This document shows positions 1-64,000 of a stretch of DNA of 64,000 bases, one piece after another (positions within the stretch are counted from its first letter, which is position 1; every line of letters begins with the position of its first letter). Origin of the DNA: Planctomycetota bacterium (lineage in GTDB: Bacteria > Planctomycetota > Phycisphaerae > UBA1845); the NCBI GenBank assembly GCA_016200265.1, contig JACQFE010000040.1:1-64000 (forward strand). Direction: 5' to 3'. The notes under the pieces were generated by a model, which saw only the letters and a program-made list of their open reading frames with translations, did not search any database and was not told the DNA's origin. Made by a program: the position numbers and the translations under genes.

Positions 1-2
1 CC

Positions 3-224
3 CCCAAGCACGGCAGCTGGCTGAACATGGCCGAGATCGAACTGAGCGTGCTGGAAAAACAGGCATTGGGCGAGCGTGTCGAGAGCGAAGTCGTGCTTCG
101 AGAACAGATCGCCGTCTGGAACGCCGATCGCAACCACCGATACAAAGGCATCGACTGGCAGTTCACGACCAGCGACGCTCAAATCAAACCAAAAAGGCTC
201 TACCCAAAAACTCAGATGGAATGA
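3..224 (+). CDS. IS630-family transposase, C-terminal part (cut by window edge)
   Basis: The frame is open from the left edge and begins with HGSWLNMAEIELSVL, then continues through AVWNADRN and IDWQFTTSDA to a C-terminal LYPKT. These are the last blocks of the DDE_3 (IS630/Tc1-like) transposase domain, including the glutamate (MAEIE) that forms the third acidic residue of the DDE triad. Only about the last 73 residues are present, so intactness cannot be judged. IS630 elements insert at TA; a TA lies at about 232, just past the stop, and could mark the right end of the element, but no terminal inverted repeat can be checked because the left end is missing. Confidence 0.8.
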   Translation, partial: PKHGSWLNMAEIELSVLEKQALGERVESEVVLREQIAVWNADRNHRYKGIDWQFTTSDAQIKPKRLYPKTQME

Positions 225-316
225 ACCACTAGCTCATTGAAGACGATTTCCCGAATGAAGTCCTGAACGATGCGCATCGGTGCGATCCCTCGCTCGTAGT
301 GGAACTCTGTAGTCAT
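212..316 (-). CDS. Small ORF abutting the IS630 end, possibly a truncated gene
   Basis: A 34-residue frame beginning MTTEFHYERGIAPMRIV and ending antisense to the transposase tail. The first 28 codons lie outside the presumed IS, and the last few lie inside it, as if a longer gene had been cut by the insertion. I do not recognise the product. It follows the fic gene on the same strand after a gap of about 110 bp. The call rests only on an open frame with plausible composition, so it may be chance. Confidence 0.2.
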   Translation of the reverse strand: MTTEFHYERGIAPMRIVQDFIREIVFNELVVHSI

Positions 317-427
317 TAGATTGTGCCTCGCAACTACGAACATGTCACCAACAAGGAAGATGTGTCCCCAAATGGGTTTTCTGGCAAAATCCAGCAGACT
401 ATCCGGAGGCCATGCACCCTCCCGAAT

Positions 428-1594
428 CTAGAGTTCAATTCGATTGTCGGACCGCTCAGTCTCGTTGTCGTCCTCCGTGACGGTGTGTTTATCGAAATAA
501 AACGTGTATTGCAATGAGAGCGTTCCCCGTTCAATTTGAATGCGAAAGAATGGTGTCTCTGGCAGGAATGCGCCAATGCTTCGTATTGTATCCCATTGAG
601 AGCGATTGATGATCTCATGTTTATTCAGGTGAATTCTAATTGGACCGCCGGCATCGGTAATCTTTGATGCGCAAATCTCAAACTCCCATCGAAGTTGCTC
701 CATCCTACGAGCCCAACGAGAGTATTCGAGTTCGCGCTTGTCTTCGTTGCGAGAGGTTTTCCCCACAATTTCCTCGACAAAAGAGTCAAATTCTTTTCCT
801 TGTGCGATCTCTGCTAGGTACCTGTCAAAAGTGCGGAGGACTTGCTGCGCGGCAAACTGCGTGAGCGCATTGAAGTCGCCATCGTCTGCTTTGGTTAATG
901 CGCTGAGATATTCGCGCCGATGCTCCGGGCGAACAATTGCACAAGTGAAGTTCTCTTGGAAGAGCAACAGATCCTGCCAAAGGCGGGCAATGCGGCCATT
1001 ACCATCCTTGAAAGGATGAATCCTCGCGAGTGCCCAATGTGCCCGGCAGGCGCGGACCAATCCAGGTATTTCGTTGTCCGTCCGCGACAAGCGCTTCATG
1101 ACTCGCTCGACTAGGCCGGGAACAACCGAATGGTCCGGCGGCTGGAATTTTGCGCCGGTGATCGTCACGCCCTGTTCACGGAAGCGTCCGCCCCAATACT
1201 CATCCGGCGTTTCGCGAAGAATGAGTTTATGAACTTCCAGCAGCCGATCGATCGAATGCGCCTTTGCGCCTTCTTCTCGAATTTGTGATATCCGGTCAAC
1301 GGCCTCTCCAAGATTGCGTGCTTCGATGGCCTCTCGCTTGCGATTTTCAATTAGCCGACCAGTCGTAAGAACGCTAATCGTTTCGCGCAGGTCGAGCGCA
1401 TTTCCCTCGATGGCGTTGCTGGCATACACGCGTTCGCCAACCAGCCCGTCCTCGATGCGTTTGACCACGTCTTTGGGCAACGGGCGATACTCATTGACGC
1501 GGCGCGCGGTCTCTTCCACGTCGGCGAGGATCGCGTTCGACACGCAGTCTAATACGATCTGCTCTGGAAGGAAAAGCTCCATGATAACGTTCAT
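428..1594 (-). CDS. Fic/DOC family protein (class II, N-terminal inhibitory motif)
   Basis: A 388-residue protein with the Fic core HPFKDGNGRIAR at residues 193-204, where H193 is the catalytic base and D198/N200/R201/R204 bind the nucleotide. An N-terminal SNAIEGN at 59-65 is the inhibitory alpha-inh motif ([S/T]xxxE[G/N]), so this is an auto-inhibited class II Fic. Such enzymes usually transfer AMP from ATP to a hydroxyl side chain of a target protein. The C-terminal ~110 residues form a separate region with no known signature visible to me. Two starts are possible, 1594 and 1582 (M5). A GGAGA lies immediately before 1594, too close for a normal ribosome-binding site, but well placed for 1582. 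It lies next to the IS remnant, in what looks like accessory DNA. Confidence 0.88.
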   Translation of the reverse strand: MNVIMELFLPEQIVLDCVSNAILADVEETARRVNEYRPLPKDVVKRIEDGLVGERVYASNAIEGNALDLRETISVLTTGRLIENRKREAIEARNLGEAVDRISQIREEGAKAHSIDRLLEVHKLILRETPDEYWGGRFREQGVTITGAKFQPPDHSVVPGLVERVMKRLSRTDNEIPGLVRACRAHWALARIHPFKDGNGRIARLWQDLLLFQENFTCAIVRPEHRREYLSALTKADDGDFNALTQFAAQQVLRTFDRYLAEIAQGKEFDSFVEEIVGKTSRNEDKRELEYSRWARRMEQLRWEFEICASKITDAGGPIRIHLNKHEIINRSQWDTIRSIGAFLPETPFFRIQIERGTLSLQYTFYFDKHTVTEDDNETERSDNRIEL

Positions 1595-1686
1595 TCTCCA
1601 CGACCCGCATGGCGTTCATCGAATTGTAGCTCACGAATCTTGCGGTCCAAACTGGATGGCTGACGGCGTCACGGCAGAAATTTTGC

Positions 1687-1714
1687 TTGACATCTTCATC
1701 ATGCGTGATACATA
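1687..1714 (+). promoter_or_regulatory. Possible sigma70-type promoter for the cobalamin operon
   Basis: TTGACA at 1687-1692, a 16-nt spacer and TACATA at 1709-1714. The -35 is consensus and the -10 is weak. Transcription would start near 1720, about 45 nt before the riboswitch core, a sensible arrangement. Confidence 0.3.
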
Positions 1715-1764
1715 GCACCCATTGCGGCTCGATTGGGCCGCGAAATTGACAAGTGAATACGTTG

Positions 1765-1975
1765 CGATCGTGGGTGCTTCGTCTCGTGGACGAGGCAAAA
1801 GGGAAGGTGGTGCGAATCCACCGTGGACCCGCCGCTGTGATCGGGGACGAAAACCGCAGATAGGCCATTCGATGCCGCTGCGTCTTGCGACGTGCATGAC
1901 GACGGCGCTTCGGAGAAGGCGCGGTCAGTAGTTTGATCCGAAAGCCAGAAGACCTGCCTGTGATCGCTCTCATCA
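1765..1975 (+). promoter_or_regulatory. Cobalamin (adenosylcobalamin/B12) riboswitch
   Basis: The conserved blocks of the cobalamin aptamer are present in order: GGTGCTTCG-like P2 start near 1773, GGGAAGGTGGTGCGAATCC at 1801-1819, ACCCGCCGCTGTGA at about 1827-1840, and the terminal B12-box region GCCAGAAGACCTGCC at 1944-1958. The element precedes an intrinsic terminator and a three-gene operon on the same strand. Binding of the cofactor normally lowers expression. The exact ends of the aptamer are approximate. Confidence 0.93.
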
Positions 1976-2067
1976 GTGGCGCCCTCGAGGTAGGGGCTCC
2001 GCGATCGACCACTGCGTGACGGTCTTCACTCCCAAGCGCGGTACATTGCCTGACTATAGCTTTCGAT

Positions 2068-2107
2068 CCCGGTGCTTCGCTTCGGCGGGCGCCGGGTTTC
2101 TTTTTTT
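2068..2107 (+). terminator. Intrinsic terminator forming the riboswitch expression platform
   Basis: CCCGGTGC at 2068-2075 pairs with GCGCCGGG at 2089-2096 (8 bp, one G-U), followed by TTTCTTTTTTT at 2097-2107. It sits about 110 nt after the aptamer and 50 nt before the first start codon. The design therefore looks like transcriptional control, with B12 favouring termination. Confidence 0.8.
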
Positions 2108-2157
2108 CCGGAATTGCGTCGCGAGGATCGACCAGTTCGGAGGAAGGAGTAGGCTTC

Positions 2158-3327
2158 ATGCCTTCGAAAGCACGGTTTGTGAAGTTCAGGCCTTGGGTGT
2201 TGGCGTCAGTGGCGGCGATGTTGACCTGTCCCACCGCATTGCGGGCGGATTCATTCAATAGCTATCAACTTGTCGAGTCTTTTTTGTTGCCGGGCGGCGC
2301 GGGGCCGACGGATTCACTAGCCGATGGACGGTTGATGACCATCGTTGGCTCGACGATTTATATCGAGACCATGCCGAATGGCCGCACGTTCGTTTCCCAG
2401 GGCAACCTGCCGCAAGCGGATATCGCGTCATTCGGGGCGGCCTTCCTGCGAGTGTCGCCAGATGGCGCTAAGTTCGCGGTCGGCAACAACGGCGGTGCAT
2501 CGTTTTCGAATTTCCAAATCGGAATTTTTAACGTCAGCAACCTAACGGGCACATGGTTCACGGCAGCGCACTACGATGCGGCCTGGATTGATAACACGAA
2601 ACTTGCCATCACGGCCGGTGATTTTGGAAGCCCGGCGTTCGTGACGGTTCTGGATGTCAAAAGCCCGAATCCGAACGTCCCGGACAATCGCACGATCATC
2701 TCCAACATCGGTGGCGCGTCGGCGGGAATCGCATTCGACGCCGCGGGAAATCTGTATACCGGCAATGGATTTCAGGGTTCCGGTCCCAGCGGTACCGGTG
2801 CAACCAAAGAGTTTTCGCATTCCACGTGGCTGGCCGCGTACACGTCCGGACCGCACATCAATTTCGAACCGTCAGGCACGTCGATCGTCGATGTGCTTTC
2901 CGCGTCGCCGCTGGCCTTTGATGGTGATGGAAATCTCTTCATCGGAGGTGGCGATTTTTCTGCGAATGACATTGATTTTGTAGCGATCACAAGAGCCTCT
3001 GCAGTTAGTGCTGCGGTAAGCGGTGGCGGAGCGATCAATCCCGCCGATCCAAGCCAGCTTCGGCGACTCGATCCGGACACCTCCAATAATTCGAACTTCT
3101 ATTCCGTAAATACAAACCCCGTGCTCCACGAAGTGTATGTGCGCGATCTCAGTGGCGATCGCGTCTATGTGTATCTCGATACATCCTCGATTCCCACAAT
3201 TTCGCAATGGGGGGCCGCCGCTTTCGCACTCGGCGTCCTTTGCGCCGGCACGATCGTTTTGAAGGGTAGACAAGTCTTGGGTTGTCAGAGGGCGGCAGAT
3301 AATGCGTCTAATGCGGAGGCCGCATGA
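2158..3327 (+). CDS. Exported IPTL-CTERM protein, beta-propeller-like, first gene of the B12-switch operon
   Basis: A 389-residue protein. Residues 1-31 form a signal peptide (FRPWVLASVAAML...ALRA). The middle part has short repeats of the kind seen in NHL/YncE-like propellers (AGIAFDAAGNLYTGN, SPLAFDGDGNLFIGG). The C-terminus carries IPTISQWGAAAFALG, a hydrophobic helix and then a basic residue, which fits the IPTL-CTERM sorting signal. The start is supported by AGGAAGGAG at 2141-2149. As the gene is directly under a cobalamin riboswitch, a role in binding or acquiring cobamides at the cell surface is plausible. Bacteroidetes use a propeller lipoprotein (BtuG) for that task, but homology to BtuG is not shown here. 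The stop overlaps the next start by 4 bp. Confidence 0.82.
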   Translation: MPSKARFVKFRPWVLASVAAMLTCPTALRADSFNSYQLVESFLLPGGAGPTDSLADGRLMTIVGSTIYIETMPNGRTFVSQGNLPQADIASFGAAFLRVSPDGAKFAVGNNGGASFSNFQIGIFNVSNLTGTWFTAAHYDAAWIDNTKLAITAGDFGSPAFVTVLDVKSPNPNVPDNRTIISNIGGASAGIAFDAAGNLYTGNGFQGSGPSGTGATKEFSHSTWLAAYTSGPHINFEPSGTSIVDVLSASPLAFDGDGNLFIGGGDFSANDIDFVAITRASAVSAAVSGGGAINPADPSQLRRLDPDTSNNSNFYSVNTNPVLHEVYVRDLSGDRVYVYLDTSSIPTISQWGAAAFALGVLCAGTIVLKGRQVLGCQRAADNASNAEAA

Positions 3328-4457
3328 CCCGACGCGATTGTCCTTTGATTTTGCTCGCAATGTTCGCGTGCATGCATGGCGTACGCGCTGAAACTCCGTT
3401 CGCGACGTGCGTACTCGATTATTCACCGGCCCCGGGGCAGTTCGTGAATAATGATGTCTTCAATGATCCTGATAAAGCGCTGGGTCCGCCTACGGGAGGC
3501 GGGACGCGGCAGCCGAACAACACCGGCGTTGTCACGCTTGGCGGATTCGGCGGCTCGATCATTCTCGGGTTCGATCATCCCGTGAAAGACGATCCGCTGA
3601 ATCCGATGGGGCTTGACGCGATTGTTTTCGGCAATGCTTCGTTCGTTGCCGGCGATCCGCAACGTCGCTGGGCAGAGTGTGCGACGATCGAGATCAGTGT
3701 CGACGAGAATCACAATGGCTTGCCTGATGATCGTTGGTATCTGATACCCGGTTCGCATATTATGAATCCGTCGCAGCAATTCACCTTGGCAACATGGGAT
3801 GATGACGTAAATGATCCCGCTCATCCTCCCGCGGATGCTGATTGGATTCCGCCGGAAGAAACCGGGATTTGGACAACTGCAGCGTTCGCACTTCCTTCCG
3901 CGACGTTCGCAATGATTCCGCTGCAAAATCCGGGCGGCTCGCCGAATTTTGACGCCATCTGGGGCTATGCCGACCACACTCCGACGCTCTTGCTGGGCGA
4001 TACGAATGCCGACGACGTGGTCGATGATCCATTGCTAACACCTGAAAAATTCTACACCCATCCCGACGATCCATTTACGATAGGCATCACTCCGGGCAGC
4101 GGCGGCGGCGACGCGTTCGATATCGCGTGGGCTGTCGACGAGATCACCGGCGAGCAGGCCCGTATCACGCAATTTAACTTCATCCGTATCACCACTGCGG
4201 TCAACTTCGTTTCTCCGCTTTTCGGCGAAATCTCCGCTGAAATCGATGCCGTCGCCGAAGTCGCACGCGACCCGTTCGGCGATTTTGACGATGACGATGA
4301 TATTGATTTGGCCGATGTCGCCGCCGCTCAGAATTGTCTCGGTGCGATTTTGGACTCTTGCGCGAAGTTTGATCGCCCACCGAACGGCGAGTGGTGTTCC
4401 GACACGTTTCTGGTTGTGCTTGATCGCCTCACCGGACCGCGGAGCGTTGATGAATGA
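3324..4457 (+). CDS. Exported surface protein with dockerin-like tail, second gene of the B12-switch operon
   Basis: A 377-residue protein with a signal peptide (residues 1-22, ending GVRA). The main domain contains NDPDKALGPP, GGFGGSIILGFDHPV and GLDAIVFGNASF, a block I associate from memory with 'cell surface protein' entries found beside B12-responsive loci in other phyla. The tail GDFDDDDDIDLADVAAAQN is a planctomycete dockerin-like calcium-binding repeat. There is no lipobox and no IPTL-CTERM signal. It is translationally coupled at both ends by ATGA overlaps, so the three products are likely made together. A direct role in cobamide capture is an inference from the riboswitch. Confidence 0.8.
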   Translation: MTRRDCPLILLAMFACMHGVRAETPFATCVLDYSPAPGQFVNNDVFNDPDKALGPPTGGGTRQPNNTGVVTLGGFGGSIILGFDHPVKDDPLNPMGLDAIVFGNASFVAGDPQRRWAECATIEISVDENHNGLPDDRWYLIPGSHIMNPSQQFTLATWDDDVNDPAHPPADADWIPPEETGIWTTAAFALPSATFAMIPLQNPGGSPNFDAIWGYADHTPTLLLGDTNADDVVDDPLLTPEKFYTHPDDPFTIGITPGSGGGDAFDIAWAVDEITGEQARITQFNFIRITTAVNFVSPLFGEISAEIDAVAEVARDPFGDFDDDDDIDLADVAAAQNCLGAILDSCAKFDRPPNGEWCSDTFLVVLDRLTGPRSVDE

Positions 4458-5233
4458 TACAGCGTCGCGGAAAGATCAACGGATTTACGCTGCTTGAATT
4501 GCTGGTGACATGTGGCGCGATCGCACTGTTGATGGGCCTGCTTGTTCCCTCTCTGAACATCGCTCGGGAGCAAGCACGCGCAACGGTCTGCCAATCCAAC
4601 ATCCATCAGCTCGCGTCAGCGAATGACATGTACGCAAAGGATTCGCACGGAGTCTACGTCCCGGGGGCCGCCGACTTCATCGAGAACTTGCATCGCTGGC
4701 ACGGGGAACGACCGAACCTAGAGGCTGCATTCGATCAGACAAACGGACCGCTTGCTGCCTACTACGGACCTCAGGGCGAAATTCGCACATGTCCAACCTT
4801 TGTGCCGGAACGATCCGGTTTTGAGGCTGGTTGCGGCGGCTATGGATACAACAATGACTACATCGGCGTGCAGGGCGTGTCTCAGGCCAGTGGCGGGTTC
4901 AAGGTGAACAATGATCGAGCGGGAGCGTTTGCGGACAAAATCCACAAATCCGGGGAAACGCTGATGTTCTTGGATTCCGCATTCGCGGCCGATGCGCTAA
5001 TTGAATACAGCTTTGCCGAACCGCGCTTCCAAACGCAATACAACTTCCGCGCCGATCCGTCGATCCACTTTCGGCACGCCGGCTCTGCCAATGTTGCATG
5101 GTGCGACGGCCATATCACTCGTGAGCGAATGACGTTTACATGGTCGAGCGGCATGTATCCGGTGGATCCGTCACACTACAAGATCGGCTGGTTCGGAAAC
5201 CGCGACGATAATACGTACTTCGATCTGCGCTAA
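4454..5233 (+). CDS. Prepilin-type pseudopilin with H-X9-DG motif, third gene of the B12-switch operon
   Basis: A 259-residue protein. The N-terminus GFTLLELLVTCGAIALL is a type IV prepilin cleavage/methylation signal followed by the hydrophobic assembly helix. The C-terminal part has HAGSANVAWCDG, an exact H-X9-DG signature typical of planctomycete pseudopilin-like proteins of the DUF1559 type. It probably forms or decorates a type II secretion/pilus-like structure in the periplasm. The ATG overlaps the stop of the previous gene. No BtuB-like outer-membrane receptor follows, so if the operon serves B12 uptake the transporter must be elsewhere. Confidence 0.85.
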   Translation: MIQRRGKINGFTLLELLVTCGAIALLMGLLVPSLNIAREQARATVCQSNIHQLASANDMYAKDSHGVYVPGAADFIENLHRWHGERPNLEAAFDQTNGPLAAYYGPQGEIRTCPTFVPERSGFEAGCGGYGYNNDYIGVQGVSQASGGFKVNNDRAGAFADKIHKSGETLMFLDSAFAADALIEYSFAEPRFQTQYNFRADPSIHFRHAGSANVAWCDGHITRERMTFTWSSGMYPVDPSHYKIGWFGNRDDNTYFDLR

Positions 5234-5315
5234 AACGACGATCGCTTCGATTTGTGATAGAGTATTGAGGTGCTGAGTACGTCATCTGCTGCGTGGAATG
5301 CAAATTGAGTGGTAC

Positions 5316-5357
5316 AAAAAAACGATCCTGGCGTGATGGTTCATCGCGCCAGGATCG
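5316..5357 (-). terminator. Intrinsic terminator of the RRM protein gene
   Basis: A perfect 11-bp stem, CGATCCTGGCG at 5323-5333 with CGCCAGGATCG at 5347-5357. On the minus strand it is followed by seven U residues (5322-5316). It lies about 110 nt after the stop of the RNA-binding protein gene. Confidence 0.85.
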
Positions 5358-5467
5358 CTCACATTTGCATCTCAAATTTGAGATTTCAAATCATTCGGTT
5401 CAATTTCGAGCCTGAGACTTCATGTCTGAGAACGTCGAAATCCAACTTCAGATTTGAGAAACTCAAT

Positions 5468-5842
5468 CTAGTACCGGCTGCGACCTCCGCCGTAACCACC
5501 ACGATCGCCGCCACGATCACCGCGGTCGCCGCCGCGACCACCTCGGCCACCGCCGCCGCCGCCACCACCACCGCTACCGGCAAAGCCGCGGCTCTCTTTC
5601 GGCTTGGCCTCATTGACCGTCAGCGCCCGGCCATCATGTTCCTGGCCATTCAAGGCGTCGATGGCCGCTTGCGCTTCCGCCTGCGAGCTGAACTCCACAA
5701 ACCCGAAGCCTTTGCTGCGACCGCTGTGGCGATCGGAAATGACTTCGACCGATTCGATCGTGCCGTGCGGGGCGAACATTTGCTCGAGATCCGCAGTCGT
5801 GACCGAATAACTCAAATTCCCAACATACAACTTTTTCCCCAT
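5468..5842 (-). CDS. RNA-binding protein, single RRM with glycine-rich tail
   Basis: A 124-residue protein. One RRM fills residues 3-80, with RNP2 as LYVGNL and RNP1 as KGFGFVEF, both with the expected aromatic residues. The tail is glycine/arginine rich (GGRGGRGGDRGDRGG), like the cyanobacterial and proteobacterial Rbp proteins that bind mRNA and are often cold induced. The start has GGAG seven bases upstream. It stands alone between convergent and divergent neighbours and has its own terminator. Confidence 0.92.
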   Translation of the reverse strand: MGKKLYVGNLSYSVTTADLEQMFAPHGTIESVEVISDRHSGRSKGFGFVEFSSQAEAQAAIDALNGQEHDGRALTVNEAKPKESRGFAGSGGGGGGGGGRGGRGGDRGDRGGDRGGYGGGRSRY

Positions 5843-6013
5843 GAAATTTCTCCGTTCAGGGGTGATTCGACCCGCATTTCGCTTTCGGGGTCTTTATGAA
5901 AGGGGTCGCACAATGGACCCAGCGGCAGGAGCGGCGAGGCGGAAATATGGAGAGGTTCGTACGCAAACCCGCAAACCCAAAAAACCGATCGTCTGATCCA
6001 CACCAACATCTAT

Positions 6014-6041
6014 ATTCTAGATCGCCTTTCCCGAAACGCAA
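6014..6041 (-). promoter_or_regulatory. Possible promoter of the RRM gene, giving a long 5' leader
   Basis: On the minus strand TTGCGT (6041-6036), a 16-nt spacer and TAGAAT (6019-6014). A start near 6007 would leave an untranslated leader of about 165 nt, a length common for cold-responsive RNA-binding protein genes. The rest of the 409-bp gap 5843-6251 shows nothing else I can name. Confidence 0.28.
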
Positions 6042-6251
6042 GTCAAATCTGGCAGCCAGAAAATTCCTTGATTGAGTGGAACTTCAATCGAGATCACGAA
6101 TTTGTCACACTTTGGCGCCGATGACGCCCGGCTGCGGAGTAACACGCTCAACAAAGCAACGTGCGAGAATCCGCGATTCCCGCGCGCACTGAAGTTCACG
6201 GCTCGAAGGTCTGGGGACACCGTCCGGCAAATTGGGGACAATGGAAGGAGT

Positions 6252-7115
6252 TCAATCCTCCTGGCTTTGAAATTCAACGTTATCAATCAGGCGGGTTGCG
6301 CCGATGCGGACGGCCAGACAAATGCGTGCCCTGCCATGCATCCAATTCAACGACGCAAGTGAATCCGGGTCCACGACTTCAATGTAATCAACGCTCGCGG
6401 GGCCGGCGTCGAGTATCGTGCGCCGGATTTGATCGACGATCGATGACGCATCCTTCTCGCCGGCGGCGACCGCAGCCCGAGCTGCGAAAAGCGCTCGACT
6501 TAGCGATGTCGCCTGAAGGCGCTCGGTCTCACTCAAATAGACATTTCGGCTCGACATAGCCAATCCGTCCGGCTCGCGAATGGTCGGACAACCGACAATT
6601 TCGATCGGAATGTTGAGATCGCGTACAATGCGGCGGATGACGGTCAGTTGCTGATAGTCCTTTTCGCCGAAGAACGCGGCATCGGCCGGCAAAATGTTGA
6701 ATAGTTTGCACACCACGGTGGCCACTCCGTCAAAGTGCCCGGGTCGATAGGCGCCACATAGCCGCTCCCCAATCACGCCGACGTGCAGCGTCGCGGCCGC
6801 ATCCGTGGCATACATCGTGCCGACGTCCGGCGTGAAGACGATCGCAGCCCCGGCCTCGCGGCAGAGCTTGAGGTCGTTTTCGAGCGGGCGCGGATATTTA
6901 GAGAAGTCTTCTTTCGGGCCGAATTGCGTAGGGTTCACGAAGATCGTGACGGCGACTTCATCGCAGCGCTTTCGGGCGTCGGCGATTAGTGAAAGATGCC
7001 CGGCGTGAAGCGCGCCCATGGTCAGCACGAGTCCGACAGACTGACCTCGACGCTGAAACGATCGAACCGCTTCACGGCATTCTGCGATTTCTGTTATCTG
7101 CCGCATCAGGTTCAT
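6252..7115 (-). CDS. panC: Pantothenate synthetase
   Basis: Condenses pantoate with beta-alanine using ATP in the cytosol, the last step of vitamin B5 synthesis. Near the N-terminus TMGALHAGHLSL holds the HxGH nucleotide-binding signature, followed by FVNPTQFGPKEDFSKYPR (pantoate site), FFGEKDYQQL and the KMSS-like AMSSRNVYLS. The length of 287 residues is normal. The frame extends upstream to a GTG at 7172, but that extension is encoded by an interspersed repeat, so the ATG at 7115 (MNLMRQ) or 7106 is preferred. No panB or panD is adjacent. Confidence 0.95.
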   Translation of the reverse strand: MNLMRQITEIAECREAVRSFQRRGQSVGLVLTMGALHAGHLSLIADARKRCDEVAVTIFVNPTQFGPKEDFSKYPRPLENDLKLCREAGAAIVFTPDVGTMYATDAAATLHVGVIGERLCGAYRPGHFDGVATVVCKLFNILPADAAFFGEKDYQQLTVIRRIVRDLNIPIEIVGCPTIREPDGLAMSSRNVYLSETERLQATSLSRALFAARAAVAAGEKDASSIVDQIRRTILDAGPASVDYIEVVDPDSLASLNWMHGRARICLAVRIGATRLIDNVEFQSQED

Positions 7116-7146
7116 TGTCGATTGGAGATTGTCGATTGTCGATTCG
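7116..7146. repeat. Interspersed GTCGATT repeat
   Basis: A run of GTCGATTG-type units (ATTGTCGATTGGAGATTGTC and onward). The same unit arrangement recurs at 53638-53669 and, shortened, at 63634-63645, so it is a dispersed genome repeat. Here it lies in the leader of panC. Confidence 0.6.
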
Positions 7147-7329
7147 GAAGTATTACCCAAAAGGGGTTCCACACGGTGCTCCCATAGTTGAGCGTTGGCT
7201 ACGCTTCCACGACAATGCGTCCCATAAGAATAATTCGAACCTGAACGCAGTCTTTCGGCGATTTCGTGCGGCGCACCGCGCTAGATTGCCATTTGCCTAA
7301 TTTTCGAACTAACGACCGTGTAACGAGCT

Positions 7330-7950
7330 GTGTCTAACTGTATGGATTTGGGCCAATTGCGAACTTCCGTGGAAACACCGAGCGTTGAAGTCCAATTGGT
7401 CGTCCGGGCCAGAAATGGCGACGCCGACGCCTTTGGCGAGCTGGTTCGAATCCACCAGCGGCGAGCGGTTTCGGTGGCATATCGGCTGCTGGGAAACACG
7501 AGCGATGCGGCCGACGCGGCTCAGGATGCTTTCGTCCGAGCCTTTCGGAGCCTAAGTCAGCTTGAGGATCCGGCTCGGTTCTCGGGCTGGCTGATGCGGA
7601 TCGTCAGCAACCTTGCCCTGAATTTTCGGCGAGGAAGGGCGACCCGAGCGACGAAATCGCTCGATGACGAATTCGCAAGTGTGGAATCGAGTCGCGACGT
7701 CTCCACCGGATTGCGGCTTGCCGGCGATCAAGCGGATGGAACGGATGCGGCTCGCGAGACGCATGACGCCATCAGTGGGGCGTTGGAGAAGTTGCCGGAC
7801 AAGCAGCGATTGGCCCTGATCCTTTTCAGCGTCGAGGGGCTGCCGCAAAAGGAAGTCGCGGACATCTTGGAATGCAGCGTGGAGTTGGTGAAATGGAATG
7901 TCTTTCAAGCTCGGCAAAAACTGAGAGAACTGTTGTCCGAGCTTCTGTGA
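7330..7950 (+). CDS. ECF-type RNA polymerase sigma factor
   Basis: A 206-residue protein with the two domains of group 4 sigma factors. Region 2 runs over residues 22-95 (AFGELVRIHQRRAVSVAYR, DAADAAQDAFVRAF, FSGWLMRIVSNLALN) and region 4 over about 148-205 (LPDKQRLALILFSVEGLPQKE, with the helix-turn-helix EVADILECSVELVKWNVFQAR). The linker between them is long and of low complexity. The start is GTG at 7330 or ATG at 7342. The next gene encodes a membrane protein of anti-sigma type, so the pair probably forms an envelope-signal switch. Confidence 0.93.
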   Translation: MSNCMDLGQLRTSVETPSVEVQLVVRARNGDADAFGELVRIHQRRAVSVAYRLLGNTSDAADAAQDAFVRAFRSLSQLEDPARFSGWLMRIVSNLALNFRRGRATRATKSLDDEFASVESSRDVSTGLRLAGDQADGTDAARETHDAISGALEKLPDKQRLALILFSVEGLPQKEVADILECSVELVKWNVFQARQKLRELLSELL

Positions 7951-8010
7951 TATGCCAGGCACTTTTTGATATGCCGAGCTTTAGGATACCTGATGGGCCT
8001 TGTTGATTGA

Positions 8011-8046
8011 CCCCCTCTCCTTTCAAGGGAGAGGGCAGGGGTGAGG
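8011..8046. repeat. Interspersed CCCTC/GAGGG palindrome
   Basis: CCCTCTCC and GGGAGAGGG arms around TTTCAA, followed by CAGGGGTGAGGG. This is one of several C-run/G-run palindromes in the window (others at 22849, 53365, 53846 and 54725). It contributes the proposed GTG start of the next gene. Confidence 0.6.
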
Positions 8047-8718
8047 GTCTTGACCACGCAAGCGAACAATTCTGATGACCTCCGGTTCCTGATGAGTCGC
8101 TCGCTCGACGGCGATTTGTCAGCGGATGAGTCCGCACGATTGGAATTGGCATTGGCGGCTTCCGCCGACTTGCGGGATGAACGTCAGGAAATGGTCGCGG
8201 TCGACCGGCTAGTCATGGAATGGGGGAGCCATCCGGTTGAGATCGATTGGGCCTCGCATCGTACATTAATCGAAGCACGGATCAGTTGCGACGCGAAGGC
8301 CGAGACCGATGCGAACCGCGTGGACAATCTGCTTGCGGATTGGGTCGCGCGGGGAAACATCGGTGAAGTCGATCTGCGAGGCCGCGTGCTCGCCCAAATT
8401 CGCGGCGCGAATCGTGTCGCCACACCGCTTCGTTGGGTGATTCGTCTCGGTTTGCCATTGGCGGCCGCCGCGGCGATTACTATTGCCGTGCTGCTGCCCA
8501 ACATGAAGAATTCTCCAATGCCCGTTTCGACTTCAATTGTGACGTTTGTTCATTCGGGCCGGGCGGATTCGCCATTTGCGAGCGATGCAGTGACTATGGT
8601 TCTTTTTGAACGCACGCTTCCGCCGAGCCCAGTGACGCCGAGTGGTGGGTCGATGGAGTTGATCGTTGTGGGGTCGCCGCCAACGGACGCCCCGCTTGAC
8701 GAAAGCGCCCCACTGTAA
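8041..8718 (+). CDS. Putative transmembrane anti-sigma factor
   Basis: A 225-residue protein following the sigma gene after 90 bp. Its N-terminal half is soluble and acidic (DDLRFLMSRSLDGDLSADES, the shape of an anti-sigma N-domain), and one transmembrane helix lies at about residues 133-152 (LGLPLAAAAAITIAVLLP). The remaining ~70 residues would be outside the cytoplasm. There is no HxxxCxxC, so it is not a zinc-binding ZAS domain. The GTG start at 8041 lies in a repeat; the ATG at 8092 (MSRSLDG) is a reasonable alternative. The role is inferred from position and topology. Confidence 0.65.
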   Translation: MRVLTTQANNSDDLRFLMSRSLDGDLSADESARLELALAASADLRDERQEMVAVDRLVMEWGSHPVEIDWASHRTLIEARISCDAKAETDANRVDNLLADWVARGNIGEVDLRGRVLAQIRGANRVATPLRWVIRLGLPLAAAAAITIAVLLPNMKNSPMPVSTSIVTFVHSGRADSPFASDAVTMVLFERTLPPSPVTPSGGSMELIVVGSPPTDAPLDESAPL

Positions 8719-8739
8719 AGGCGCAGTTATTGGTTGTCC

Positions 8740-8772
8740 GGGTGCCCCACCCCTTGGGGTGGGGGACTGAAC
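8740..8772. repeat. Interspersed GGGTGCCCCA palindrome
   Basis: CCCCACCCC-TT-GGGGTGGGG forms a perfect 9-bp hairpin at 8745-8764, flanked by GGGTG and GGACTGAA. Related copies lie at 27875-27904 and 50941-50970 in the opposite orientation. Confidence 0.7.
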
Positions 8773-8809
8773 TATCAGAAAGTAAGAGTCCCATTTGAGA
8801 CGGTGACGT

Positions 8810-9961
8810 ATGCAGAGAGCAATCCTGATTCGAAAAATGGCAGTTGCGATCGCGGTGCTCCAGTCGCTGAGCCTTCTTTCCGTGGCGCACGCCGGCAATC
8901 GCGACCTGATCCTCCAGGCCCTCGAAGAGCCCGGCCACATCACGCTTGATAATGTCCGCCTGGCCGATGCATTTCAAAAGGTCAGCGAACAAACCGGTGT
9001 CAATGTAATGATGTCCGATTCGGCCATGCGTATGACGCCGCAGGGACCGGACACGATCATCAAGAAGGTTGATCTCGCGCGGATTCCGCTTCGCGAGGGA
9101 CTGACTCGGCTTCTTTCGCCGCTAGGAATGACCTTCACCGTCCGCGACAATGGCGTCGAAGTGGTGCCAAAGCCCGCGATACTTTGTCTCGGTCGTCCGC
9201 CCACATGGAACGAGCTTGAAACGCTTGATGAGTTAACCAACATGCACCTGGGGAAGGACGCCGGGGCGCTTGGCCGGCTGCAATCCCGCATTCAGTTTCA
9301 AGTTCCCTTGCCGGATGGCTGGGGCGCGCTCGCTGAAAAAATTCGTGACGTTGGCGCCGGCCCTGGTGACGAAGCCTTGACGCTCGCGTGCAACAATCTC
9401 GGCTGGTCATGGTGCCTGAACGACAAGCAGATCGTCGTAGCTCCGATGGAAGCGCAAATTCGCGAGCGGTTGCAAAAGCCGATCACGATCCGAATGAACG
9501 GCCGCGAACTGCTCGACGTGTTTGACAAATTGAGCGACGAACTCGGCATCCGAATTTCCGCCGAGCCGGGAATCATCGCCTCGCTGCCACCGCAGCTCCG
9601 TACGATCGCATCCCTAAACGTCCAGCAAATCCCCGCCGAGCGAGTCCTCGACAGAATCTCGGAGTATACAGGTCTCGGATATTTCATCGGCTCTGAGGGC
9701 GTCACGTTTTGCCGTAACTTTTCGCCGGGAGGCATCAAGCAAATCAGCTCGCCCGTCGGCGATTCGCCTGCATCGCCGCCGGTTCCAGCCGCCGACCCGT
9801 ATGTGGCGAAGATTGTAATCCCGTTGTCCGACGGTCGAACGGTGGAATGGCTCGTCCGCCGCTCCGAGCTGCCCGAAGACCTTCGTCGTATGCGTGAGCG
9901 CGATTTGAACGATTTTATTGAACAAATGCGCCAGCGGGCGAATGAGATCACCAAACCGTAG
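8810..9961 (+). CDS. Exported protein with secretin/TonB short N-terminal (STN-like) domains
   Basis: A 383-residue protein. Residues 1-28 form a signal peptide (MAVAIAVLQSLSLLSVAHA). At about 40-110 there is an STN-like unit (ITLDNVRLADAFQKVSEQTG, then LREGLTRLLSPLGMTFTV), and a second similar unit at about 222-300 (ITIRMNGRELLDVFDKLS, then ERVLDRISEYTG). The C-terminus is charged and without a membrane anchor. STN units occur at the periplasmic end of secretins and of TonB receptors that signal through sigma/anti-sigma pairs. Its position directly after such a pair suggests that it is a periplasmic partner or target of that switch. Confidence 0.6.
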   Translation: MQRAILIRKMAVAIAVLQSLSLLSVAHAGNRDLILQALEEPGHITLDNVRLADAFQKVSEQTGVNVMMSDSAMRMTPQGPDTIIKKVDLARIPLREGLTRLLSPLGMTFTVRDNGVEVVPKPAILCLGRPPTWNELETLDELTNMHLGKDAGALGRLQSRIQFQVPLPDGWGALAEKIRDVGAGPGDEALTLACNNLGWSWCLNDKQIVVAPMEAQIRERLQKPITIRMNGRELLDVFDKLSDELGIRISAEPGIIASLPPQLRTIASLNVQQIPAERVLDRISEYTGLGYFIGSEGVTFCRNFSPGGIKQISSPVGDSPASPPVPAADPYVAKIVIPLSDGRTVEWLVRRSELPEDLRRMRERDLNDFIEQMRQRANEITKP

Positions 9962-10063
9962 GCGCAATCTGAAATCACAAATTCCAAATCCGCGAACTGA
10001 TAACAAAAACTGACAACTGAAGCAATTTGAGCTTCCCTAGCCTCTCGCATATCGTCGCGGGAA

Positions 10064-12856
10064 ATGCCGAAATCGCTTTACATCATTGACGGCCATTACC
10101 AGATCTATCGCGCGTTTTATGGCCTCTCGCAGCCGCTGATGAGTCCCTCCGGCGAGCCGACAAACGCGACGCATACCTTCTGCTCGATGCTGTTCAGTCT
10201 CATCAAGACGCGCAAGCCGGATTACCTCGCTATGGTGGCCGATGTCAGCGACGAGACGGTATTTCGACGCGATCTCGACCCAAATTACAAGGCCCATCGC
10301 GATCCCGCGCCGGAAGGCTTGCACATTCAGGCCGAGCGGATTTTCTCGATCGTGGAAGCCCTTCGGATTCCGGTTTTTCGCGTGCCGGGGATGGAGGCCG
10401 ACGACCTGATGGCCACGATCGCGGAAAAAATGCGTGACCAGGATATCGAAGTGTTCCTCGTCAGCCGCGACAAAGACCTCGATCAGCTTCTTACAGACCA
10501 CGTGCGGCTTTTCGATCCCGTCAAGCAGATCGTCATCGACCCCGCGACATTGTTCGAACAAAAAGGCTACACGCCAAAGCAAGCCGTCGAGATCCAGACG
10601 CTCATCGGCGATTCCACGGACAACATTCCCGGCGTCCCCGGCGTCGGCCCCAAGACCGCGGTCAAATTGATTGCTGAATACGGCAGCGCGGACGCTGTCA
10701 TCGCGAACGCGGAAAAGCAATCGGCCAAGCTCGCCGAAAAACTCAAGGGATTTCGGGATCAACTTCCCATCACGCGGCAGCTTGTAACGCTGCGCCGCGA
10801 CGTTCCCCTCGATTTTGATCTTCAGGCCTGCGCCATTGAGAATCTCAACGCTCCCAGTGCGATATCGATATTTCACATGCTCGGCTTCAGCAGGCTCGTG
10901 GATACATTGAACTCGCTGGTTTCCAATTCAGCCCCCAAACCGCGTACATCGCCCGCACCGGAGAAACAGGCCCAGACGACATTCGCATCGATCGTGGATA
11001 CTGAATTGCCGATCGAGAGAATCACTGCCGTAACCGAAATCGCAGTGGAAAAAAAGGCGCCGGCAAATTATGTCCTTGTCGACACTCCGGAAAAGCTGAA
11101 CGAATTCGCCATTCAGCTTCGTAACCAACCGGAATTCGCCTTTGACACCGAAACGACGGGCCTAAGCGCCGTCGATTCCGACATCGTCGGTCTTTCCTTT
11201 GCATGGAAACCGGGCGAGGCGTACTACTTACCGATTCGAGGCATGGGACCCACGCTCGCCGAATCGCTTGTCGTCCAAACTCTAAAGCCAGTTTTCGAAA
11301 ATGTTGCGATCGCCAAATCCGGCCAGAACATGAAGTTCGACGCGCTTGTCGTCCGACAGCTGGGAATCAAGGTTGCCAATATGGCCTTCGACACGCTGAT
11401 CGCCAGCTTTGTGCTCGATCCATCGGGCCGAAGTCATTCGCTCGACGCCCTCGCGAAGTCGCTGCTCAACCACGAGATGATTCCCATTACTGATCTGATC
11501 GGCAAAGGTCGAGACCAGATCACAATGGATCATGTCGACACTCGGCAGGTGTGCGAATATGCGGCCGAGGACGCCGACTATACCTGGCGATTAAAGGAGT
11601 TCTTCGAGCCGCAGATTCGCGGCAGCGAGGTCGAGGCGTTGTTTCGCGAGACGGAAATGCCGCTGGTCGAAGTGCTCGTCGAAATGGAAAACAACGGAGT
11701 TTGCCTGGATCGCTCAGTTCTTGCCGCGTTGGGAAACAAGATGGGCAATCGCCTTCTCGAGATTTCCCGACAGGTTCATCAGGCCGTCGGTCACTCGTTC
11801 AATCTCGATTCGCCGAAGCAGCTTGCCACGGTCCTTTTCGACGAGCTGGGTTTCGAAGTTGCCAGAACCACGAAGACGGGCCGCAGCACCGATGCCGAGA
11901 CGCTCGAGCAAATCGCATCGCAAACCGAGCATCCCGTGCCCCGATTGTTGCTTGAACATCGCGAACTTTCCAAGCTGAAAGGCACCTACGTCGATACATT
12001 GCCGACGATGATCAGCCGCAGGACCGGCCGCATTCATGCCGGCTTTCATCAAACCGGTGCAGTGACAGGCCGACTTTCATCAAGCGATCCGAATCTCCAG
12101 AACATTCCCATTCGCACCGATCTCGGCAAGCGAATCCGCGAGGCCTTCATCGCCTGCGACGAAGACCACGTTCTGCTCACCGCGGACTATTCGCAGATCG
12201 AATTGCGATTGCTGGCACATTTTTCGCAGGATGCGGCCTTGCTCGAAGCCTTTCGAACCGGACAGGACATTCATCGCGCCGTTGCGGCGCAGATCAACGG
12301 CGTCAAGCTGGAAGACGTCAATGACGCACAACGAAGCGCCGCCAAGGCCGTCAACTTCGGGATTATTTACGGCCAGTCGGCATTCGGCTTGTCGCGAGCC
12401 ATTGGCATCAGCAGAACCCAGGCCAAAGTATTCATTGAAACCTATTTTGCCCGCTACCCTGGAATCCGAAAATTCATCGACCGCTGCATCGCCGAAGCTC
12501 GCGAGAAGGGCTTCGCTCGAACGATTCTTGGCCGGCGACGACCGATCCCCGAATTGCTCTCGCGAAATCAAGGCCAGGTGGCGTTTGGCGAACGCATCGC
12601 CGTCAACACCGTCGTGCAGGGATCCGCCGCGGATCTCATCAAGCGGGCCATGATTGATATTCATCGCGAGCTGAAATCCGGCCAATACTCGGCCAAAATG
12701 CTGATCCAAGTCCACGATGAACTCGTGTTCGAAGTGCGAAAAATAAACTTGGACGCCGCCGTCGCAATGATCCGCGAACGGATGGAACACGCGCTTCCCC
12801 TTGATGTGCCGATTACGGTCGATCTGGGCTGGGGGCGCAACTGGGCGACGATCTGA
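10064..12856 (+). CDS. polA: DNA polymerase I
   Basis: A full-length 930-residue enzyme with all three activities. Residues 1-290 are the 5'-3' exonuclease (YIIDGHYQIYRAFYG, GMEADDLMATIA, SRDKDLDQLL, GDSTDNIPGVPGVG). The proofreading domain has its acidic residues: FDTETTG at about 362, NMKFDALV, and YAAEDADYTW. The polymerase domain shows SSSDPNLQNIPIRT, the catalytic ADYSQIELR at about 707, the O helix (AKAVNFGIIYGQS) and VHDELVFEV near 884. It replaces RNA primers and fills repair gaps. It stands alone and is followed by a convergent kinase gene. Confidence 0.97.
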   Translation: MPKSLYIIDGHYQIYRAFYGLSQPLMSPSGEPTNATHTFCSMLFSLIKTRKPDYLAMVADVSDETVFRRDLDPNYKAHRDPAPEGLHIQAERIFSIVEALRIPVFRVPGMEADDLMATIAEKMRDQDIEVFLVSRDKDLDQLLTDHVRLFDPVKQIVIDPATLFEQKGYTPKQAVEIQTLIGDSTDNIPGVPGVGPKTAVKLIAEYGSADAVIANAEKQSAKLAEKLKGFRDQLPITRQLVTLRRDVPLDFDLQACAIENLNAPSAISIFHMLGFSRLVDTLNSLVSNSAPKPRTSPAPEKQAQTTFASIVDTELPIERITAVTEIAVEKKAPANYVLVDTPEKLNEFAIQLRNQPEFAFDTETTGLSAVDSDIVGLSFAWKPGEAYYLPIRGMGPTLAESLVVQTLKPVFENVAIAKSGQNMKFDALVVRQLGIKVANMAFDTLIASFVLDPSGRSHSLDALAKSLLNHEMIPITDLIGKGRDQITMDHVDTRQVCEYAAEDADYTWRLKEFFEPQIRGSEVEALFRETEMPLVEVLVEMENNGVCLDRSVLAALGNKMGNRLLEISRQVHQAVGHSFNLDSPKQLATVLFDELGFEVARTTKTGRSTDAETLEQIASQTEHPVPRLLLEHRELSKLKGTYVDTLPTMISRRTGRIHAGFHQTGAVTGRLSSSDPNLQNIPIRTDLGKRIREAFIACDEDHVLLTADYSQIELRLLAHFSQDAALLEAFRTGQDIHRAVAAQINGVKLEDVNDAQRSAAKAVNFGIIYGQSAFGLSRAIGISRTQAKVFIETYFARYPGIRKFIDRCIAEAREKGFARTILGRRRPIPELLSRNQGQVAFGERIAVNTVVQGSAADLIKRAMIDIHRELKSGQYSAKMLIQVHDELVFEVRKINLDAAVAMIRERMEHALPLDVPITVDLGWGRNWATI

Positions 12857-12887
12857 TTCCTCGCGGCGGAAATTCACTTTGTAGCGA

Positions 12888-15254
12888 TCATCGGTTCAAG
12901 ACGGCCGGCAGAAAAACTCGAAACGTGGCGCCCTTTCCAGGCTCGCTTTGAACGGTGATGTGGCCTCCCGCCTGCATGATGACGGCGTGGACAATGGACA
13001 GCCCGAGTCCGGTCCCCTTGTTCACGGGTTTCGTGGAAAAGAACGGTTCAAAGAGATGTTTCTGCGTTTCCGCATCCATGCCGATGCCGGTGTCTGACAC
13101 CGTCAATACCACATGTTTCCCTGGCCGGTCCTCAGCGCGGGCCGCCGCGTAATTTTCGGATATGTCCGCATTCTCCGTCACGATGGTCAGCGTGCCGCCG
13201 GTCGGCATCGCGTCGCGGGCGTTCATCACCAAGTTTAGGACAACCTGTTGCAATTGCGAACCATCCCCTTCACAAAGCTCGAGATCGCCTTGCAGGTGTT
13301 CTTCAACAAAAATCCGTCCCCCAAGTAACGGATTGACCAATCGCATCGTGTCAGCAACGACTGCATTGATGTTGATGTGCGTCCGATTCGGAGAACGGAC
13401 TCGTCCGTAGGTCAGTAGCTTATCCAGCAGCAATTTGCCATGGTCCACTGCATCGGTGACTCGTTCGATCGCCTCACCCAGCAGACGGTCGTCTCTTTTT
13501 CGAGTAGAAAATAGGTGCAATCGAATGATGTCGACATTGCCGCGGATGACCATGAGCATGCTGTTGAAATCATGTGCCATCCCCGCCGCGAGCCTGCCGA
13601 TCGCATCCAGCTTTTGAGTATGCGAAATTGTTTCTTCGAGTTGACGCTTCGCTTCCTCCGCCCGTTTCTGCTCGGTGATGTTGCGACTCACCGTGGCCCA
13701 ACCCGTCGTGACGCCCTCCTTGTTCCTTAGTTTGAATACGTTGTAAAGCACCCAGATCGACTCGCCGCTCTGAAAGTGTCGGAACCGAATTTCGACCTCG
13801 CCGTGATCGTCGCGCTCAACCCGTGGAAGAAATTCGCTGAGAATGAAGGGCCGATCCTCGGGAAAGAAAAAGTCCGGCACTCGTACCTGGGGCGCGGTCT
13901 GAAGACTGTCGAGACCTACAAGGCGCAGGCCCGCGGCGTTGACGTAAAACGGAACCAGATTCAGATCACAAATCCCAATGAAGTCCTGGCTGTTCTCCGC
14001 TAGAAATTCGAATTTCTGACGCTCTTCGTCCGCAAGAATACGTTCCGTAATGTCCACTCCCAATCCCCCAACGTAGCGGAGCCCGTCTTGATCCTCGAAT
14101 GGGAATTTGGAGATGAGCCACCAGGACGCGCGACCGTCAGGGTCGATCGCTTTCTCAATGCATTCGATCGGCCGCTGGCTCTGCAACACAATGAGGTCAT
14201 TGCGCCGGAATTGGTCCGCAATCTCGCGCGGCCAGACATCGAAATCCGTCCTTCCGCACCATTCTTCAAAACACGCCTGAAACCGTGTTTCATAATTCTT
14301 GCTTAGAAAGACATAGCGGCCCTCCGCATCCTTCATCCAGCCAACGACCGCACTGTTGTTCAGGAAGGCGTTGAGCCGTTGCCGCTCTTTGGACAACACC
14401 TCTTCGAAGTGCTTTTGCGAAGTAATGTCCTCCGCGATGCCCGCAATCTGGACCGTCCGATTTTGTGGGTCGCATGTGGCGTGGCCGCGATCGTGAATCC
14501 AACGAATCGTGCCGTCCGGTCGGACGATCCGGTAATCCTCATCGAAATTCCGTCCCTCCCCGATTCCGATGAATGCCTTTCGGACTCTGGCGTAATCATC
14601 AGGATGTACAGCCTTCAACCAGCTTTCGCCGTTCTCGTAGAGTTCCTGGATGGGATGCCCCCAGATACGCTCATACGCCGCGCTGACAAATAGGACTTTC
14701 TTCTCGCTCCAATCAGTGATCCAAATCACGTCTTCGATGGTCGCGAAAATAAGTTCCAATCGTGAGCGCGCTTCCTGTAAAGCCAATTCGGACAGGCGGG
14801 CTTCAGTAAAGTCCCGCGCCGTCACAAGGACGCCGTTGATCTTGCCCGCGGCGTCGCGAGATGGGTTATAAATCACGTCGACGTACCTGCGGCCCAGTGT
14901 TCCAAAATCAAACCAGTCCCGATAGCGCACGCGTTCACCCGCAAGACAGGCGTCGAAATGCGGCTTGATCGTCTTTTCAAAGGTCTCTTTTCCCATGATG
15001 TCGGCGACGTGCCGGCCGACGATGTCTATGCGAGAGCATTGATAGGCGGCGACATAGGCGTGGTTCACCTCACGGTAAATATATTCGCGATCGACATAGG
15101 ACATTCGATCGGGATTCGAAGCGACCATGTCGCGAAACAAATCGCCCTTCTTGGCCCGCATTGATTTCAAATCGTTTTGCTTGTGCTTCGATGGCGCGCG
15201 GCCGCGGCGCTGACGGGGACCCTTGAATACGCTTCGATTCTTTTTTGGGGCCAT
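12888..15254 (-). CDS. Multi-PAS soluble sensor histidine kinase
   Basis: A 788-residue protein with no membrane segment. After a basic N-terminus come four PAS/PAC units (about 40-165, 170-290, 295-415, 420-535), each ending in a PAC-like phrase such as DFTEARL, EDITSQK, VDITERI or NITEQKR. The HisKA helix holds GMAHDFN with the phospho-accepting His at about 560. The ATPase domain has the N-box NLVMNARDAM, G1 DTGIGM and G2 GTGLGLS. The family with HDFN-type H-boxes typically signals to a separate response regulator; none is adjacent, and the protein has no receiver domain. Confidence 0.93.
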   Translation of the reverse strand: MAPKKNRSVFKGPRQRRGRAPSKHKQNDLKSMRAKKGDLFRDMVASNPDRMSYVDREYIYREVNHAYVAAYQCSRIDIVGRHVADIMGKETFEKTIKPHFDACLAGERVRYRDWFDFGTLGRRYVDVIYNPSRDAAGKINGVLVTARDFTEARLSELALQEARSRLELIFATIEDVIWITDWSEKKVLFVSAAYERIWGHPIQELYENGESWLKAVHPDDYARVRKAFIGIGEGRNFDEDYRIVRPDGTIRWIHDRGHATCDPQNRTVQIAGIAEDITSQKHFEEVLSKERQRLNAFLNNSAVVGWMKDAEGRYVFLSKNYETRFQACFEEWCGRTDFDVWPREIADQFRRNDLIVLQSQRPIECIEKAIDPDGRASWWLISKFPFEDQDGLRYVGGLGVDITERILADEERQKFEFLAENSQDFIGICDLNLVPFYVNAAGLRLVGLDSLQTAPQVRVPDFFFPEDRPFILSEFLPRVERDDHGEVEIRFRHFQSGESIWVLYNVFKLRNKEGVTTGWATVSRNITEQKRAEEAKRQLEETISHTQKLDAIGRLAAGMAHDFNSMLMVIRGNVDIIRLHLFSTRKRDDRLLGEAIERVTDAVDHGKLLLDKLLTYGRVRSPNRTHININAVVADTMRLVNPLLGGRIFVEEHLQGDLELCEGDGSQLQQVVLNLVMNARDAMPTGGTLTIVTENADISENYAAARAEDRPGKHVVLTVSDTGIGMDAETQKHLFEPFFSTKPVNKGTGLGLSIVHAVIMQAGGHITVQSEPGKGATFRVFLPAVLNR

Positions 15255-15535
15255 AGGCGTTAATGTCTGACTTCCGACACTCCTCTGGAAATCCTAATAA
15301 CCATGGCGCGTGGCGTACAGGCATTCTGTCACACAAAGTCGTTCCGCCCGGTGTGGATTCACTTGTTCAATTCGGGATGGCCGTGTCCACAATGGGGTCG
15401 GCAGGCCACAGGAACCCCATCCACAAACACCGTCTTTACGAAGGATCCGAGGCCCGCTTGAACTATTTACAATTCGCCGCGAAGATGCTAAAATCCAGTT
15501 GGTGAGACAGAAGAAAGAGGTTTTTAGCCTGCAAT

Positions 15536-16840
15536 ATGCATAAGCACTCGGATTTACCCGCGGCATTCGCTGAGCTCGGCATCGAAGTTCCTTTCCTCCA
15601 AGCACTTCGCAAAATGCAGTTCGTCGAACCCAGCGACATCCAGCGGCAACTCATCCCGGCGGCCCTCAGCGGACGCGACATCATGGGCCAGGCACGCACA
15701 GGCACCGGCAAAACCGCCGCGTTTGGACTGCCAATTTTGCAACAGATCAATCCCACAGGGAGGCTCCAGGGAATATGCCTGGCCCCCACGCGAGAACTGG
15801 CCGTGCAGGTGGGCGCCGAAATCATGCGCCTCGCCGAGTTTGCCAAGCTGCGCGTCGTCTGCGTGTATGGCGGCGCAAAGGTCGTGACGCAGGCGCATCA
15901 ACTGGGTCGCAAGCCGCACCTCGTCGTCGGCACGCCGGGGCGCGTACTCGATTTTCTGCAGAGAGGCGTGCTGCAACTGAACGACGTTCGCTTTGCCGTG
16001 CTCGATGAAGTCGACCGAATGCTGGACATCGGCTTCCGCGATGACATTCGCACCATCCTTGGGAAAATCACGTCGAAGCATCAGACCATTTTCGTTTCGG
16101 CCACCATCGACAGCGAAATCAAAAACCTCGCTCGTCGCTATATGACCGATCCGGTGGAGATCAACGTCTCGCAGGATCGATTGACCGTGGACGAAGTTGA
16201 GCAATCATTCGTGACCGTCGATCCACATGACAAGTTCCGCGTGCTTCGATTGCTGCTGACGCAGGAAAATCCGCCGATTTCCATCGTGTTCTGCAACACA
16301 CGGCATGGCGCCCGCAAGCTCGCGAAAAAACTCCATGAGGCCGGTTTCGTGGCCGCGGAGATTCACGGCGATTTGATTCAACGCAAACGAGAGCGCGTGA
16401 TGGATCAATTTCGCAAGCATCAGATTCGCGTGCTCGTCGCGACCGACCTCGCCGCACGCGGCATCGACGTCAGCGCCGTCTCGCACATCTTCAATTACGA
16501 CCTGCCGGAAGACCCGGAAATCTATGTGCATCGGATCGGGCGAACGGCGCGGATGGGCGCTCGCGGAGTGGCCGTCTCCCTTGCCAGCCGCGATGAAGGC
16601 AAGGAACTCACGGCCATTGAGGCGTTGATCAATCGGGAACTGCCCAAGCGGGAAGTCGAGGGGTTCTCGCCTTCGCAGCCGCGAACGGATCACGATCCGC
16701 ATCGAGCGCCTGTTTCGAAGCCAATGGCACAAACACGTTTTCAACAGCCGGTTTTAAGTAGCGCCGGTGACGCGGAGGTGAAAATGCCTCCAAAGACTTT
16801 GGGTAGTCGTTTCAAGCCCCATCGTTCACGTCGACGATAA
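15536..16840 (+). CDS. DEAD-box family ATP-dependent RNA helicase (DEVD variant)
   Basis: A 434-residue RhlE-like helicase. The motifs are: Q motif (PSDIQRQLIPAALSG), motif I ARTGTGKT, Ia PTRELAVQ, motif II DEVD, motif III SAT, motif IV IVFCNT, motif V ATDLAARGID and motif VI HRIGRTARMG. DEVD in place of DEAD is a conservative change seen in some members. The basic C-terminal tail (KPHRSRRR) probably binds RNA. It unwinds RNA in ribosome assembly or mRNA decay. The next gene, a rRNA/tRNA-type pseudouridine synthase, starts 15 bp downstream, suggesting a shared ribosome-maturation transcript. Confidence 0.95.
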   Translation: MHKHSDLPAAFAELGIEVPFLQALRKMQFVEPSDIQRQLIPAALSGRDIMGQARTGTGKTAAFGLPILQQINPTGRLQGICLAPTRELAVQVGAEIMRLAEFAKLRVVCVYGGAKVVTQAHQLGRKPHLVVGTPGRVLDFLQRGVLQLNDVRFAVLDEVDRMLDIGFRDDIRTILGKITSKHQTIFVSATIDSEIKNLARRYMTDPVEINVSQDRLTVDEVEQSFVTVDPHDKFRVLRLLLTQENPPISIVFCNTRHGARKLAKKLHEAGFVAAEIHGDLIQRKRERVMDQFRKHQIRVLVATDLAARGIDVSAVSHIFNYDLPEDPEIYVHRIGRTARMGARGVAVSLASRDEGKELTAIEALINRELPKREVEGFSPSQPRTDHDPHRAPVSKPMAQTRFQQPVLSSAGDAEVKMPPKTLGSRFKPHRSRRR

Positions 16841-16855
16841 TCGCCGTCAACCTCT

Positions 16856-17947
16856 ATGAGCGCCTTCGACGATTTACAACTCTATCGCGCGAACGATGAA
16901 TACGTCGAAGACGACGTCGAGGATGAATCCGCGTCCCAATCGCCCGATGAGACGGAATCAGAAGAAGAGTCGGAGCAGGTGCACAAGTTTCATGTGCGCC
17001 GCAACGTGGCCGACCGCCGACTGGATAGCTTCCTGCATGGCCGATACCCGCGCATCTCGCGAACGATGCTGCAAAAGTACATCAAGGACGGCCAGGTCAC
17101 GATCAACGGCCTGCCCACGAAGGCGAGTTACGAGCCGCGAACCGGCGACCTTGTCCAGCTCATTCTACCCCCTCCGCCACCATCCGAAGTCGTGCCGCAG
17201 GATATCCCCATCGACATCATTTATGAGGACGAATGGCTGCTCGCCATCAACAAATCAACGAACATCGTGTGCCATCCCGCGCATGCTTCACAGACCGGTA
17301 CGGTCGCAAATGCTGTCGCATTTCACGCCAAGACGTTGAGTCGCGGTGAGGATCCGTTTCGGCCCGGAATTCTGCATCGTCTCGATAAGAACACGACCGG
17401 TGTGCTGCTGATCGCGAAGACGGATGAGGCCCATTGGCGGGTGTCGCTGCAGTTTGAGCGCCGCACAGTGAAAAAGGAGTATTTCGCGATTTGCGAGGGG
17501 CGTTTCACTCTCGATGGCGATGTGATCAACAAGCCGCTGGCCCCGCATCCGGATACGACTCAGCGGATGGTGCTGCCGAATCAAAACGTACCGCGACAGG
17601 CCATGTTCAAGGAAGCCATTACCGAGTACCACGTGCTCGAGCGGTTTCGCGGCTACACCACCGTGCAACTGCTCCCTCGCACCGGGCGCACGCACCAATT
17701 ACGAGTTCACACGGCGTCCATCGGCCATTCGATCGTCGGCGACATGCTCTACGGCGGTCACCCGGTCAGCGAGCACGATCTGGCGGGCAGCGGAAGCATT
17801 GAGGCACTCATCAATCATCAGGCGCTGCACGCCCGTCGGTTATCACTCGTTCACCCGATTCGCGAAACTCCGCTCGTCCTCGAAGCGCCGCTGCCGGACC
17901 GCTTGAATCGCATCGTGGAATTATTGAAAGTGCACCGGCAATTGTGA
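16856..17947 (+). CDS. RluA/RluD-family pseudouridine synthase with S4 domain
   Basis: A 363-residue protein. The first 45 residues are acidic and of low complexity. An S4 RNA-binding domain follows at about 58-115 (RRLDSFLHGRYPRISRTMLQKYI), then the catalytic domain, with HRLDKNTTGVLL carrying the catalytic aspartate and GRTHQLRVHTASIGHSIVGD forming motif III. It converts specific uridines in rRNA to pseudouridine. It lies 15 bp after the helicase gene and both are probably cotranscribed. Confidence 0.95.
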   Translation: MSAFDDLQLYRANDEYVEDDVEDESASQSPDETESEEESEQVHKFHVRRNVADRRLDSFLHGRYPRISRTMLQKYIKDGQVTINGLPTKASYEPRTGDLVQLILPPPPPSEVVPQDIPIDIIYEDEWLLAINKSTNIVCHPAHASQTGTVANAVAFHAKTLSRGEDPFRPGILHRLDKNTTGVLLIAKTDEAHWRVSLQFERRTVKKEYFAICEGRFTLDGDVINKPLAPHPDTTQRMVLPNQNVPRQAMFKEAITEYHVLERFRGYTTVQLLPRTGRTHQLRVHTASIGHSIVGDMLYGGHPVSEHDLAGSGSIEALINHQALHARRLSLVHPIRETPLVLEAPLPDRLNRIVELLKVHRQL

Positions 17948-17975
17948 ATCGCCGGACTGTCGCCCCCCTGCAGTT

Positions 17976-18025
17976 CTTCGTGATCTTCGTGTTGAATCAA
18001 ATTCTTTACCATGAAGATCACGAAG
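17976..18025. repeat. Long inverted repeat after the pseudouridine synthase gene
   Basis: CTTCGTGATCTTCGTG at 17976-17991 pairs with CATGAAGATCACGAAG at 18010-18025 (16 bp, one mismatch) around an 18-nt loop. It may end transcription, but no U run follows. The unit CACGAAGATCACGAAG resembles other interspersed repeats of the window (50620 region). Confidence 0.55.
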
Positions 18026-18049
18026 TCTATTCACAGCACAATGAGGAGC

Positions 18050-18247
18050 CTACGTTGCTGCAACACCTGCCATTGATTTGTCGCTCACTGGCTCGGGTTC
18101 CCACGCGATCCATGTTGTTCTTCCGACTCGATGCAGCCGCTGGAGATATTCCGATAAATCATCCACGGAAAACTCCTGCAGAAACTCTTCGCTGACCGTT
18201 GGGTTCAATTCGCGAATCTCACGCGTCATTTCAAATTTGGTCTTCAT
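18050..18247 (-). CDS. Small conserved-looking hypothetical protein
   Basis: A 65-residue acidic protein starting MKTKFEMTREIRELNPTVSE, which I do not recognise. The start at 18247 is supported by AAAGGAG eight bases upstream, a better ribosome-binding site than that of the in-frame ATG 33 bp earlier. Its composition (helical, EEFLQEFSVDDLSEYLQRL) is protein-like rather than a chance antisense frame. There is no membrane segment and no cysteine. Confidence 0.6.
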   Translation of the reverse strand: MKTKFEMTREIRELNPTVSEEFLQEFSVDDLSEYLQRLHRVGRTTWIAWEPEPVSDKSMAGVAAT

Positions 18248-18557
18248 CCTGTCATCTCCTTTGCGCTGCTCGCGGTTCAATGGAGGCCCCTAAGCGTCCA
18301 CCAGGCGAACCACAAGCGGTGCTTGGTCGTATCGGCTATCGCCATCGCTTTCCTGCAAGGACTCACTCTGACGAATTCCGGGTGCAGTGTTTCTCGGTGG
18401 AGATGGACCGCATTCTCAACGCCAGCAATGCATACTCGAACCACTATCACTCCAAGGAACGGATTCCGCGAAATTCACTTCAGCAACGGGAATTTTCTTG
18501 TCGTCGCGCCACGATCGCGAATTGACGATGGACACGCCGTGAGACTACCATCCGCGC
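18248..18557. other. Intergenic stretch without recognised features
   Basis: About 310 bp between two divergent small genes. Open frames here have no ribosome-binding site or recognisable content. It presumably holds both promoters, but I cannot point to convincing -35/-10 pairs. Confidence 0.4.
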
Positions 18558-19166
18558 ATGTCGATTCGTTTCCAATGTGCTTCCTGCGGGCAACCCATCG
18601 AGGTGGATGAGGCTTGGGCAGGCAAGCTCGTGGGTTGTCCCTATTGCCGCAAGACTGTCACTGCGCCGGCTGAATCCACGCTCGCGGCGCCACCGCAAAT
18701 TCCTATGGCGTCGCGAATTCCCGATGCACAACCGGCGTACGCGGGTCGCTCGGTCGCGGCGATGGCGATGTCCCGCGCACCAACTTCAAACGTGTGTGCG
18801 ATGATCGCTTTCGCGCTAGCGAGTTTCGTGGTGCTGATGTTTGTTCTGGCGGTCGTCGTCACATCGGCCCACTCGATGGAATTGCGGGAACTGCAATCTC
18901 GCTGGACAAAAGCCACGGGGGGCCTCGATAACCGCGTGGAAGAGGTTCAGAAATTTCTTAACGAACAGCAGTCCAGCGGAATGGGTTGGATTGTCGCCAT
19001 TATGCTTATGGAAATCGGCATATTGCTGGCGTCACTGGGAGCACTCATTTTCGGGATCATCGGGCTTACCCGCCCGGTCAAACGCGGCTTTGCCGTCACG
19101 GCGCTAGTGATCTCCGGATGCACACTTCTTTTCATCTGCATAAGTCTGGTTCTTAACTTTGCGTGA
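18558..19166 (+). CDS. Zinc-ribbon membrane protein of unknown function
   Basis: A 202-residue protein. The N-terminus FQCASCGQPIEVDEAWAGK...CPYC is a four-cysteine zinc ribbon (C7, C10, C28, C31) of the kind common at the start of planctomycete proteins. A proline/alanine linker follows, then three hydrophobic segments at about 80-102, 145-166 and 178-200. The region between the first two helices has coiled-coil character (MELRELQSRWTKATGG, VEEVQKFLNEQ). The topology suggests a small inner-membrane protein with a cytosolic metal-binding head; I can suggest no function. Confidence 0.75.
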   Translation: MSIRFQCASCGQPIEVDEAWAGKLVGCPYCRKTVTAPAESTLAAPPQIPMASRIPDAQPAYAGRSVAAMAMSRAPTSNVCAMIAFALASFVVLMFVLAVVVTSAHSMELRELQSRWTKATGGLDNRVEEVQKFLNEQQSSGMGWIVAIMLMEIGILLASLGALIFGIIGLTRPVKRGFAVTALVISGCTLLFICISLVLNFA

Positions 19167-19199
19167 CGAATTTCGCGGGCCGCTGGGCAGGCGAACGGG

Positions 19200-19385
19200 C
19201 TATTTTCCGGCATCCTGTTCGACTTTTTTGGGCGGCTCGACACCTTTCGGACCTTTGGAATTCTCGGTGGGTACGATGAATGAAACGCCGCACTCACAGC
19301 AGCGGACGCGCTGACCGCGCACGTTGTCCGGCACGCGAAGTATCGCCCGACAGCTCAAGCGCGGACATAACAGGGTCACAGGCAT
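19200..19385 (-). CDS. Small zinc-ribbon protein
   Basis: A 61-residue protein from the internal ATG at 19385 (MPVTLLCPRLSCRAILRVP). Cysteines at CPRLSC and CCEC form a CxxxxC...CxxC ribbon resembling the MJ0042-type zinc finger. The tail is lysine/glutamate/proline rich. A longer frame starts at 19448, but the homology-like part begins at 19385. Confidence 0.55.
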   Translation of the reverse strand: MPVTLLCPRLSCRAILRVPDNVRGQRVRCCECGVSFIVPTENSKGPKGVEPPKKVEQDAGK

Positions 19386-19562
19386 TTGTAGTGTCTCGAA
19401 TTGTCGTACGTTGCCGCCAAGCGCATAGGGCGGCAGGGATCGACACAACCAATTCTAGTATCCGACAATAGATTATCGGTGGATCGGTGCGCGAACTGAA
19501 CGGCGTTCTTCCAACCTGCACTGGAATGTACGATTTTTTCCGATTCGACAGGTCTGAAACGG

Positions 19563-20849
19563 TTAGGCTGATTCGCGGCGGCGACGGACCTTGGATTGCA
19601 GGAGGGACTCCTCGCCGTCCACGACGGCGTTGGTCACGATTTTTTTGCCGGTATTGGCGAATTGCGGCAGGTCGTACATCGGTCCAAGCATCAATTCTTC
19701 CATCACCGCGCGAAGGGCGCGGGCGCCGGTTTCGCGCTCAAGGGCTTTCTCGGCGATTCGCCGCAGCGCGTCCGGCTCAAACTCCAGCTCGCACCCTTCA
19801 TATTCGAAGAGCTTTCGAAATTGCTTGACCAGCGCGTTCTTCGGCTCGGTGAGGATCCGCATCAGCGTGTCGACGCTGAGCGGCTCCAGCGGCGCACAGA
19901 CGGGCAGCCGGCCCACAAGTTCCGGGATCATGCCGAATTCGACAAGGTCTTCCGGAGTCACCTGGGCCAGGATCTCGCCTTCCTCTCTTGTCGGATCCAC
20001 TCGCACGCCTTCATTGCTAAACCCGATGTTGCTCTGGCCGATGCGTCGACGAATGATGTCCGTCAATCCCACGAACGTACCGCCGCACATGAATAAAATG
20101 TGCGTCGTATCCATCTGAATGTACTGCTGCTCGGGGTGTTTTCGTCCTCCCTGAGGTGGAATATTCGAAACCGTCCCTTCCAGCATTTTCAGTAGGCTTT
20201 GTTGAACGCCTTCGCCCGATACGTCGCGCGTAATGCTGACGTTGTGCGATGTGCGGCCGATCTTGTCGATTTCGTCGATGTAGACGATGCCGCGCTGGGC
20301 CAATTCCAAGTCAAAGTCCGCATTTTGCAGCAGCCGCAGGAGAATGTTCTCAACGTCCTCGCCGACATATCCCGCTTCGGTCAGCGTGGTGGCGTCAGCG
20401 ATCGCAAACGGAACATTCAGCATTCGGGCGAGCGACTTCGCGAGAAGCGTCTTGCCGGATCCCGTCGGCCCAAGGATGAGTACGTTGGATTTATCAATCT
20501 CAACTTCTTCGGCCCCGCCGGAGTCAAGATGTTGCAATCGCTTGTAGTGATTGTGCACGGCTACGGCCAGAATTCGCTTGGCTCGTTCCTGGCCGATGCA
20601 GTACTGATCAAGAAACGTGTGGATGTCACGAGGCGCGGGAATCTCACGAACCAGAGGCTTCGTTCCTGATGTTTTTCGCGTCTCTTGCTTGATGATGTTG
20701 TGACACAGCTCGACGCAGGACTTGCAGATGTATACGTCGCGCGGACCTTCGACCATCGGACCGGCCTCACGTTGGCCCTTGCCGCAAAAGCTACAGGTGC
20801 CGTTGCGTCGCTTGGTGCCGTCGCCGATTCCGCTACGTCCTGTGGCCAT
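19563..20849 (-). CDS. clpX: ATP-dependent Clp protease ATP-binding subunit ClpX
   Basis: A 428-residue AAA+ unfoldase. The N-terminal zinc-binding domain has C19, C22, C42 and C45. Walker A is GPTGSGKT at 127-134, Walker B is VYIDEIDKI, and the pore loop is GYVGED. Sensor and arginine-finger regions, and the [13 protein letters not shown] stretch typical of ClpX, are all present. The ClpP-binding IGF-type loop appears as SNIGF. It unfolds tagged proteins and feeds them to ClpP. Neither clpP nor tig is adjacent, unlike in many bacteria. Confidence 0.97.
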
Positions 20850-20975
20850 GACTCACTCCGATGGGTAACTTATAATTCATCCATTTTCCGATCGTATCGG
20901 TTTCTGATTCCGGAAATATCGTCCGCAAACCGACATCCCCTTAAAGAAGTTCATGGGATCACTCCGAAACCAGTC

Positions 20976-21236
20976 TTACGACTCTTGCTGTGCCCGAATC
21001 AGCACTGATCGGATGGATTCATATTCTTGCTTCGAAACTTTGCCCTGCTCCTTCAATCGACGCAGCGACTCCACCGTGAATTCCTGCCGAAGAACCGCAT
21101 GACGTCGTCTTTGCTGTCGGATGACGAACGTTACCGCCAAGATCGCCAATCCCGAGACGCCGCCGACCGCGCCCAACCACAGGCATCCCTCGAACATCGC
21201 GGCTTCTCGCGCCGATGACGCTAGGATTCCCACCAT
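20976..21236 (-). CDS. Small membrane protein with SHOCT-like C-terminus
   Basis: An 86-residue protein. One transmembrane helix spans about 20-40 (LGAVGGVSGLAILAVTFVI). The cytosolic tail SLRRLKEQGKVSKQEYESIRSVL resembles the short SHOCT motif (leucine-rich, ending in a glycine/lysine and a 'EYE' turn). The start could also be the internal ATG at 21197. Function unknown. Confidence 0.6.
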   Translation of the reverse strand: MVGILASSAREAAMFEGCLWLGAVGGVSGLAILAVTFVIRQQRRRHAVLRQEFTVESLRRLKEQGKVSKQEYESIRSVLIRAQQES

Positions 21237-21368
21237 CGTTCCGTCCTGCTCGAAGAGTACATTCGGACCAATTCCCGCGCGGACGCAATGGGTCGTCGGA
21301 CCGCACCAATAATATGCCGGGTCGGCCTACATTTCCAGAATTTCCGACAGGAAGCGCGTTCCAGAAGA

Positions 21369-22139
21369 CTATTTCGTTTCATCCACAAATTCAAAGCCTT
21401 CCGGGACTTCATATTGGAAAACATCGGTGTCGAGTTCAGGGTTGACCTTGATTTCCGAGAGAGTGATCGTCACCGTCGCCTGACCGGCAGCGTCAAGCTG
21501 CTCGATCTGCATGCGAATTCCCGTATTTGGATCGAAAAAGTTTCGTGTTTTCGTGTTTCCCTCTTCGGGAATCGTCTCGAATACAGTCATGGGCACGCCA
21601 TTGATGTGCTCGCCGTAAATGAGATTGACTTCCTTCCCGTTCAGGACGTCGCGGAAGGCTTCCGGTCCGCCAATCTGCAAGACGTTCGCCGGGTCATAGC
21701 GCATCTTGGTCACTCTTCTTAATTCAGGCTGGTGTAGATATTTGTAGTGAAATTTTCCGTCCGTCCAGTGCCGAACCGCTTCAGCAGTAATTCTGCTTTC
21801 CGTTTCAGTCAGTTGGAATGTGTAACTATTCGCCATCCAGAATCGAATATGGGGCTGACCGTCGATCATTGCATACGCATACGTGCCGCCGCCGACTGTC
21901 TCTCCCGGTTTCCCCGCGGCGTTATTGATTTTCACGTGGACCTTGGCGGACATGCTGTGCATCTTGATCCACGCTTGTGTGAGATCGTCGATGGCCTTGG
22001 AAACTTCCTGACTCATCTTCGACTTGGACGGCTCCGGCGCAGAAGTCGATCGCGTCTCTCGCTTGCATCGCGTGCACGCAGCAGCGACCACTCCAATGGT
22101 GATCGACGCAGCCCAAAACCGAACCCAGGATCGTCGCAT
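21369..22139 (-). CDS. Putative lipoprotein, LolA/LppX-like fold
   Basis: A 256-residue protein from the ATG at 22139. The signal peptide MRRSWVRFWAASITIGVVAAAC ends at a lipobox-like AAAC, so it is probably lipid anchored. The mature part has the alternating strands and the late block RMQIEQLDAAGQATVTITLSE followed by FQYEVPEGFEFVD, a pattern seen in LolA-like sorting-protein relatives (DUF2092/outer-membrane lipoprotein carrier type). It may bind a lipid or lipoprotein in the periplasm. A longer frame begins at 22208 without better support. Confidence 0.7.
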   Translation of the reverse strand: MRRSWVRFWAASITIGVVAAACTRCKRETRSTSAPEPSKSKMSQEVSKAIDDLTQAWIKMHSMSAKVHVKINNAAGKPGETVGGGTYAYAMIDGQPHIRFWMANSYTFQLTETESRITAEAVRHWTDGKFHYKYLHQPELRRVTKMRYDPANVLQIGGPEAFRDVLNGKEVNLIYGEHINGVPMTVFETIPEEGNTKTRNFFDPNTGIRMQIEQLDAAGQATVTITLSEIKVNPELDTDVFQYEVPEGFEFVDETK

Positions 22140-22413
22140 CTGAATTACGTCCTCGTTTTCAGGGATCAATGTGCAATAGCCCGGAAAACCTCGAATTTCA
22201 TCGGGCATTCGCTCGTGCCAATGGTATTGACTTGGGGCTGTGTGGGCAACATCGTCACTTGAATGATTCTCGCAAACGAGCCGTCTCCTTCAGGGGACGG
22301 GTTCGCTCATCGTCCGTCGGGGTGATCGCTTGGGCCGGACCAACCGGCAAGAACGCCCGGAAACCTCTACACAAGTTCGCGGCCAACTCACAAGAATTCA
22401 AATCGCCGAGTTC

Positions 22414-22833
22414 TCAGTCGAATCCGACTTCAAACAGATCATCTTCATCCAGGCCGAAATGGTGACCGATTTCATGCAGAACCGTCGTGTGAATCTCCTC
22501 AATGATCTCGTCTGCCGTTTCACAAGCGGCCTCGATATTTCGTTGGTAAATACTGATCCGATCAGGTAGACGAAGGTCAGACTCGACGCTGCGCTCCGTG
22601 AGCGGCGTGCCGTGATACATGCCCATCAGTTCACCGGGATCTTCGATGCCCGTTTCTTCGAGGTCACGTTTTGACGGCATGGGCTCAATATCAATCGCGA
22701 TGTCCTCGAGATACGGTCGAAACCCCGGCGGTATTTCCTGAAGGGCCTTTTCCACCAGCTTCGCGAAGTGTTCCTCGGAAATGCGCACGGCGAACGATCC
22801 TGCGACCTTGACAATTCCTGGTGCGATCATCAC
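22414..22833 (-). CDS. Zincin-like metallopeptidase family protein
   Basis: A 139-residue protein with TVLHEIGHHFGLDEDDL near the C-terminus, which matches the HExGHxxGxxE zinc site of the small 'metallopeptidase family' (Zincin_1) proteins. Upstream are DIAIDIEPMPS and LMGMYHGTPLTERS, both typical of the family. It is cytosolic, with no signal peptide, and its substrate is unknown. Confidence 0.85.
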   Translation of the reverse strand: MMIAPGIVKVAGSFAVRISEEHFAKLVEKALQEIPPGFRPYLEDIAIDIEPMPSKRDLEETGIEDPGELMGMYHGTPLTERSVESDLRLPDRISIYQRNIEAACETADEIIEEIHTTVLHEIGHHFGLDEDDLFEVGFD

Positions 22834-22848
22834 TCAGGTGTAGCGATG

Positions 22849-22885
22849 CCTCCCCCCTTTACAAGGGGGGAATAAGGGGGGTAAG
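22849..22885. repeat. Interspersed CCCCCC/GGGGGG palindrome
   Basis: CCTCCCCCCTTTACAAGGGG followed by AATAAGGGGGG, a member of the same family as the palindromes at 53365, 53846 and 54725. It lies upstream of the zincin gene. Confidence 0.7.
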
Positions 22886-22910
22886 TCACTACCCTTACCC
22901 GTGGAGTACT

Positions 22911-23687
22911 CTAAACCTTCACAAATTTGGTTCGCGCCGCGCGAGTGCCGTCGGGCAGCGAAACAAGCTCATAGTCGCCGAACAGATTGGGCGAATCTTT
23001 TTGGAGTGTTTCCAGAATCATCGCCGCGACAATTCGAATTTCCGTTTCCGCATGTTCATTGCAGCGCAGTTCGATGAAATGCCGCCACGCCCGGGCGTTG
23101 GCGGTCACGAAAATCTTCGTCTCCGTGGCATTGGGCAGCACGCTTCGAGCGGCCTGCCGCGCCAGCTTCCGACGCAGCGTCTTGTCCTCCACATCGGCAA
23201 ATTTCACCTGCAAACCTTCCACCAGGCGAACATACGCTTCCTGCGCATGCTGCGTCGCCGACCGCCAGACTTCGTGCAACTCCGCATCGTCGGCAATGCA
23301 ATCGGGTTCGACGAAGTCGGCCACGGATTCATCGACATACCGCTGCGACAATTGCGAATATCCAAACCCCGCGCGATGCCGCACAAGCTCATGCGTAAAG
23401 CTTCGCGAGACGCCGGTGATGATGAAGTTCCACACCGCGTGCTCGAGCACGCTGCCGTGTCCAACCTCTTTGATGTGATCCAGGTACGCCCGATTCCCGC
23501 CGGGCCGCGGCTTCGCAAAGCTCATGTAGCAAAGGCGACCGGCAATTTCCGGCAACGCCTCACTCGCCCGCGTCGTGTCCGTCGCCCAGCCGGATACTTC
23601 ATGATCTTTGAGAAAACGCGCGATCTCGCCCTGTTCGAGCACCGACCGGCCCACCAGGTAAACGCTTGGTTTGCGAATGATCTTCAT
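22911..23687 (-). CDS. thyX: FAD-dependent thymidylate synthase
   Basis: A 258-residue enzyme from the ATG at 23687 (MKIIRKPSVYLVGRS). The signature RHRAGFGYSQLSQRY is the ThyX motif that binds FAD and dUMP, and GHGSVLEHAVWNF is the upstream histidine block. It converts dUMP to dTMP with methylenetetrahydrofolate and NADPH. It belongs to the flavin-dependent class, so the folate is not oxidised to dihydrofolate. It stands alone on the minus strand. Confidence 0.97.
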   Translation of the reverse strand: MKIIRKPSVYLVGRSVLEQGEIARFLKDHEVSGWATDTTRASEALPEIAGRLCYMSFAKPRPGGNRAYLDHIKEVGHGSVLEHAVWNFIITGVSRSFTHELVRHRAGFGYSQLSQRYVDESVADFVEPDCIADDAELHEVWRSATQHAQEAYVRLVEGLQVKFADVEDKTLRRKLARQAARSVLPNATETKIFVTANARAWRHFIELRCNEHAETEIRIVAAMILETLQKDSPNLFGDYELVSLPDGTRAARTKFVKV

Positions 23688-23797
23688 GCCCGAGTTCCCT
23701 GTACAAAGAAACCACAATGGCTGCGGCCCGATCGGCGTTGAGCAGTCAATTCACCGGATTGCCTGCAAGCGAATTTGACTTTATCAGAAGTGCCCCA

Positions 23798-23842
23798 AAA
23801 AACATCCGGGCCGAGAACACCCACGTGCTCCCGACCCGGATA
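23798..23842 (-). terminator. Intrinsic terminator after the methyltransferase gene
   Basis: ATCCGGG at 23805-23811 pairs with CCCGGAT at 23836-23842, with a further imperfect inner stem. On the minus strand it is followed by six U residues (23803-23798). It lies about 100 bp after the stop at 23939. Confidence 0.75.
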
Positions 23843-23938
23843 TAAACCCCGCACGTCGCTTAATGTTCGCACGGCATGATTCCATTGCGTCGAATCCAAT
23901 TTGACAAAGCCGCCGATTTGGAAGCAAGGACAAACCAA

Positions 23939-24652
23939 TCAGGCTTCCGTGACCCGCGTCAGCTTGAAAATCCGCCCTTTGATCGCTTGCCCAGTACACG
24001 AAAAGCCCGTGCAGCCAATCGTTTCGACGCAAAAGCCGGAAGCCCGGGCAAGTTCCGGAACCCTCTCGGCAACGCTTCGGCAAGGATCGGCCAATAATGC
24101 GATCCCGCCGACTGCGAGTAACTTTCCAACGCACGTTAAGATGGGTTGATGATCCACGCGTTGATACAGAATGTCCGCCCCGAAAATCCGCTCGTATCGA
24201 ATCTCATCCGGTGGATTGTGCCAATCGAGCACGGTGAATTCGTCAGGAGAAATTCCGTTCAAGTCACAATTGTATTTTGCGAAGCGTAGGGCCGTTTCGT
24301 CATTATCCGCGGCCGAAACGTGCCAACCGGCCAACTTCGCCGCCATCGACACCAACGCCAGGCCACAACCGAGATCAAGCACCCGCCGGCCTTGGCCCGG
24401 CTCGCTTTTCAGGATGAATTCCGTCAGCATGCCCGCCGCAGGCCAGAGTTCAAGCCCGTATGGAGCCACGTCCAGCTCGACAAATCGCTTCCCATATTCA
24501 GGGTCGTCGAGCAGTCCGGCCGCATCTCGCATGGATGCAACCCGAAAATCCCGCCCGGCGATGGGAATTACGTGTTCCTCGACGGCCAATCCGCGGAACA
24601 ACCGCAGGCCGTCTTTCCATTCGAACAGGTCTGATGTCGTTTCCGGGATCAT
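23939..24652 (-). CDS. Class I SAM-dependent methyltransferase
   Basis: A 237-residue protein. Motif I is VLDLGCGLALVS at about 91-102; SAADNDETALRFAKYNCDLNG supplies the acidic SAM-ribose ligand. FGADILYQ takes the place of the usual D-hydrophobic-(Y/P) catalytic block and resembles the METTL21/ETFB lysine-methyltransferase group (Methyltransf_16). A protein-lysine substrate is therefore plausible but not proven. Confidence 0.8.
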   Translation of the reverse strand: MIPETTSDLFEWKDGLRLFRGLAVEEHVIPIAGRDFRVASMRDAAGLLDDPEYGKRFVELDVAPYGLELWPAAGMLTEFILKSEPGQGRRVLDLGCGLALVSMAAKLAGWHVSAADNDETALRFAKYNCDLNGISPDEFTVLDWHNPPDEIRYERIFGADILYQRVDHQPILTCVGKLLAVGGIALLADPCRSVAERVPELARASGFCVETIGCTGFSCTGQAIKGRIFKLTRVTEA

Positions 24653-24791
24653 CTCGAAATCGCGAAATGCACCTACTGTTTTGGCTGAAAACCCGCCACG
24701 ATCGACCTGAAAATGCCTTATAGCCCTGGGATCGGCGAGCGTTCAATTATGCGCCGGAAATTGGCAAATGTAATTGACAGGCAAATGCCAT

Positions 24792-25127
24792 TTATGGGGC
24801 GCTCTCATTGTCGCGGGAGATAAGCCGCCATGATCCGTCTTCTTCATGTCGCCAAGCTTCTCCTGTACCCCTAATCCGATAGAGTCCTGCTGCGGGGGCC
24901 TGAAATAGGGTTATTCGATTGCCCGCAGAGACCGTAGCAGATCTTTCGCGAAGTAGGATTCCAACTCCAATACCTAATGCAAACGCTATACCTCGCCATA
25001 GTCCTTCTCTTTTTTTCACGACCGGAAGCCTAAGAGAAAAAGTGCGAGCCGTGAAGCCCGCCAATTTAGGACACTGCCAGCGTCCAGCGGCGGGCTTGAC
25101 GATTCGACCTAGCAGGTGATAATGCAT
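24792..25127 (-). CDS. Hypothetical protein with one membrane segment
   Basis: A 111-residue frame. A helix near 46-59 (GIAFALGIGVGILL) separates a basic N-terminus from a short C-terminal part (GLYRIRGTGEAWRHEEDGSW) that looks like a small folded strand pair. Codon composition is less convincing than in neighbouring genes. I do not recognise the family. Confidence 0.4.
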   Translation of the reverse strand: MHYHLLGRIVKPAAGRWQCPKLAGFTARTFSLRLPVVKKREGLWRGIAFALGIGVGILLRERSATVSAGNRITLFQAPAAGLYRIRGTGEAWRHEEDGSWRLISRDNESAP

Positions 25128-25208
25128 GGCTTGCCATTCGGTCGGGCTGACTGCGTGAATCCGTCGGCTGGGCGAATGGGTGCGACAACGAAATCAAGAG
25201 GAACGGAT

Positions 25209-25529
25209 ATGTACGCGATCATTGCCGACGGAAGCCATCAATATCGAGTGGAAGAAGGACTTGTGTTTGAGATCCAGCTTCACGACGTGGCCGAAGACGC
25301 TAAGACAATTACTTTCGATCGCGTGCTCATGGTCGGCGACACGGTAGGCGGCCCCAAGATCGGCTCTCCAACGGTCGCCGGAGCGAAAGTGACGGCGTCG
25401 ATCGTCCGCCGCGAACTCAAGGGCGACAAGCTCACCATCGAAAAATTCAGCCGCCGCAAGGGCTACCACCTCCGCAAAGGCCACCGCCAGAAGTACATGC
25501 AGGTCAAAGTCGATTCGATCACGGCGTAA
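25209..25529 (+). CDS. rplU: 50S ribosomal protein bL21
   Basis: A 106-residue protein of standard length beginning MYAIIADGSHQYRVEEG and ending with the conserved RRKGYHLRKGHRQKYMQVKV block that contacts 23S rRNA. The true start is the internal ATG at 25209. In most bacteria rpmA (bL27) follows directly. Here a repeat field follows, so rpmA must be elsewhere. Confidence 0.97.
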   Translation: MYAIIADGSHQYRVEEGLVFEIQLHDVAEDAKTITFDRVLMVGDTVGGPKIGSPTVAGAKVTASIVRRELKGDKLTIEKFSRRKGYHLRKGHRQKYMQVKVDSITA

Positions 25530-25574
25530 CGCGAATCGAAACGTCGAAGAGTCGGCAATTTGAAAAGCTAAAAT

Positions 25575-25807
25575 GAGCCGCCTCGTTCACGGGGCGGGTC
25601 GCTGGTGCGAGAACCCCTTCTCGCACCACAATTGTAGGGTGGGCCATTTCCACCATCAGAGCCGGAAGCGTTAGCGCCCGGTGGCACCGCTTCCGAGCCG
25701 CCTCGTTCATGGGGCGGGTTTGTAGATCGCGGCGTCTCGCTGGTGCGTGAGTCCTTTCTCGCACCGACGATTCCGACCTGAGCCGCCTCGTTTACGGGGC
25801 GGGTTTG
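25575..25807. repeat. Array of GAGCCGCC...GGGGCGGGT elements
   Basis: Three copies of a ~26-bp element (GAGCCGCCTCGTTCACGGGG then CGGGT) start at 25575, 25695 and 25780. Two more, at 25909 and 26039, belong to the adjoining tandem duplication. Between them lie the inverted repeat GGTGCGAGAA...TTCTCGCACC (about 25604-25627) and a variant copy near 25741-25764. No gene is visible in 25530-25813. Confidence 0.75.
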
Positions 25808-25813
25808 TGTATC

Positions 25814-25934
25814 ATGGCGTCACAAAAACCAGTTGCAGGCCGTAGAAGTCCTTTAGGTCCACGTCGCCGTCGTGGTCGATGTCGGAAAGCACTGAGCAGT
25901 TCGTTCCCGAGCCGTCCCGTTCACGGGGCGGGTT
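25814..25934 (-). pseudogene. Detached duplicate of the dockerin-like tail
   Basis: About 121 bp repeating the end of the next gene at a 130-bp period (compare 25944-26064). It still encodes DHDGDVDLKDFYGLQLVFVTP and a stop, but has no start of its own and lies beyond the stop of the intact gene. The copies differ at several positions (GLQLVFVTP against GLQQVFVTP), so the duplication is not very recent and is unlikely to be an assembly error. Confidence 0.75.
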
Positions 25935-25941
25935 TTGCATC

Positions 25942-27600
25942 TCATGGCGTCACGAAAACCTGCTGCAGCCCATAGAAGTCCTTGAGGTCGACGTCACCGT
26001 CGTGGTCGATGTCGGAAAGCACTGAGCAGTTCGTTCCCGAGCCGCCCCGTTCACGGGGCGCGCTTGCCGTTTCACGAACGATCGGACCCGCGAAATTGCC
26101 CACGAACGTCGCGAAGTCGTTGTAGGTGGTCAATCCGTCGCCGTCGAAGTCGGCGCGGTATTCGCATTCGTCCGGCACGCCGTTGCCGTTGCAGTCGAGG
26201 CTGGTGGCGCTGGCGATATCCACTGCATCGTCGATTTGATTACCGTTGCAATCCCACGGCCCGATGCGCAGGAAGTACACGTCCTGCTCGCCGTTGAACG
26301 TAGCTGCGTACGCAATGTTCACACCGAGGTTGTCGGAGAGCATGTGATAATAGTCCCCGATCTTGTTTTGCCCGTATGCCCAACCAATGTACGTGTTGAA
26401 AACGAGACTGACCGGGACGTTTGCACTCCAAGTCGCGCCATAATCTATGGAATGCGAATAATAAAGCTCGCTCAACTTGGCGTCGGGGTCGTCGGTGTAG
26501 TTCCGCGTGTCATTCCACGCCATGTCTACACGTCCATTCTGCGCAACGGAAAGCATTGTAAACCAATGGCAGGCACCATTGTCCAACGGATCATCGTTAA
26601 TCCGTATTGGAGTGTCGAACGTTATGCCGCCATCCTGGGTCCTACTGAAGCAAGTTGGACTTTCAGAGACAAACAACCAAGCAATATGATGGATGTCTGT
26701 TGCCGACCCAATCCAATACTGGTTTGCCTCTCCCCCGGGATTGGGGTTACCTGTTGCGCAGTCCAATGGCCCAGTGCAAAGAAAATATGAGCGTTCCTGA
26801 AATGTCGGCGTTGCCGATAAATCCTGAACAGTTTCGGATCTCACAATCGGGGGGTAAGTGTACAGGGTCCCCGAACCGTCCACGTAAATCGCAGTTCCAA
26901 TTACATTGGTTGGCCACGGAATGTTTTCAAAAGTGCGCCCTGAATCAGTGCTTCTGTGAAGATCGTAATATGGTGCCAAGACATAAATGTTCCCCCGGCC
27001 GACTCCTTTTGTGGTATCAATGGCCATCCACGGCTTGTCTTGCAATCCCGGAGCTACTTGAAAACGCTGAAGCCAGCTCATACCGCCATCCAATGACTTG
27101 AAGAGGCGCAGTTCGTCCAGGCCCACACTAAGGTAATAGACTTCGCCGGTTGGACCCGCTGCAAGAACGGGGTCGCTACCAAAGACCCCTGGTGTGAGCG
27201 AACCTTGAATGACCCACGTGTGTCCCGCATCGTGACTGTAGGCCCAACCCGCTTGCCGAAAGTCAGATAGCACCGAGTCGAACTGTCGCCAGCCGATCAC
27301 AATCTTCTTGGGGTCGGTGGGATCGATGGCAATCGAAGGCTCATTGCCCGCGTCACCAGGAATGTTGCAGCCGTAGGTATCGACGTTCACCTGGATGCTG
27401 GTGTAACCGTCACGAGTGACATGGCTGGCGCATGGTGCGTGATTTCCAGCAACATTCTGCGTGGAAACCGGCACAGGCTTGATCCACGGCATAGTCGGTG
27501 CCTTCTCATGTCTCGGCGGAATCGCAACTCCGACCCCCGCCAACATCGTTGTGACGAAGGCCGCAATGGAGAGAGCGATGAAAGAATCTGAAGATCGCAT
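25942..27600 (-). CDS. Secreted BNR-repeat (sialidase-like fold) protein with dockerin-like tail
   Basis: A 552-residue protein from the ATG at 27600. The signal peptide is MRSSDSFIALSIAAFVTTML up to GVA. The middle shows BNR/Asp-box-like turns (YSHDAGHTWVI, KSLDGGMSWLQ, RSTDSGRTFENI, SRTQDGGITF, HSIDYGATWSA), which mark a six-bladed sialidase-type propeller. Catalytic residues of true sialidases are not evident. The tail has DCNGNQIDDAVDI, DCNGNGVPDECE and two dockerin-like calcium repeats (DFDGDGLTTYNDF, DIDHDGDVDLKDF). Between those repeats sits an insert, APRERGGSGTN, encoded by an interspersed element. Confidence 0.85.
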   Translation of the reverse strand: MRSSDSFIALSIAAFVTTMLAGVGVAIPPRHEKAPTMPWIKPVPVSTQNVAGNHAPCASHVTRDGYTSIQVNVDTYGCNIPGDAGNEPSIAIDPTDPKKIVIGWRQFDSVLSDFRQAGWAYSHDAGHTWVIQGSLTPGVFGSDPVLAAGPTGEVYYLSVGLDELRLFKSLDGGMSWLQRFQVAPGLQDKPWMAIDTTKGVGRGNIYVLAPYYDLHRSTDSGRTFENIPWPTNVIGTAIYVDGSGTLYTYPPIVRSETVQDLSATPTFQERSYFLCTGPLDCATGNPNPGGEANQYWIGSATDIHHIAWLFVSESPTCFSRTQDGGITFDTPIRINDDPLDNGACHWFTMLSVAQNGRVDMAWNDTRNYTDDPDAKLSELYYSHSIDYGATWSANVPVSLVFNTYIGWAYGQNKIGDYYHMLSDNLGVNIAYAATFNGEQDVYFLRIGPWDCNGNQIDDAVDIASATSLDCNGNGVPDECEYRADFDGDGLTTYNDFATFVGNFAGPIVRETASAPRERGGSGTNCSVLSDIDHDGDVDLKDFYGLQQVFVTP

Positions 27601-27785
27601 CCTCTGGACTGACACGCGATGATTCCCCCTGCGGCCAACTGCGGACACGCGCATCCTATCAATTTGAAGCATGGCGGGTCAATAAAATAACGCGAGCGCC
27701 GATCACCGAAAAAATAAATTTCGCCAAGCGCCTGCGAAATTGACCCAAGAATCGAGGTGTTCACCGCGCAATCCCGGCCAAATCT

Positions 27786-27801
27786 TGTTTCACGTGAAAC
27801 A
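27786..27801. promoter_or_regulatory. parS site (ParB binding), copy 1
   Basis: TGTTTCACGTGAAACA, a perfect 16-bp palindrome identical to the consensus bacterial parS. ParB loads here and spreads to direct origin segregation. Confidence 0.9.
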
Positions 27802-27817
27802 GACTTTCGCGAATCCT

Positions 27818-27833
27818 TGTTTCACGTGAAACA
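27818..27833. promoter_or_regulatory. parS site (ParB binding), copy 2
   Basis: A second perfect TGTTTCACGTGAAACA, 32 bp from the first (start to start, about three helical turns). Both lie in the intergenic space between the BNR-protein gene and the HDOD gene. Confidence 0.9.
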
Positions 27834-27874
27834 AGTCTGCGCCCATCTGCGGTTCCTGGTTGCGATTGGAAAAT

Positions 27875-27904
27875 CAGTCCCCAGCCCAAGGGCTTTGGGC
27901 ACCC
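27875..27904. repeat. Interspersed CAGTCCCC...GGGCACCC palindrome
   Basis: CAGTCCCCAGCCCAAGGGCT followed by TTGGGCACCC. It is an inverted copy of the element at 8740-8772 and a direct relative of the one at 50941-50970. Confidence 0.7.
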
Positions 27905-27944
27905 GCTGTGTGAACGCAGCGGCTCGTGGCGAACAACACCTTCG

Positions 27945-29030
27945 TCATTTGAATTCCAGGGCGGTTTCTTCGATGCGATTTGGAAGGCGGGCAAGAAGAA
28001 CTTCGAATGCCGCATTGTCGGCGAGGCCCAGGTCATGCACGGCCTGTGCGCGCATCAGATCGTATTGCGCTTCGGGCATATAGCCGAGCATCTGGCAGAT
28101 CATGTCGGTCAGAATGAGCATGAGCCGTTCGCGGCGCAGGGGATCATCATCGAGCGGAAAGGCGTGATGATTGGCGATGAGCGATTTCAGGTTCACGGGC
28201 ATTTTCCACGCGTCCGCGATCAACTCACCGAATTCCTGATGGGTTTCATGGCACAGATAATGGAACGTCTCGGTCTCGATCGCGGAATTGGTCAGTTGTT
28301 CCTGCTCGCGCATGAGCCGCAGCACGATCACATTGCCGATGTCGCGCATCAGGCCGGTGAGGAACGCTTCCTCCGGTTCGATGTGCAGCAGTCCGGCGAG
28401 TTCGCGCATTACCGCCGCCGACGCGAGAGAACCGCGCCACACGGACTGCGAAAGCTGGTCAGGCTTACCTTTTTGCTGGAACACCGCGGAGCGAAGAGAC
28501 TGATGCATCATCAGGACTTTCAGGGCGCAGGCGCCGAGCCGCGGCACGGCCAACTGAAGCGTGTTGATCTTGTCGACACCTCGATACAGCGGTGAATTGG
28601 CCGCGCGAAGGACTGCGGCCGTGCTCACCGGATCTTCCGAAAGATCGTGGGCAATTTCGGCCATGTTTGATTTCGAGCTGCGTAGGTGTTTGAGCACTTT
28701 TTCCGCGACGCGAGGCAGAGATGGCAAAGTAAGGTCATGCCCGTCGAAGTACGAAATCAATCGTTCTTCGAGCGCGCGAACATCGGCCATCATTCGAGGC
28801 CGTTCTGGCGTGATGGGATCGATCTGCGTGACGCCTTCCGGATTCCACCAGGCAGGGACGCTGTCGTCTTCAACGGCCGCTACTGGTTCCGTCGTGGCGT
28901 TGTCCGGCGGTTCAAGAACGGAGACGGCCGTTGAATCAGACGACTTCGAATATAGAATCCGTGAAGGCGACGTACCGCGCGGTGCGGATCGCCCGCTCAG
29001 CGTATCCCAAAGCCAGTCCCACAGACCCAT
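27945..29030 (-). CDS. HDOD domain protein
   Basis: A 361-residue protein. The HDOD domain covers about 105-300 (LPSLPRVAEKVLKHLRSSKSN, VLRAANSPLYRG, NTLQLAVPRLG, FLTGLMRDIGNVIV). HDOD proteins resemble HD phosphohydrolases but usually lack the catalytic HD pair and act in signalling or stress regulation. The start at 29030 (MGLWDWLWDTL) has AGGGGA upstream. A much longer open frame to 29873 overlaps the divergent DedA gene and is rejected. Confidence 0.9.
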   Translation of the reverse strand: MGLWDWLWDTLSGRSAPRGTSPSRILYSKSSDSTAVSVLEPPDNATTEPVAAVEDDSVPAWWNPEGVTQIDPITPERPRMMADVRALEERLISYFDGHDLTLPSLPRVAEKVLKHLRSSKSNMAEIAHDLSEDPVSTAAVLRAANSPLYRGVDKINTLQLAVPRLGACALKVLMMHQSLRSAVFQQKGKPDQLSQSVWRGSLASAAVMRELAGLLHIEPEEAFLTGLMRDIGNVIVLRLMREQEQLTNSAIETETFHYLCHETHQEFGELIADAWKMPVNLKSLIANHHAFPLDDDPLRRERLMLILTDMICQMLGYMPEAQYDLMRAQAVHDLGLADNAAFEVLLARLPNRIEETALEFK

Positions 29031-29234
29031 TCGGCATCCCCTTACAAATTGTTCGCATGCGCAGCGTCTCCGCCGGCGCTGTAAAGAACGGTGCCCTGAT
29101 TCATCGACCGACCGAAAGGCTTTCTTGGACAGCGAGGCAAAGCATCGTCCGATACAAATTTCAACCCACTCTTGTGAGCAAAAATCAAGCCTTCGGTTGG
29201 AATGCGATGGGCGGGCGGTTATGCTCGCGGGTCT

Positions 29235-29984
29235 ATGATTCCGGAGTTTACCCATAATGCAACCTACTATGGTCTGATTCTGGCCTGGCTTTGGTTCGCT
29301 TCTCTCGGGGTGCCAATCCCGGAGGATATCGCTCTGCTCAGCGGCGGCTATTGCTGCTACATGGAGTGGACGAAGGTCTGGCTGATGATTCCGGTGGCGA
29401 TGTTTGGGGTGCTCTCCGGCGACCTTTTCATTTTCTATCTGGGACGACGGTGGGCGGATAATCTGTTCGAGCATCGATACGCCCAAATGATCGCCAAGCC
29501 GGACCGCATCATCCGGCTCAAGCAGCGATTCCTGCGGCATCAAATTAAGACAGTGTTCGTAGGCCGGTTTCTTCCAGGCATGAGGGCGCTGGTGTTTCTC
29601 ACGGCCGGCTCCGCCAGGATGTCGGTTTGGAAATTTCTTGCGGTCAACGGATTCGCGGCGCTCATTTCCGTACCGGCATTCGTTGCGCTCGGATATCTGT
29701 TTGGAGCGAGTTTCGATCAGATCAAACAGCGCGTCACTGAAGTGAAGCACATTGTGATACTCGTGGTCGTCGGACTCGGTGCAGTTTGGTACGTCTGGTA
29801 TTTGTGCTCCAGGTGGACCAAAGCTAGGGAGCGACGATTGTTGAATGACGAAAAGAACAACGACAAAAAGCATGTCAACGGATCAGATTCAATGAATGCG
29901 ATCATGAAGAATAACGACGTTGATCAGAGTCCGAAAGTGACGTGTCCGCCGGAGTCTGAAGAGGAACAAGATCGACCGCATTGA
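29235..29984 (+). CDS. DedA family membrane protein
   Basis: A 249-residue protein with four to five membrane segments. It has the DedA core SLGVPIPEDIALLSGG (with the conserved glutamate), SGDLFIFYLGRRWADN and GRFLPGMRALVFLTAG, where the arginines match those needed for activity in the family. DedA proteins act as lipid flippases, for example of undecaprenyl phosphate or phosphatidylethanolamine. The C-terminal ~50 residues are charged and cytosolic. The start at 29235 avoids an upstream extension lacking family similarity. Confidence 0.9.
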   Translation: MIPEFTHNATYYGLILAWLWFASLGVPIPEDIALLSGGYCCYMEWTKVWLMIPVAMFGVLSGDLFIFYLGRRWADNLFEHRYAQMIAKPDRIIRLKQRFLRHQIKTVFVGRFLPGMRALVFLTAGSARMSVWKFLAVNGFAALISVPAFVALGYLFGASFDQIKQRVTEVKHIVILVVVGLGAVWYVWYLCSRWTKARERRLLNDEKNNDKKHVNGSDSMNAIMKNNDVDQSPKVTCPPESEEEQDRPH

Positions 29985-30026
29985 AGGGGCGGGCCGGCCA
30001 CCCTCTGTCCTCGACGTGCAGGGGAG

Positions 30027-31106
30027 TCACGACTTTTGGGGTCTTTGGAATAAAAACGCACAATCTTCGAGTCGATTTTGGCCCCCTGAAAAAACAGCGA
30101 ACTTTCCTCCCGACCAAATGGATGCGCCGGCGAAGCGGCCATCCTTGGAGAGTGCGTAGAATTTCAGATCGAAGTTGGGTTTGCCTTCCGAATCGAGAAG
30201 CCGCTTTTCCACGGTGAACTTGACAACTCGTTCGATCGCCGCCTTGACGGCCTCGGTCGGGGTCACGCCCCCGCGCATCATTTCCACGATCGTGTGCGCG
30301 CCGCAAATCTTAATGTTGGCCTCGCCGCGACCCGTGCTTCCGGCCGCGCCGACGTCGTTATCGACGTACAAACCAGCGCCAACAATCGGCGAGTCGCCCA
30401 CGCGGCCGGAAAGTTTCCAGCTGAGTCCGCTGGTGGTCGTCACACCGCTCATTTCGCCTTTTTCGTTCAGCGCGAGGCAATTGATTGTGCCGTATGTGAA
30501 AGCGATGGGGCGCGAGGCATCGGATCGCTTTTCGCCGGACGCGGGCGGATCAGGTGGAGGCAACCAATTGTCTTTATCCGAGTGTTTTTCCTTCCATTCC
30601 AGCCACGCCTCGCGCGACTTCTCCGTAAGCAGGTCGTATTCCTTGAAGCCGTGGGCTTTTGCGAATTTCAACGCGCCTTCGCCGACCAGCATGATGTGAT
30701 CGGTGCGTTGCATCACAAGTCGGGCGACGCTCGAAGGCGTCTTGATGTTTCGAAGTGCGGCGACGGCGCCGCAGCCGCGCGTGGGCCCGTGCATGACGGA
30801 AGCATCCAGCTCGACGATACCGTCTTCATTGGGCAGACCGCCATACCCGACGCTGTTATCTTCGGGATCTTCTTCGACGATGTTCACGCCCGCGACGACC
30901 GCGTCGAGCGTATCCGCCCCGGCTGCAATCATTGTCGCGGCCTTCTCCGTGGCGCGAAGACCGTTGGCGCTGGAAATGACGACGGAACCCGAGGGAGGCT
31001 TGCGCGGCGTCTGTTGCTCCTGACCCTTTGTCGTGGTGGCCCCAAGCGCCACCACCGCCGCGGCCGATTGCAGGAAATCTCGCCGTGAAAAATCAATTGC
31101 TGCCAT
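30027..31106 (-). CDS. N(4)-(beta-N-acetylglucosaminyl)-L-asparaginase (glycosylasparaginase)
   Basis: A 359-residue Ntn-hydrolase. The N-terminus SRRDFLQSAAAVVALGA is a twin-arginine export signal. The nucleophile region EMSGVTTTSGLSWKLSGRVGD is followed by SPIVGAGLYVDNDVGAA, the substrate-binding block. The precursor cleaves itself before the threonine to give two chains. It removes the Asn-linked sugar from glycoprotein remnants in the periplasm. It is next to ogt on the same strand, 10 bp apart. Confidence 0.93.
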   Translation of the reverse strand: MAAIDFSRRDFLQSAAAVVALGATTTKGQEQQTPRKPPSGSVVISSANGLRATEKAATMIAAGADTLDAVVAGVNIVEEDPEDNSVGYGGLPNEDGIVELDASVMHGPTRGCGAVAALRNIKTPSSVARLVMQRTDHIMLVGEGALKFAKAHGFKEYDLLTEKSREAWLEWKEKHSDKDNWLPPPDPPASGEKRSDASRPIAFTYGTINCLALNEKGEMSGVTTTSGLSWKLSGRVGDSPIVGAGLYVDNDVGAAGSTGRGEANIKICGAHTIVEMMRGGVTPTEAVKAAIERVVKFTVEKRLLDSEGKPNFDLKFYALSKDGRFAGASIWSGGKFAVFSGGQNRLEDCAFLFQRPQKS

Positions 31107-31115
31107 GGTGAAATG

Positions 31116-31700
31116 TTACTCGGGTTCACTCACGGCGAATAGTCGTTTGGGGGAACTCGTTCGATTCCGGTCGGGTCTTGCAACGCCTTCGAGTTGAAGC
31201 AGCCGAATCTTCTGGTCGACGCCCGCAGGTGAGGAAAATCCGCCGATGGTGCCGTCGGCGCGAAGCACGCGGTGGCAGGGGATCACAAGCGGCAGTGGAT
31301 TGCACGCCATGGTACTGCCGACTGCGCGAGTTGCTGCCTCGTTTCCTGCGGCACGAGCCAAATCCTGATAGCTGGCCGTTTGGCCGTAAGGAATTCGCAC
31401 ACAGGCCGCCAGCACTTGTCGCCGGAAGTTGGTGATCCTCGAAAGGTCGAATTTGACTCGGAAGCAGACGGGTTCACCTTTGAAATAGCGAATCAGTTGG
31501 GCTTGAAAGATCGGGAGTAAATTCGACCGTTCAACTGCGATTGGACACTCAGAGCTGATCCGCCGACGAAGTTTCGATTCCACTTCCGGGAGAAACAGGC
31601 GAATCAGAACAGCGCCTTGGGCCAGGATCGCCATGGGGCCCCAGGCTGTTTCCACGATTGCAAAGTGAACTGTTATGTTCGTTGCTGCTCGCCCGATCAT
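31116..31700 (-). CDS. ogt: Methylated-DNA--[protein]-cysteine S-methyltransferase
   Basis: A 194-residue protein. The active-site motif is IPCHRVLRADG; the preceding ASYQDLARAAGNEAATRAVG is the helix-turn-helix that binds DNA, ending in the arginine that flips the base. The N-terminal ~100 residues form the ribonuclease-H-like domain. It transfers the alkyl group from O6-alkylguanine to its own cysteine and is consumed. No Ada AraC-like domain is present. Confidence 0.95.
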   Translation of the reverse strand: MIGRAATNITVHFAIVETAWGPMAILAQGAVLIRLFLPEVESKLRRRISSECPIAVERSNLLPIFQAQLIRYFKGEPVCFRVKFDLSRITNFRRQVLAACVRIPYGQTASYQDLARAAGNEAATRAVGSTMACNPLPLVIPCHRVLRADGTIGGFSSPAGVDQKIRLLQLEGVARPDRNRTSSPKRLFAVSEPE

Positions 31701-31772
31701 TCCTGAAGCATCCTGCTTCCGAGCTCACCATTCAGTCTGCAAACCACATGATCCAAAGGCCATGGCCACGTC

Positions 31773-32882
31773 CTAATCTTTTTGTGGCTTTGGCGAATCA
31801 GCTGGGGTCGGCGCCTTGACCGGTTCGACCTTTGAATCGCCGGGCGTCGGCGACGCGGCGGGTTCTTGTTTCGCATTGGGAGCCGGTTCCTTGCTTTGCT
31901 TTTCGGAATTTGCGGAACCCATGGCCTTTGCAAATACGACGTCATCTTCCTTGAACATCTCGAGGTCTTGATCGACAATTTTTCGTTGTTCGGGAGTGAG
32001 CAGAGCGAAGGCCTTGTCTTTCGCCTTCGCGGCTGCAGGATCAACCAACTCCGGCTTCTGTTCGCCCGGTTTTCCCAAAGATTGGCGGGCCTCCAAAATG
32101 ATGAGGCGCAATTTCTCGTTCAATTCCTCGGAGGCTTTTAGGTCCGGGTCCTGGAGAGCACGACCGAGCCTGCGAAGGGAATCATCTCTTGGAAGGCGTG
32201 TGTTCAAACGCCCCCAGCGATAATCGATCGCTGTGAACGCCTCTATCTGATTAGGGCGAAGTAATGCGCCAATCTCTCCGATGAACCGCTGATCGCGAGT
32301 GGGTGCAATCGGCGGCGAGGTTGAAAGATAATTATTCAACGCTTCGCGGGCACGTTGAATCTCGTTGAGATCCGATCCTTTCTCCGCCTTTTCCACCGCT
32401 ACATAGAGGTCAAGAAGGTCTTTCGGAAGTCGGGGATCATGGTGCGAAGGCATTGAATCGATCTTGATGTTGTATTTTCCATCACGACAATATTGGAAGT
32501 ACTCTTCAAATCGCCGGTCCAATTCTTTGACTTGATCGGGCGAGAGCTGAATGCCCTCCTTTAGCGCCTTGAGAAGCCGCCGAAGCTGCACAATTCTCCG
32601 ATTCGCGTAATCCGATGGAGAACTCGCGTCCCTCCTGAGGGGCATATCCGCCGTCAGATCGTTTGCCTGTTTGGTTGCCGCGGTTTTTGGCGACTGGTCC
32701 TTGGCGTCCGGCGTTTTCGGTTTCTCTTGCTTCGCGGCGTCTGGTTGTGTGCTTGCTGCTGATCCGGCCGACTCAGCGGTTGGCGGTTTCGGCTTCTCCT
32801 GAGCCCGGCTCATGGCGAAATGGCAAAACGAGACAAGCAAACACGCGACAAGTCCAAGATTCAATTTTCGAATTCGCATCAT
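31773..32882 (-). CDS. Exported protein with low-complexity termini, unknown function
   Basis: A 369-residue protein. The signal peptide (residues 1-27, ending SRAQ) is followed by a Lys/Pro/Ala-rich stretch, then a helical region with QLRRLLKALKEGIQLSPDQVK and LTPEQRKIVDQDLE, which resemble the LTxxQ-type helices of periplasmic metal/stress sensors. The tail is again Pro/Lys rich. I do not recognise the family; helical repeats and a periplasmic location are all that can be seen. Confidence 0.75.
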   Translation of the reverse strand: MMRIRKLNLGLVACLLVSFCHFAMSRAQEKPKPPTAESAGSAASTQPDAAKQEKPKTPDAKDQSPKTAATKQANDLTADMPLRRDASSPSDYANRRIVQLRRLLKALKEGIQLSPDQVKELDRRFEEYFQYCRDGKYNIKIDSMPSHHDPRLPKDLLDLYVAVEKAEKGSDLNEIQRAREALNNYLSTSPPIAPTRDQRFIGEIGALLRPNQIEAFTAIDYRWGRLNTRLPRDDSLRRLGRALQDPDLKASEELNEKLRLIILEARQSLGKPGEQKPELVDPAAAKAKDKAFALLTPEQRKIVDQDLEMFKEDDVVFAKAMGSANSEKQSKEPAPNAKQEPAASPTPGDSKVEPVKAPTPADSPKPQKD

Positions 32883-33054
32883 TGCACCCTTGTGATCGAC
32901 GCTCGTCGGCGTGATTCAATCTGTCCAGGCCGTCCATTCGAGAACATTGCCGCCAAGCGTTCAACGCCTATAGTGTTCCCATGGTATCTCATTGCGTAAC
33001 CGGCATTCTACTCAAAATTCCAGCGGCCGAGCAACAATCGGCGCTGTATCAATA

Positions 33055-34689
33055 ATGTATTTGTTCACGATTGCGGCTTTTGCATTGCTGTTCTGGCGCC
33101 TTGAGGGGCCTTCCATTTGGCTTGTCATTCCCCGAAATGATTGTTTTCGGACGATCACGGCAGTTGTCGGGCTGATACTCTTGCTTCTGATTGCATCCGT
33201 CATTTGTGCGCGGAGAGCGAGGCATTTGCTCTCTTCTCGCAACGACGGCCAACTGGCGGGCCAATATTTTCATCATCGCGCCACGTTCATGCTTCGTCTG
33301 CTGCTTGTGATCGGCTTCGGATTTTGTGTCTTGATGACGCCTTGGCCTCAGTTCTTCGACTTTAGCGGAATCTCGCCCCTGCTTCAGCCGCTGGGTGATA
33401 TCTTGATATTGTCCCCGTTCATCACGGGTTGCATGATTCTTTGGTGGACGAGCTTCTCCGTTGATCGCTTGATTCGTGAACCAGGGTATCAATGGTTAAC
33501 GGCTGACGATCGCAAGGAAGTCGAGTCATCGCCGACTCCGACGGGAGGTCACTGGGGGCTGCGATCCTATTTCGGATTCAGTTTGCGTAATCAGCTTCTC
33601 GTTGTGGCCGTTCCGATGCTGCTGATTCTCTTCGCCGCGGATTTGACGCACGGCTACGAGGAACCCATTCGACGGTTTGCCGGGTCGTTTTGGGCGCCCG
33701 ATGTCATTCTCGCATTCATTGCGGCGCTGGTCTTCATCGCGTCGCCGCTTCTTTTGATTCGCATTTGGCAGACGGTTCCGTTGCCGCAGGGTGGACTTCG
33801 CGCCAAATTGGAGTCGTTGTGTCAAATGATCGGGTTGAAATGCCGCGACATTCGGATTTGGAAGAGCGATGGCATGATGATCAATGCGGCGGTCATGGGA
33901 ATTCTTCCCGGAACGCGATTTGTCTTGCTCTCGGATGCCCTTCTTTCGTCAATGAACGATCGCCAGATTGAGGCCGTCTTCGGTCATGAGGCCGGGCATG
34001 TTCGCCATCGTCACATCCAGCATTTTCTTCTCTTTGCATTCGTGGGTTGGATCGCGGTCGCGGGAATCATGGAGCTGCTGGCGAGGTACGTGTATTCCAT
34101 GGGCATTGCGGGAAAAGCGGCGGCATTGGCCGTTCAGGGCGCGGGCGTGCTGGCGACGGTCGTGATCTGGGGTGTCGGATTCGGTTGGGTGTCGCGTCGA
34201 TTCGAGCGGCAAGCGGATCTTTTTGGCGCCCGCTGCGTGACGGCCGACTTCGATGAATGTCTGGTGCCTTGCAGCGTGCATATCGACATCGCCAAGTCTC
34301 CTGAATCGACCACTTCGGCGAATTCCATCGAGGAACAATCCAATGTCGAACACCGTGAAAAAGGCATCCCATTGCGCGACGCAGCGGGCGGCGATCGCGT
34401 ATGCGCAACCGGTGCCGGCGTGTTCGCATCGGCTCTTCGACGCGTGGCAATGCTCAATGGAATTCCGCCCGAAGAGCGCAGCTGGCGGCATTCTTCCATC
34501 GCGAACCGCATGCGATTCCTTGCCGCCACCGCGGATGACCCGGCCCTGGCGATCCACTTCGAACGCACCGTCCGTCGGATCAAGTCCGCACTTCTTGTGG
34601 CCGCAATCGTGGGAACGGTGGGCACCCTGCTGTATTGGTCAATTGTCCCGGAACCCGCAGTGCTTCGCCTTCAGGCGAACTTCCCCTAA
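33055..34689 (+). CDS. M48 family membrane zinc metallopeptidase
   Basis: A 544-residue protein from the ATG at 33055; a TTG at 32992 would add 21 residues. Five or more membrane segments flank the catalytic part, with FGHEAGHVRHRH (HEAGH zinc site) at about 326 and the third ligand in ERQADLFGARC. Relatives (HtpX/Ste24 type) degrade membrane proteins or act in prenyl-protein cleavage. An extra non-conserved segment lies between the ERQAD block and the last helix (about 405-470). It is followed 15 bp later by folD. Confidence 0.9.
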   Translation: MYLFTIAAFALLFWRLEGPSIWLVIPRNDCFRTITAVVGLILLLLIASVICARRARHLLSSRNDGQLAGQYFHHRATFMLRLLLVIGFGFCVLMTPWPQFFDFSGISPLLQPLGDILILSPFITGCMILWWTSFSVDRLIREPGYQWLTADDRKEVESSPTPTGGHWGLRSYFGFSLRNQLLVVAVPMLLILFAADLTHGYEEPIRRFAGSFWAPDVILAFIAALVFIASPLLLIRIWQTVPLPQGGLRAKLESLCQMIGLKCRDIRIWKSDGMMINAAVMGILPGTRFVLLSDALLSSMNDRQIEAVFGHEAGHVRHRHIQHFLLFAFVGWIAVAGIMELLARYVYSMGIAGKAAALAVQGAGVLATVVIWGVGFGWVSRRFERQADLFGARCVTADFDECLVPCSVHIDIAKSPESTTSANSIEEQSNVEHREKGIPLRDAAGGDRVCATGAGVFASALRRVAMLNGIPPEERSWRHSSIANRMRFLAATADDPALAIHFERTVRRIKSALLVAAIVGTVGTLLYWSIVPEPAVLRLQANFP

Positions 34690-34704
34690 ACTAGGGTTCG
34701 AAAG

Positions 34705-35589
34705 ATGCCCGCAAGAATTATTGATGGCACGAAGCTCGCGAAACGGATCAAGTCCGATACGTCCGCGCGCGTACATGCCCTAACTGCCGAAGGACGACGA
34801 GTTCGCCTTGCGGCCATCATCGTCGGTGAGCCCGCGGCGGCGGAGATTTACACTCGTTCGCAGCGGCAGCGGTGTCAGGAAGTTGGCATCGAATACCAGC
34901 TCCACTCATTACCGCCTCATGCGAAAGACGATGACGTTCGGTCGCTGATTCGGGAACTGAATCAAGATTCCGAAGTGACCGGAATCATTCTGCAGTTGCC
35001 GCTGCCGCCCGACCTTGACACTCCGGCCTTACAGTATTGCATCGATCCCTACAAAGACGTCGAAGGCGTGAACCCGTCGAACATCGGCCTGTTGTTCTAC
35101 GACAACGCCATCATCGCACCCTGCACCGCTCTTGCGGTCATGGAGATTCTCAAAGAGGCGAGCGTTGAGCCACGCGGACTCAACGCCGTCGTTGTCGGCC
35201 AGGGGGCCATCGCCGGTCGCCCGATTTCGCTTTTTCTTTCACAGAAAATGGCTACGGTGACTTCGTGTCACATCGCCACCAAGGACTTGTATTCGCATAC
35301 GCGGCAAGCGGACCTGCTCGTCGTCGCGGTTGGAAAGCCGGGCCTGATTCGCGGCGAGCACGTCAAGCCCGGCGCGATTGTAATTGATGTTGGGATCAAT
35401 TCGATACTGCGACCCGACGGGAGCAAAACGATCGTCGGCGATGTGGACTTCACATCAACGAATGAAGCCGCGAGCATTATCACGCCCGTTCCCGGCGGCG
35501 TCGGCCCGGTGACGGTCGCGATCCTTCTTCGCAGCGCGGTCGAAGCCGCGGCGAAACAGACTGCGACGCCTCGTCGGCTGGCAGTGTAA
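34705..35589 (+). CDS. folD: FolD-like methylenetetrahydrofolate dehydrogenase, cyclohydrolase lysine missing
   Basis: A 294-residue protein of normal length with family blocks GIILQLPLPPDLD, VVVGQGAIAGRP, ADLLVVAVGKPG, IDVGIN and ITPVPGGVGPVTVA. It would interconvert methylene- and methenyl-tetrahydrofolate using NADP. In the signature YVxSKxxxC, the sequence here is YTRSQRQRC: Q53 replaces the lysine needed for the cyclohydrolase step, and KDVDG is KDVEG (E120). It may thus be only a dehydrogenase, or use another base. No second folD or fchA is in the window. Confidence 0.9.
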   Translation: MPARIIDGTKLAKRIKSDTSARVHALTAEGRRVRLAAIIVGEPAAAEIYTRSQRQRCQEVGIEYQLHSLPPHAKDDDVRSLIRELNQDSEVTGIILQLPLPPDLDTPALQYCIDPYKDVEGVNPSNIGLLFYDNAIIAPCTALAVMEILKEASVEPRGLNAVVVGQGAIAGRPISLFLSQKMATVTSCHIATKDLYSHTRQADLLVVAVGKPGLIRGEHVKPGAIVIDVGINSILRPDGSKTIVGDVDFTSTNEAASIITPVPGGVGPVTVAILLRSAVEAAAKQTATPRRLAV

Positions 35590-35699
35590 TTCCTGATTCG
35601 AGCCGCCAATTACTCAAAAAAATGACTAAAGCCGCTCTCGCAATGGTCTGCGGAAATCTGCGCAATCTGCGGATTCATTCTTCTCGACGAATGAAGGGT

Positions 35700-36701
35700 T
35701 CAATGCGTAGATAGATACGCTCTCACCGGGCAGCTTCCGAATCCGACGATTTTCAGCGGCGCGGAGATAAGGCGCAGATCAATTCTGCCCACGGCTTGTT
35801 CGAGGTTGCAGAGATTTTCGAGGATCGGGATGTTCGCGCGAAGCAAAGTCGAATGCACAGGCCGGCGAAGATCGGAGAAGTGATCGGCGTTGAGGGCGTC
35901 AATTCCGTAAATCGTCGCGCCGGCCTCGACCAGTGCTTGCGCGCATCGCTCGCTGATCCACGGATGATTTCCGTCGGCGTATTGCGGCGTGCCCCAATTC
36001 TTCGAGGCGCCGGTGCAAATCAAGACCGCCCGGCCTTGGGAAACATCGGCACCTTTGATGGCGGCCGTTACACATTCAAATTCAATCTCGCCATCGCCGC
36101 CGATGTGATTCCGCGCATCGACAATCGTGGCCGGAACGTTGACGAGCCGTTCGAGCGGAAAATTCCAGACGCCTTGCTTATCCTCGAACCGGTGCCACGG
36201 GCAGTCGATGTAGGTGCCGGTGTTTTGGCACAATTCGATCAGCGCGATTTGGAATGAAACGCCGGATGCGTATCGCTTCGCCGATTCCTCACGCTTCCAT
36301 ACATCGTGCAGCCGCACGGCGGGCAATCGTGGATCGGTGGCCATGCCGTCCGTGATGTTGTGCGAAATGTCAATGATCGTGGTGGTCATGCCTTTTCGTA
36401 TCTCCGCATGCGATTCACCGATTAGCGGCGAAAGCACTTCGCGCAGTCGCCAGGCAATCCGATCGTTTCGGTCGTGATGCGACGCAAGGCCCATCTGGTC
36501 GGTTTCAATTTTCTCAAGATGTCGGGCCAAAGCAAAGTCATCCGCGCCCTCGACGATCAGACGATAGATACGCGGAATGTAAGAATCGTATTCATCCTGT
36601 GCGGCGGGCTCGTCGCTGACGCCGATCGGATCCCATTCTCGAATGAGAACATCGTGGATTGCCTTGAAGGCCACTCGAAACTCAAGACTCGCGCCGCTCA
36701 T
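35700..36701 (-). CDS. Fusion of a DUF1871-like domain with a cyclase (kynurenine-formamidase-like) domain
   Basis: A 333-residue protein in two parts. Residues 1-100 (HDVLIREWDPIGVSDEPAAQ, DEYDSYIP) resemble a small DUF1871-type domain. Residues ~108-333 follow the cyclase family (DISHNITDGMATDP, VWNFPLERLVNVPATIVDA, DALNADHF). The family metal motif HxGTHxDxPxH reads NTGTYIDCPWHR, so two of its histidines are changed and activity is uncertain. The gene overlaps the upstream DUF2442 gene by 4 bp. Single-exon continuity is clear, but the domain joining is unusual. Confidence 0.72.
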   Translation of the reverse strand: MSGASLEFRVAFKAIHDVLIREWDPIGVSDEPAAQDEYDSYIPRIYRLIVEGADDFALARHLEKIETDQMGLASHHDRNDRIAWRLREVLSPLIGESHAEIRKGMTTTIIDISHNITDGMATDPRLPAVRLHDVWKREESAKRYASGVSFQIALIELCQNTGTYIDCPWHRFEDKQGVWNFPLERLVNVPATIVDARNHIGGDGEIEFECVTAAIKGADVSQGRAVLICTGASKNWGTPQYADGNHPWISERCAQALVEAGATIYGIDALNADHFSDLRRPVHSTLLRANIPILENLCNLEQAVGRIDLRLISAPLKIVGFGSCPVRAYLSTH

Positions 36702-36976
36702 TGTGTCTGAAGTTGGTCGGTCGCCGCCTCGTTTGTAGGATGGCTCTTAGCGCTTTCGTAAAGGAATTCCGGAGCGAGATCAGCACCCGTGGGCCATGAG
36801 ATTGTGTTCAGCTCTTTCTCGATGCGGAAATCGCGAAACAGTTCTTGTTTCTTTAGAGGTTCGAACACCTCACCCCACAATTCGTCCTTCAGGTCAATCT
36901 CCCCTTGAGTGCCATCAACGAAGCCGACGCGGATCGTGTAATCGCCAACATACTCGGCGAGATTAATTTTTGGGGT
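36698..36976 (-). CDS. DUF2442 protein
   Basis: A 92-residue protein starting MTPKINLAEYVGDYTIRVGF with GEIDLKDELWGEVFEPL and ELNTISWPTGADLAPEFLYE, the blocks of DUF2442. It is normally paired with DUF4160, here the gene just upstream. The pair is usually described as toxin-antitoxin-like; I know of no proven activity. It overlaps the fusion gene start by 4 bp. A second copy of the module lies at 51521-52036. Confidence 0.85.
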   Translation of the reverse strand, partial: TPKINLAEYVGDYTIRVGFVDGTQGEIDLKDELWGEVFEPLKKQELFRDFRIEKELNTISWPTGADLAPEFLYESAKSHPTNEAATDQLQTQ

Positions 36977-36983
36977 CATTCGA

Positions 36984-37241
36984 TTACTCCAAGGGGTTAA
37001 TTGGGTTGAGCGGCTTTCTGCTCCGGCACCGTTCCCAATTTTCGAGCAATTCGTTCTGGTGGAGATTATACCATTCCAAAACGTGGGCGCGAGCACGACG
37101 AGGAAAATCGCCTTCTATTTCCCCATCTGAAATCCGGACCGTTACATCAAAGTCCCCGTATTGTGCATGGAAATGCGGCGGTTGGTGGTCACGGTAATAC
37201 ATGGCGATGACGATTCCGAGGAATCGAGAAATTTCAGGCAT
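36984..37241 (-). CDS. DUF4160 protein
   Basis: An 85-residue protein starting MPEISRFLGIVIAMYYRDHQ followed by PPHFHAQYG, the hallmark of DUF4160. The C-terminal half is helical (RRARAHVLEWYNLHQNELLENW). The ATG at 37241 is chosen over a TTG at 37256. It comes 11 bp after the stop of the E1-beta gene, so both may be cotranscribed. It is the probable partner of the DUF2442 protein. Confidence 0.87.
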   Translation of the reverse strand: MPEISRFLGIVIAMYYRDHQPPHFHAQYGDFDVTVRISDGEIEGDFPRRARAHVLEWYNLHQNELLENWERCRSRKPLNPINPLE

Positions 37242-37252
37242 TTCACGTAAGC

Positions 37253-38236
37253 TCAAAACGCCAAGACTTCTCGCGCCGCATTGGCGATGCGATCGGCGTT
37301 GGGCAAGTAGGCCTTTTCGCGGGCGAAGTAAGGGAATTGCACGTCAAATCCCGTGATGCGGCGGATGGGGGCCTGTAAGTGCATCAGGCATTCACATTCC
37401 GCGATCCGCGCGACGACTTCCGCTCCGACGCCGCAATTGCGCGGGCCTTCGTGAACCACGATGCACCGCCCCGTCTTCGCCACCGATGCGAGAATCGTCT
37501 CCGTGTCCATCGGCGAAACTGTTAGCAAGTCAACCACATCAACTGAGACATGATCTCGCTCCGCTAAGTCTTCGGCGGCCTCCAGCACTGCGCGCATCAT
37601 CGCACCATATGAAACGATGGTAATGTCGCCGCCCTCCCGAACCACGCGCGCCTTGCCGATCGGCCATCGCTCGATCTCATCCGGCACTTCCTCGCGAAAC
37701 GCGCGATAAATCAATTTCGGCTCGAAGAAAATGACCGGATCGGGGTTCCAAATGCACTCCAGCAGCAGCGCCCGCGCAGCTCTCGGCCCCGAAGGAATGA
37801 CCATCTGGATACCCGGTGTGTGACAGTAATAGGCCTCTCGACTTTCGCTGTGATGTTCGACCGCCCGGATGCCTCCGCCATAAGGCATTCGCACGACGAT
37901 GGGGAGGCCAAACCGCCCGCGCGTCCGATTTCGCATTCGGGAAAGATGTTGTTCGACCTGGTGGAAAGCCTGATAGAAGAACCCGGAGAATTGCATTTCC
38001 GGGACTGGACGAAGCCCGTAAATCGCCATTCCGATGGCCCCGCCAAGGATCGCGCCCTCGGCCAATGGCGTATCAATCACGCGGTTTTCGCCGTATCGCT
38101 TGAGCAGGTCGGCGGTGACGCGAAAGACGCCTTCGTCCTTGCCGATGTCCTGCCCCAGGAGTACGACCTTGTCGTCGGTGCGTAAGGCGTCATCGAGGGC
38201 CTTATTGACCGCCTGAACCATCGTAAGCTGAGCCAT
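37253..38236 (-). CDS. pdhB: 2-oxo acid dehydrogenase E1 component, beta subunit
   Basis: A 327-residue transketolase-type subunit with VLLGQDIGKDEGVFRVTADL, DTPLAEGAILGGAIGMAIYG, EMQFSGFFYQAFHQVEQHLS and YGGGIRAVEHHSES, matching pyruvate or branched-chain dehydrogenase E1-beta. With E1-alpha it forms the thiamine-diphosphate site that decarboxylates a 2-oxo acid in the cytosol. The alpha subunit and E2/E3 are not in the window. Which substrate it serves cannot be told from sequence alone, so the symbol is tentative. Confidence 0.88.
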   Translation of the reverse strand: MAQLTMVQAVNKALDDALRTDDKVVLLGQDIGKDEGVFRVTADLLKRYGENRVIDTPLAEGAILGGAIGMAIYGLRPVPEMQFSGFFYQAFHQVEQHLSRMRNRTRGRFGLPIVVRMPYGGGIRAVEHHSESREAYYCHTPGIQMVIPSGPRAARALLLECIWNPDPVIFFEPKLIYRAFREEVPDEIERWPIGKARVVREGGDITIVSYGAMMRAVLEAAEDLAERDHVSVDVVDLLTVSPMDTETILASVAKTGRCIVVHEGPRNCGVGAEVVARIAECECLMHLQAPIRRITGFDVQFPYFAREKAYLPNADRIANAAREVLAF

Positions 38237-38423
38237 CGTGCCATTTCCCTTGGTTTGGGTCCAAGCCTATAGAATGATCCATTTGCCTTGGGCACAGGCG
38301 GTTCCGATGCTTGTCATCGGAGGAGCCGAATCCGTCGCCCACCGTCCCGCGATTCGATCGCTTGACGGGTACGGATGATCGGGCGACTATACATGCAGTC
38401 GTCCAATTATTGAAGTCTGTTAC

Positions 38424-38450
38424 GGGACGGTGGCGGAATTGGCTACGCGT
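38424..38450 (+). other. tRNA-Leu-like 5' fragment
   Basis: GTGGCGGAATTGGCTACGCG closely resembles the start and D-arm of bacterial tRNA-Leu (GTGGCGGAATTGG then TAGACGCG). No anticodon arm, T-arm or acceptor partner follows, so it is not a tRNA gene. It may be a remnant or a chance match. It lies ~60 bp upstream of the next start codon. Confidence 0.25.
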
Positions 38451-38511
38451 ATCAGAAGCGATTTGCTATGATGGTCGATAGTCCATCATTTGAAAGGAGC
38501 GTAAACAAATC

Positions 38512-39540
38512 ATGAAACGGAAACTATGGTTGATGGCCTTTGCCGGAGCGTCAGTAACGACGTGGGCGCTGGCCGAACCCCCCGCGCCCGCAAAGTCGGA
38601 CGCAAAGGGGGACACCGGGGTGGCGGCGATGATTGGCGACAAGCCGATCACCACCGCCGAACTCGATGCGAAAATTCTGAAGCAGAACATGAAGCTGGCC
38701 CAGCAGTTGTACGATGCCCGCAAGGCGGCATTGGATGACGCGATTCTGGACAAGGCACTGGGCGAAGAAGCCAAGGCCGCGAACACGTCCGTGGACCAAC
38801 TTCTCAAGAAGAAGGTCTCCGAGAAAGTCACTCCTCCCACGGATCCCGAAGTGGCCGCGTATTACAACGCGAACCAGGCCAAAATGCAGGGCAAGTCGTT
38901 GGAGGAAATGACTCCGCAGATCAAGAGCTTCCTCTCCACGCAAAGAGAGTCTGAAGCCAAGGTCAAGATTCTTGCGGAAATCAAAGCAAAAGCCAACGTG
39001 AAGGTCATGCTTGAAGTTCCCCGAGTTGAGGTTGCGATCGCCCCGAATGCCGCCTCCAACGGGCCCAAGGACGCGAAGGTGACGATCGTCGAGTTTTCGG
39101 ATTTTCAGTGACCGTTCTGCTCTCGGGTCGGTCCGACCCTTAAGCAAATTCACGACGCCTACGGCGATAAGGTTCGAGTCGTATTCAGCGAGTTTCCCCT
39201 CGGTATGCATCAGCGGGCCAACCCAGCCGCGGAAGCCGCCGAATGTGCCAACGAACAAGGTAAGTTCTGGGAATATCACGACAAGCTGTTCGCCAACCAG
39301 CAAAAGCTTGCCGACGAAGATTTCAACAAATACGCCGAAGAAATCGGCTTGAACGTCGAGCAATTCAAGGCATGCTACAGCACCGGGAAAACCAAGGCCG
39401 CGATTCAGAAAATGGTCGCCGACGGCAGCAAAGCCGGCGTCACGGGCACGCCCGCGTTCTTCATCAACGGCCGATTCCTTTCCGGAGCGCAGCCGTTCGA
39501 ATCGTTCAAGACCATGATCGACGAGGAGCTTTCTCGGTAG
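38512..39540 (+). CDS. Exported DsbA-like thioredoxin-fold selenoprotein (UPFC), read through UGA at codon 200
   Basis: The 342-residue product has one in-frame TGA, at 39109-39111, exactly where the neighbouring paralogue has the first cysteine of CPFC; the frame continues for 142 sense codons to TAG. Residues 1-22 form a signal peptide. Residues ~35-170 form a helical SurA/PpiC-N-like chaperone part (MIGDKPITTAELDAKILKQN, EVAAYYNANQ). Residues ~180-342 are a DsbA-like (Thioredoxin_4) domain with UPFCSR, EFPLGMHQRANPAAEAAECA and the cis-proline TGTPAFF. It would act on disulfides in the periplasm. Ribosome-binding GGAG lies 12 nt before the ATG. Alternatives are a nonsense mutation or sequencing error at one base. 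Confidence 0.85.
39109..39139 (+). promoter_or_regulatory. Candidate bacterial SECIS element at the in-frame UGA
   Basis: UGA at 39109-39111; 13 nt later a perfect 6-bp stem GGGTCG (39125-39130) with CGACCC (39134-39139) around GTC. Opening the top pair gives a GGUCC pentaloop. GGUC occupies nt 19-22 after the UGA, the same offset as the apical GGUC of E. coli fdhF as I remember that sequence. The distance and the guanine at the loop start fit the published bacterial SECIS model. Confidence 0.75.
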
Positions 39541-39584
39541 CCGCATGGACGGCTCGACAAGCACCAATTTCAACTGAAAAAACA

Positions 39585-39613
39585 CCGGGCGCTATTGAGG
39601 GGCCCGGTTTTTT
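39585..39613 (+). terminator. Intrinsic terminator after the selenoprotein gene
   Basis: CCGGGC (39585-39590) pairs with GCCCGG (39602-39607), followed by six T. It lies 45 bp after the TAG at 39540, not after the internal UGA, which supports a gene extending to 39540. A run of A before the stem makes it potentially bidirectional. Confidence 0.75.
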
Positions 39614-39755
39614 CATGCGCATCGCCAAGACAATGGAGAATGGTCGATTGGAACTTGTTTGGCGTGTTACATGACGGTTTCGGTAGCGACCTTCACGGTT
39701 CGCTAGGATTGCTTAGAATCACCGACGATTCATAACAAAAAAGGAGTGTACGAAA

Positions 39756-40769
39756 ATGACGAAGCGAATGCTTGGATTGTTCATTGTGGCCGGCGCCGGC
39801 ATGTTGTGTTCAACATGGGCGTTGGCGGATGCAAAGAGCGACAAAGGTGTCGCGGCGACGATTGGCGATAAGCCCGTCACGCTCGAAGAGCTCGATGTGA
39901 AGATCCTGAAGGGCAATATGAAGCTTGCACAGCAGTTGTATGACGCTCGCAAAGCCGCGTTGGACGAGTTGATTCTTGAAAAGGCGCTTGGTGACGAATC
40001 CAAGGCCGCAGGGACTACGACGGATCAACTCATGAAGAAGAAGATCCAGGAAAAGGTCACCCCGCCGACCGATGCCGAAGTGGAAGCATACTTCAACGCC
40101 AATCAAGGCCGCATGCAGGGTAAGCCACTCACCGAAATGGCTCCGCAAATCAAGAGCATGCTCTCATCGCAAAAGGAAGCGGATGTGAAGGGCAAGCTTC
40201 TGACTGAACTCAAGAGCAAGGCCAATGTCAAGGTCATGCTCGAAGTTCCGCGAATTGAAGTGGCCGTGGGTCCGACGGACCCGTCGAAGGGGCCCAAGGA
40301 TGCCAGGGTCACCGTGATTGAATTTTCCGACTTCCAATGCCCATTCTGCTCTCGCGGCGCAGCGACTTTCAAGCAGATTCATGAAGTGTACGGCGACAAG
40401 GTCCGCATCGTTTTCCGTGAGTTCCCCTTGGGTATGCACCAGCGGGCACAGCCGGCCGCCGAGGCCGCCGAGTGCGCCAATGAGCAGGGCAAGTTCTGGG
40501 AATATCACGACAAGCTCTTCGGCAACCAGCAGAAGCTCGCGGACGAGGATTTCAACAAGTATGCCGAAGAAGTCGGCTTGAACGTCGAGCAATTCAAGGC
40601 ATGCTACAGCACCGGCAAATTCAAGGCCGATGTTCAGAAAGATGTGGCTGAAGGCTCCAAGGCTGGTGTTACTGGGACGCCGGCGTTCTTCGTCAACGGA
40701 CGATTTGTGTCCGGCGCCCAACCGCTCGAGACGTTTAAGACGATGATCGACGAAGAGCTTTCTCGGTAA
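39756..40769 (+). CDS. Exported DsbA-like thioredoxin-fold protein, cysteine form (CPFC)
   Basis: A 337-residue tandem paralogue of the preceding gene with the same order: signal peptide (1-24), helical SurA-N-like part (ATIGDKPVTLEELDVKILKG, EVEAYFNANQGRMQG), then the DsbA-like domain with FSDFQCPFCSR, EFPLGMHQRAQPAAEAAECA and TGTPAFFVNG. Ribosome-binding AAGGAG lies 9 nt upstream. It has its own terminator. It may be the selenium-independent counterpart, giving the cell both forms. Confidence 0.9.
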   Translation: MTKRMLGLFIVAGAGMLCSTWALADAKSDKGVAATIGDKPVTLEELDVKILKGNMKLAQQLYDARKAALDELILEKALGDESKAAGTTTDQLMKKKIQEKVTPPTDAEVEAYFNANQGRMQGKPLTEMAPQIKSMLSSQKEADVKGKLLTELKSKANVKVMLEVPRIEVAVGPTDPSKGPKDARVTVIEFSDFQCPFCSRGAATFKQIHEVYGDKVRIVFREFPLGMHQRAQPAAEAAECANEQGKFWEYHDKLFGNQQKLADEDFNKYAEEVGLNVEQFKACYSTGKFKADVQKDVAEGSKAGVTGTPAFFVNGRFVSGAQPLETFKTMIDEELSR

Positions 40770-40815
40770 TTTCGACCGGAGAATCCGAAACGTCGGATTC
40801 AGACGAAATTCAGGA

Positions 40816-40847
40816 GCCGGACGCTGTTCTTGGCGTCCGGCTTTTTT
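40816..40847 (+). terminator. Intrinsic terminator after the cysteine paralogue
   Basis: GCCGGACGC (40816-40824) pairs perfectly with GCGTCCGGC (40833-40841), followed by six T. The 460 bp from here to the FlgM-like gene hold no other feature I can identify. Confidence 0.9.
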
Positions 40848-41306
40848 ATTGACAGCTATCCTCCGTTCCACGAAACGCATTTTCCGGCAGAGGTCGTTTC
40901 CAATACTGGAAAACGCAATTTTATTGGAAGTATTCAGATGGCCTTTGTTGAGTGCGACACACGATATGTTGCGACATGGGTAGATTGCCACTCGAATGGT
41001 TGTAGGTGAGGCTTGTCGAAAGCCGTCACGACGCGAGAGATTTCGCTCAATTTTCATGGACGATTGGTTCGATAAAAACCAACGACGGTGGTTTCGTCCG
41101 AGAAGACCGACGGATTGGCTCCTCGCAACGTTGACACGCCCGTACTCTCACTGCGGTTCATGGCGGAATGCGTGAGTGGCGCTGCGGCATGTTTGTCGCA
41201 GGGCGGATTCTGCGCTGGGAGCGCAGGAACGGCAGGGTGTGCCCTCGAGCGAACCATCGGTGGCGAAGATCAAGTTCGTGGCACTTCGCTTCAAGGACGT
41301 GGCGAC

Positions 41307-41576
41307 ATGAGCGAAATTACAAACGTAGGCTATGTTGTTTCGGCTGCAAGGTACTTTCCGACCACCTATCCAGCATCGCAGGTAGGAACAGGCGGTGTTG
41401 GCGGGCGAGCCATTCGGAAATCGGCTGACGGTTCGGCAATTGCTGAACCCGCACCCGTATCCACACTTCGTGCGGCCTACCTGCAATCCATTCGCAGCCA
41501 GATCGCAACCGGTGAATATGAAACGCCGGAACGAATTCAGGGAACGGTGGATCGGCTGCTTGACGTCATTGCGTGA
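41307..41576 (+). CDS. FlgM-like anti-sigma-28 factor
   Basis: An 89-residue protein from the ATG at 41307. The C-terminal part RAAYLQSIRSQIATGEYETP followed by ERIQGTVDRLLDVIA follows the pattern of FlgM (a helix, a 'G.Y' turn, then a helix ending in LL), which binds the flagellar sigma factor. The N-terminus is disordered-looking, also usual. No flagellar gene lies nearby. A longer upstream extension in the same frame has no ribosome-binding site. Confidence 0.68.
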   Translation: MSEITNVGYVVSAARYFPTTYPASQVGTGGVGGRAIRKSADGSAIAEPAPVSTLRAAYLQSIRSQIATGEYETPERIQGTVDRLLDVIA

Positions 41577-41611
41577 CGCGCATTCATTCAGGCAACCTCA
41601 ATATCGTGAAA

Positions 41612-42667
41612 TCAGGAAGCTTGTTTCGCGGGCGGGAACTTCTCGGCGCAGACTTGTTCATAAAATGAACCCATGCTCCTCAGACGCGCGTATCGCGAGG
41701 CGAGCAATTCAGTGACCGGCATATTCACGAGTTCATTCAGAGTGTTGGTGATGAAATTCTGCACGGCATTCGCTGCGTCAGCATGATCGCGGTGTGCACC
41801 GCCGAGCGGTTCGGGGAGAATCGAATCGATCAATCCCAAGGCGCGCAAATCCGCGGCGCGAAGCTTCAATGCTTCTGAAGCTTCCTTCGCCTGTGCACTG
41901 GTCTTCCACAAAATGGCCGCACACCCTTCAGGCGAAATCACCGAGAAAATCGCGTGTTCAAGCATGGCCATTCGATCGCTCACGCCGATGCCCAGGGCAC
42001 CTCCACTGCCGCCTTCACCAATCACCACGGCGATGAGCGGCACGCGAAGCTTCGGCATGGCGACCAGGTTGGCCGCGATGGCGCGGGCGATCCCGCGTTC
42101 TTCGGCTTCCATGCCGGGATACGCGCCGGGTGTGTCGATGAGGAGCACAATGGGAATCTTGAACTTCGCGGCCAACTGCATTTTCGCAAGTGCCTTCCGG
42201 TAGCCTTCCGGATGCGCACAGCCGAAGTGACAGGCGACGCGCTCGTTGAGCGAGCGCCCGCGATTGTGGCCGATGATCATGACGCGATGTTCACCAATCC
42301 AGCCGAGTCCGGTGACCATCGCGTCATCATCACCGTAATAGCGATCTCCGTGCAGCTCACAGAATTCGCGGGCCATGTGATGAATGTAATCCCGTACGAG
42401 CGGTCGCTGCGGATGCCGCGCAACGAAGACAGTCTGCCATGGTTGGAGATTTGAATAAATGCGTTTTGCGGCGTTCACCCATTCGGTACGCAGCGATGCT
42501 ACTTCCGAGAGGCGCTCAGAGGACATCTCACCTGCGAACGTGCAGACTTCGTCGATGCGCGATTCGATGCTCGATAGTGGTGCTTCCCAGGGAAAATCCC
42601 CGGTGAGTGAGTATGAGCCAAACGCACCCCAACCGCGTCGCTCCGGATGACTTTCGGATTTGTACAC
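41612..42667 (-). CDS. accA: Acetyl-CoA carboxylase carboxyltransferase subunit alpha
   Basis: A 351-residue protein with LRTEWVNAAKRIYSNLQPWQ, DYIHHMAREFCELHGDR, VMIIGHNRGRS, GCAHPEGYRKALAKMQLA, IDTPGAYPGMEAEERG and VIGEGGSGGALGIG, all diagnostic of AccA. With AccD it transfers the carboxyl group from biotin to acetyl-CoA for fatty acid synthesis. The GTG at 42667 is chosen because GGAGGGGAG lies 7 nt before it; the frame opens further to a TTG at 42721. accD is not in the window. Confidence 0.93.
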   Translation of the reverse strand: MYKSESHPERRGWGAFGSYSLTGDFPWEAPLSSIESRIDEVCTFAGEMSSERLSEVASLRTEWVNAAKRIYSNLQPWQTVFVARHPQRPLVRDYIHHMAREFCELHGDRYYGDDDAMVTGLGWIGEHRVMIIGHNRGRSLNERVACHFGCAHPEGYRKALAKMQLAAKFKIPIVLLIDTPGAYPGMEAEERGIARAIAANLVAMPKLRVPLIAVVIGEGGSGGALGIGVSDRMAMLEHAIFSVISPEGCAAILWKTSAQAKEASEALKLRAADLRALGLIDSILPEPLGGAHRDHADAANAVQNFITNTLNELVNMPVTELLASRYARLRSMGSFYEQVCAEKFPPAKQAS

Positions 42668-42958
42668 GTTCGCGGCTCCCCTCCGCGTGCAATCCCCTCG
42701 CTTCGGTGCCCAATATGGCAATCCCTCATGGGGCTTGCTCGATCACCTGAATTTGAGGATGAACACATTCAGCGTACCGATTTGAACCGCGAGAATCAAT
42801 ATCAATTTGCCAACCGGTGTAATTCGATGGTGTTCACGGAAGTTATCGCTATATGTTTAGACTGGGGATGCGCAGAGGCAACCGTTAGGGCCTATAAATA
42901 GACCCATTTTTCGCGCCAAACGAAATGGCTGCACCCTGCGGTGATTCCGTCAGTCGCA

Positions 42959-43612
<654 letters not shown>

Positions 43613-43858
43613 TCAATGGGTCCGTGGCCGTAATTGCAGTCGCTTTGGAGCACCAAGTCAAGGTCGAACCAGTCCTCGGTGGATGTACCTTGATGAGGTT
43701 ATGGAACCGAGAATCGGCTTGCTTCCACAAAGGATTGTCAGGTATACTTGCGAGTGCCGGAAGATGGCAGTTCCCTGCACGCCGGAACAGCGTGTCAAGC
43801 AGGCACGCCCAACAATTCCCGTCAGACCCGGCATCAGACGGGATTCAGGAGGAGTCAG

Positions 43859-46285
43859 ATGCAGACTGTACGCACTGTGAGCACACATAACTCAGCTTCT
43901 TCTCATGCCTTTGGAATTGATGAGCCGGGAGGTGAATCGGCCCACACTTCGATATGCTTGCCGCGCTTGAAATGGTTGTCCGGGCCGACGGCGTGTTGGC
44001 TCATCGGTCTCTCGGTTGCCTATTTCGGGTTCGCGCGCAACGCAGTCGGTGCGGAGCCGACGCCCAGTCGAACTGAGACCGTTGACGGCGTTTTGGCGAC
44101 TGGAACTGTCGAGGACATGCGGTTTTACGATGCGTTCTTCCGCGGTGCGGTGGTTCAAGTCGTTCCGCCGAAGATGCCGGCGCCTACGTCCCAGGCCATC
44201 GATGAGCAAGGCCGCGTCGTGGCGTCGGCGGCGATGGCAGCACCGGGAGTACCCGCTCGCCCCACGGAAACAGGTAATGATGGTCCAGTTCAAGCGGCCC
44301 CGGGTTTTCCCCAGCCGCTCGCCCCGCCGTTGCAATCAACCTTCGGCGCCGTGCTGGATGACGATACGAACATCCCGCCCGACACTGTGGGTGCCGTAGG
44401 CCCGAATCATCTCGTGGTGCTGATTAATACCGGGTTCACCGTGCAGAACCGCTTAGGCGTTGTGGTCTCGCCGCAAGTATCGCTTTCCGCTTTTTGGAGC
44501 GCGCTGGGAACCGCCGCAGGACAGCCGGCGAGCGTTCCGTTCGATCCACGCGTGTTTTACGATCAGTACGCGGGACGATGGGTAGCGGCGAGTCTCGGGA
44601 ATCCTCAACAGCGCGACGGCACGAACAACGCCTGGTTGTTGGTGGCGATCTCCCAAACCAACGATCCCACAGGAACTTGGAACTTTTACGCCATTCACGC
44701 GAACAATGCGCCCACACATACGACGGACTGGGCCGACTTCACGGAAATGGGAGTCGATCCGAACAACGTCATTGTGACCGTTAACATGTTCAATACGGTG
44801 GGCAATTTCGTGCATGCCGACGTATGGATCATCAACAAAGCCTCGATGATCGCCGGACCCGGGCCGCTGGTTCAAGGCACTGATTATGCGCTCATCCACA
44901 ATCCCTGCGGGACCGGCGGCTTTTCCTATGCTCCGGTGCTGACGTTTGGGCAGACGCCCGGCACGGCCGCAAGCTATCTCGTCAACCCTTTCTGGATTGA
45001 CAACGCCACGCAAACTCGCCGCTTCTTCCGTGTGAATAAGATCACCGGGACCGGAGCGAGCGCGGTACTCGCCTGCAACGGCGGCAACGACTTCATCGAA
45101 GTGGCCAAATACAACTTCAACATGCTCGACGCCCCGCAGTCTTCGTGTGCCACGGGAATTGCCAGCAACGACTCGCGCCTGAGTATCGGCACGCTTCGAA
45201 ATGGACATATTTTCATCACCCATGCCGTCGGATCCGGGGCGGGCACACCGGCCATTCCTCCCAGCAAACCGGAAGTCGCATGGTACGAGATCAATCCTGC
45301 AACGGCCGGTGCATTTCCGGGTGGTGCGCCGGTTCAGCAAGGCCGGGTTTCCGATCCGAATCTGTATTACATTTTTCCATCGATCGCAGTGAACGCGAAC
45401 GGAGAAGTGGCCCTCGGATTCAGCGGATCGAGTTCCAGCACGTTCGCAGGTGCGTATTACACCGCGCATTGCGCCGGCGGCGCCGCAGGCACAATGCAAA
45501 CCGTGGCACAGCTCAAGGCGGGCGTGGGGCCGTATCTGAAGACTTTCGGCGGAACGGAGAACCGCTGGGGTGACTACAGCGCGACGGCGATCGACCCGCT
45601 CGATGACTCTTCGTTTTGGACGCTCCAGGAATATGCGGCAGTGCAGTTCTCCGGCGGCGGGGGAACCTGTACGCTGGATTTCGGACGATGGGGTACGTGG
45701 TGGGGCAGCTTCACCTGCTGCCCGAGTGCGGCCGCGCCTTTCCCGCAAGCACCTTTCGTCGTCAAGAATCGATACATCTCCATCGTTCCTGGCAACGCCG
45801 GGCTGAGCGCCGCGATCCGCGTGAAACTCGTGAGCAGCAACACATGCCCGATTTCCGTCGGTGACATCGGTTGGGTCGGCCTACCAAATGCCAATGGAGA
45901 CGCGCTCTTGGAACCCGCTCCATTCTATATGGATTGGTCTGCGTTCCCAGTGGTTCACATTGGCGATGATATGATCTTTCCCGACTCAATCTATGAAATT
46001 CAAATGATCGCTCAGACCTGCGATGTCGGCAGCGAAGGGAACTTCTCAGTGTCCCTCAGCCTCCCGACGATGTCTTTCTGGGGCAACGTCGTCGGCAGCG
46101 ACGAGCCGCCGAACATCACGGACGTGGCCCGCACGGTGGACAATTTCAAGCTCGTTCCCGGTGCGCCGACCACGGAAGAATGCGATCTTGTTCCCGGGGT
46201 TCCTGATCGAACCGTGAATATCTCGGACGTGGCCGCAACGGTGGATGGGTTTAAGGGCCTTCCGTTTCCGTTCCCGTGCCCGTGA
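43859..46285 (+). CDS. Large exported protein with tandem dockerin-like repeats
   Basis: An 808-residue protein from the ATG at 43859, supported by AGGAGGAG 8 nt upstream; a start at 43748 is also open. A hydrophobic segment at about 42-60 (TACWLIGLSVAYFGFA) is an internal signal anchor or late signal peptide. The central part has propeller-like blocks (DTVGAVGPNHLVVLIN, FYDQYAGRWVAASLGNP, DWADFTEMGVDPNNVIVTVN), as in many secreted planctomycete proteins. The tail carries two similar repeats, PPNITDVARTVDNFK and RTVNISDVAATVDGFK, of dockerin type I-like form. Its role is unknown. Confidence 0.78.
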   Translation: MQTVRTVSTHNSASSHAFGIDEPGGESAHTSICLPRLKWLSGPTACWLIGLSVAYFGFARNAVGAEPTPSRTETVDGVLATGTVEDMRFYDAFFRGAVVQVVPPKMPAPTSQAIDEQGRVVASAAMAAPGVPARPTETGNDGPVQAAPGFPQPLAPPLQSTFGAVLDDDTNIPPDTVGAVGPNHLVVLINTGFTVQNRLGVVVSPQVSLSAFWSALGTAAGQPASVPFDPRVFYDQYAGRWVAASLGNPQQRDGTNNAWLLVAISQTNDPTGTWNFYAIHANNAPTHTTDWADFTEMGVDPNNVIVTVNMFNTVGNFVHADVWIINKASMIAGPGPLVQGTDYALIHNPCGTGGFSYAPVLTFGQTPGTAASYLVNPFWIDNATQTRRFFRVNKITGTGASAVLACNGGNDFIEVAKYNFNMLDAPQSSCATGIASNDSRLSIGTLRNGHIFITHAVGSGAGTPAIPPSKPEVAWYEINPATAGAFPGGAPVQQGRVSDPNLYYIFPSIAVNANGEVALGFSGSSSSTFAGAYYTAHCAGGAAGTMQTVAQLKAGVGPYLKTFGGTENRWGDYSATAIDPLDDSSFWTLQEYAAVQFSGGGGTCTLDFGRWGTWWGSFTCCPSAAAPFPQAPFVVKNRYISIVPGNAGLSAAIRVKLVSSNTCPISVGDIGWVGLPNANGDALLEPAPFYMDWSAFPVVHIGDDMIFPDSIYEIQMIAQTCDVGSEGNFSVSLSLPTMSFWGNVVGSDEPPNITDVARTVDNFKLVPGAPTTEECDLVPGVPDRTVNISDVAATVDGFKGLPFPFPCP

Positions 46286-46544
46286 CGACCGCGCCGCTGC
46301 GGTCGATCATCGTTTATTCCCCGCATTCCGGACACACGCAGGAAATGTTTCCGCGGAGATCAAACGCATTACGGAAACAGCGGCCGCGCGATTGGCGCAC
46401 CAGACCGACGACTTGCAACACCAGCTCTTGTGCGATCCTCAGTGCGTATGCGATCATGGCTGCGCAAATGGGCGTCAATGTAAGCGCAATGATCGGGACA
46501 CCGCCCGAGCTTCAACAATGCTCGCAGGCGCGAGAACAATTCCT

Positions 46545-47669
46545 TCAAACGTTTAGTGCTGGACGATCCACGCTGAATAACTCTAGGCCCTTAAAGTGAT
46601 CGTCGGTGAGGATATTCGCCAACATTTCCGCAATGACTGGTGCAAACTTGAACCCGTGGCCGCTGAATCCGGCAGCGAGGGCGACCTGTGGGAATTGCGG
46701 ATGTCGATCGACGATGAAATGTTGATCGCGTGTCATCGTGTACATGCAGACGGAAGATCGCGTGAATTCAGGACCGACGGTCGGCAAGTGAGCCGCAAGG
46801 AAACGAGTACATCGTGCTGCATCGGCTCCGTCCGCCAGGCGATCAACGGTTTCAGGATGTACGGGCTCGCGTCCGGTGTGTTCGGCGATTTTGACAGTGT
46901 GACCGTCCAATGAAGGGAAGCCGTAGAAGAATCCACCCATCGATTCGAATCCATAAATCGGGCAACCACGATCAAGACCAAACAACGGATTGGCTGTCTT
47001 GAACCAGAATACAGGCTTGCGAAGCACTTCGAGCGGAAGATTGAGATGCAGCATATTGGAGGACCATGGCCCGCAGCAGAGCGCGAGCCGCGCCGCGTTC
47101 AATGATTCGCCATCAAGCAGGACGCGAATGCCGTCTCCGTCAGCCTCCCAGCGAATGATTTTCTGACTTGAGCGAACTTCAGCGCCGCGTCGAACCGCAG
47201 AGTCAATGAAGCGCCGCACACAATCCTCAACCTTCAGGAATCCCGCATCTGCTTCGAACAGGATCGTCGAATCCGTCGCCGCGCGGAGATTGGGGAATCG
47301 CACCGCCGCGTCAGCCGTGGAGATGGATTCGATTGCGAGGCCAAACAAGTCGCGGGCACGACAGGTTCCGGCAATGACTTCACCCTCCGCAGGTCCGGCC
47401 AGAAACAGGCCCGTCTGGTGAAAGAGAGTGGACTTCGACTCCCCTTCCAGCCTGTTCCAAAGCATCAATGCCCGATCGACAAGGGGCACGTACGACGGAT
47501 GCTCGAAGTACGACCGCCGAATGATGCGAGTTTCGCCGTGCGAGCTGCCTTGATCGTGGGCGATTTGGAATTTCTCCAAGCCCATCACGCGCATTCCGCG
47601 GCGGGCGAGCTCATGCAATGTGGCGCTGCCCATCCCGCCCAAACCGATCACAATCGCGTCGTAACTCAT
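46545..47669 (-). CDS. solA: FAD-dependent amine oxidase, sarcosine/N-methyltryptophan oxidase family
   Basis: A 374-residue protein. The N-terminal AIVIGLGGMGSATLHELARRG is the FAD-binding Rossmann motif; FQIAHDQGSSHGETRIIRRSY is the family block containing the flavin contact, and GFSGHGFKFAPV is the C-terminal signature. It probably demethylates or oxidises an N-methyl amino acid. The family name is secure, the exact substrate is not. Its start overlaps the stop of ybaK by 4 bp. Confidence 0.88.
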   Translation of the reverse strand: MSYDAIVIGLGGMGSATLHELARRGMRVMGLEKFQIAHDQGSSHGETRIIRRSYFEHPSYVPLVDRALMLWNRLEGESKSTLFHQTGLFLAGPAEGEVIAGTCRARDLFGLAIESISTADAAVRFPNLRAATDSTILFEADAGFLKVEDCVRRFIDSAVRRGAEVRSSQKIIRWEADGDGIRVLLDGESLNAARLALCCGPWSSNMLHLNLPLEVLRKPVFWFKTANPLFGLDRGCPIYGFESMGGFFYGFPSLDGHTVKIAEHTGREPVHPETVDRLADGADAARCTRFLAAHLPTVGPEFTRSSVCMYTMTRDQHFIVDRHPQFPQVALAAGFSGHGFKFAPVIAEMLANILTDDHFKGLELFSVDRPALNV

Positions 47670-48160
47670 GCGGGTTCTGACGGTTTTCCGACGTTTGCCA
47701 TGCGCGGCGTTTCATGGCGAATGTAATCCTGGTACGTCATCTGCACGGAGTCGGTGTGGCTTCCGGCGTTGAAATTGATCGATTCATTTTCGCCGAGCCG
47801 CTCATCGCAGATCGTCGGAAGTTTGAACAGGCTGCCGAAGGGCGGAATGGAACCCGGCGTCAGACCGGTGATTTGAAGCACTTCTTCCTTGCTCGCAAAT
47901 CGCAGCTTCTTGCTGCTTAGGAGTTCGCACGTCGCTTTGCTGTCGAGTGAGAAATCCGCAGGCAGCACGATCATTTGAAACGTGTCGCCGCATTTGACGA
48001 TGAGCGCCTTGGCGCCGCTGTGGAGCGTCGTTCCGCGAACGGCGGCCGCTTCGGCGCTCGTGTGCACGGGCGCGTGATGCTTCGTCGTGAACGCAATTCC
48101 CTTCGCGGCGAGACCGGCAGCAATGCGATCGAAAACTGAAGTCTCCGCCTCCATCGTCAC
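47666..48160 (-). CDS. YbaK/ProX-like aminoacyl-tRNA editing domain protein
   Basis: A 164-residue protein of the YbaK/EbsC fold: FTTKHHAPVHTSAEAAAVRG, GAKALIVKCGDTFQMIVLPAD and TGLTPGSIPPFG, which include the lysine and GxxPPF blocks of the deacylase pocket. Such proteins hydrolyse mischarged tRNA. It is in an operon between nrdR and the oxidase gene, overlapping each by 4 bp. Confidence 0.88.
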   Translation of the reverse strand: MTMEAETSVFDRIAAGLAAKGIAFTTKHHAPVHTSAEAAAVRGTTLHSGAKALIVKCGDTFQMIVLPADFSLDSKATCELLSSKKLRFASKEEVLQITGLTPGSIPPFGSLFKLPTICDERLGENESINFNAGSHTDSVQMTYQDYIRHETPRMANVGKPSEPA

Positions 48161-48654
48161 GCCTCAAACAATGGGCGCTGCTCAGGTGCTTCGCGCTCCG
48201 CCATGTTCCGTACTTCGCGGATTTCGTCCACGAATTCGTCCACCGTACTGAACTTCCGGTGCACGCTCATGAAGCGGACGTACGCTACTGAATTTAGCCG
48301 ACGAAGATGACGGCCGACAAAAGCGCCGATCTGCTCCGTGGAGACCTCGCGATCATGGGCCGCAAAAATGTCCGACTCGACGTTGTCGACGAGGGCCTCG
48401 ACCTCGGACTCGTTCACGTTCAGTTTCGTGCAGGCGCGGAGCACGCCGCTGACGATGTTGTCGCGGCTATAGGGAACGCGCTCACCGGCGTTCTTGATAA
48501 CCGCCAGGCGAATTTCTTCTTCGACGCGTTCTTTGGTGGTGAATCGGCGATTGCACTTCGTGCAGACGCGGCGGCGGCGGATGGCCGACCCGCCCTCGGT
48601 CAGGCGCGAGTCGATCACCTTGTTGTCGTTTTCCCTGCAACTCGGACACAGCAT
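48157..48654 (-). CDS. nrdR: Transcriptional repressor NrdR
   Basis: A 165-residue protein. The N-terminal zinc ribbon CPSCRENDNKVIDSR...CTKCNRRFTT has the four cysteines. The ATP-cone follows (VIKNAGERVPYSRDNIVSGV). It senses (d)ATP and represses ribonucleotide reductase genes. It heads the three-gene operon nrdR-ybaK-solA. Confidence 0.96.
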   Translation of the reverse strand: MLCPSCRENDNKVIDSRLTEGGSAIRRRRVCTKCNRRFTTKERVEEEIRLAVIKNAGERVPYSRDNIVSGVLRACTKLNVNESEVEALVDNVESDIFAAHDREVSTEQIGAFVGRHLRRLNSVAYVRFMSVHRKFSTVDEFVDEIREVRNMAEREAPEQRPLFEA

Positions 48655-48794
48655 CGCGGATACTCGAAGAGCGGGATCATTACACCGCCGATATCGACGG
48701 ATTGACGCTGTGCAGGCTACCGGCCCTAGATGTTGGGTGTCAAATCGCGTAGGCTGAATTGCAGCGTGACGCGATTTGCGGCCTGAAGTTCGTT

Positions 48795-49712
48795 ATGTGG
48801 GGAATACCTTATCAAGAGGAACCGGTGATCGAGCAGACATTTGAAGGCATTCGCATTGTCGGGTTCTCGCTCGGCGGCGAGGAGACGGTCCTCGCTGCGC
48901 CGGAATACAACGTCTGCTTCGACGTTGGACGGGCCCCGCGCGAAATCATCGCCATCGACAATATTCTCCTTTCCCATGGACACATGGACCACGCCGCCGG
49001 AGTGGCCTATTACTTCTCGCAGCGGACATTTGTGGGTATTCATCCGGGTCGAGTCATTGTGCATCGCTCTCTGGCCCAACCCATTCAAAAGCTGATGGAT
49101 ATCTGGTCGGACATTGAAGGTCATCCTTCGCCGGGGCAGGTTTGGGGCACCGAGCATTTGCAGGAGGTCGAGATTCGGCGCGGGCTCGCGGCTCGGGCGT
49201 TCACCGTGAATCATTGCCCGTCATCGCTGGGATTCACGCTGATCGAGAAGCGTCACAAGCTCAAGGCCGAATTCACCGGCCTCGACGGCATGCAACTTGT
49301 GGCATTGAAGAAGCAGGGCGTGGCGATCGAAGAAAAGGTCGAGATCGCGCTCCTGACGTACACGGGCGATACGGCCGTCGGCCGGTGGATGGATCTTGAC
49401 TTTGTCCGCGACAGCAAAGCGATTCTGCTGGAGTGCACATTTTTCGATCGCGAGCATCGAGATCGGGCGCGGGCCGGTCGGCACATTCACGTCGACGATC
49501 TTCCGAAGATCCTGGAGGCGCTGCCGAATCCGAGGATCATGCTGACCCACAACACGCGGCGCACGGATTTACGGACGTGCAAGCGAATCGTCGAGCGGGT
49601 GATCAAACCCAGGGATCGGGAGCGGGTTTCCATGTTCATGGATCGCGGCCCGAAACGCGCCGATGCCGAGGCGGTTACGCCGGCTGCGGCCGAGTTGCGC
49701 GATGGCGAATAA
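48795..49712 (+). CDS. Ribonuclease Z-like metallo-beta-lactamase hydrolase
   Basis: A 305-residue protein from the ATG at 48795 (a TTG at 48759 is also open). SHGHMDHAAG is the HxHxDH metal motif and THNTRR near 257 occupies the position of a later histidine. The protein resembles the RNase Z/ElaC group but lacks clear tRNA-specific blocks, so it could be a general MBL hydrolase. Its end overlaps the convergent exported-protein gene by 38 bp. Confidence 0.8.
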   Translation: MWGIPYQEEPVIEQTFEGIRIVGFSLGGEETVLAAPEYNVCFDVGRAPREIIAIDNILLSHGHMDHAAGVAYYFSQRTFVGIHPGRVIVHRSLAQPIQKLMDIWSDIEGHPSPGQVWGTEHLQEVEIRRGLAARAFTVNHCPSSLGFTLIEKRHKLKAEFTGLDGMQLVALKKQGVAIEEKVEIALLTYTGDTAVGRWMDLDFVRDSKAILLECTFFDREHRDRARAGRHIHVDDLPKILEALPNPRIMLTHNTRRTDLRTCKRIVERVIKPRDRERVSMFMDRGPKRADAEAVTPAAAELRDGE

Positions 49713-50403
49713 TCCACGCCGCGGCGGCGAAGAGTAGCGCCGCCAAGAACGCCAGACCATAAGTGCCAATTGCCGGCACTGTCGTCGTTGGGAGCAAACG
49801 CAATTGCATGCCGTTGCAGACCGCGCCGATGGGTTCGCCGGAGCTGGAATTCAGGCCCGAATGCGAGGTCATCGCTCCGCTTTGGTCCACGGTCACGATG
49901 TGATGACCATAAGTCACTCCGTGGGTCTGCTGTCCGGGCCAGGCGCCGCCGGAAAGTTCAATGCCCGGCGTGTTGTCGGCAAATGACTTCGCGATTAGCG
50001 ATGGATTGCTTGGCCGCCACGCGTAGGTGACCAGGTCATAGGTGCCCGGCGTCAGGCCGGTGAAGAAAAAGCACGAATCCGTACCGTATACGTGGGTGAT
50101 GATCCCATCGTTCATGAGCGTCGCGTCGTTGCCGCTGACGCTCGGATCGCTCGCGGTCAATACGCCCTCGGCGCCGCTTTGCGAGAAGTGCACGGTCGTC
50201 ATGTTGCCTGCGAGGTCCTTGAGGATGTAGTCCGTCCCGCCGGCTGCAGGAATCTTGTTCCAGAATCCGGCCTGACCCGCCGCCGCGTAGTTCGACGCGG
50301 GTCCAGCGCCGGGGTTTCCGAAGTCGATATTGATAGATTGGGCGCTCGCCTGACAAACAACCAGTAAAGAGGCCAACGCCACCCCGAAGAATGTTCGATT
50401 CAT
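49675..50403 (-). CDS. Exported protein with IPTL-CTERM-like tail
   Basis: A 242-residue protein from the ATG at 50403. The signal peptide (MNRTFFGVALASLLVVCQAS...AQ) is followed by a compact domain (INIDFGNPGAGPASNYAAAG, CFFFTGLTPGTYDLVTYAWR). The C-terminus VPAIGTYGLAFLAALLFAAA ending with RHRA is a variant of the IPTL-CTERM sorting signal. Such proteins are processed by an archaeosortase/exosortase-type enzyme. The 3' end overlaps the MBL gene on the other strand. Confidence 0.75.
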   Translation of the reverse strand: MNRTFFGVALASLLVVCQASAQSINIDFGNPGAGPASNYAAAGQAGFWNKIPAAGGTDYILKDLAGNMTTVHFSQSGAEGVLTASDPSVSGNDATLMNDGIITHVYGTDSCFFFTGLTPGTYDLVTYAWRPSNPSLIAKSFADNTPGIELSGGAWPGQQTHGVTYGHHIVTVDQSGAMTSHSGLNSSSGEPIGAVCNGMQLRLLPTTTVPAIGTYGLAFLAALLFAAAAWIIRHRATRPQPA

Positions 50404-50504
50404 CGCTGCTTTCCTTTCGGTTTGACTCACCCGTTTCGTCTGCCCAATACGGTAACAGATTCGCCGATGTGGATGCAAGTGGTTGCCCCAGCAGCGGCTT
50501 TTTT

Positions 50505-51045
50505 GAAACCGCAGATGACGCAGAATTGCGGGGGCGCGGAAGAGATTCTCGCACCAGCGGTGGCATCTCGGTTTCGACGCAGATGACGCAGATTTTCGCA
50601 GATGATTCACCACGAAGCACACAAAGAACACGAAGGCGATGTAAAGCGTGGCTTTTAGATGGGTTCGTTTTGGCAAGGATTTTTTTCACGGGTGTCATGC
50701 CTTGGCACTAGAAACTAGAAACTGGAAATCGGGCACGCCCATCGTCTTGGCGGCGCTTGATAGTCTTCGATCACGTAGGGCGAAACACATCTTGACGAAA
50801 TAACTTCACGGGCGATTGACGAAATCGTGGGATTGAACGAGCAGGGGCGGAGCCCCGTGAAACCGCAAATGACGCAGATTTGCGCGGAAAGGATTCTGCG
50901 GTATTGGGGTGCGAGAAGGAATTTTCGTGCCAGCGGACTTCAGTCCCCCAGCCCAAGGGCTGGGGCACCCGCGGACCCGGCGCACCAGCGGAAAACTGAT
51001 ATCTGAGAACTGAAAACTGGTAACTAAAAACCGACAACTGACCAC
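50505..51045. repeat. Field of interspersed repeat units
   Basis: The 645-bp gap 50404-51049 is built of several dispersed units: ACCGCAGATGACGCAGA-like units (about 50509, 50576, 50860), CACGAAGCACACAAAGAACA (about 50610), CTAGAAACTAGAAACTGG (about 50708), the CAGTCCCC palindrome (50941-50970), and AACTGAAAACTGGTAACTAA (about 51006, compare 10006). Long open frames across it are repeat-derived and not genes. Confidence 0.7.
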
Positions 51046-51049
51046 TCGC

Positions 51050-51493
51050 CTACTCGCGTTTTCTTCGAATCCATTCATTGACCGACCAGCGGCCGGGGCC
51101 GGTGAGCAAAAGTCCGAGCGTTACGATCACCAGCGTCAATGGATACTCGCCGCCGCCTTTTTGAGAATCGAACACGCCTTTGTGGGCGGTGAAGAACCCC
51201 ACCAGCATGTTGAAGATCACCGGGACCGCGACCACGCGAAGGATGAGGCCGGTCAGGATGAGCAATCCGCCGAAGAATTCGGTGCATGCGGCCAACACCG
51301 CACCGATGTGCGGCGCGGGCACCTGCAATTTTTCGAGGAATTGTGTGAAGCCGGGGATTCCCGGTCCGCCGAACAGGCCGAAGAGCTTTTGCGAACCGTG
51401 GTAGATCAGCACGATCCCGATCATGACGCGGATGACGAGCAAGCCGGCGTCGAGCAAAGTGCTTTGAGGATGATGAGTACCAGTTTTGTCCAT
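51050..51493 (-). CDS. DoxX family membrane protein
   Basis: A 147-residue protein with four membrane segments and the DoxX blocks GLLVIRVMIGIVLIYHGSQK, TEFFGGLLILTGLILRV and FNMLVGFFTAHKGVF. DoxX relatives are small membrane redox or quinone-associated proteins. It lies 27 bp after a DUF2442 gene on the same strand, so they could share a transcript. Confidence 0.9.
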   Translation of the reverse strand: MDKTGTHHPQSTLLDAGLLVIRVMIGIVLIYHGSQKLFGLFGGPGIPGFTQFLEKLQVPAPHIGAVLAACTEFFGGLLILTGLILRVVAVPVIFNMLVGFFTAHKGVFDSQKGGGEYPLTLVIVTLGLLLTGPGRWSVNEWIRRKRE

Positions 51494-51520
51494 GGGCTGC
51501 GCTTCCTGCCAAGTGACAGC

Positions 51521-51772
51521 TCATTCGTTCATGGGCTTCGACGATTCGTATAGAACATCCGGGCAAAGGTCCGCGCCGTTAGGCCAGACGATTGTCCCGA
51601 TTTCGGGATTCACTTTCACCTGACGGAAATATTTGGGATCACTGAGTGGGGCAAATACGCCTTCGAACGGCACCAGCTCGCCAATGTCCACCTCGCGGTG
51701 CGCCCCGTCTTCGAAGGTAAGTCGCAAGCGGTGCCCGGTCATGGTCTCGACATCAACCACATCGATGTTCAT
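51521..51772 (-). CDS. DUF2442 protein, second copy
   Basis: An 83-residue protein with MNIDVVDVETMTGHRLRLTF, EVDIGELVPFEGVFAPL and GTIVWPNGADLCPDVLYES, paralogous to 36698-36976. It follows its DUF4160 partner by 3 bp, the same order as in the first module. Confidence 0.87.
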   Translation of the reverse strand: MNIDVVDVETMTGHRLRLTFEDGAHREVDIGELVPFEGVFAPLSDPKYFRQVKVNPEIGTIVWPNGADLCPDVLYESSKPMNE

Positions 51773-51775
51773 TCA

Positions 51776-52036
51776 TTACTCCAAAGGTGCAATCGGGAAC
51801 AGCGGCTTCAACGAGCGGGCCTGCTCCCACTCATCACGAAGCTCATTTTGGTGCAACTTCGCCCATTCAGTGACCAACCCACGAGTCCTCGGACTTAGGT
51901 CGCCATCGAGCAATTCCAATTCGCCAATTGAGAACCGCGCTCTCTGCGAACCATACCGCACATGAAAATGAGGCGGTTGGTGGTCGCTGAAATACATCGT
52001 AATTACGATGCCAAAAAATCTGCTGATTTCGGGCAT
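51776..52036 (-). CDS. DUF4160 protein, second copy
   Basis: An 86-residue protein starting MPEISRFFGIVITMYFSDHQ followed by PPHFHVRYG; about half its residues match the copy at 36984-37241. The upstream in-frame extension to 52159 is encoded by an interspersed element (SGPLPHGRGSETARE) and is rejected. Confidence 0.88.
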   Translation of the reverse strand: MPEISRFFGIVITMYFSDHQPPHFHVRYGSQRARFSIGELELLDGDLSPRTRGLVTEWAKLHQNELRDEWEQARSLKPLFPIAPLE

Positions 52037-52090
52037 CAATGGATTATAGCATGTCTTTGGCTGGGGAGTGTTCCAGGTTTCGCGTGCTGT

Positions 52091-52120
52091 TTCCGAGCCG
52101 CGCCCGTGAGGGAGCGGACC
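52091..52120. repeat. GAGCCGCGCCCGTGAGGGAGCG element
   Basis: CCGAGCCGCGCCCGTGAGGG followed by AGCGGACC. It is the same family as the units at 53402, 53771 and 53927 and a relative of the 25575 array. It lies in the 262-bp gap upstream of the kinase gene. Confidence 0.7.
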
Positions 52121-52298
52121 ACTTCTTCTCGTCCCGCGAAACGTGGGGAACAGATTCAACGCACCTGGAAGAAATCATGGCACCATATTGTAAACGGCGC
52201 AACTCGGGCGACCCTGCGGGAACGAATACCCCCAGCCCCTCGCGTCAACAGAGTTGGACGCCTTGTTCAATTGGCGTTAGGTTGTTAATGAACGAGCC

Positions 52299-53225
52299 AT
52301 GACATCGGAACAACCCCAACAAATTGTGCCGCCTTCGCCGGCAAAGAAAGTGACTCTGCCAACCCCCGGCGAAGTAATAACGAGCTTGGCTACAAGCACA
52401 ACCTATACAATGGGTCAGAGAATCGGTGAAGGCTCGTTTGGGTTGGTCTTCGAATGCAAAGATGGCTGGGGAAACGACCTCGCCGCGAAAGTGCTGAAAC
52501 CTACCCGGTCGTACGAGGAAGTTAAGGCTGCGGCCCTAGGCGAACTTGAGCGGCTCCTCAAGCTACGGCATCCTTATATCACTTATGTCTTCGACGCCTT
52601 TGAATTTAGAGACACGATCTACATCATCACAGAGCGCTGCCACTGCCCCTTGACCAACCTGTTCCGCCTTCCCGACTTTGTTGGATTGGTCTGGGTCCTT
52701 CCGATCGCTCGATGTCTGCTACAAGCCGTCCAGTTCTTGCATGTGAACCAATACGCGCACCAGGATATCCACCTGAACAACGTCTTTGCAGCGTTTGCGC
52801 GTAATGAAATGAACGACAAGGCACCGGGTGCAATAAACTTCAAGCTCGGGGATCTTGGTATTGCCAGAGTCTTCAGTGAATTGGATGCGGCGAACACACT
52901 CGCTGAATGGCTCCGGCCGCCCGAAGCACTTGATCCGGGCGAGTATGGACCTTTGGACCATCGGATTGATATCTACCATGCTGCGCTGGTGTTCTTGCAG
53001 TTCGCACACGGCAAGGAGATCACATTCACTCGTGAGGAAATCCTCGACGGTCGACCCCGCGAGATGGCACGAGAGTTGCCGCCTCCTCTGAACTTCGCAC
53101 TCGAGAAGGCTCTCAGGAGGCATGCCGCCTACCGGACCGCGAGCGCTGCAGAATTCTGGAGGGACTTGCACACACCGCCGGGCCTGTTTGAGTCGCAAGC
53201 CGCCCTTTCATCGGGCGTGTCCTGA
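52299..53225 (+). CDS. Soluble Hanks-type protein kinase with altered catalytic loop
   Basis: A 308-residue protein that is a bare kinase domain without membrane or sensor domains. The glycine loop is IGEGSFGLVFEC, the lysine K64 is in AAKVL, and the loop AHQDIHLNN holds the catalytic aspartate D156 and N161. Canonical HRDLKxxN is thus HQDIHxxN (R to Q, K to H), a non-RD kinase; DFG is DLG (185-187). It keeps lysine, aspartate and magnesium ligands, so activity is possible. The N-terminal 35 residues are proline rich. Confidence 0.85.
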   Translation: MTSEQPQQIVPPSPAKKVTLPTPGEVITSLATSTTYTMGQRIGEGSFGLVFECKDGWGNDLAAKVLKPTRSYEEVKAAALGELERLLKLRHPYITYVFDAFEFRDTIYIITERCHCPLTNLFRLPDFVGLVWVLPIARCLLQAVQFLHVNQYAHQDIHLNNVFAAFARNEMNDKAPGAINFKLGDLGIARVFSELDAANTLAEWLRPPEALDPGEYGPLDHRIDIYHAALVFLQFAHGKEITFTREEILDGRPREMARELPPPLNFALEKALRRHAAYRTASAAEFWRDLHTPPGLFESQAALSSGVS

Positions 53226-53326
53226 TCTGCACGAATTGGCGCTCACCGAAAATAAGAATTTCGGCGATCGGCTCCGGAATATGCCCGCAATTGCACTCTT
53301 CATGACACCTATCAAACCAAAATCAT

Positions 53327-53342
53327 TGTTTCACGTGAAACA
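53327..53342. promoter_or_regulatory. parS site (ParB binding), copy 3
   Basis: A third perfect TGTTTCACGTGAAACA, 25.5 kb from the first pair. The flank AGGCTTCGCGAATC resembles AGACTTTCGCGAATC beside copy 1, so the surroundings may be related by duplication. Confidence 0.9.
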
Positions 53343-53364
53343 AGGCTTCGCGAATCTGCGGATA

Positions 53365-53428
53365 ACCCCCTATGGTCCCCCTTTGGTAAGGGGGACGGCG
53401 TGTCCGCTTCCTCACGGACGCGGCTCTG
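53365..53428. repeat. Two adjoining interspersed palindromes
   Basis: ACCCCCTATGGTCCCCCTTT through GGTAAGGGGGACGG (53365-53397), a C/G-run palindrome, and directly next to it GTCCGCTTCCTCACGGACGC followed by GGCTCTG (53402-53428), a GAGCCGC-type element that also encodes the last codons of the methyltransferase. Confidence 0.65.
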
Positions 53429-54638
53429 AAAGTGCGTCGGTCGGCGACTTCCGTCCTTCCGCAAAGCAGATCGCATACCAAAGGGCCGCGTCGGGGAGCT
53501 GGGACCATTCGTGGAATTCGCGTTCGAAGGCGTCGAAGGTGGCGGCGTCGAGCAGGCCGGGATCGACGATGTCGCGGCGCGAGAAGCGGATGATGCCTTC
53601 GAGGTTGCTGACGGCGGCGGCGAAAGTGTCGATGGGATTGTCGATTGAAGATTGTCGATTGTCGATTGAGTAAGGCAGGCAAGAAGGCAACGAGGCATCA
53701 AGACAAGAAGGCGTTGACGTGTCCGTCGCTTGCGCTCCGGGTTCGGATAAGTCGCGCGGGCTGAAGCCACGCGGCTCGTTCCGCTCCCTCATGGTCGCGG
53801 CTCGGAAAGGCTGAATGCAGAGAGAATCTTTGCGGTCCCCGTTCTTACCCCCCTTCTTCGTGCTCCCTCCTTGGTCGCACTCAGCCCCTTGGTAAGGGGG
53901 GAGGCAATCCGCGCGAACTGAATTTCGCGGCTCGTCCCGCTTCCTTACGGGCGCGGCTCGGAAAAGCGGCTCGCTCAGGTTCTTGCAAGTGCCGAAGAAG
54001 ATCCAGGTGTTTCGCGTGGGCAAGGCGCCGGCGTTATGCATTAGGGAAATGAGCTTGCGGCCGACGTAGGGATCGTTGCCGACGTGTTCGTAGGTTTCGA
54101 CGTAGGCGTCCCAGAAGACGCGGAAGTGCGGCGGCTCGGGGTGGAAGCGAAGCACTTCGTGATCGTCGTCTTCGAGCACGATGCGTCCACCGGGCTTGAC
54201 GGCCCGCAGCATCATTCGCACCACGCGAAGCGGATCGGGCACGTGTTCGAGCACGAAACGTGCGTGCGCGAGATCGAACGTGCCCCATTCGGAATCGCGA
54301 AGCGGTGGATCGTAGGCATTGCCTTCGCGAAGCTCGATGATTGAATCTTCACCGGCCTCTTTTGCCAGGCGATGCGCTTCGGCGAGTTGTCGCGCGTCGC
54401 GTTCGATGCCGAGGACGTAACCGTTTGGGCCTGATGTGCGGGCCATCGCGCGAGTGAGTTGTGCGAGGCCGCTACCGACGTCGAGAATCCGCTCGCCGGG
54501 TTGGACGTTGATTTCGCGGAGCGACGGCCCGTTCATGAAGGCGTTGAGGGTGGAGAGTCGGCGTTGTTCCTCGGGATCGCTGCCATGGATGTAGACGGAA
54601 TCCGTCACGTTTCGACTGTCGATGGTTTGGCGTGTCAT
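53412..54638 (-). CDS. SAM-dependent methyltransferase with in-frame repeat insertion
   Basis: A 408-residue protein. The methyltransferase core is residues 1-~222 (GERILDVGSGLAQLTRAMAR as motif I, ARFVLEHVPDPLRVVRMML, KPGGRIVLEDDDHE). Residues ~223-337 have no domain character and are encoded by interspersed elements, for example FRAAPVRKRDEPRNS, FRAATMRERNEPRGF and SIDNRQSSIDN. Family-like sequence resumes at IDTFAAAVSNLEGIIRFS and runs to the end. The last codons (DALSEPRP) also come from an element. Without the insertion the protein would be about 290 residues. Confidence 0.8.
   Translation of the reverse strand: MTRQTIDSRNVTDSVYIHGSDPEEQRRLSTLNAFMNGPSLREINVQPGERILDVGSGLAQLTRAMARTSGPNGYVLGIERDARQLAEAHRLAKEAGEDSIIELREGNAYDPPLRDSEWGTFDLAHARFVLEHVPDPLRVVRMMLRAVKPGGRIVLEDDDHEVLRFHPEPPHFRVFWDAYVETYEHVGNDPYVGRKLISLMHNAGALPTRNTWIFFGTCKNLSEPLFRAAPVRKRDEPRNSVRADCLPPYQGAECDQGGSTKKGGKNGDRKDSLCIQPFRAATMRERNEPRGFSPRDLSEPGAQATDTSTPSCLDASLPSCLPYSIDNRQSSIDNPIDTFAAAVSNLEGIIRFSRRDIVDPGLLDAATFDAFEREFHEWSQLPDAALWYAICFAEGRKSPTDALSEPRP
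53637..53970. repeat. Cluster of repeat elements inside the methyltransferase gene
   Basis: From low to high coordinates: a GTCGATT repeat (53638-53669), a GAGCCGC-type palindrome (53771-53805), a C/G-run palindrome (53846-53906) and another GAGCCGC-type palindrome (53927-53961). The whole keeps the reading frame open for about 110 codons. Confidence 0.7.
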
Positions 54639-54724
54639 GGCCTATCCCTCGCGTGATTGAATAACTTCGTGCCCCGATTGCGTGTATCGTAACGAAATTC
54701 ATGTTGCGATGGAATGAAAAAATT

Positions 54725-54761
54725 GACCCCCCTTTGATCCCCTCTTGATAAGGGGGGAGGC
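54725..54761. repeat. Interspersed GACCCCCC/GGGGGG palindrome
   Basis: GACCCCCCTTTGATCCCCTC followed by TTGATAAGGGGGGAGG. Same family as 22849, 53365 and 53846. It lies between the methyltransferase and tyrA genes. Confidence 0.65.
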
Positions 54762-54791
54762 GTTTGATGCGGCACTTTTCAATGCGGCGTG

Positions 54792-55874
54792 TTACGAAAG
54801 CCAGCGTGAGGCCGAGGTCATCAGGTCAGCAAAGGAGCGGCGGTCGCCGTTTTTCACCGCGTTCATCAATTTCGACAGCTCTTGCAGAAGATCGTCATAG
54901 ACGCGGGGCGAATGCGGATTGAGTTGCTGGATGGAGTAATACAAGTCGGGGTTTTCGCGGATGACGTTGGCGGCCGTGGCGACTTGAGCATGAAAGGTCG
55001 TGCTGCCGACGCGATTCAGTTCATTGAATGAGTGTTCCCCTTCGGCCAATACCCGCATGAATGCGATGTTGATGAGATGAGAGAGACCAAGGACGAGTGA
55101 GGCGACGCGGTCGTGCTCGTCGAGGGTGAGTTCGACGAGTGTCGCGGCGGTGTCACTGAAAAATGCCCGGACGCGTCGAGTGGATTCGGCGTCGCCGCAA
55201 TCGCACAGGCAGATGACTTGATCGGAGAGTGTTCGCGTGGAGGGTCCGAACATGGGATGGATACTGGTGATTGAATGCTGGGCGGCGCGAGCGCGTTCGA
55301 TGGCGGGCTTGAGGTGACTCTTGAGGCTGGCAATGTCGAAGATCACTCCGCGATAATTCAGATTCAAGAGGTGATCGATGATCGCGGGCACGGTTTCCAG
55401 CGGTGTGGCGATCAGAGCGAACGAGGTTCCTTCGACGGCCCGGTCGAGCGAGCGGGTGTGGGCGGTGTCGCCGGGTGTGGCGACGAGATCGAAAATCTCC
55501 ACGCGATGACCCTGGTTCGAAAGAAATTCCACGAACCATCGGCCCATTTTTCCCTGGCCGCCGATGACGGCGATGTTTTCGGTTGAACCAGAATAGTCCG
55601 CATAAGCGATGCGTTCTTGTTCGACGCGCGAGCCGGCGATGAGGGTTTGCATGACGGCGCGCGAAATCTGCAAAGGAAGTTTCAATCCTCGGGCGGTTTG
55701 GTCCGCCTTCTCCAACACCGCTCGCTCGACTTGCCAATCTCGCAGCGGAATGCCGCGAGCCCTTTTCGTTTGGCCGATTCGCGTGGCCGTCTCCATTCGC
55801 GCGGCCACGAGGCGCAGAATTTCCGCGTCGAGTGATTGAATCTTCTCACGTAGCTCATTCAAATCCGTGGTCAT
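54792..55874 (-). CDS. tyrA: Bifunctional chorismate mutase/prephenate dehydrogenase
   Basis: A 360-residue fusion. Residues 1-90 are an AroQ-type chorismate mutase (LREKIQSLDAEILRLVAARM, then IGQTKRARGIPLRD). From about 100 comes prephenate dehydrogenase, with the NAD fold IAVIGGQGKMGRWFVEFLSN, GVIFDIASLKS, HPMFGPSTRTLSDQVI. The order matches enterobacterial TyrA. It makes 4-hydroxyphenylpyruvate for tyrosine. Confidence 0.95.
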   Translation of the reverse strand: MTTDLNELREKIQSLDAEILRLVAARMETATRIGQTKRARGIPLRDWQVERAVLEKADQTARGLKLPLQISRAVMQTLIAGSRVEQERIAYADYSGSTENIAVIGGQGKMGRWFVEFLSNQGHRVEIFDLVATPGDTAHTRSLDRAVEGTSFALIATPLETVPAIIDHLLNLNYRGVIFDIASLKSHLKPAIERARAAQHSITSIHPMFGPSTRTLSDQVICLCDCGDAESTRRVRAFFSDTAATLVELTLDEHDRVASLVLGLSHLINIAFMRVLAEGEHSFNELNRVGSTTFHAQVATAANVIRENPDLYYSIQQLNPHSPRVYDDLLQELSKLMNAVKNGDRRSFADLMTSASRWLS

Positions 55875-56071
55875 TGCGGCCCCTTTGCCAGCTTGAATTT
55901 AGCACAATGTCAGCCGATCGCACATTGTTGACTTGTGAAGCTCGTCAGGTCTTGGTCTAATGCGTGATTGCCCATCCTCGCCGTCATTCCGTCGAGGTTA
56001 TGTCAAATGGGGCTACATTTATTGCGAGTGATATTCGATTTGATGAACGCTTGCTGTCCTGGAGATCTGCC

Positions 56072-58906
56072 ATGCCACGATTCAAGTCATTTGTGACCGT
56101 TGCAACATTGCTCATTGCCGCCGGTTTATCGCGTGCGGCCTCTCGGGCTTACGATTACCAGAAGAAAGTGCTCGATAACGGGCTGACGGTGATGTCGCTC
56201 GAGGACCATTCGTGCCCGATTGTGGCCGTGCAGGTGTGGTATCACGTCGGGTCGAAAGATGAGGATGAAAAGCGGCAGGGCTTCGCGCACATGTTTGAGC
56301 ACATGATGTTTCGTGGCACCGACGTGCTCGGACCCGAAGAGCATTTCGATTCGATTCGACGAACTGGCGGCAACTGCAACGCGTACACGGCTTTCGACAA
56401 CACGACATATATCAACGAACTTCCGTCGAATCAGCTTGAGCTGGCGCTGTGGCTGGAGGCCGAGCGGATGGCGTTCTTGAAGATTGACGAGGAGAGTTTT
56501 CATAAGGAGCGTGCGGTGGTTGAGGAAGAGCGGCGGATGGGCTCGCTCAACACGCCGTATGGCACGGTGCCGGAAAAATTGTTGCCGGTGATCTTCACGA
56601 AGCATCCGTATCGCTGGACGCCGATCGGACAGATTCCTCACTTGCGGGCGGCGACGATTGATGAATTGCAACAATTCTGGGATGCCCATTATGTGCCGTC
56701 GAACGCGACGCTGGTCGTGGTTGGTGATGTGACCCATGCTGACGTGCAGAAGCTGGCCGAGAAATACTTTGGATGGCTGCCCAAGATGCCGCCGCCGAAG
56801 CCCCTGGGGATGAAAGAGCCGGCGCAGACCGAAGCTCGCACGATCACGATTCCTGAAAAGAAAGGTCCTGCTCCAATCGTCGGAGTGATTTTCCGCGGCG
56901 TGCCGCAAGGGAATGATGATGCCCTGCCGCTGGAAATGCTCATGAGCATCGTCGGCGGCGGCGAGAGCAGTCGACTCTACAAAGACCTGGTGAAGGAGCA
57001 GAAGATCGCGCAGTACGCGGTGGCCGGTGCGTTTTCATTGGAAGATGACGGCATCGCCGGAGCTGGCGCGGTGATCATGCCGTGGGGTGACAAGGCGAAA
57101 GTAATGGACGCGGTCAAGGCGCAGCTCGACAAAGTGCGCAGTGAGCCGGTCATCGCGCGCGAACTTGAAAAGGCCAGGAATCAGCTTCTTTCGCAGGAAG
57201 TCACCAATTCACTCACCGTGGCGAGCAAGGCCCGGCTGCTGGGTGAATATGAAGTGCTCGAAGGCGGTGCAGACAAGCTCAATAAACGATTGGAGCGAAT
57301 TCGCGCGGTGACTGCGGACGATCTGCTCCGTGTGGCCAAGACATATCTCGCGCCGGAACGCGGCACGACGACGACTGTCCAGCCGGAGATTGGCAGTATG
57401 CTCAAGTCGATTTTCGGCTCGAAAGAAGTTGATGAAGGCGCGGAGCCTGTGCCGCCGCCGAAAGAAAATCGAGTGGCCAAGCGCGGCGGGGCCCGATCCG
57501 ACTTGAAGCGACCGGATTCATTCCCCAAGTCGCCGCCGATCGCGCCGCTGCTCGCAAGCGTGCCCAAGCCGGAGACGCAGGAGTTTACGCTTTCCGGCGG
57601 ACTGCGACTCGTCGTGGTCCCCAACCATGAAGTGCCGTTTGTGACCATGACGCTGGGCGTTCGCAACGGCGGATGGACGGAAGAAAAGCCGGGCACGGCG
57701 AGCATGGCCGCGGGGATGATCACGAAGGGATCCGCGAATCACACGGCGGCGGAGCTGGCCGAAGAGACCGAATTCAACGCCATCTATCTGAACGGCGCGG
57801 CCTCGATCGATGTCGCCAGTGCATTTGCATCGTGCGTTACCGACAAATTCGACACAGCCATCAAGCTGCTGGCCGAGGTCGTGCGTACGCCAAAATTTCC
57901 GGAAAGCGAGCTGGAGATTCTTCGTCAGCAAGAATTGTTGGGCCTGATGATCGAGGCGAAGACGCCGGAGTATGCGGCGGATCGCGAAATGCGAAAACGT
58001 CTCTACGGCGCCCATCCTTATTCCCGCACCGCGACGGGCGAGCCATCGGATGTGCAGGGCTTGAAGGTGGACGATTTGAAGAATTGGTGGACGACGTTTG
58101 TTCGCCCCGATACCACGGTGCTTTATGTCGCGGGGGATGTTGAGCCTGCCACGGCGAAGAAGATGGCCGAGCAGTCCTTCGGCGATTGGAAAGCTGAAGG
58201 CGAAACGCCCAAACCGAAACCGGCGGAGATCCCCGAGTCCAGCAAGACGCAGATTTATCTCGTTGATCGCCCCGGCTCCGTGCAAAGTCAGATTCGCGTC
58301 GGTCAGCGAGGCATAACTCGACAAGATCCGGATTATTTTCGCACGGTTGTATTTTCGCAGATTTTCGGCGGCAGCTTTGGAAGTCGATTGAACAAGGCCA
58401 TTCGTGTGGAAAAGGGACTGACCTACGGCGCTCGCGGCGGGTTTTCGGCGCAACGCTTCGCCGGGCAACTGAACATCTCGACATTCACCAAGAACCCCAC
58501 GACGGCCGAGACATTGAAGGTGATTCTGTCGGAGATCGACAAGATTGAGGCCGCTCCACCGGAATCGTCGGAGCTTGACATCGCTCGCTCGTACCTGACG
58601 GGCAGCTTCGCGGGGAATCGGGAGACGCCGGGTCAGGTTGTCGGCGACCTCTGGTTGATTGAATATGCGGGATTGCCCAAGGATTATCTCACGAAGTATT
58701 TGAATGGAATCAAGGAGACGAGTGCGGATGACATCCGCCGCGTCGCGAATCGCTTGATCGACAAGAGCAAGCTGACGATAGTCGTGGTCGGTGAGGCCGG
58801 TGCGGTGAAGAGTGATTTGGAAAAAATCGCGCCGGTCACGGTGATTTCGCCGGAAGGTGAAACGACGAAGGAGCCGGCTGCGAAACAGCCTTCACCACCG
58901 TCGTGA
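56072..58906 (+). CDS. M16 family zinc peptidase, tandem two-half form
   Basis: A 944-residue protein from the ATG at 56072 with a signal peptide (MPRFKSFVTVATLLIAAGLS...RA). The first half (about 30-450) has the inverted zinc motif HMFEH in FAHMFEHMMF and ERAVVEEERRMG with the third glutamate, so it is active. The second half (about 500-920) is inactive-like (NHTAAELAEETEFNAIYLNG in place of HxxEH) and ends with AREGGFSAQ-type pair residues (KGLTYGARGGFSA). The two halves together form the clamshell in the periplasm. The last codons overlap the next gene by 4 bp. Confidence 0.93.
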   Translation: MPRFKSFVTVATLLIAAGLSRAASRAYDYQKKVLDNGLTVMSLEDHSCPIVAVQVWYHVGSKDEDEKRQGFAHMFEHMMFRGTDVLGPEEHFDSIRRTGGNCNAYTAFDNTTYINELPSNQLELALWLEAERMAFLKIDEESFHKERAVVEEERRMGSLNTPYGTVPEKLLPVIFTKHPYRWTPIGQIPHLRAATIDELQQFWDAHYVPSNATLVVVGDVTHADVQKLAEKYFGWLPKMPPPKPLGMKEPAQTEARTITIPEKKGPAPIVGVIFRGVPQGNDDALPLEMLMSIVGGGESSRLYKDLVKEQKIAQYAVAGAFSLEDDGIAGAGAVIMPWGDKAKVMDAVKAQLDKVRSEPVIARELEKARNQLLSQEVTNSLTVASKARLLGEYEVLEGGADKLNKRLERIRAVTADDLLRVAKTYLAPERGTTTTVQPEIGSMLKSIFGSKEVDEGAEPVPPPKENRVAKRGGARSDLKRPDSFPKSPPIAPLLASVPKPETQEFTLSGGLRLVVVPNHEVPFVTMTLGVRNGGWTEEKPGTASMAAGMITKGSANHTAAELAEETEFNAIYLNGAASIDVASAFASCVTDKFDTAIKLLAEVVRTPKFPESELEILRQQELLGLMIEAKTPEYAADREMRKRLYGAHPYSRTATGEPSDVQGLKVDDLKNWWTTFVRPDTTVLYVAGDVEPATAKKMAEQSFGDWKAEGETPKPKPAEIPESSKTQIYLVDRPGSVQSQIRVGQRGITRQDPDYFRTVVFSQIFGGSFGSRLNKAIRVEKGLTYGARGGFSAQRFAGQLNISTFTKNPTTAETLKVILSEIDKIEAAPPESSELDIARSYLTGSFAGNRETPGQVVGDLWLIEYAGLPKDYLTKYLNGIKETSADDIRRVANRLIDKSKLTIVVVGEAGAVKSDLEKIAPVTVISPEGETTKEPAAKQPSPPS

Positions 58907-60675
58907 ACGCCGACTCGCTGATTCATCGTCTGTTGCCGATCCTTCATCAGGATGACAGCTTGCTTGTAATTGAAAAGCCCGCCGGTGTTGACGTGGGCGG
59001 TCAGGAGGACCAATCCACGCCGGGCATCGTCGAACTGCTGCGGTCCAGCGGCGTGATCAAGGGCGCACTGTTCACGACCAATCGTCTGAGCCGCTATGAA
59101 TCCGGCATCATTGTTCTGGCCAAATCGGAACCGACGGCAAGGCGCCTTCGCGATGGGATCAAGAGCGGCCGCTGGGAATTTGAATATGTCGCGGTGGTGC
59201 AGGGAAGACCATCGCCGCGAATGGTAATCGGCGGAGATCGCGCGTCGAGTAAAGAGGACGGACGGAATCGCAAAGAACGCACCCCTCGAAGCCGACGAGA
59301 GAAACCGCGGCGTGGTTCAAATCGGCAGCCGATCGCGACCGGCGAGACGGTCGACGTTCGAATGCTCCGCGAGGCCGGTTCGCGTTCGTTGATTCGTTGC
59401 ACGACGCGCCTGGCCACGACGCACGCCCTTCGGGCGAAGCTGCGGTCAGCGAGATTGCGGCTCCTGGGTGATCGACTTCACGACTTGTCGCATCGACCGA
59501 AGCCGCATTCGGACACCTGCCTTCATTTGAGCCGAATCACATTTGAAAATCCCGCTGATCGCCAACGCCTAATCGTGAAAAATCCCGCGCCGAAGGCGTT
59601 TGAAAAATTTCTCGAAGGCGAGCGTGATTTCGAGAGGGCGTTGCAAGCGTCGTTGGTTCGGCGGCTTGGATTGCTGAATGCCCCCCACACCAATGCGTAT
59701 CGGTTGCTCATGGGACCGCATGAGGATTTGCCGTTTTTGGTTGCGGACCGATTCGCGGAAGTGGTGATCCTGCAGGTGCTGGAGCAGACGGAACGCAGCG
59801 AAGCGATGTTGATGCCGATTGCAAAATGGTATCAGCGAACGCTACGGGTGAGCTCTGTCTACGTGAAGTATTTCTTGCGAGATCGACAGCAGGCTGATCC
59901 GGACTTGCTCGATGCCATGAGCTCCGCGACGCCGCTGGTTGGAGAGCCCGCGTCAGAGATGCTCGAGATCCAGGAGAATGGGCTTCGCTTGGCGATCAAG
60001 CCGTACGACGGATTCGCGGCGGGGCTGTTTCTGGATCAGCGAGAGAATCGGGCGCGAGTTCGGCAATTGGCGAGCGGGAAAGACGTGCTCAATCTGTTTG
60101 CCTATACGTGCGGATTTTCGGTTGCGGCCGTCGCCGGCGGGGCGAGATCGTGCGTCAGCGTGGACATTTCGCCGAATGCACTGGAATGGGGCAAGGAGAA
60201 TTTCAAACTCAACGACTTGGATGCGGGAGCCTACGAATTTCAAGCCTGGGACACGATGGAGTATCTGGATCGCGCTCATCGCAGGGGGCAATTGTTTGAC
60301 TTGATCATCCTTGATCCGCCGAGTTTCGCGCATGGCCGGAAAACGAGAAAGACATTCGCGATTCTGGAGGATTTGTCGGGATTGGTGGCGGCGACGGTTC
60401 AAGTTCTGAAGCCCGGCGGCACGTTGATGGTCTCGACGAATCATCGCAAGCTGCCGCTGCGGGGCCTTTTGGATCGCATCGCCAAAGGGTCAGGTTCGCG
60501 CGCATATCGAATCGCTGACACGCCGAGTCTTCCACCCGATTTTGCGATGGACCGCGACTTCGCGAAGTCGGTCTACGTGCGATTCGAACCCAAAGAAAAA
60601 GCGCCCGTTATGTCTGCAACGGGCGCTGGCAAGAATAGTGGTTCAAGGCCTCGTCGAACCGTCATCGGTTCATGA
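58903..60675 (+). CDS. Fusion: inactive-looking RluA-like domain and RlmI-like rRNA methyltransferase
   Basis: A 590-residue protein from a GTG overlapping the previous stop. Residues ~10-215 follow RluA-type pseudouridine synthases (LLVIEKPAGVDVG, TTHALRAKLRSARLRLLGDR), but in HRLDxxTSG the sequence is NRLSRYESG: S63 stands where the catalytic aspartate should be. Residues ~225-570 match RlmI-type 23S rRNA (cytosine-5) methyltransferases: FLDQRENR, VLNLFAYTCGFSVAAVAGG, VDISPNALEWGKENF and LDPPSFAHG. The first domain may just bind rRNA and guide the second. Confidence 0.87.
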   Translation: MNADSLIHRLLPILHQDDSLLVIEKPAGVDVGGQEDQSTPGIVELLRSSGVIKGALFTTNRLSRYESGIIVLAKSEPTARRLRDGIKSGRWEFEYVAVVQGRPSPRMVIGGDRASSKEDGRNRKERTPRSRREKPRRGSNRQPIATGETVDVRMLREAGSRSLIRCTTRLATTHALRAKLRSARLRLLGDRLHDLSHRPKPHSDTCLHLSRITFENPADRQRLIVKNPAPKAFEKFLEGERDFERALQASLVRRLGLLNAPHTNAYRLLMGPHEDLPFLVADRFAEVVILQVLEQTERSEAMLMPIAKWYQRTLRVSSVYVKYFLRDRQQADPDLLDAMSSATPLVGEPASEMLEIQENGLRLAIKPYDGFAAGLFLDQRENRARVRQLASGKDVLNLFAYTCGFSVAAVAGGARSCVSVDISPNALEWGKENFKLNDLDAGAYEFQAWDTMEYLDRAHRRGQLFDLIILDPPSFAHGRKTRKTFAILEDLSGLVAATVQVLKPGGTLMVSTNHRKLPLRGLLDRIAKGSGSRAYRIADTPSLPPDFAMDRDFAKSVYVRFEPKEKAPVMSATGAGKNSGSRPRRTVIGS

Positions 60676-60681
60676 TTCGAT

Positions 60682-61410
60682 TCACGGGGCGAAGTCTTCG
60701 ACCTTTGTGAATCCAGCAGGCAAAGTCAACTTGAACGTGCTATCGTCGATTTTCGGAGCGGTATTCAATTCAGTAATCGCCACTTCCATTCCGGCCTTGT
60801 CGCCGTTCTGCATCGTCCCAGCCTGCTCTCGCTTTCTCGGCAGAAAGTCCTTTTTGGAAATGTACCATACGGCTTCTTGCGGCTGCCCAGCGTACTTCAC
60901 AAAGATCTGATAACAATCCTCATCACCGACTTTCGCTGAGCCGCGAAGTTCCTTTTTTTCACCTTTGAGTTCGTCATCAAAGGCGGCGTCGTGAGCCAAC
61001 TCGCGCATGAACAGGCCTTTCAGAGCGCGTCCCGATTTGCCCATCGATTGCGGATCGATATCCTCATAAGCCTTCTTTCCGTCCATATCGATGAGAAAGT
61101 ATTTGTCGCCATTCGTTCCGGCGGCGTACTCGTGAACATCCGAAGAGCCGGGTTGCTGCAGCTTTCCTTTGATTAGATATTTCTCGGGGTCGTTGTTTTT
61201 CAATCTCGTCATGATGACACTGCCGGAGACTGAAGGCATTTTTGTTTCATTTGCGCCGGTTCCCTTTAGAGTCGCATTGTAGGACACGACTTTCGTTTGC
61301 TTTGTCGCGTCATTGGCCTTGTTGAGAATTTCCGTGGGGTCGGTTAGGTCGGCCGCCAGACAAACTATCGGTGAAAGAATGGTTAATAGAGCAATGGCTG
61401 TTCGTCTCAT
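60682..61410 (-). CDS. Exported LolA-like protein
   Basis: A 242-residue protein from the ATG at 61410, with GGAG eight nt upstream. The signal peptide is MRRTAIALLTILSPIVCLA followed by AD. The body shows the pattern of LolA/LolB-like lipid-binding proteins: EILNKANDATKQTKVVSYNA, GDKYFLIDMDGKKAYEDI and a DDSTFKLTLPAGFTKVEDF end. No lipobox is present. It may bind lipids or sense periplasmic lipoproteins. Confidence 0.78.
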   Translation of the reverse strand: MRRTAIALLTILSPIVCLAADLTDPTEILNKANDATKQTKVVSYNATLKGTGANETKMPSVSGSVIMTRLKNNDPEKYLIKGKLQQPGSSDVHEYAAGTNGDKYFLIDMDGKKAYEDIDPQSMGKSGRALKGLFMRELAHDAAFDDELKGEKKELRGSAKVGDEDCYQIFVKYAGQPQEAVWYISKKDFLPRKREQAGTMQNGDKAGMEVAITELNTAPKIDDSTFKLTLPAGFTKVEDFAP

Positions 61411-61522
61411 GATTGGAACTCCTGCCTCAAAATGTTCATTGGTTTCCAACGTACATCACGCCTCGTAATAGTGTAACGACCGGCGAAACATAAGAAAGAT
61501 GCGACAACTTCCGACGCGAGGC

Positions 61523-61602
61523 TGTCATGCTGAGCAGCAGCGAAGCATCTCGTATTGCGCCGCCCAATGCCTCCGAGATTCTTCGCTTCGCTCAGAATGA
61601 CC
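61523..61602. repeat. Interspersed imperfect palindrome
   Basis: TGTCATGCTGAGCAGCAGCG through AAGCATCTCG, then an inverted partner GAGATTCTTCGCTTCGCTCA then GAATGAC, about 80 bp in all. Elements of this form are widespread in environmental bacteria. The 255-bp gap between the LolA-like gene and pyrK holds nothing else I recognise. Confidence 0.7.
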
Positions 61603-61665
61603 CCAAAATCAAAGCGTGACACACCGCGAGGCGTCGTCTAACAAGTTTGCAATCACAGCAGCGAT

Positions 61666-62571
61666 CTATCGCCAGACGACTTCGGCGGCCTCGAAGATCG
61701 GCCCATCGGTACAGCAAAGCTGGTATCGCCAGCCCTCGGCGTCTTCCGGATCGCGAACCGGAACAACGCATGACTGACACAAGCCGGTGCCGCAGGCCAT
61801 GTTCCGCTCCATGCAGACGAAGCATTCAATCTTTTGGATCGCGCAGAATTCGGCGACGAATCGCATCATGCGTTCAGGCCCGCAAGTGTAGACGACCAAG
61901 TCGTCGGACGAAGGCAGAGATGCTTTGTGAAAAGCAGTCATCGCGGCGCAGATGTGTCCGTGAAATCCCAAGGAGCCGTCGTCCGTGCTTACGATGACTG
62001 GAACACCGGATTGTGCGAACTCCGTGGCTGACAGAGTGGCGCGGCCGGCGTCGGTTGATGGCGGTTCGTCGCCACGTATCGTCAGCGGCAAAAGATCGGC
62101 CGACTGCGCTCCGCAGAATGCGACGACGTTCTTGCCCGCTTTTGCCAGAGCTTCAGCGAGCCACAACATCGGTGGAAGTCCGACGCCGCCGGACACGAGC
62201 CAGGCGATCGGCTTAGAGGGTTCGATAGGAAAGCGATTGCCCTGCGGCCCCAAAACGCTGATAGGATTGCCGTACGTCAGAGATTGCATCCATCTAGTGG
62301 CCGAACCGACGACGCGATAAATGACGTCCAGCTCGACGGATGTATCCTGGCGTCGCAGGGCCGCAATGCTGTAGGCTCGACGCAGCAATGGGGTCCGATA
62401 GTCTATCACACCTTCGATGTTCTCGGCGGGACACAAATGCACGAATTGTCCCGGCCCGGCGGATTCAAAACGATTCATCCGCAGCGAGAGACGGAAATGG
62501 TCGCGGCAGAGCTTTTGGTTTTGGATGGTCTGGCCTGTGAGAATCATTTCTCTGAGGGATGGCGCGTCCAA
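61666..62571 (-). CDS. pyrK: Dihydroorotate dehydrogenase electron-transfer subunit (PyrK-like)
   Basis: A 301-residue protein of the ferredoxin-reductase fold: RRAYSIAALR (FAD), LGPQGNRF, SGGVGLPPMLWLAEAL (pyridine nucleotide) and CFVCMERNMACGTGLCQSCV with a later CCTDG, the four cysteines of the [2Fe-2S] cluster. It passes electrons from dihydroorotate, oxidised by PyrD, to NAD. The start is a TTG at 62571 or an ATG at 62547; neither has a clear ribosome-binding site. A hairpin leader precedes it. Confidence 0.9.
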   Translation of the reverse strand: MDAPSLREMILTGQTIQNQKLCRDHFRLSLRMNRFESAGPGQFVHLCPAENIEGVIDYRTPLLRRAYSIAALRRQDTSVELDVIYRVVGSATRWMQSLTYGNPISVLGPQGNRFPIEPSKPIAWLVSGGVGLPPMLWLAEALAKAGKNVVAFCGAQSADLLPLTIRGDEPPSTDAGRATLSATEFAQSGVPVIVSTDDGSLGFHGHICAAMTAFHKASLPSSDDLVVYTCGPERMMRFVAEFCAIQKIECFVCMERNMACGTGLCQSCVVPVRDPEDAEGWRYQLCCTDGPIFEAAEVVWR

Positions 62572-62612
62572 AAATAGGAAATGGAAATGAACTTACAGTG
62601 ATGGGTCCGCGC

Positions 62613-62653
62613 AAAAAACTTCCGGGATCGAAGCAAGGCAACGATCCCGGAAG
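62613..62653 (-). terminator. Strong hairpin terminator in front of pyrK
   Basis: A perfect 12-bp stem, CTTCCGGGATCG (62619-62630) and CGATCCCGGAAG (62642-62653), loop of 11 nt; on the minus strand six U follow (62618-62613). It lies upstream of pyrK and not after any recognised gene. Confidence 0.8.
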
Positions 62654-62748
62654 TCCGCCACGGCTTGGAAGCCGCATTCGGTACATCGAACCCGCTTTCC
62701 ATGTCGCAAGAGGGTCCGTTCAAATTGTCTCTCGTACCCAGCACCGGT
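62613..62748 (-). ncRNA. Candidate structured leader or small RNA upstream of pyrK
   Basis: A predicted transcript of about 136 nt, from the promoter below to an intrinsic terminator 42 nt before the pyrK start. It contains further complementary segments (GGCTTCCAAGCC, GGAAAGC with GCTTCC). It could be an attenuator of pyrK or a free sRNA. I do not recognise a PyrR site or any named riboswitch. Confidence 0.35.
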
Positions 62749-62754
62749 TTATGC

Positions 62755-62783
62755 CTTTTAGAGGGAGGTGGGCTTTGTGTCAA
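62755..62783 (-). promoter_or_regulatory. Promoter for the pyrK leader
   Basis: On the minus strand TTGACA (62783-62778), a 17-nt spacer and TAAAAG (62760-62755). The spacing is optimal and the -35 consensus. Transcription would begin near 62748. Confidence 0.5.
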
Positions 62784-62906
62784 TGACTTTCAACCAGGAC
62801 AACGGCACAAAATCAACTGTAAACAATTACATGGAAATAGGTTATAAATTTACCCTTTTTTGATCCATCTTGACGACCGGCTCCAATCCGCTTATTTCAG
62901 CAGCCC

Positions 62907-63626
62907 ATGAATGAACCTCGTTTCAAACGCGTTCTCCTGAAGGTCAGCGGCGAAGGGCTTTGTTCTCCCGGCAAATCGGGGATCGACGGGCGGCAACTCA
63001 AGAGTCTCGCCGACGAACTCAAGCTAGTTGTCGATCTTGGGGTACAGGTCTGCGTCGTGGTCGGCGGCGGGAACATCGTCCGCGGGTCGGCAATCGCCAA
63101 GGAAGGCCCGATCGAGGAGACGACGGGGCACTATATGGGCATGTTGGCGACGGTGATCAACGCGCTGGCGGTTCAGGATACGCTGGAGTCGCTGGGTGTG
63201 CAGACGCGCGTGCAGAGTGCATTGCCGGTGCAAAACGTCTGTGAGAATTTTATACGCCGACGGGCGATGCGACACATGGAGAAAGGTCGAGTGGTCATCT
63301 TCGCCGGCGGCACGGGGAATCCGTTCGTTACCACGGACACCGGTGCGGCCTTACGGGCTGCCGAGGTGCGGGCTGAGGTGCTGCTCAAGGCGACGAAGGT
63401 CGACGGCGTTTATTCATCCGATCCTGCCACTGATCCCACGGCCACGCGAATCGAGAGCCTTACCTACAACGAAGTGATCGACAAGCGACTGGCGGTGATG
63501 GATTTGGCCGCTGTTGATCTCTGCCAGCGGAGCAAAATTCCGATCGTGGTTTTGGATTTGCGGCGAACCGGAAACATGCGCGACGTAGTGCTGGGCAAGG
63601 GAGTCGGGACGTTGATACACGGATAG
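62907..63626 (+). CDS. pyrH: UMP kinase
   Basis: A 239-residue protein with RVLLKVSGEGL, VCVVVGGGNIVRG, GTGNPFVTTDTGAALRAAEV and KATKVDGVYSSDP, the bacterial UMP kinase family. It phosphorylates UMP to UDP, is a hexamer and is controlled by GTP and UTP. In many bacteria it is next to tsf and frr; here pyrK lies divergently upstream, which links two pyrimidine genes around one intergenic space. Confidence 0.97.
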   Translation: MNEPRFKRVLLKVSGEGLCSPGKSGIDGRQLKSLADELKLVVDLGVQVCVVVGGGNIVRGSAIAKEGPIEETTGHYMGMLATVINALAVQDTLESLGVQTRVQSALPVQNVCENFIRRRAMRHMEKGRVVIFAGGTGNPFVTTDTGAALRAAEVRAEVLLKATKVDGVYSSDPATDPTATRIESLTYNEVIDKRLAVMDLAAVDLCQRSKIPIVVLDLRRTGNMRDVVLGKGVGTLIHG

Positions 63627-63681
63627 TCTGGATTGTCGATTGGGAATTCGCGTACGGCGAGTCTCCTCTAAGAAATGCAAG

Positions 63682-64000
63682 TTACTCCCCTGCTTGTGTT
63701 CTTAAGCCGTTCACACTGATCGTGAATTTTTGTGGATCGCCTTGCTCGAATGTGAAAAAAACCTCCTGATACCATTGCTGGTTGACATATTCCTTGCAAC
63801 GATTTGCCGGACATATCTTTAGGCGAGCACGGGGGTCTGGCCTTGCGTTCGGTGACCACTCCACAACAAATGCGTCGCCACTCTCCCATGGAAATCGAAA
63901 CAACGACGTGAGGATATTGAACAAGTGTGGTTTGTCGAGTTGATCTACCACTACGACATTCGCTTGAGGATGCTCCAGAAGTGTCGGAACTTTGATTGAA
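63682..64000 (-). CDS. C-terminal part of an unidentified protein (cut by window edge)
   Basis: An open frame running in from the right edge, about 105 residues to the stop at 63682. Visible text includes LEHPQANVVVVDQLDKPHLF, FPWESGDAFVVEWSPNARPD, CPANRCKEYVNQQWYQEV and FTISVNGLRTQAGE. Two cysteines lie close together. I do not recognise the family. No ribosome-binding site is needed because the start is outside the window. Confidence 0.55.
   Translation of the reverse strand, partial: SIKVPTLLEHPQANVVVVDQLDKPHLFNILTSLFRFPWESGDAFVVEWSPNARPDPRARLKICPANRCKEYVNQQWYQEVFFTFEQGDPQKFTISVNGLRTQAGE

Follow-up and report, generated by a model that had tools for sequence, protein, structure and literature searches.

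The closest described counterparts of the protein analysed here are the DsbA-like selenoproteins with a UxxC motif. Nine such sequences are reported in the Sargasso Sea set (PMC1088965) and others in the Global Ocean Sampling data (PMC2398784), so that the statement in an earlier, sequence-only reading of this locus that DsbA-like selenoproteins had been reported in metagenome surveys is borne out by the portions of these papers that deal with them. For bacterial genomes, the table portion of PMC1794560 has four DsbA-like and two DsbG-like rows, and the list in the same paper includes a DsbA-like selenoprotein of Anaeromyxobacter dehalogenans. In their relevant sections, two reviews cover the DsbA-like and DsbG-like UxxC selenoproteins (PMC9312934, PMC13188914), and parts of PMC4807772 deal with the selenoproteins that other planctomycetes have. 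As far as the descriptions cited here extend, the published DsbA-like UxxC proteins (PF01323; PMC1088965, PMC2398784, PMC13188914) have selenocysteine (Sec, U) in the first position of the motif and a bacterial SECIS element with a G in the apical loop, and both features recur at the locus described below.

The locus lies in a window of 64,000 nucleotides (the whole stretch of DNA that was analysed). This window corresponds to contig C52 in a 4.56 Mb draft genome that is 94.39% complete. The features of interest are collected in Table 1. The gene is a frame of 343 codons whose sole interruption is a TGA at codon 200, followed by 142 sense codons and a TAG, and the TGA aligns with the first Cys of the CPFC motif in the tandem paralogue. 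The frame and the paralogue alignment agree with the sequence-only reading on each of these points, and the single-TGA frame with its Cys-aligned codon 200 is confirmed as a real observation. The pattern is more than chance because seven genomes have a single TGA at codon 200 and dN/dS beyond it is 0.08-0.23 in the 8 pairs chosen. UGA is otherwise a normal stop here: it ends polA (10064-12856), as had been claimed in arguing that general reassignment is unlikely, and, polA included, it ends 20 of the 31 long non-overlapping open reading frames (ORFs) of the window, a set that was compiled mechanically and includes at least one antisense ORF (38551-39585) that we do not take to be a gene. This antisense ORF was rejected because the sense frame shows a conserved family and a dN/dS well below 1. 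The terminator previously noted after the TAG is recovered as a hairpin followed by a T run (-21.6 kcal/mol, z -4.4, with 0 of 200 shuffles as good); it is absent from the list produced by a consensus terminator scan, which probably missed it because of its loop. Among plasmid records, 3073 match, every one of them below 60% identity, and a PHROGs search gave one weak, unnamed match only.

Table 1. Features of the Sec locus and its surroundings, in window coordinates
Feature	Position	Strand	Basis
Predicted Sec-containing DsbA-like protein gene, 342 residues with U200, stop TAG	38512..39540	+	TGA translated as U
Signal-peptide-like N-terminus, residues 1-21	38512..38574	+	By eye; low model confidence there
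Helical N-terminal arm, SurA-like, residues 37-160	38620..38991	+	AlphaFold model; PF13624
DsbA-like thioredoxin-fold domain, residues 183-338, with UPFC and T313-P314	39058..39525	+	PF13462/PF01323; Foldseek
In-frame TGA, predicted to be read as selenocysteine U200	39109..39111	+	Aligned with Cys in homologues
Putative resolving cysteine codon C203 in UPFC	39118..39120	+	Translation, alignment
Bacterial SECIS-type hairpin	39118..39146	+	Folds, pair counts, Sec versus Cys sites
Hairpin lower stem	39118-39121 with 39143-39146	+	Folds
Hairpin upper stem; loop GUC	39125-39130 with 39134-39139; loop 39131-39133	+	Folds
C245	39244..39246	+	Invariant in 44 aligned homologues
C288	39373..39375	+	Invariant in 44 aligned homologues
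Intrinsic-terminator-like hairpin and T run	39575..39615	+	After TAG; fold energy versus shuffles
Tandem Cys paralogue, 337 residues, FQCPFC in place of the Sec motif	39756..40769	+	Translation, alignment, Pfam

The genome that contains the window has all the Sec genes that had been proposed as a check, with 563.6 bits for selA (cut-off 267.9), 388.8 bits for selB together with its in-frame neighbour (cut-off 242.25), 378.5 bits for selD (cut-off 125) and 64.2 bits for a tRNA-Sec with the anticodon TCA (gathering score 47). The combination of SelA, SelB, SelD and tRNA-Sec by which bacterial selenoprotein synthesis is recognized is thus found in one genome. selD was searched in this genome only. 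Among the seven genomes that carry the Sec gene, selB is found in all seven, selA in six (not in G002) and a tRNA-Sec above the cut-off in six (not in G020); G002 and G020 are drafts, and each has the other two of these three genes. selA is also present in 52 of 60 relatives and is therefore no marker of the carriers. The SelD gene (L010 from position 1480, G000:C22) has an in-frame TGA of its own, within CAGUAGK and followed by a hairpin, so that SelD is probably a selenoprotein too, which is a known situation.

Homologues with one in-frame TGA, always at codon 200, are encoded in 7 of the 36 genomes of the same family within a sample of 60 genomes, the own genome being included in all three counts; all seven carriers belong to this family and all are draft assemblies. 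The other six Sec homologues are 51-60% identical to the window protein and have no further internal stop. A class-wide draw of 397 genomes (E<=1e-45) returned the same seven plus one distant relative without the stop. A phylum-wide draw of 392 genomes gave 11 matches, with TGA only in the window's own gene, the six other carriers not being among these 11. Downstream of the UGA, dN/dS is 0.08-0.23 in 8 pairs chosen by hand out of 36 possible, and between the UGA and the ATG at 39205 (residues 201-231) 7 of 31 residues are invariant among nine rows. Counting U as C, the Cys at the codon 200 position is invariant in 44 of 44 aligned rows, as are the CxxC (UxxC) motif and the TP loop; the position alternates between U and C among homologues, the second check that had been proposed. 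The relatives search covered 80 loci out of 574 confirmed relatives and favours Cys forms because one search pattern ends in FQC; a similar motif filter found no site in 7 of the 80 loci (L059, L084, L091, L105, L111, L125, L126).

The hairpin that follows the UGA has five base pairs and a closing pair, the loop G-GUC-C and a folding energy of -13.6 kcal/mol, and its loop lies 18-19 nt from the UGA, according to the treatment of the closing G-C as part of the loop or of the stem. According to the Fig. 2 legend of PMC13188914, the bSECIS model has an upper stem of 4-16 bp, a loop of 3-9 nt whose first two positions include a G (N1-G-[G/U]-N-N2), a distance of 16-37 nt from the UGA and a minimum free energy (MFE) of -7.5 or lower; the window hairpin agrees with all four constraints of that legend. 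Within the family, every one of the seven sites forms all six upper pairs, and a single compensatory change turns GC into AU. The initial comparison gave six Watson-Crick pairs at 9 of 9 Sec sites versus 1 of 89 Cys sites; for the wider, filtered set the counts were 17 of 21 for Sec and 3 of 116 for Cys, the Fisher values for these comparisons not being independent-sample probabilities because the compared sites are related. The wider set, to which the best 30 loci among the matches listed were added, was filtered for [DE][FYW][QE][UC]P[FY]C followed by at least 60 open residues and no U in the next 90, with TP[AST] required later and identical stretches counted once; L181, which has UPHC and the hairpin, stands outside the 21 Sec sites counted. 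The four exceptional Sec sites keep five pairs (three with G-U at one pair, one with A opposite C), and the hairpin energies over the 21 sites range from -8.5 to -21.5.

The covariation signal rests on a single pair of columns. AU replaces GC on both sides of one pair at 4 of the 21 Sec sites; the number of double-change cells is reached by 3 of 500 shuffles, and the count of pairs changed on both sides, namely one, by 414 of 500. For the family sites, the covariation seen is matched in 63 of 500 shuffles. The segment after the UGA that encodes RVGPT favours the stem by itself: when the seven sites are recoded synonymously, 12-18% of the draws form all six pairs and 0.2-8% attain the observed energy or a lower one. 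Compared with shuffles, the window hairpin has a modest z (-0.8 to -2.4), the 60-nt fold in G015 is no better than the shuffles (114 of 200 as good), and a search of Rfam near the UGA gave no match at E<=10. When the own genome was scanned, with zero mismatch allowed, for a UGA followed by this hairpin, the site described here was the sole match, and the reversed control gave 0. The Cys copy in genome G012, the sole one among the first 89 Cys sites to encode RVGxT, forms five of the six pairs, and this near-hairpin could be either an old SECIS remnant or an effect of the protein sequence.

The predicted protein combines an N-terminal arm with a DsbA-like domain. Given the signal-peptide-like character of its first 21 residues, it is probably exported. 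In the AlphaFold model (mean pLDDT 90.6, pTM 0.80, with Sec entered as Cys), residues 37-160 are mostly helical. The match of this part to SurA_N_3 (PF13624) scores 18.5 bits, below the curated cut-off of 27.2, and 9 of 9 relatives in set A2 match the same profile at E<=1, the best at 3.1e-8; the SurA-like helical part proposed in the sequence-only reading is thus weak in this protein itself and better supported in its relatives. A SurA/PpiC rotamase domain was not recovered, PF13145 reaching only E 0.12 here and 0.0039 in the best of the 8 matching A2 members. The C-terminal domain is assigned with 117 bits for PF13462 (gathering score 23.2) and 87.1 bits for PF01323 (gathering score 25.6), and the Foldseek matches of the model (3gyk, 4pwp/4pwo, 3eu3) have DsbA-type oxidoreductases as the best solved structures. 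The solved relatives include the Silicibacter oxidoreductase 3gyk, C. diphtheriae DsbA/TsdA, BdbD and ScsC. P314 is presumably the cis-Pro. C245 and C288 could plausibly form a second disulfide, and, by eye, they seem to be absent from the Sec domains of the wider set that lie outside the family.

Because the TGA is aligned with Cys, the Sec machinery is encoded in the genome, the arrangement is conserved in seven genomes, coding constraint continues beyond the UGA and a bSECIS-type hairpin follows it, 38512-39540 very probably encodes a selenoprotein in which the UGA at codon 200 is predicted to specify selenocysteine; the machinery, the U/C alternation and the hairpin all support the candidate put forward in the sequence-only reading. 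A broken gene, in which the Cys codon of one duplicate had recently suffered a nonsense change or was misread in sequencing, would involve a single base (TGC versus TGA) and would adjoin an intact Cys paralogue, but the same TGA occupies the same codon in six more genomes whose proteins are only 51-60% identical, no other internal stop is present, the dN/dS after the UGA in the 8 chosen pairs remains low, and the genome has the Sec machinery, so that such decay or error is highly improbable. We give equally little credence to a UGA that acts as a true stop, in which case the SurA-like part would be a protein by itself and a thioredoxin-like fragment would be translated from its own start. An in-frame ORF of 111 residues does start after the UGA (ATG 39205, for example), yet this fragment would come without the active-site motif, the residues between the UGA and that ATG are also conserved, and the Cys relatives are one continuous protein. 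Reading of the UGA as another residue, such as Trp, through general reassignment or leaky read-through, is likewise very hard to credit: we found no evidence here in its support, and against it stand the many ORFs of the window that UGA terminates, polA among them, the presence of a Sec-type tRNA with the TCA anticodon and the alignment of the codon with an invariant Cys.

For the selenoprotein, we envisage that SelB and tRNA-Sec would decode the UGA at codon 200 during translation, directed by the hairpin within the coding sequence, the upper stem of which starts 13 nt after the UGA. The product would be exported to the periplasm, and at its U-P-F-C site Sec200 would attack and Cys203 resolve. 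The DsbA-like domain would make or exchange disulfides in exported proteins, the SurA-like arm may bind client proteins or hold subunits together, and the tandem Cys copy would do the same kind of job without selenium. The fold and the motif accordingly considered, a thiol-disulfide oxidoreductase acting on exported proteins is the function that we infer. A selenoprotein that is a reductase or peroxidase-like, rather than an enzyme of disulfide formation or exchange, appears unlikely, although less so than any of the alternatives to Sec insertion: Sec often serves peroxide reduction or repair, but the sequence and fold matches are of the DsbA, BdbD and ScsC type, with which the UPFC and TP motifs also agree.

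The tandem Cys paralogue is 77% identical to the Sec copy and has TGC (40338-40340) at the equivalent of codon 200. Tandem Sec/Cys pairs occur in two genomes, the own genome and G012. In a tree of 44 proteins, each of the two Cys copies groups with the Sec copy from its own genome, and both pairs sit inside one clade with other Sec forms, an arrangement that needs three changes, either one gain and two losses of Sec or three gains. Separate trees of the N-terminal and C-terminal parts keep both tandem pairs and are poorly resolved, each having stars on 2 of its 12 inner branches. We lean to a single gain because of the shared hairpin and the near-hairpin in the G012 Cys copy. The pairs themselves could have originated by two duplications or, alternatively, by gene conversion between old tandem copies. 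In the G012 pair (L023), Sec-Cys dS is 0.33 before the UGA and 0.84 after it, and this unevenness along the gene suggests at least some gene conversion, as if on the N-terminal half. A scenario that we offer tentatively, as possible but short of probable, is a chaperone-oxidoreductase fusion of one planctomycete family, with Sec ancestral to the clade and duplicates that turned to Cys at least twice and were kept in tandem, providing a selenium-dependent and a selenium-free version of one periplasmic enzyme, either to fall back on under selenium scarcity or to divide the substrates between them.

The predicted gene and its relatives have several implications. With this locus, the Sec enzymes inferred for the folding of exported proteins would gain a DsbA-like member that bears an arm. 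Adjacent Sec and Cys twins in two genomes offer a natural comparison of what the enzyme gains from selenium, and the near-identical hairpin shared by Sec sites in two distantly related groups of bacteria is a compact set of SECIS elements for tests. If annotation always treats UGA as a terminator, this gene is truncated and its catalytic half is lost, and such misannotation is described as near universal in the relevant part of PMC1088965.

Elsewhere in the window, a cobalamin riboswitch (RF00174, 98.9 bits; 1755-1975, +) lies just before an ORF (2158-3327) that has no Pfam match at E<=0.001; an Rfam search over the whole window found this riboswitch only. Another ORF, of 845 residues (43748-46285, +), also has no Pfam match at E<=0.001.

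Among curated families, the best match of the window protein is NF041057, the Rcas_1661 thioredoxin-like (seleno)lipoprotein family, which aligns with residues 138-338 at 123.6 bits, below the curated cut-off of 190; 9 of 9 A2 members match it as well. The family is listed as a DsbG-like protein with UxxC in the portion of PMC13188914 that covers it. Its members are lipoproteins per NCBI, whereas the window protein has the SurA-like arm. The available descriptions of the published DsbA-like UxxC proteins mention no SurA-like arm, and the main text of PMC13188914 contains 0 occurrences of 'SurA'; going by these descriptions, the window protein would differ from them in its arm.

Among the matches listed, DsbA-like Sec proteins are also encoded in a Myxococcales metagenome-assembled genome (MAG) and its class (L095, L170, L171, L175, L177, L178, L181, L185, L186, L188, L190, L191). 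Like the window protein, they have UPFC, UPYC or UPHC, RVGPTL or KVGPTL, and nearly the same hairpin. Unlike the SurA-like arm here, the N-terminal parts of L177 and L191, the two tested, have no Pfam match at E<=1, and L095, L177 and L188 differ from the window protein in having two Sec domains per chain. In these three, UPFC occurs twice, and an in-frame TGA and a copy of the hairpin belong to each domain separately. The L095 protein, from a record named Myxococcales, scores 196.9 bits against NF041057, above the cut-off of 190, and its genome (G755) has selB and tRNA-Sec. Within the G755 class, L170, L171, L175, L178, L181, L185, L186, L190 and L191 have one in-frame TGA and a near-identical SECIS; L186 has UPFC and CPFC sites in one locus, and L181 has UPHC.

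Full-length relatives with Cys where the window protein has Sec come from MAGs that are labelled Acidobacteria, Myxococcales, Bacteriovoracaceae, Oligoflexia and others and are 33-46% identical to it over most of the length; they comprise 35 rows of alignment A4, among the matches listed, and their layout is assigned by alignment, not by Pfam. The catalytic domain is also alike in sequence and fold to those of ScsC (Proteus mirabilis, Caulobacter), BdbD and C. diphtheriae DsbA/TsdA. These are Cys enzymes with other N-terminal parts, and ScsC also has an N-terminal arm. In titles and abstracts of the open-licence literature, we found no published description of a Sec form of the layout that joins a SurA-like arm to a DsbA-like domain, and no account of this protein in the literature on Phycisphaerae or Planctomycetota. 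The suggestion that this is a form not previously described therefore stands for the Sec version of the layout and does not extend to DsbA-/DsbG-like UxxC proteins as such, which are published, or to the full-length Cys relatives, which are common. The window protein is new by layout and lineage, and the kind of selenoprotein to which it belongs, DsbA-/DsbG-like UxxC, is already known.
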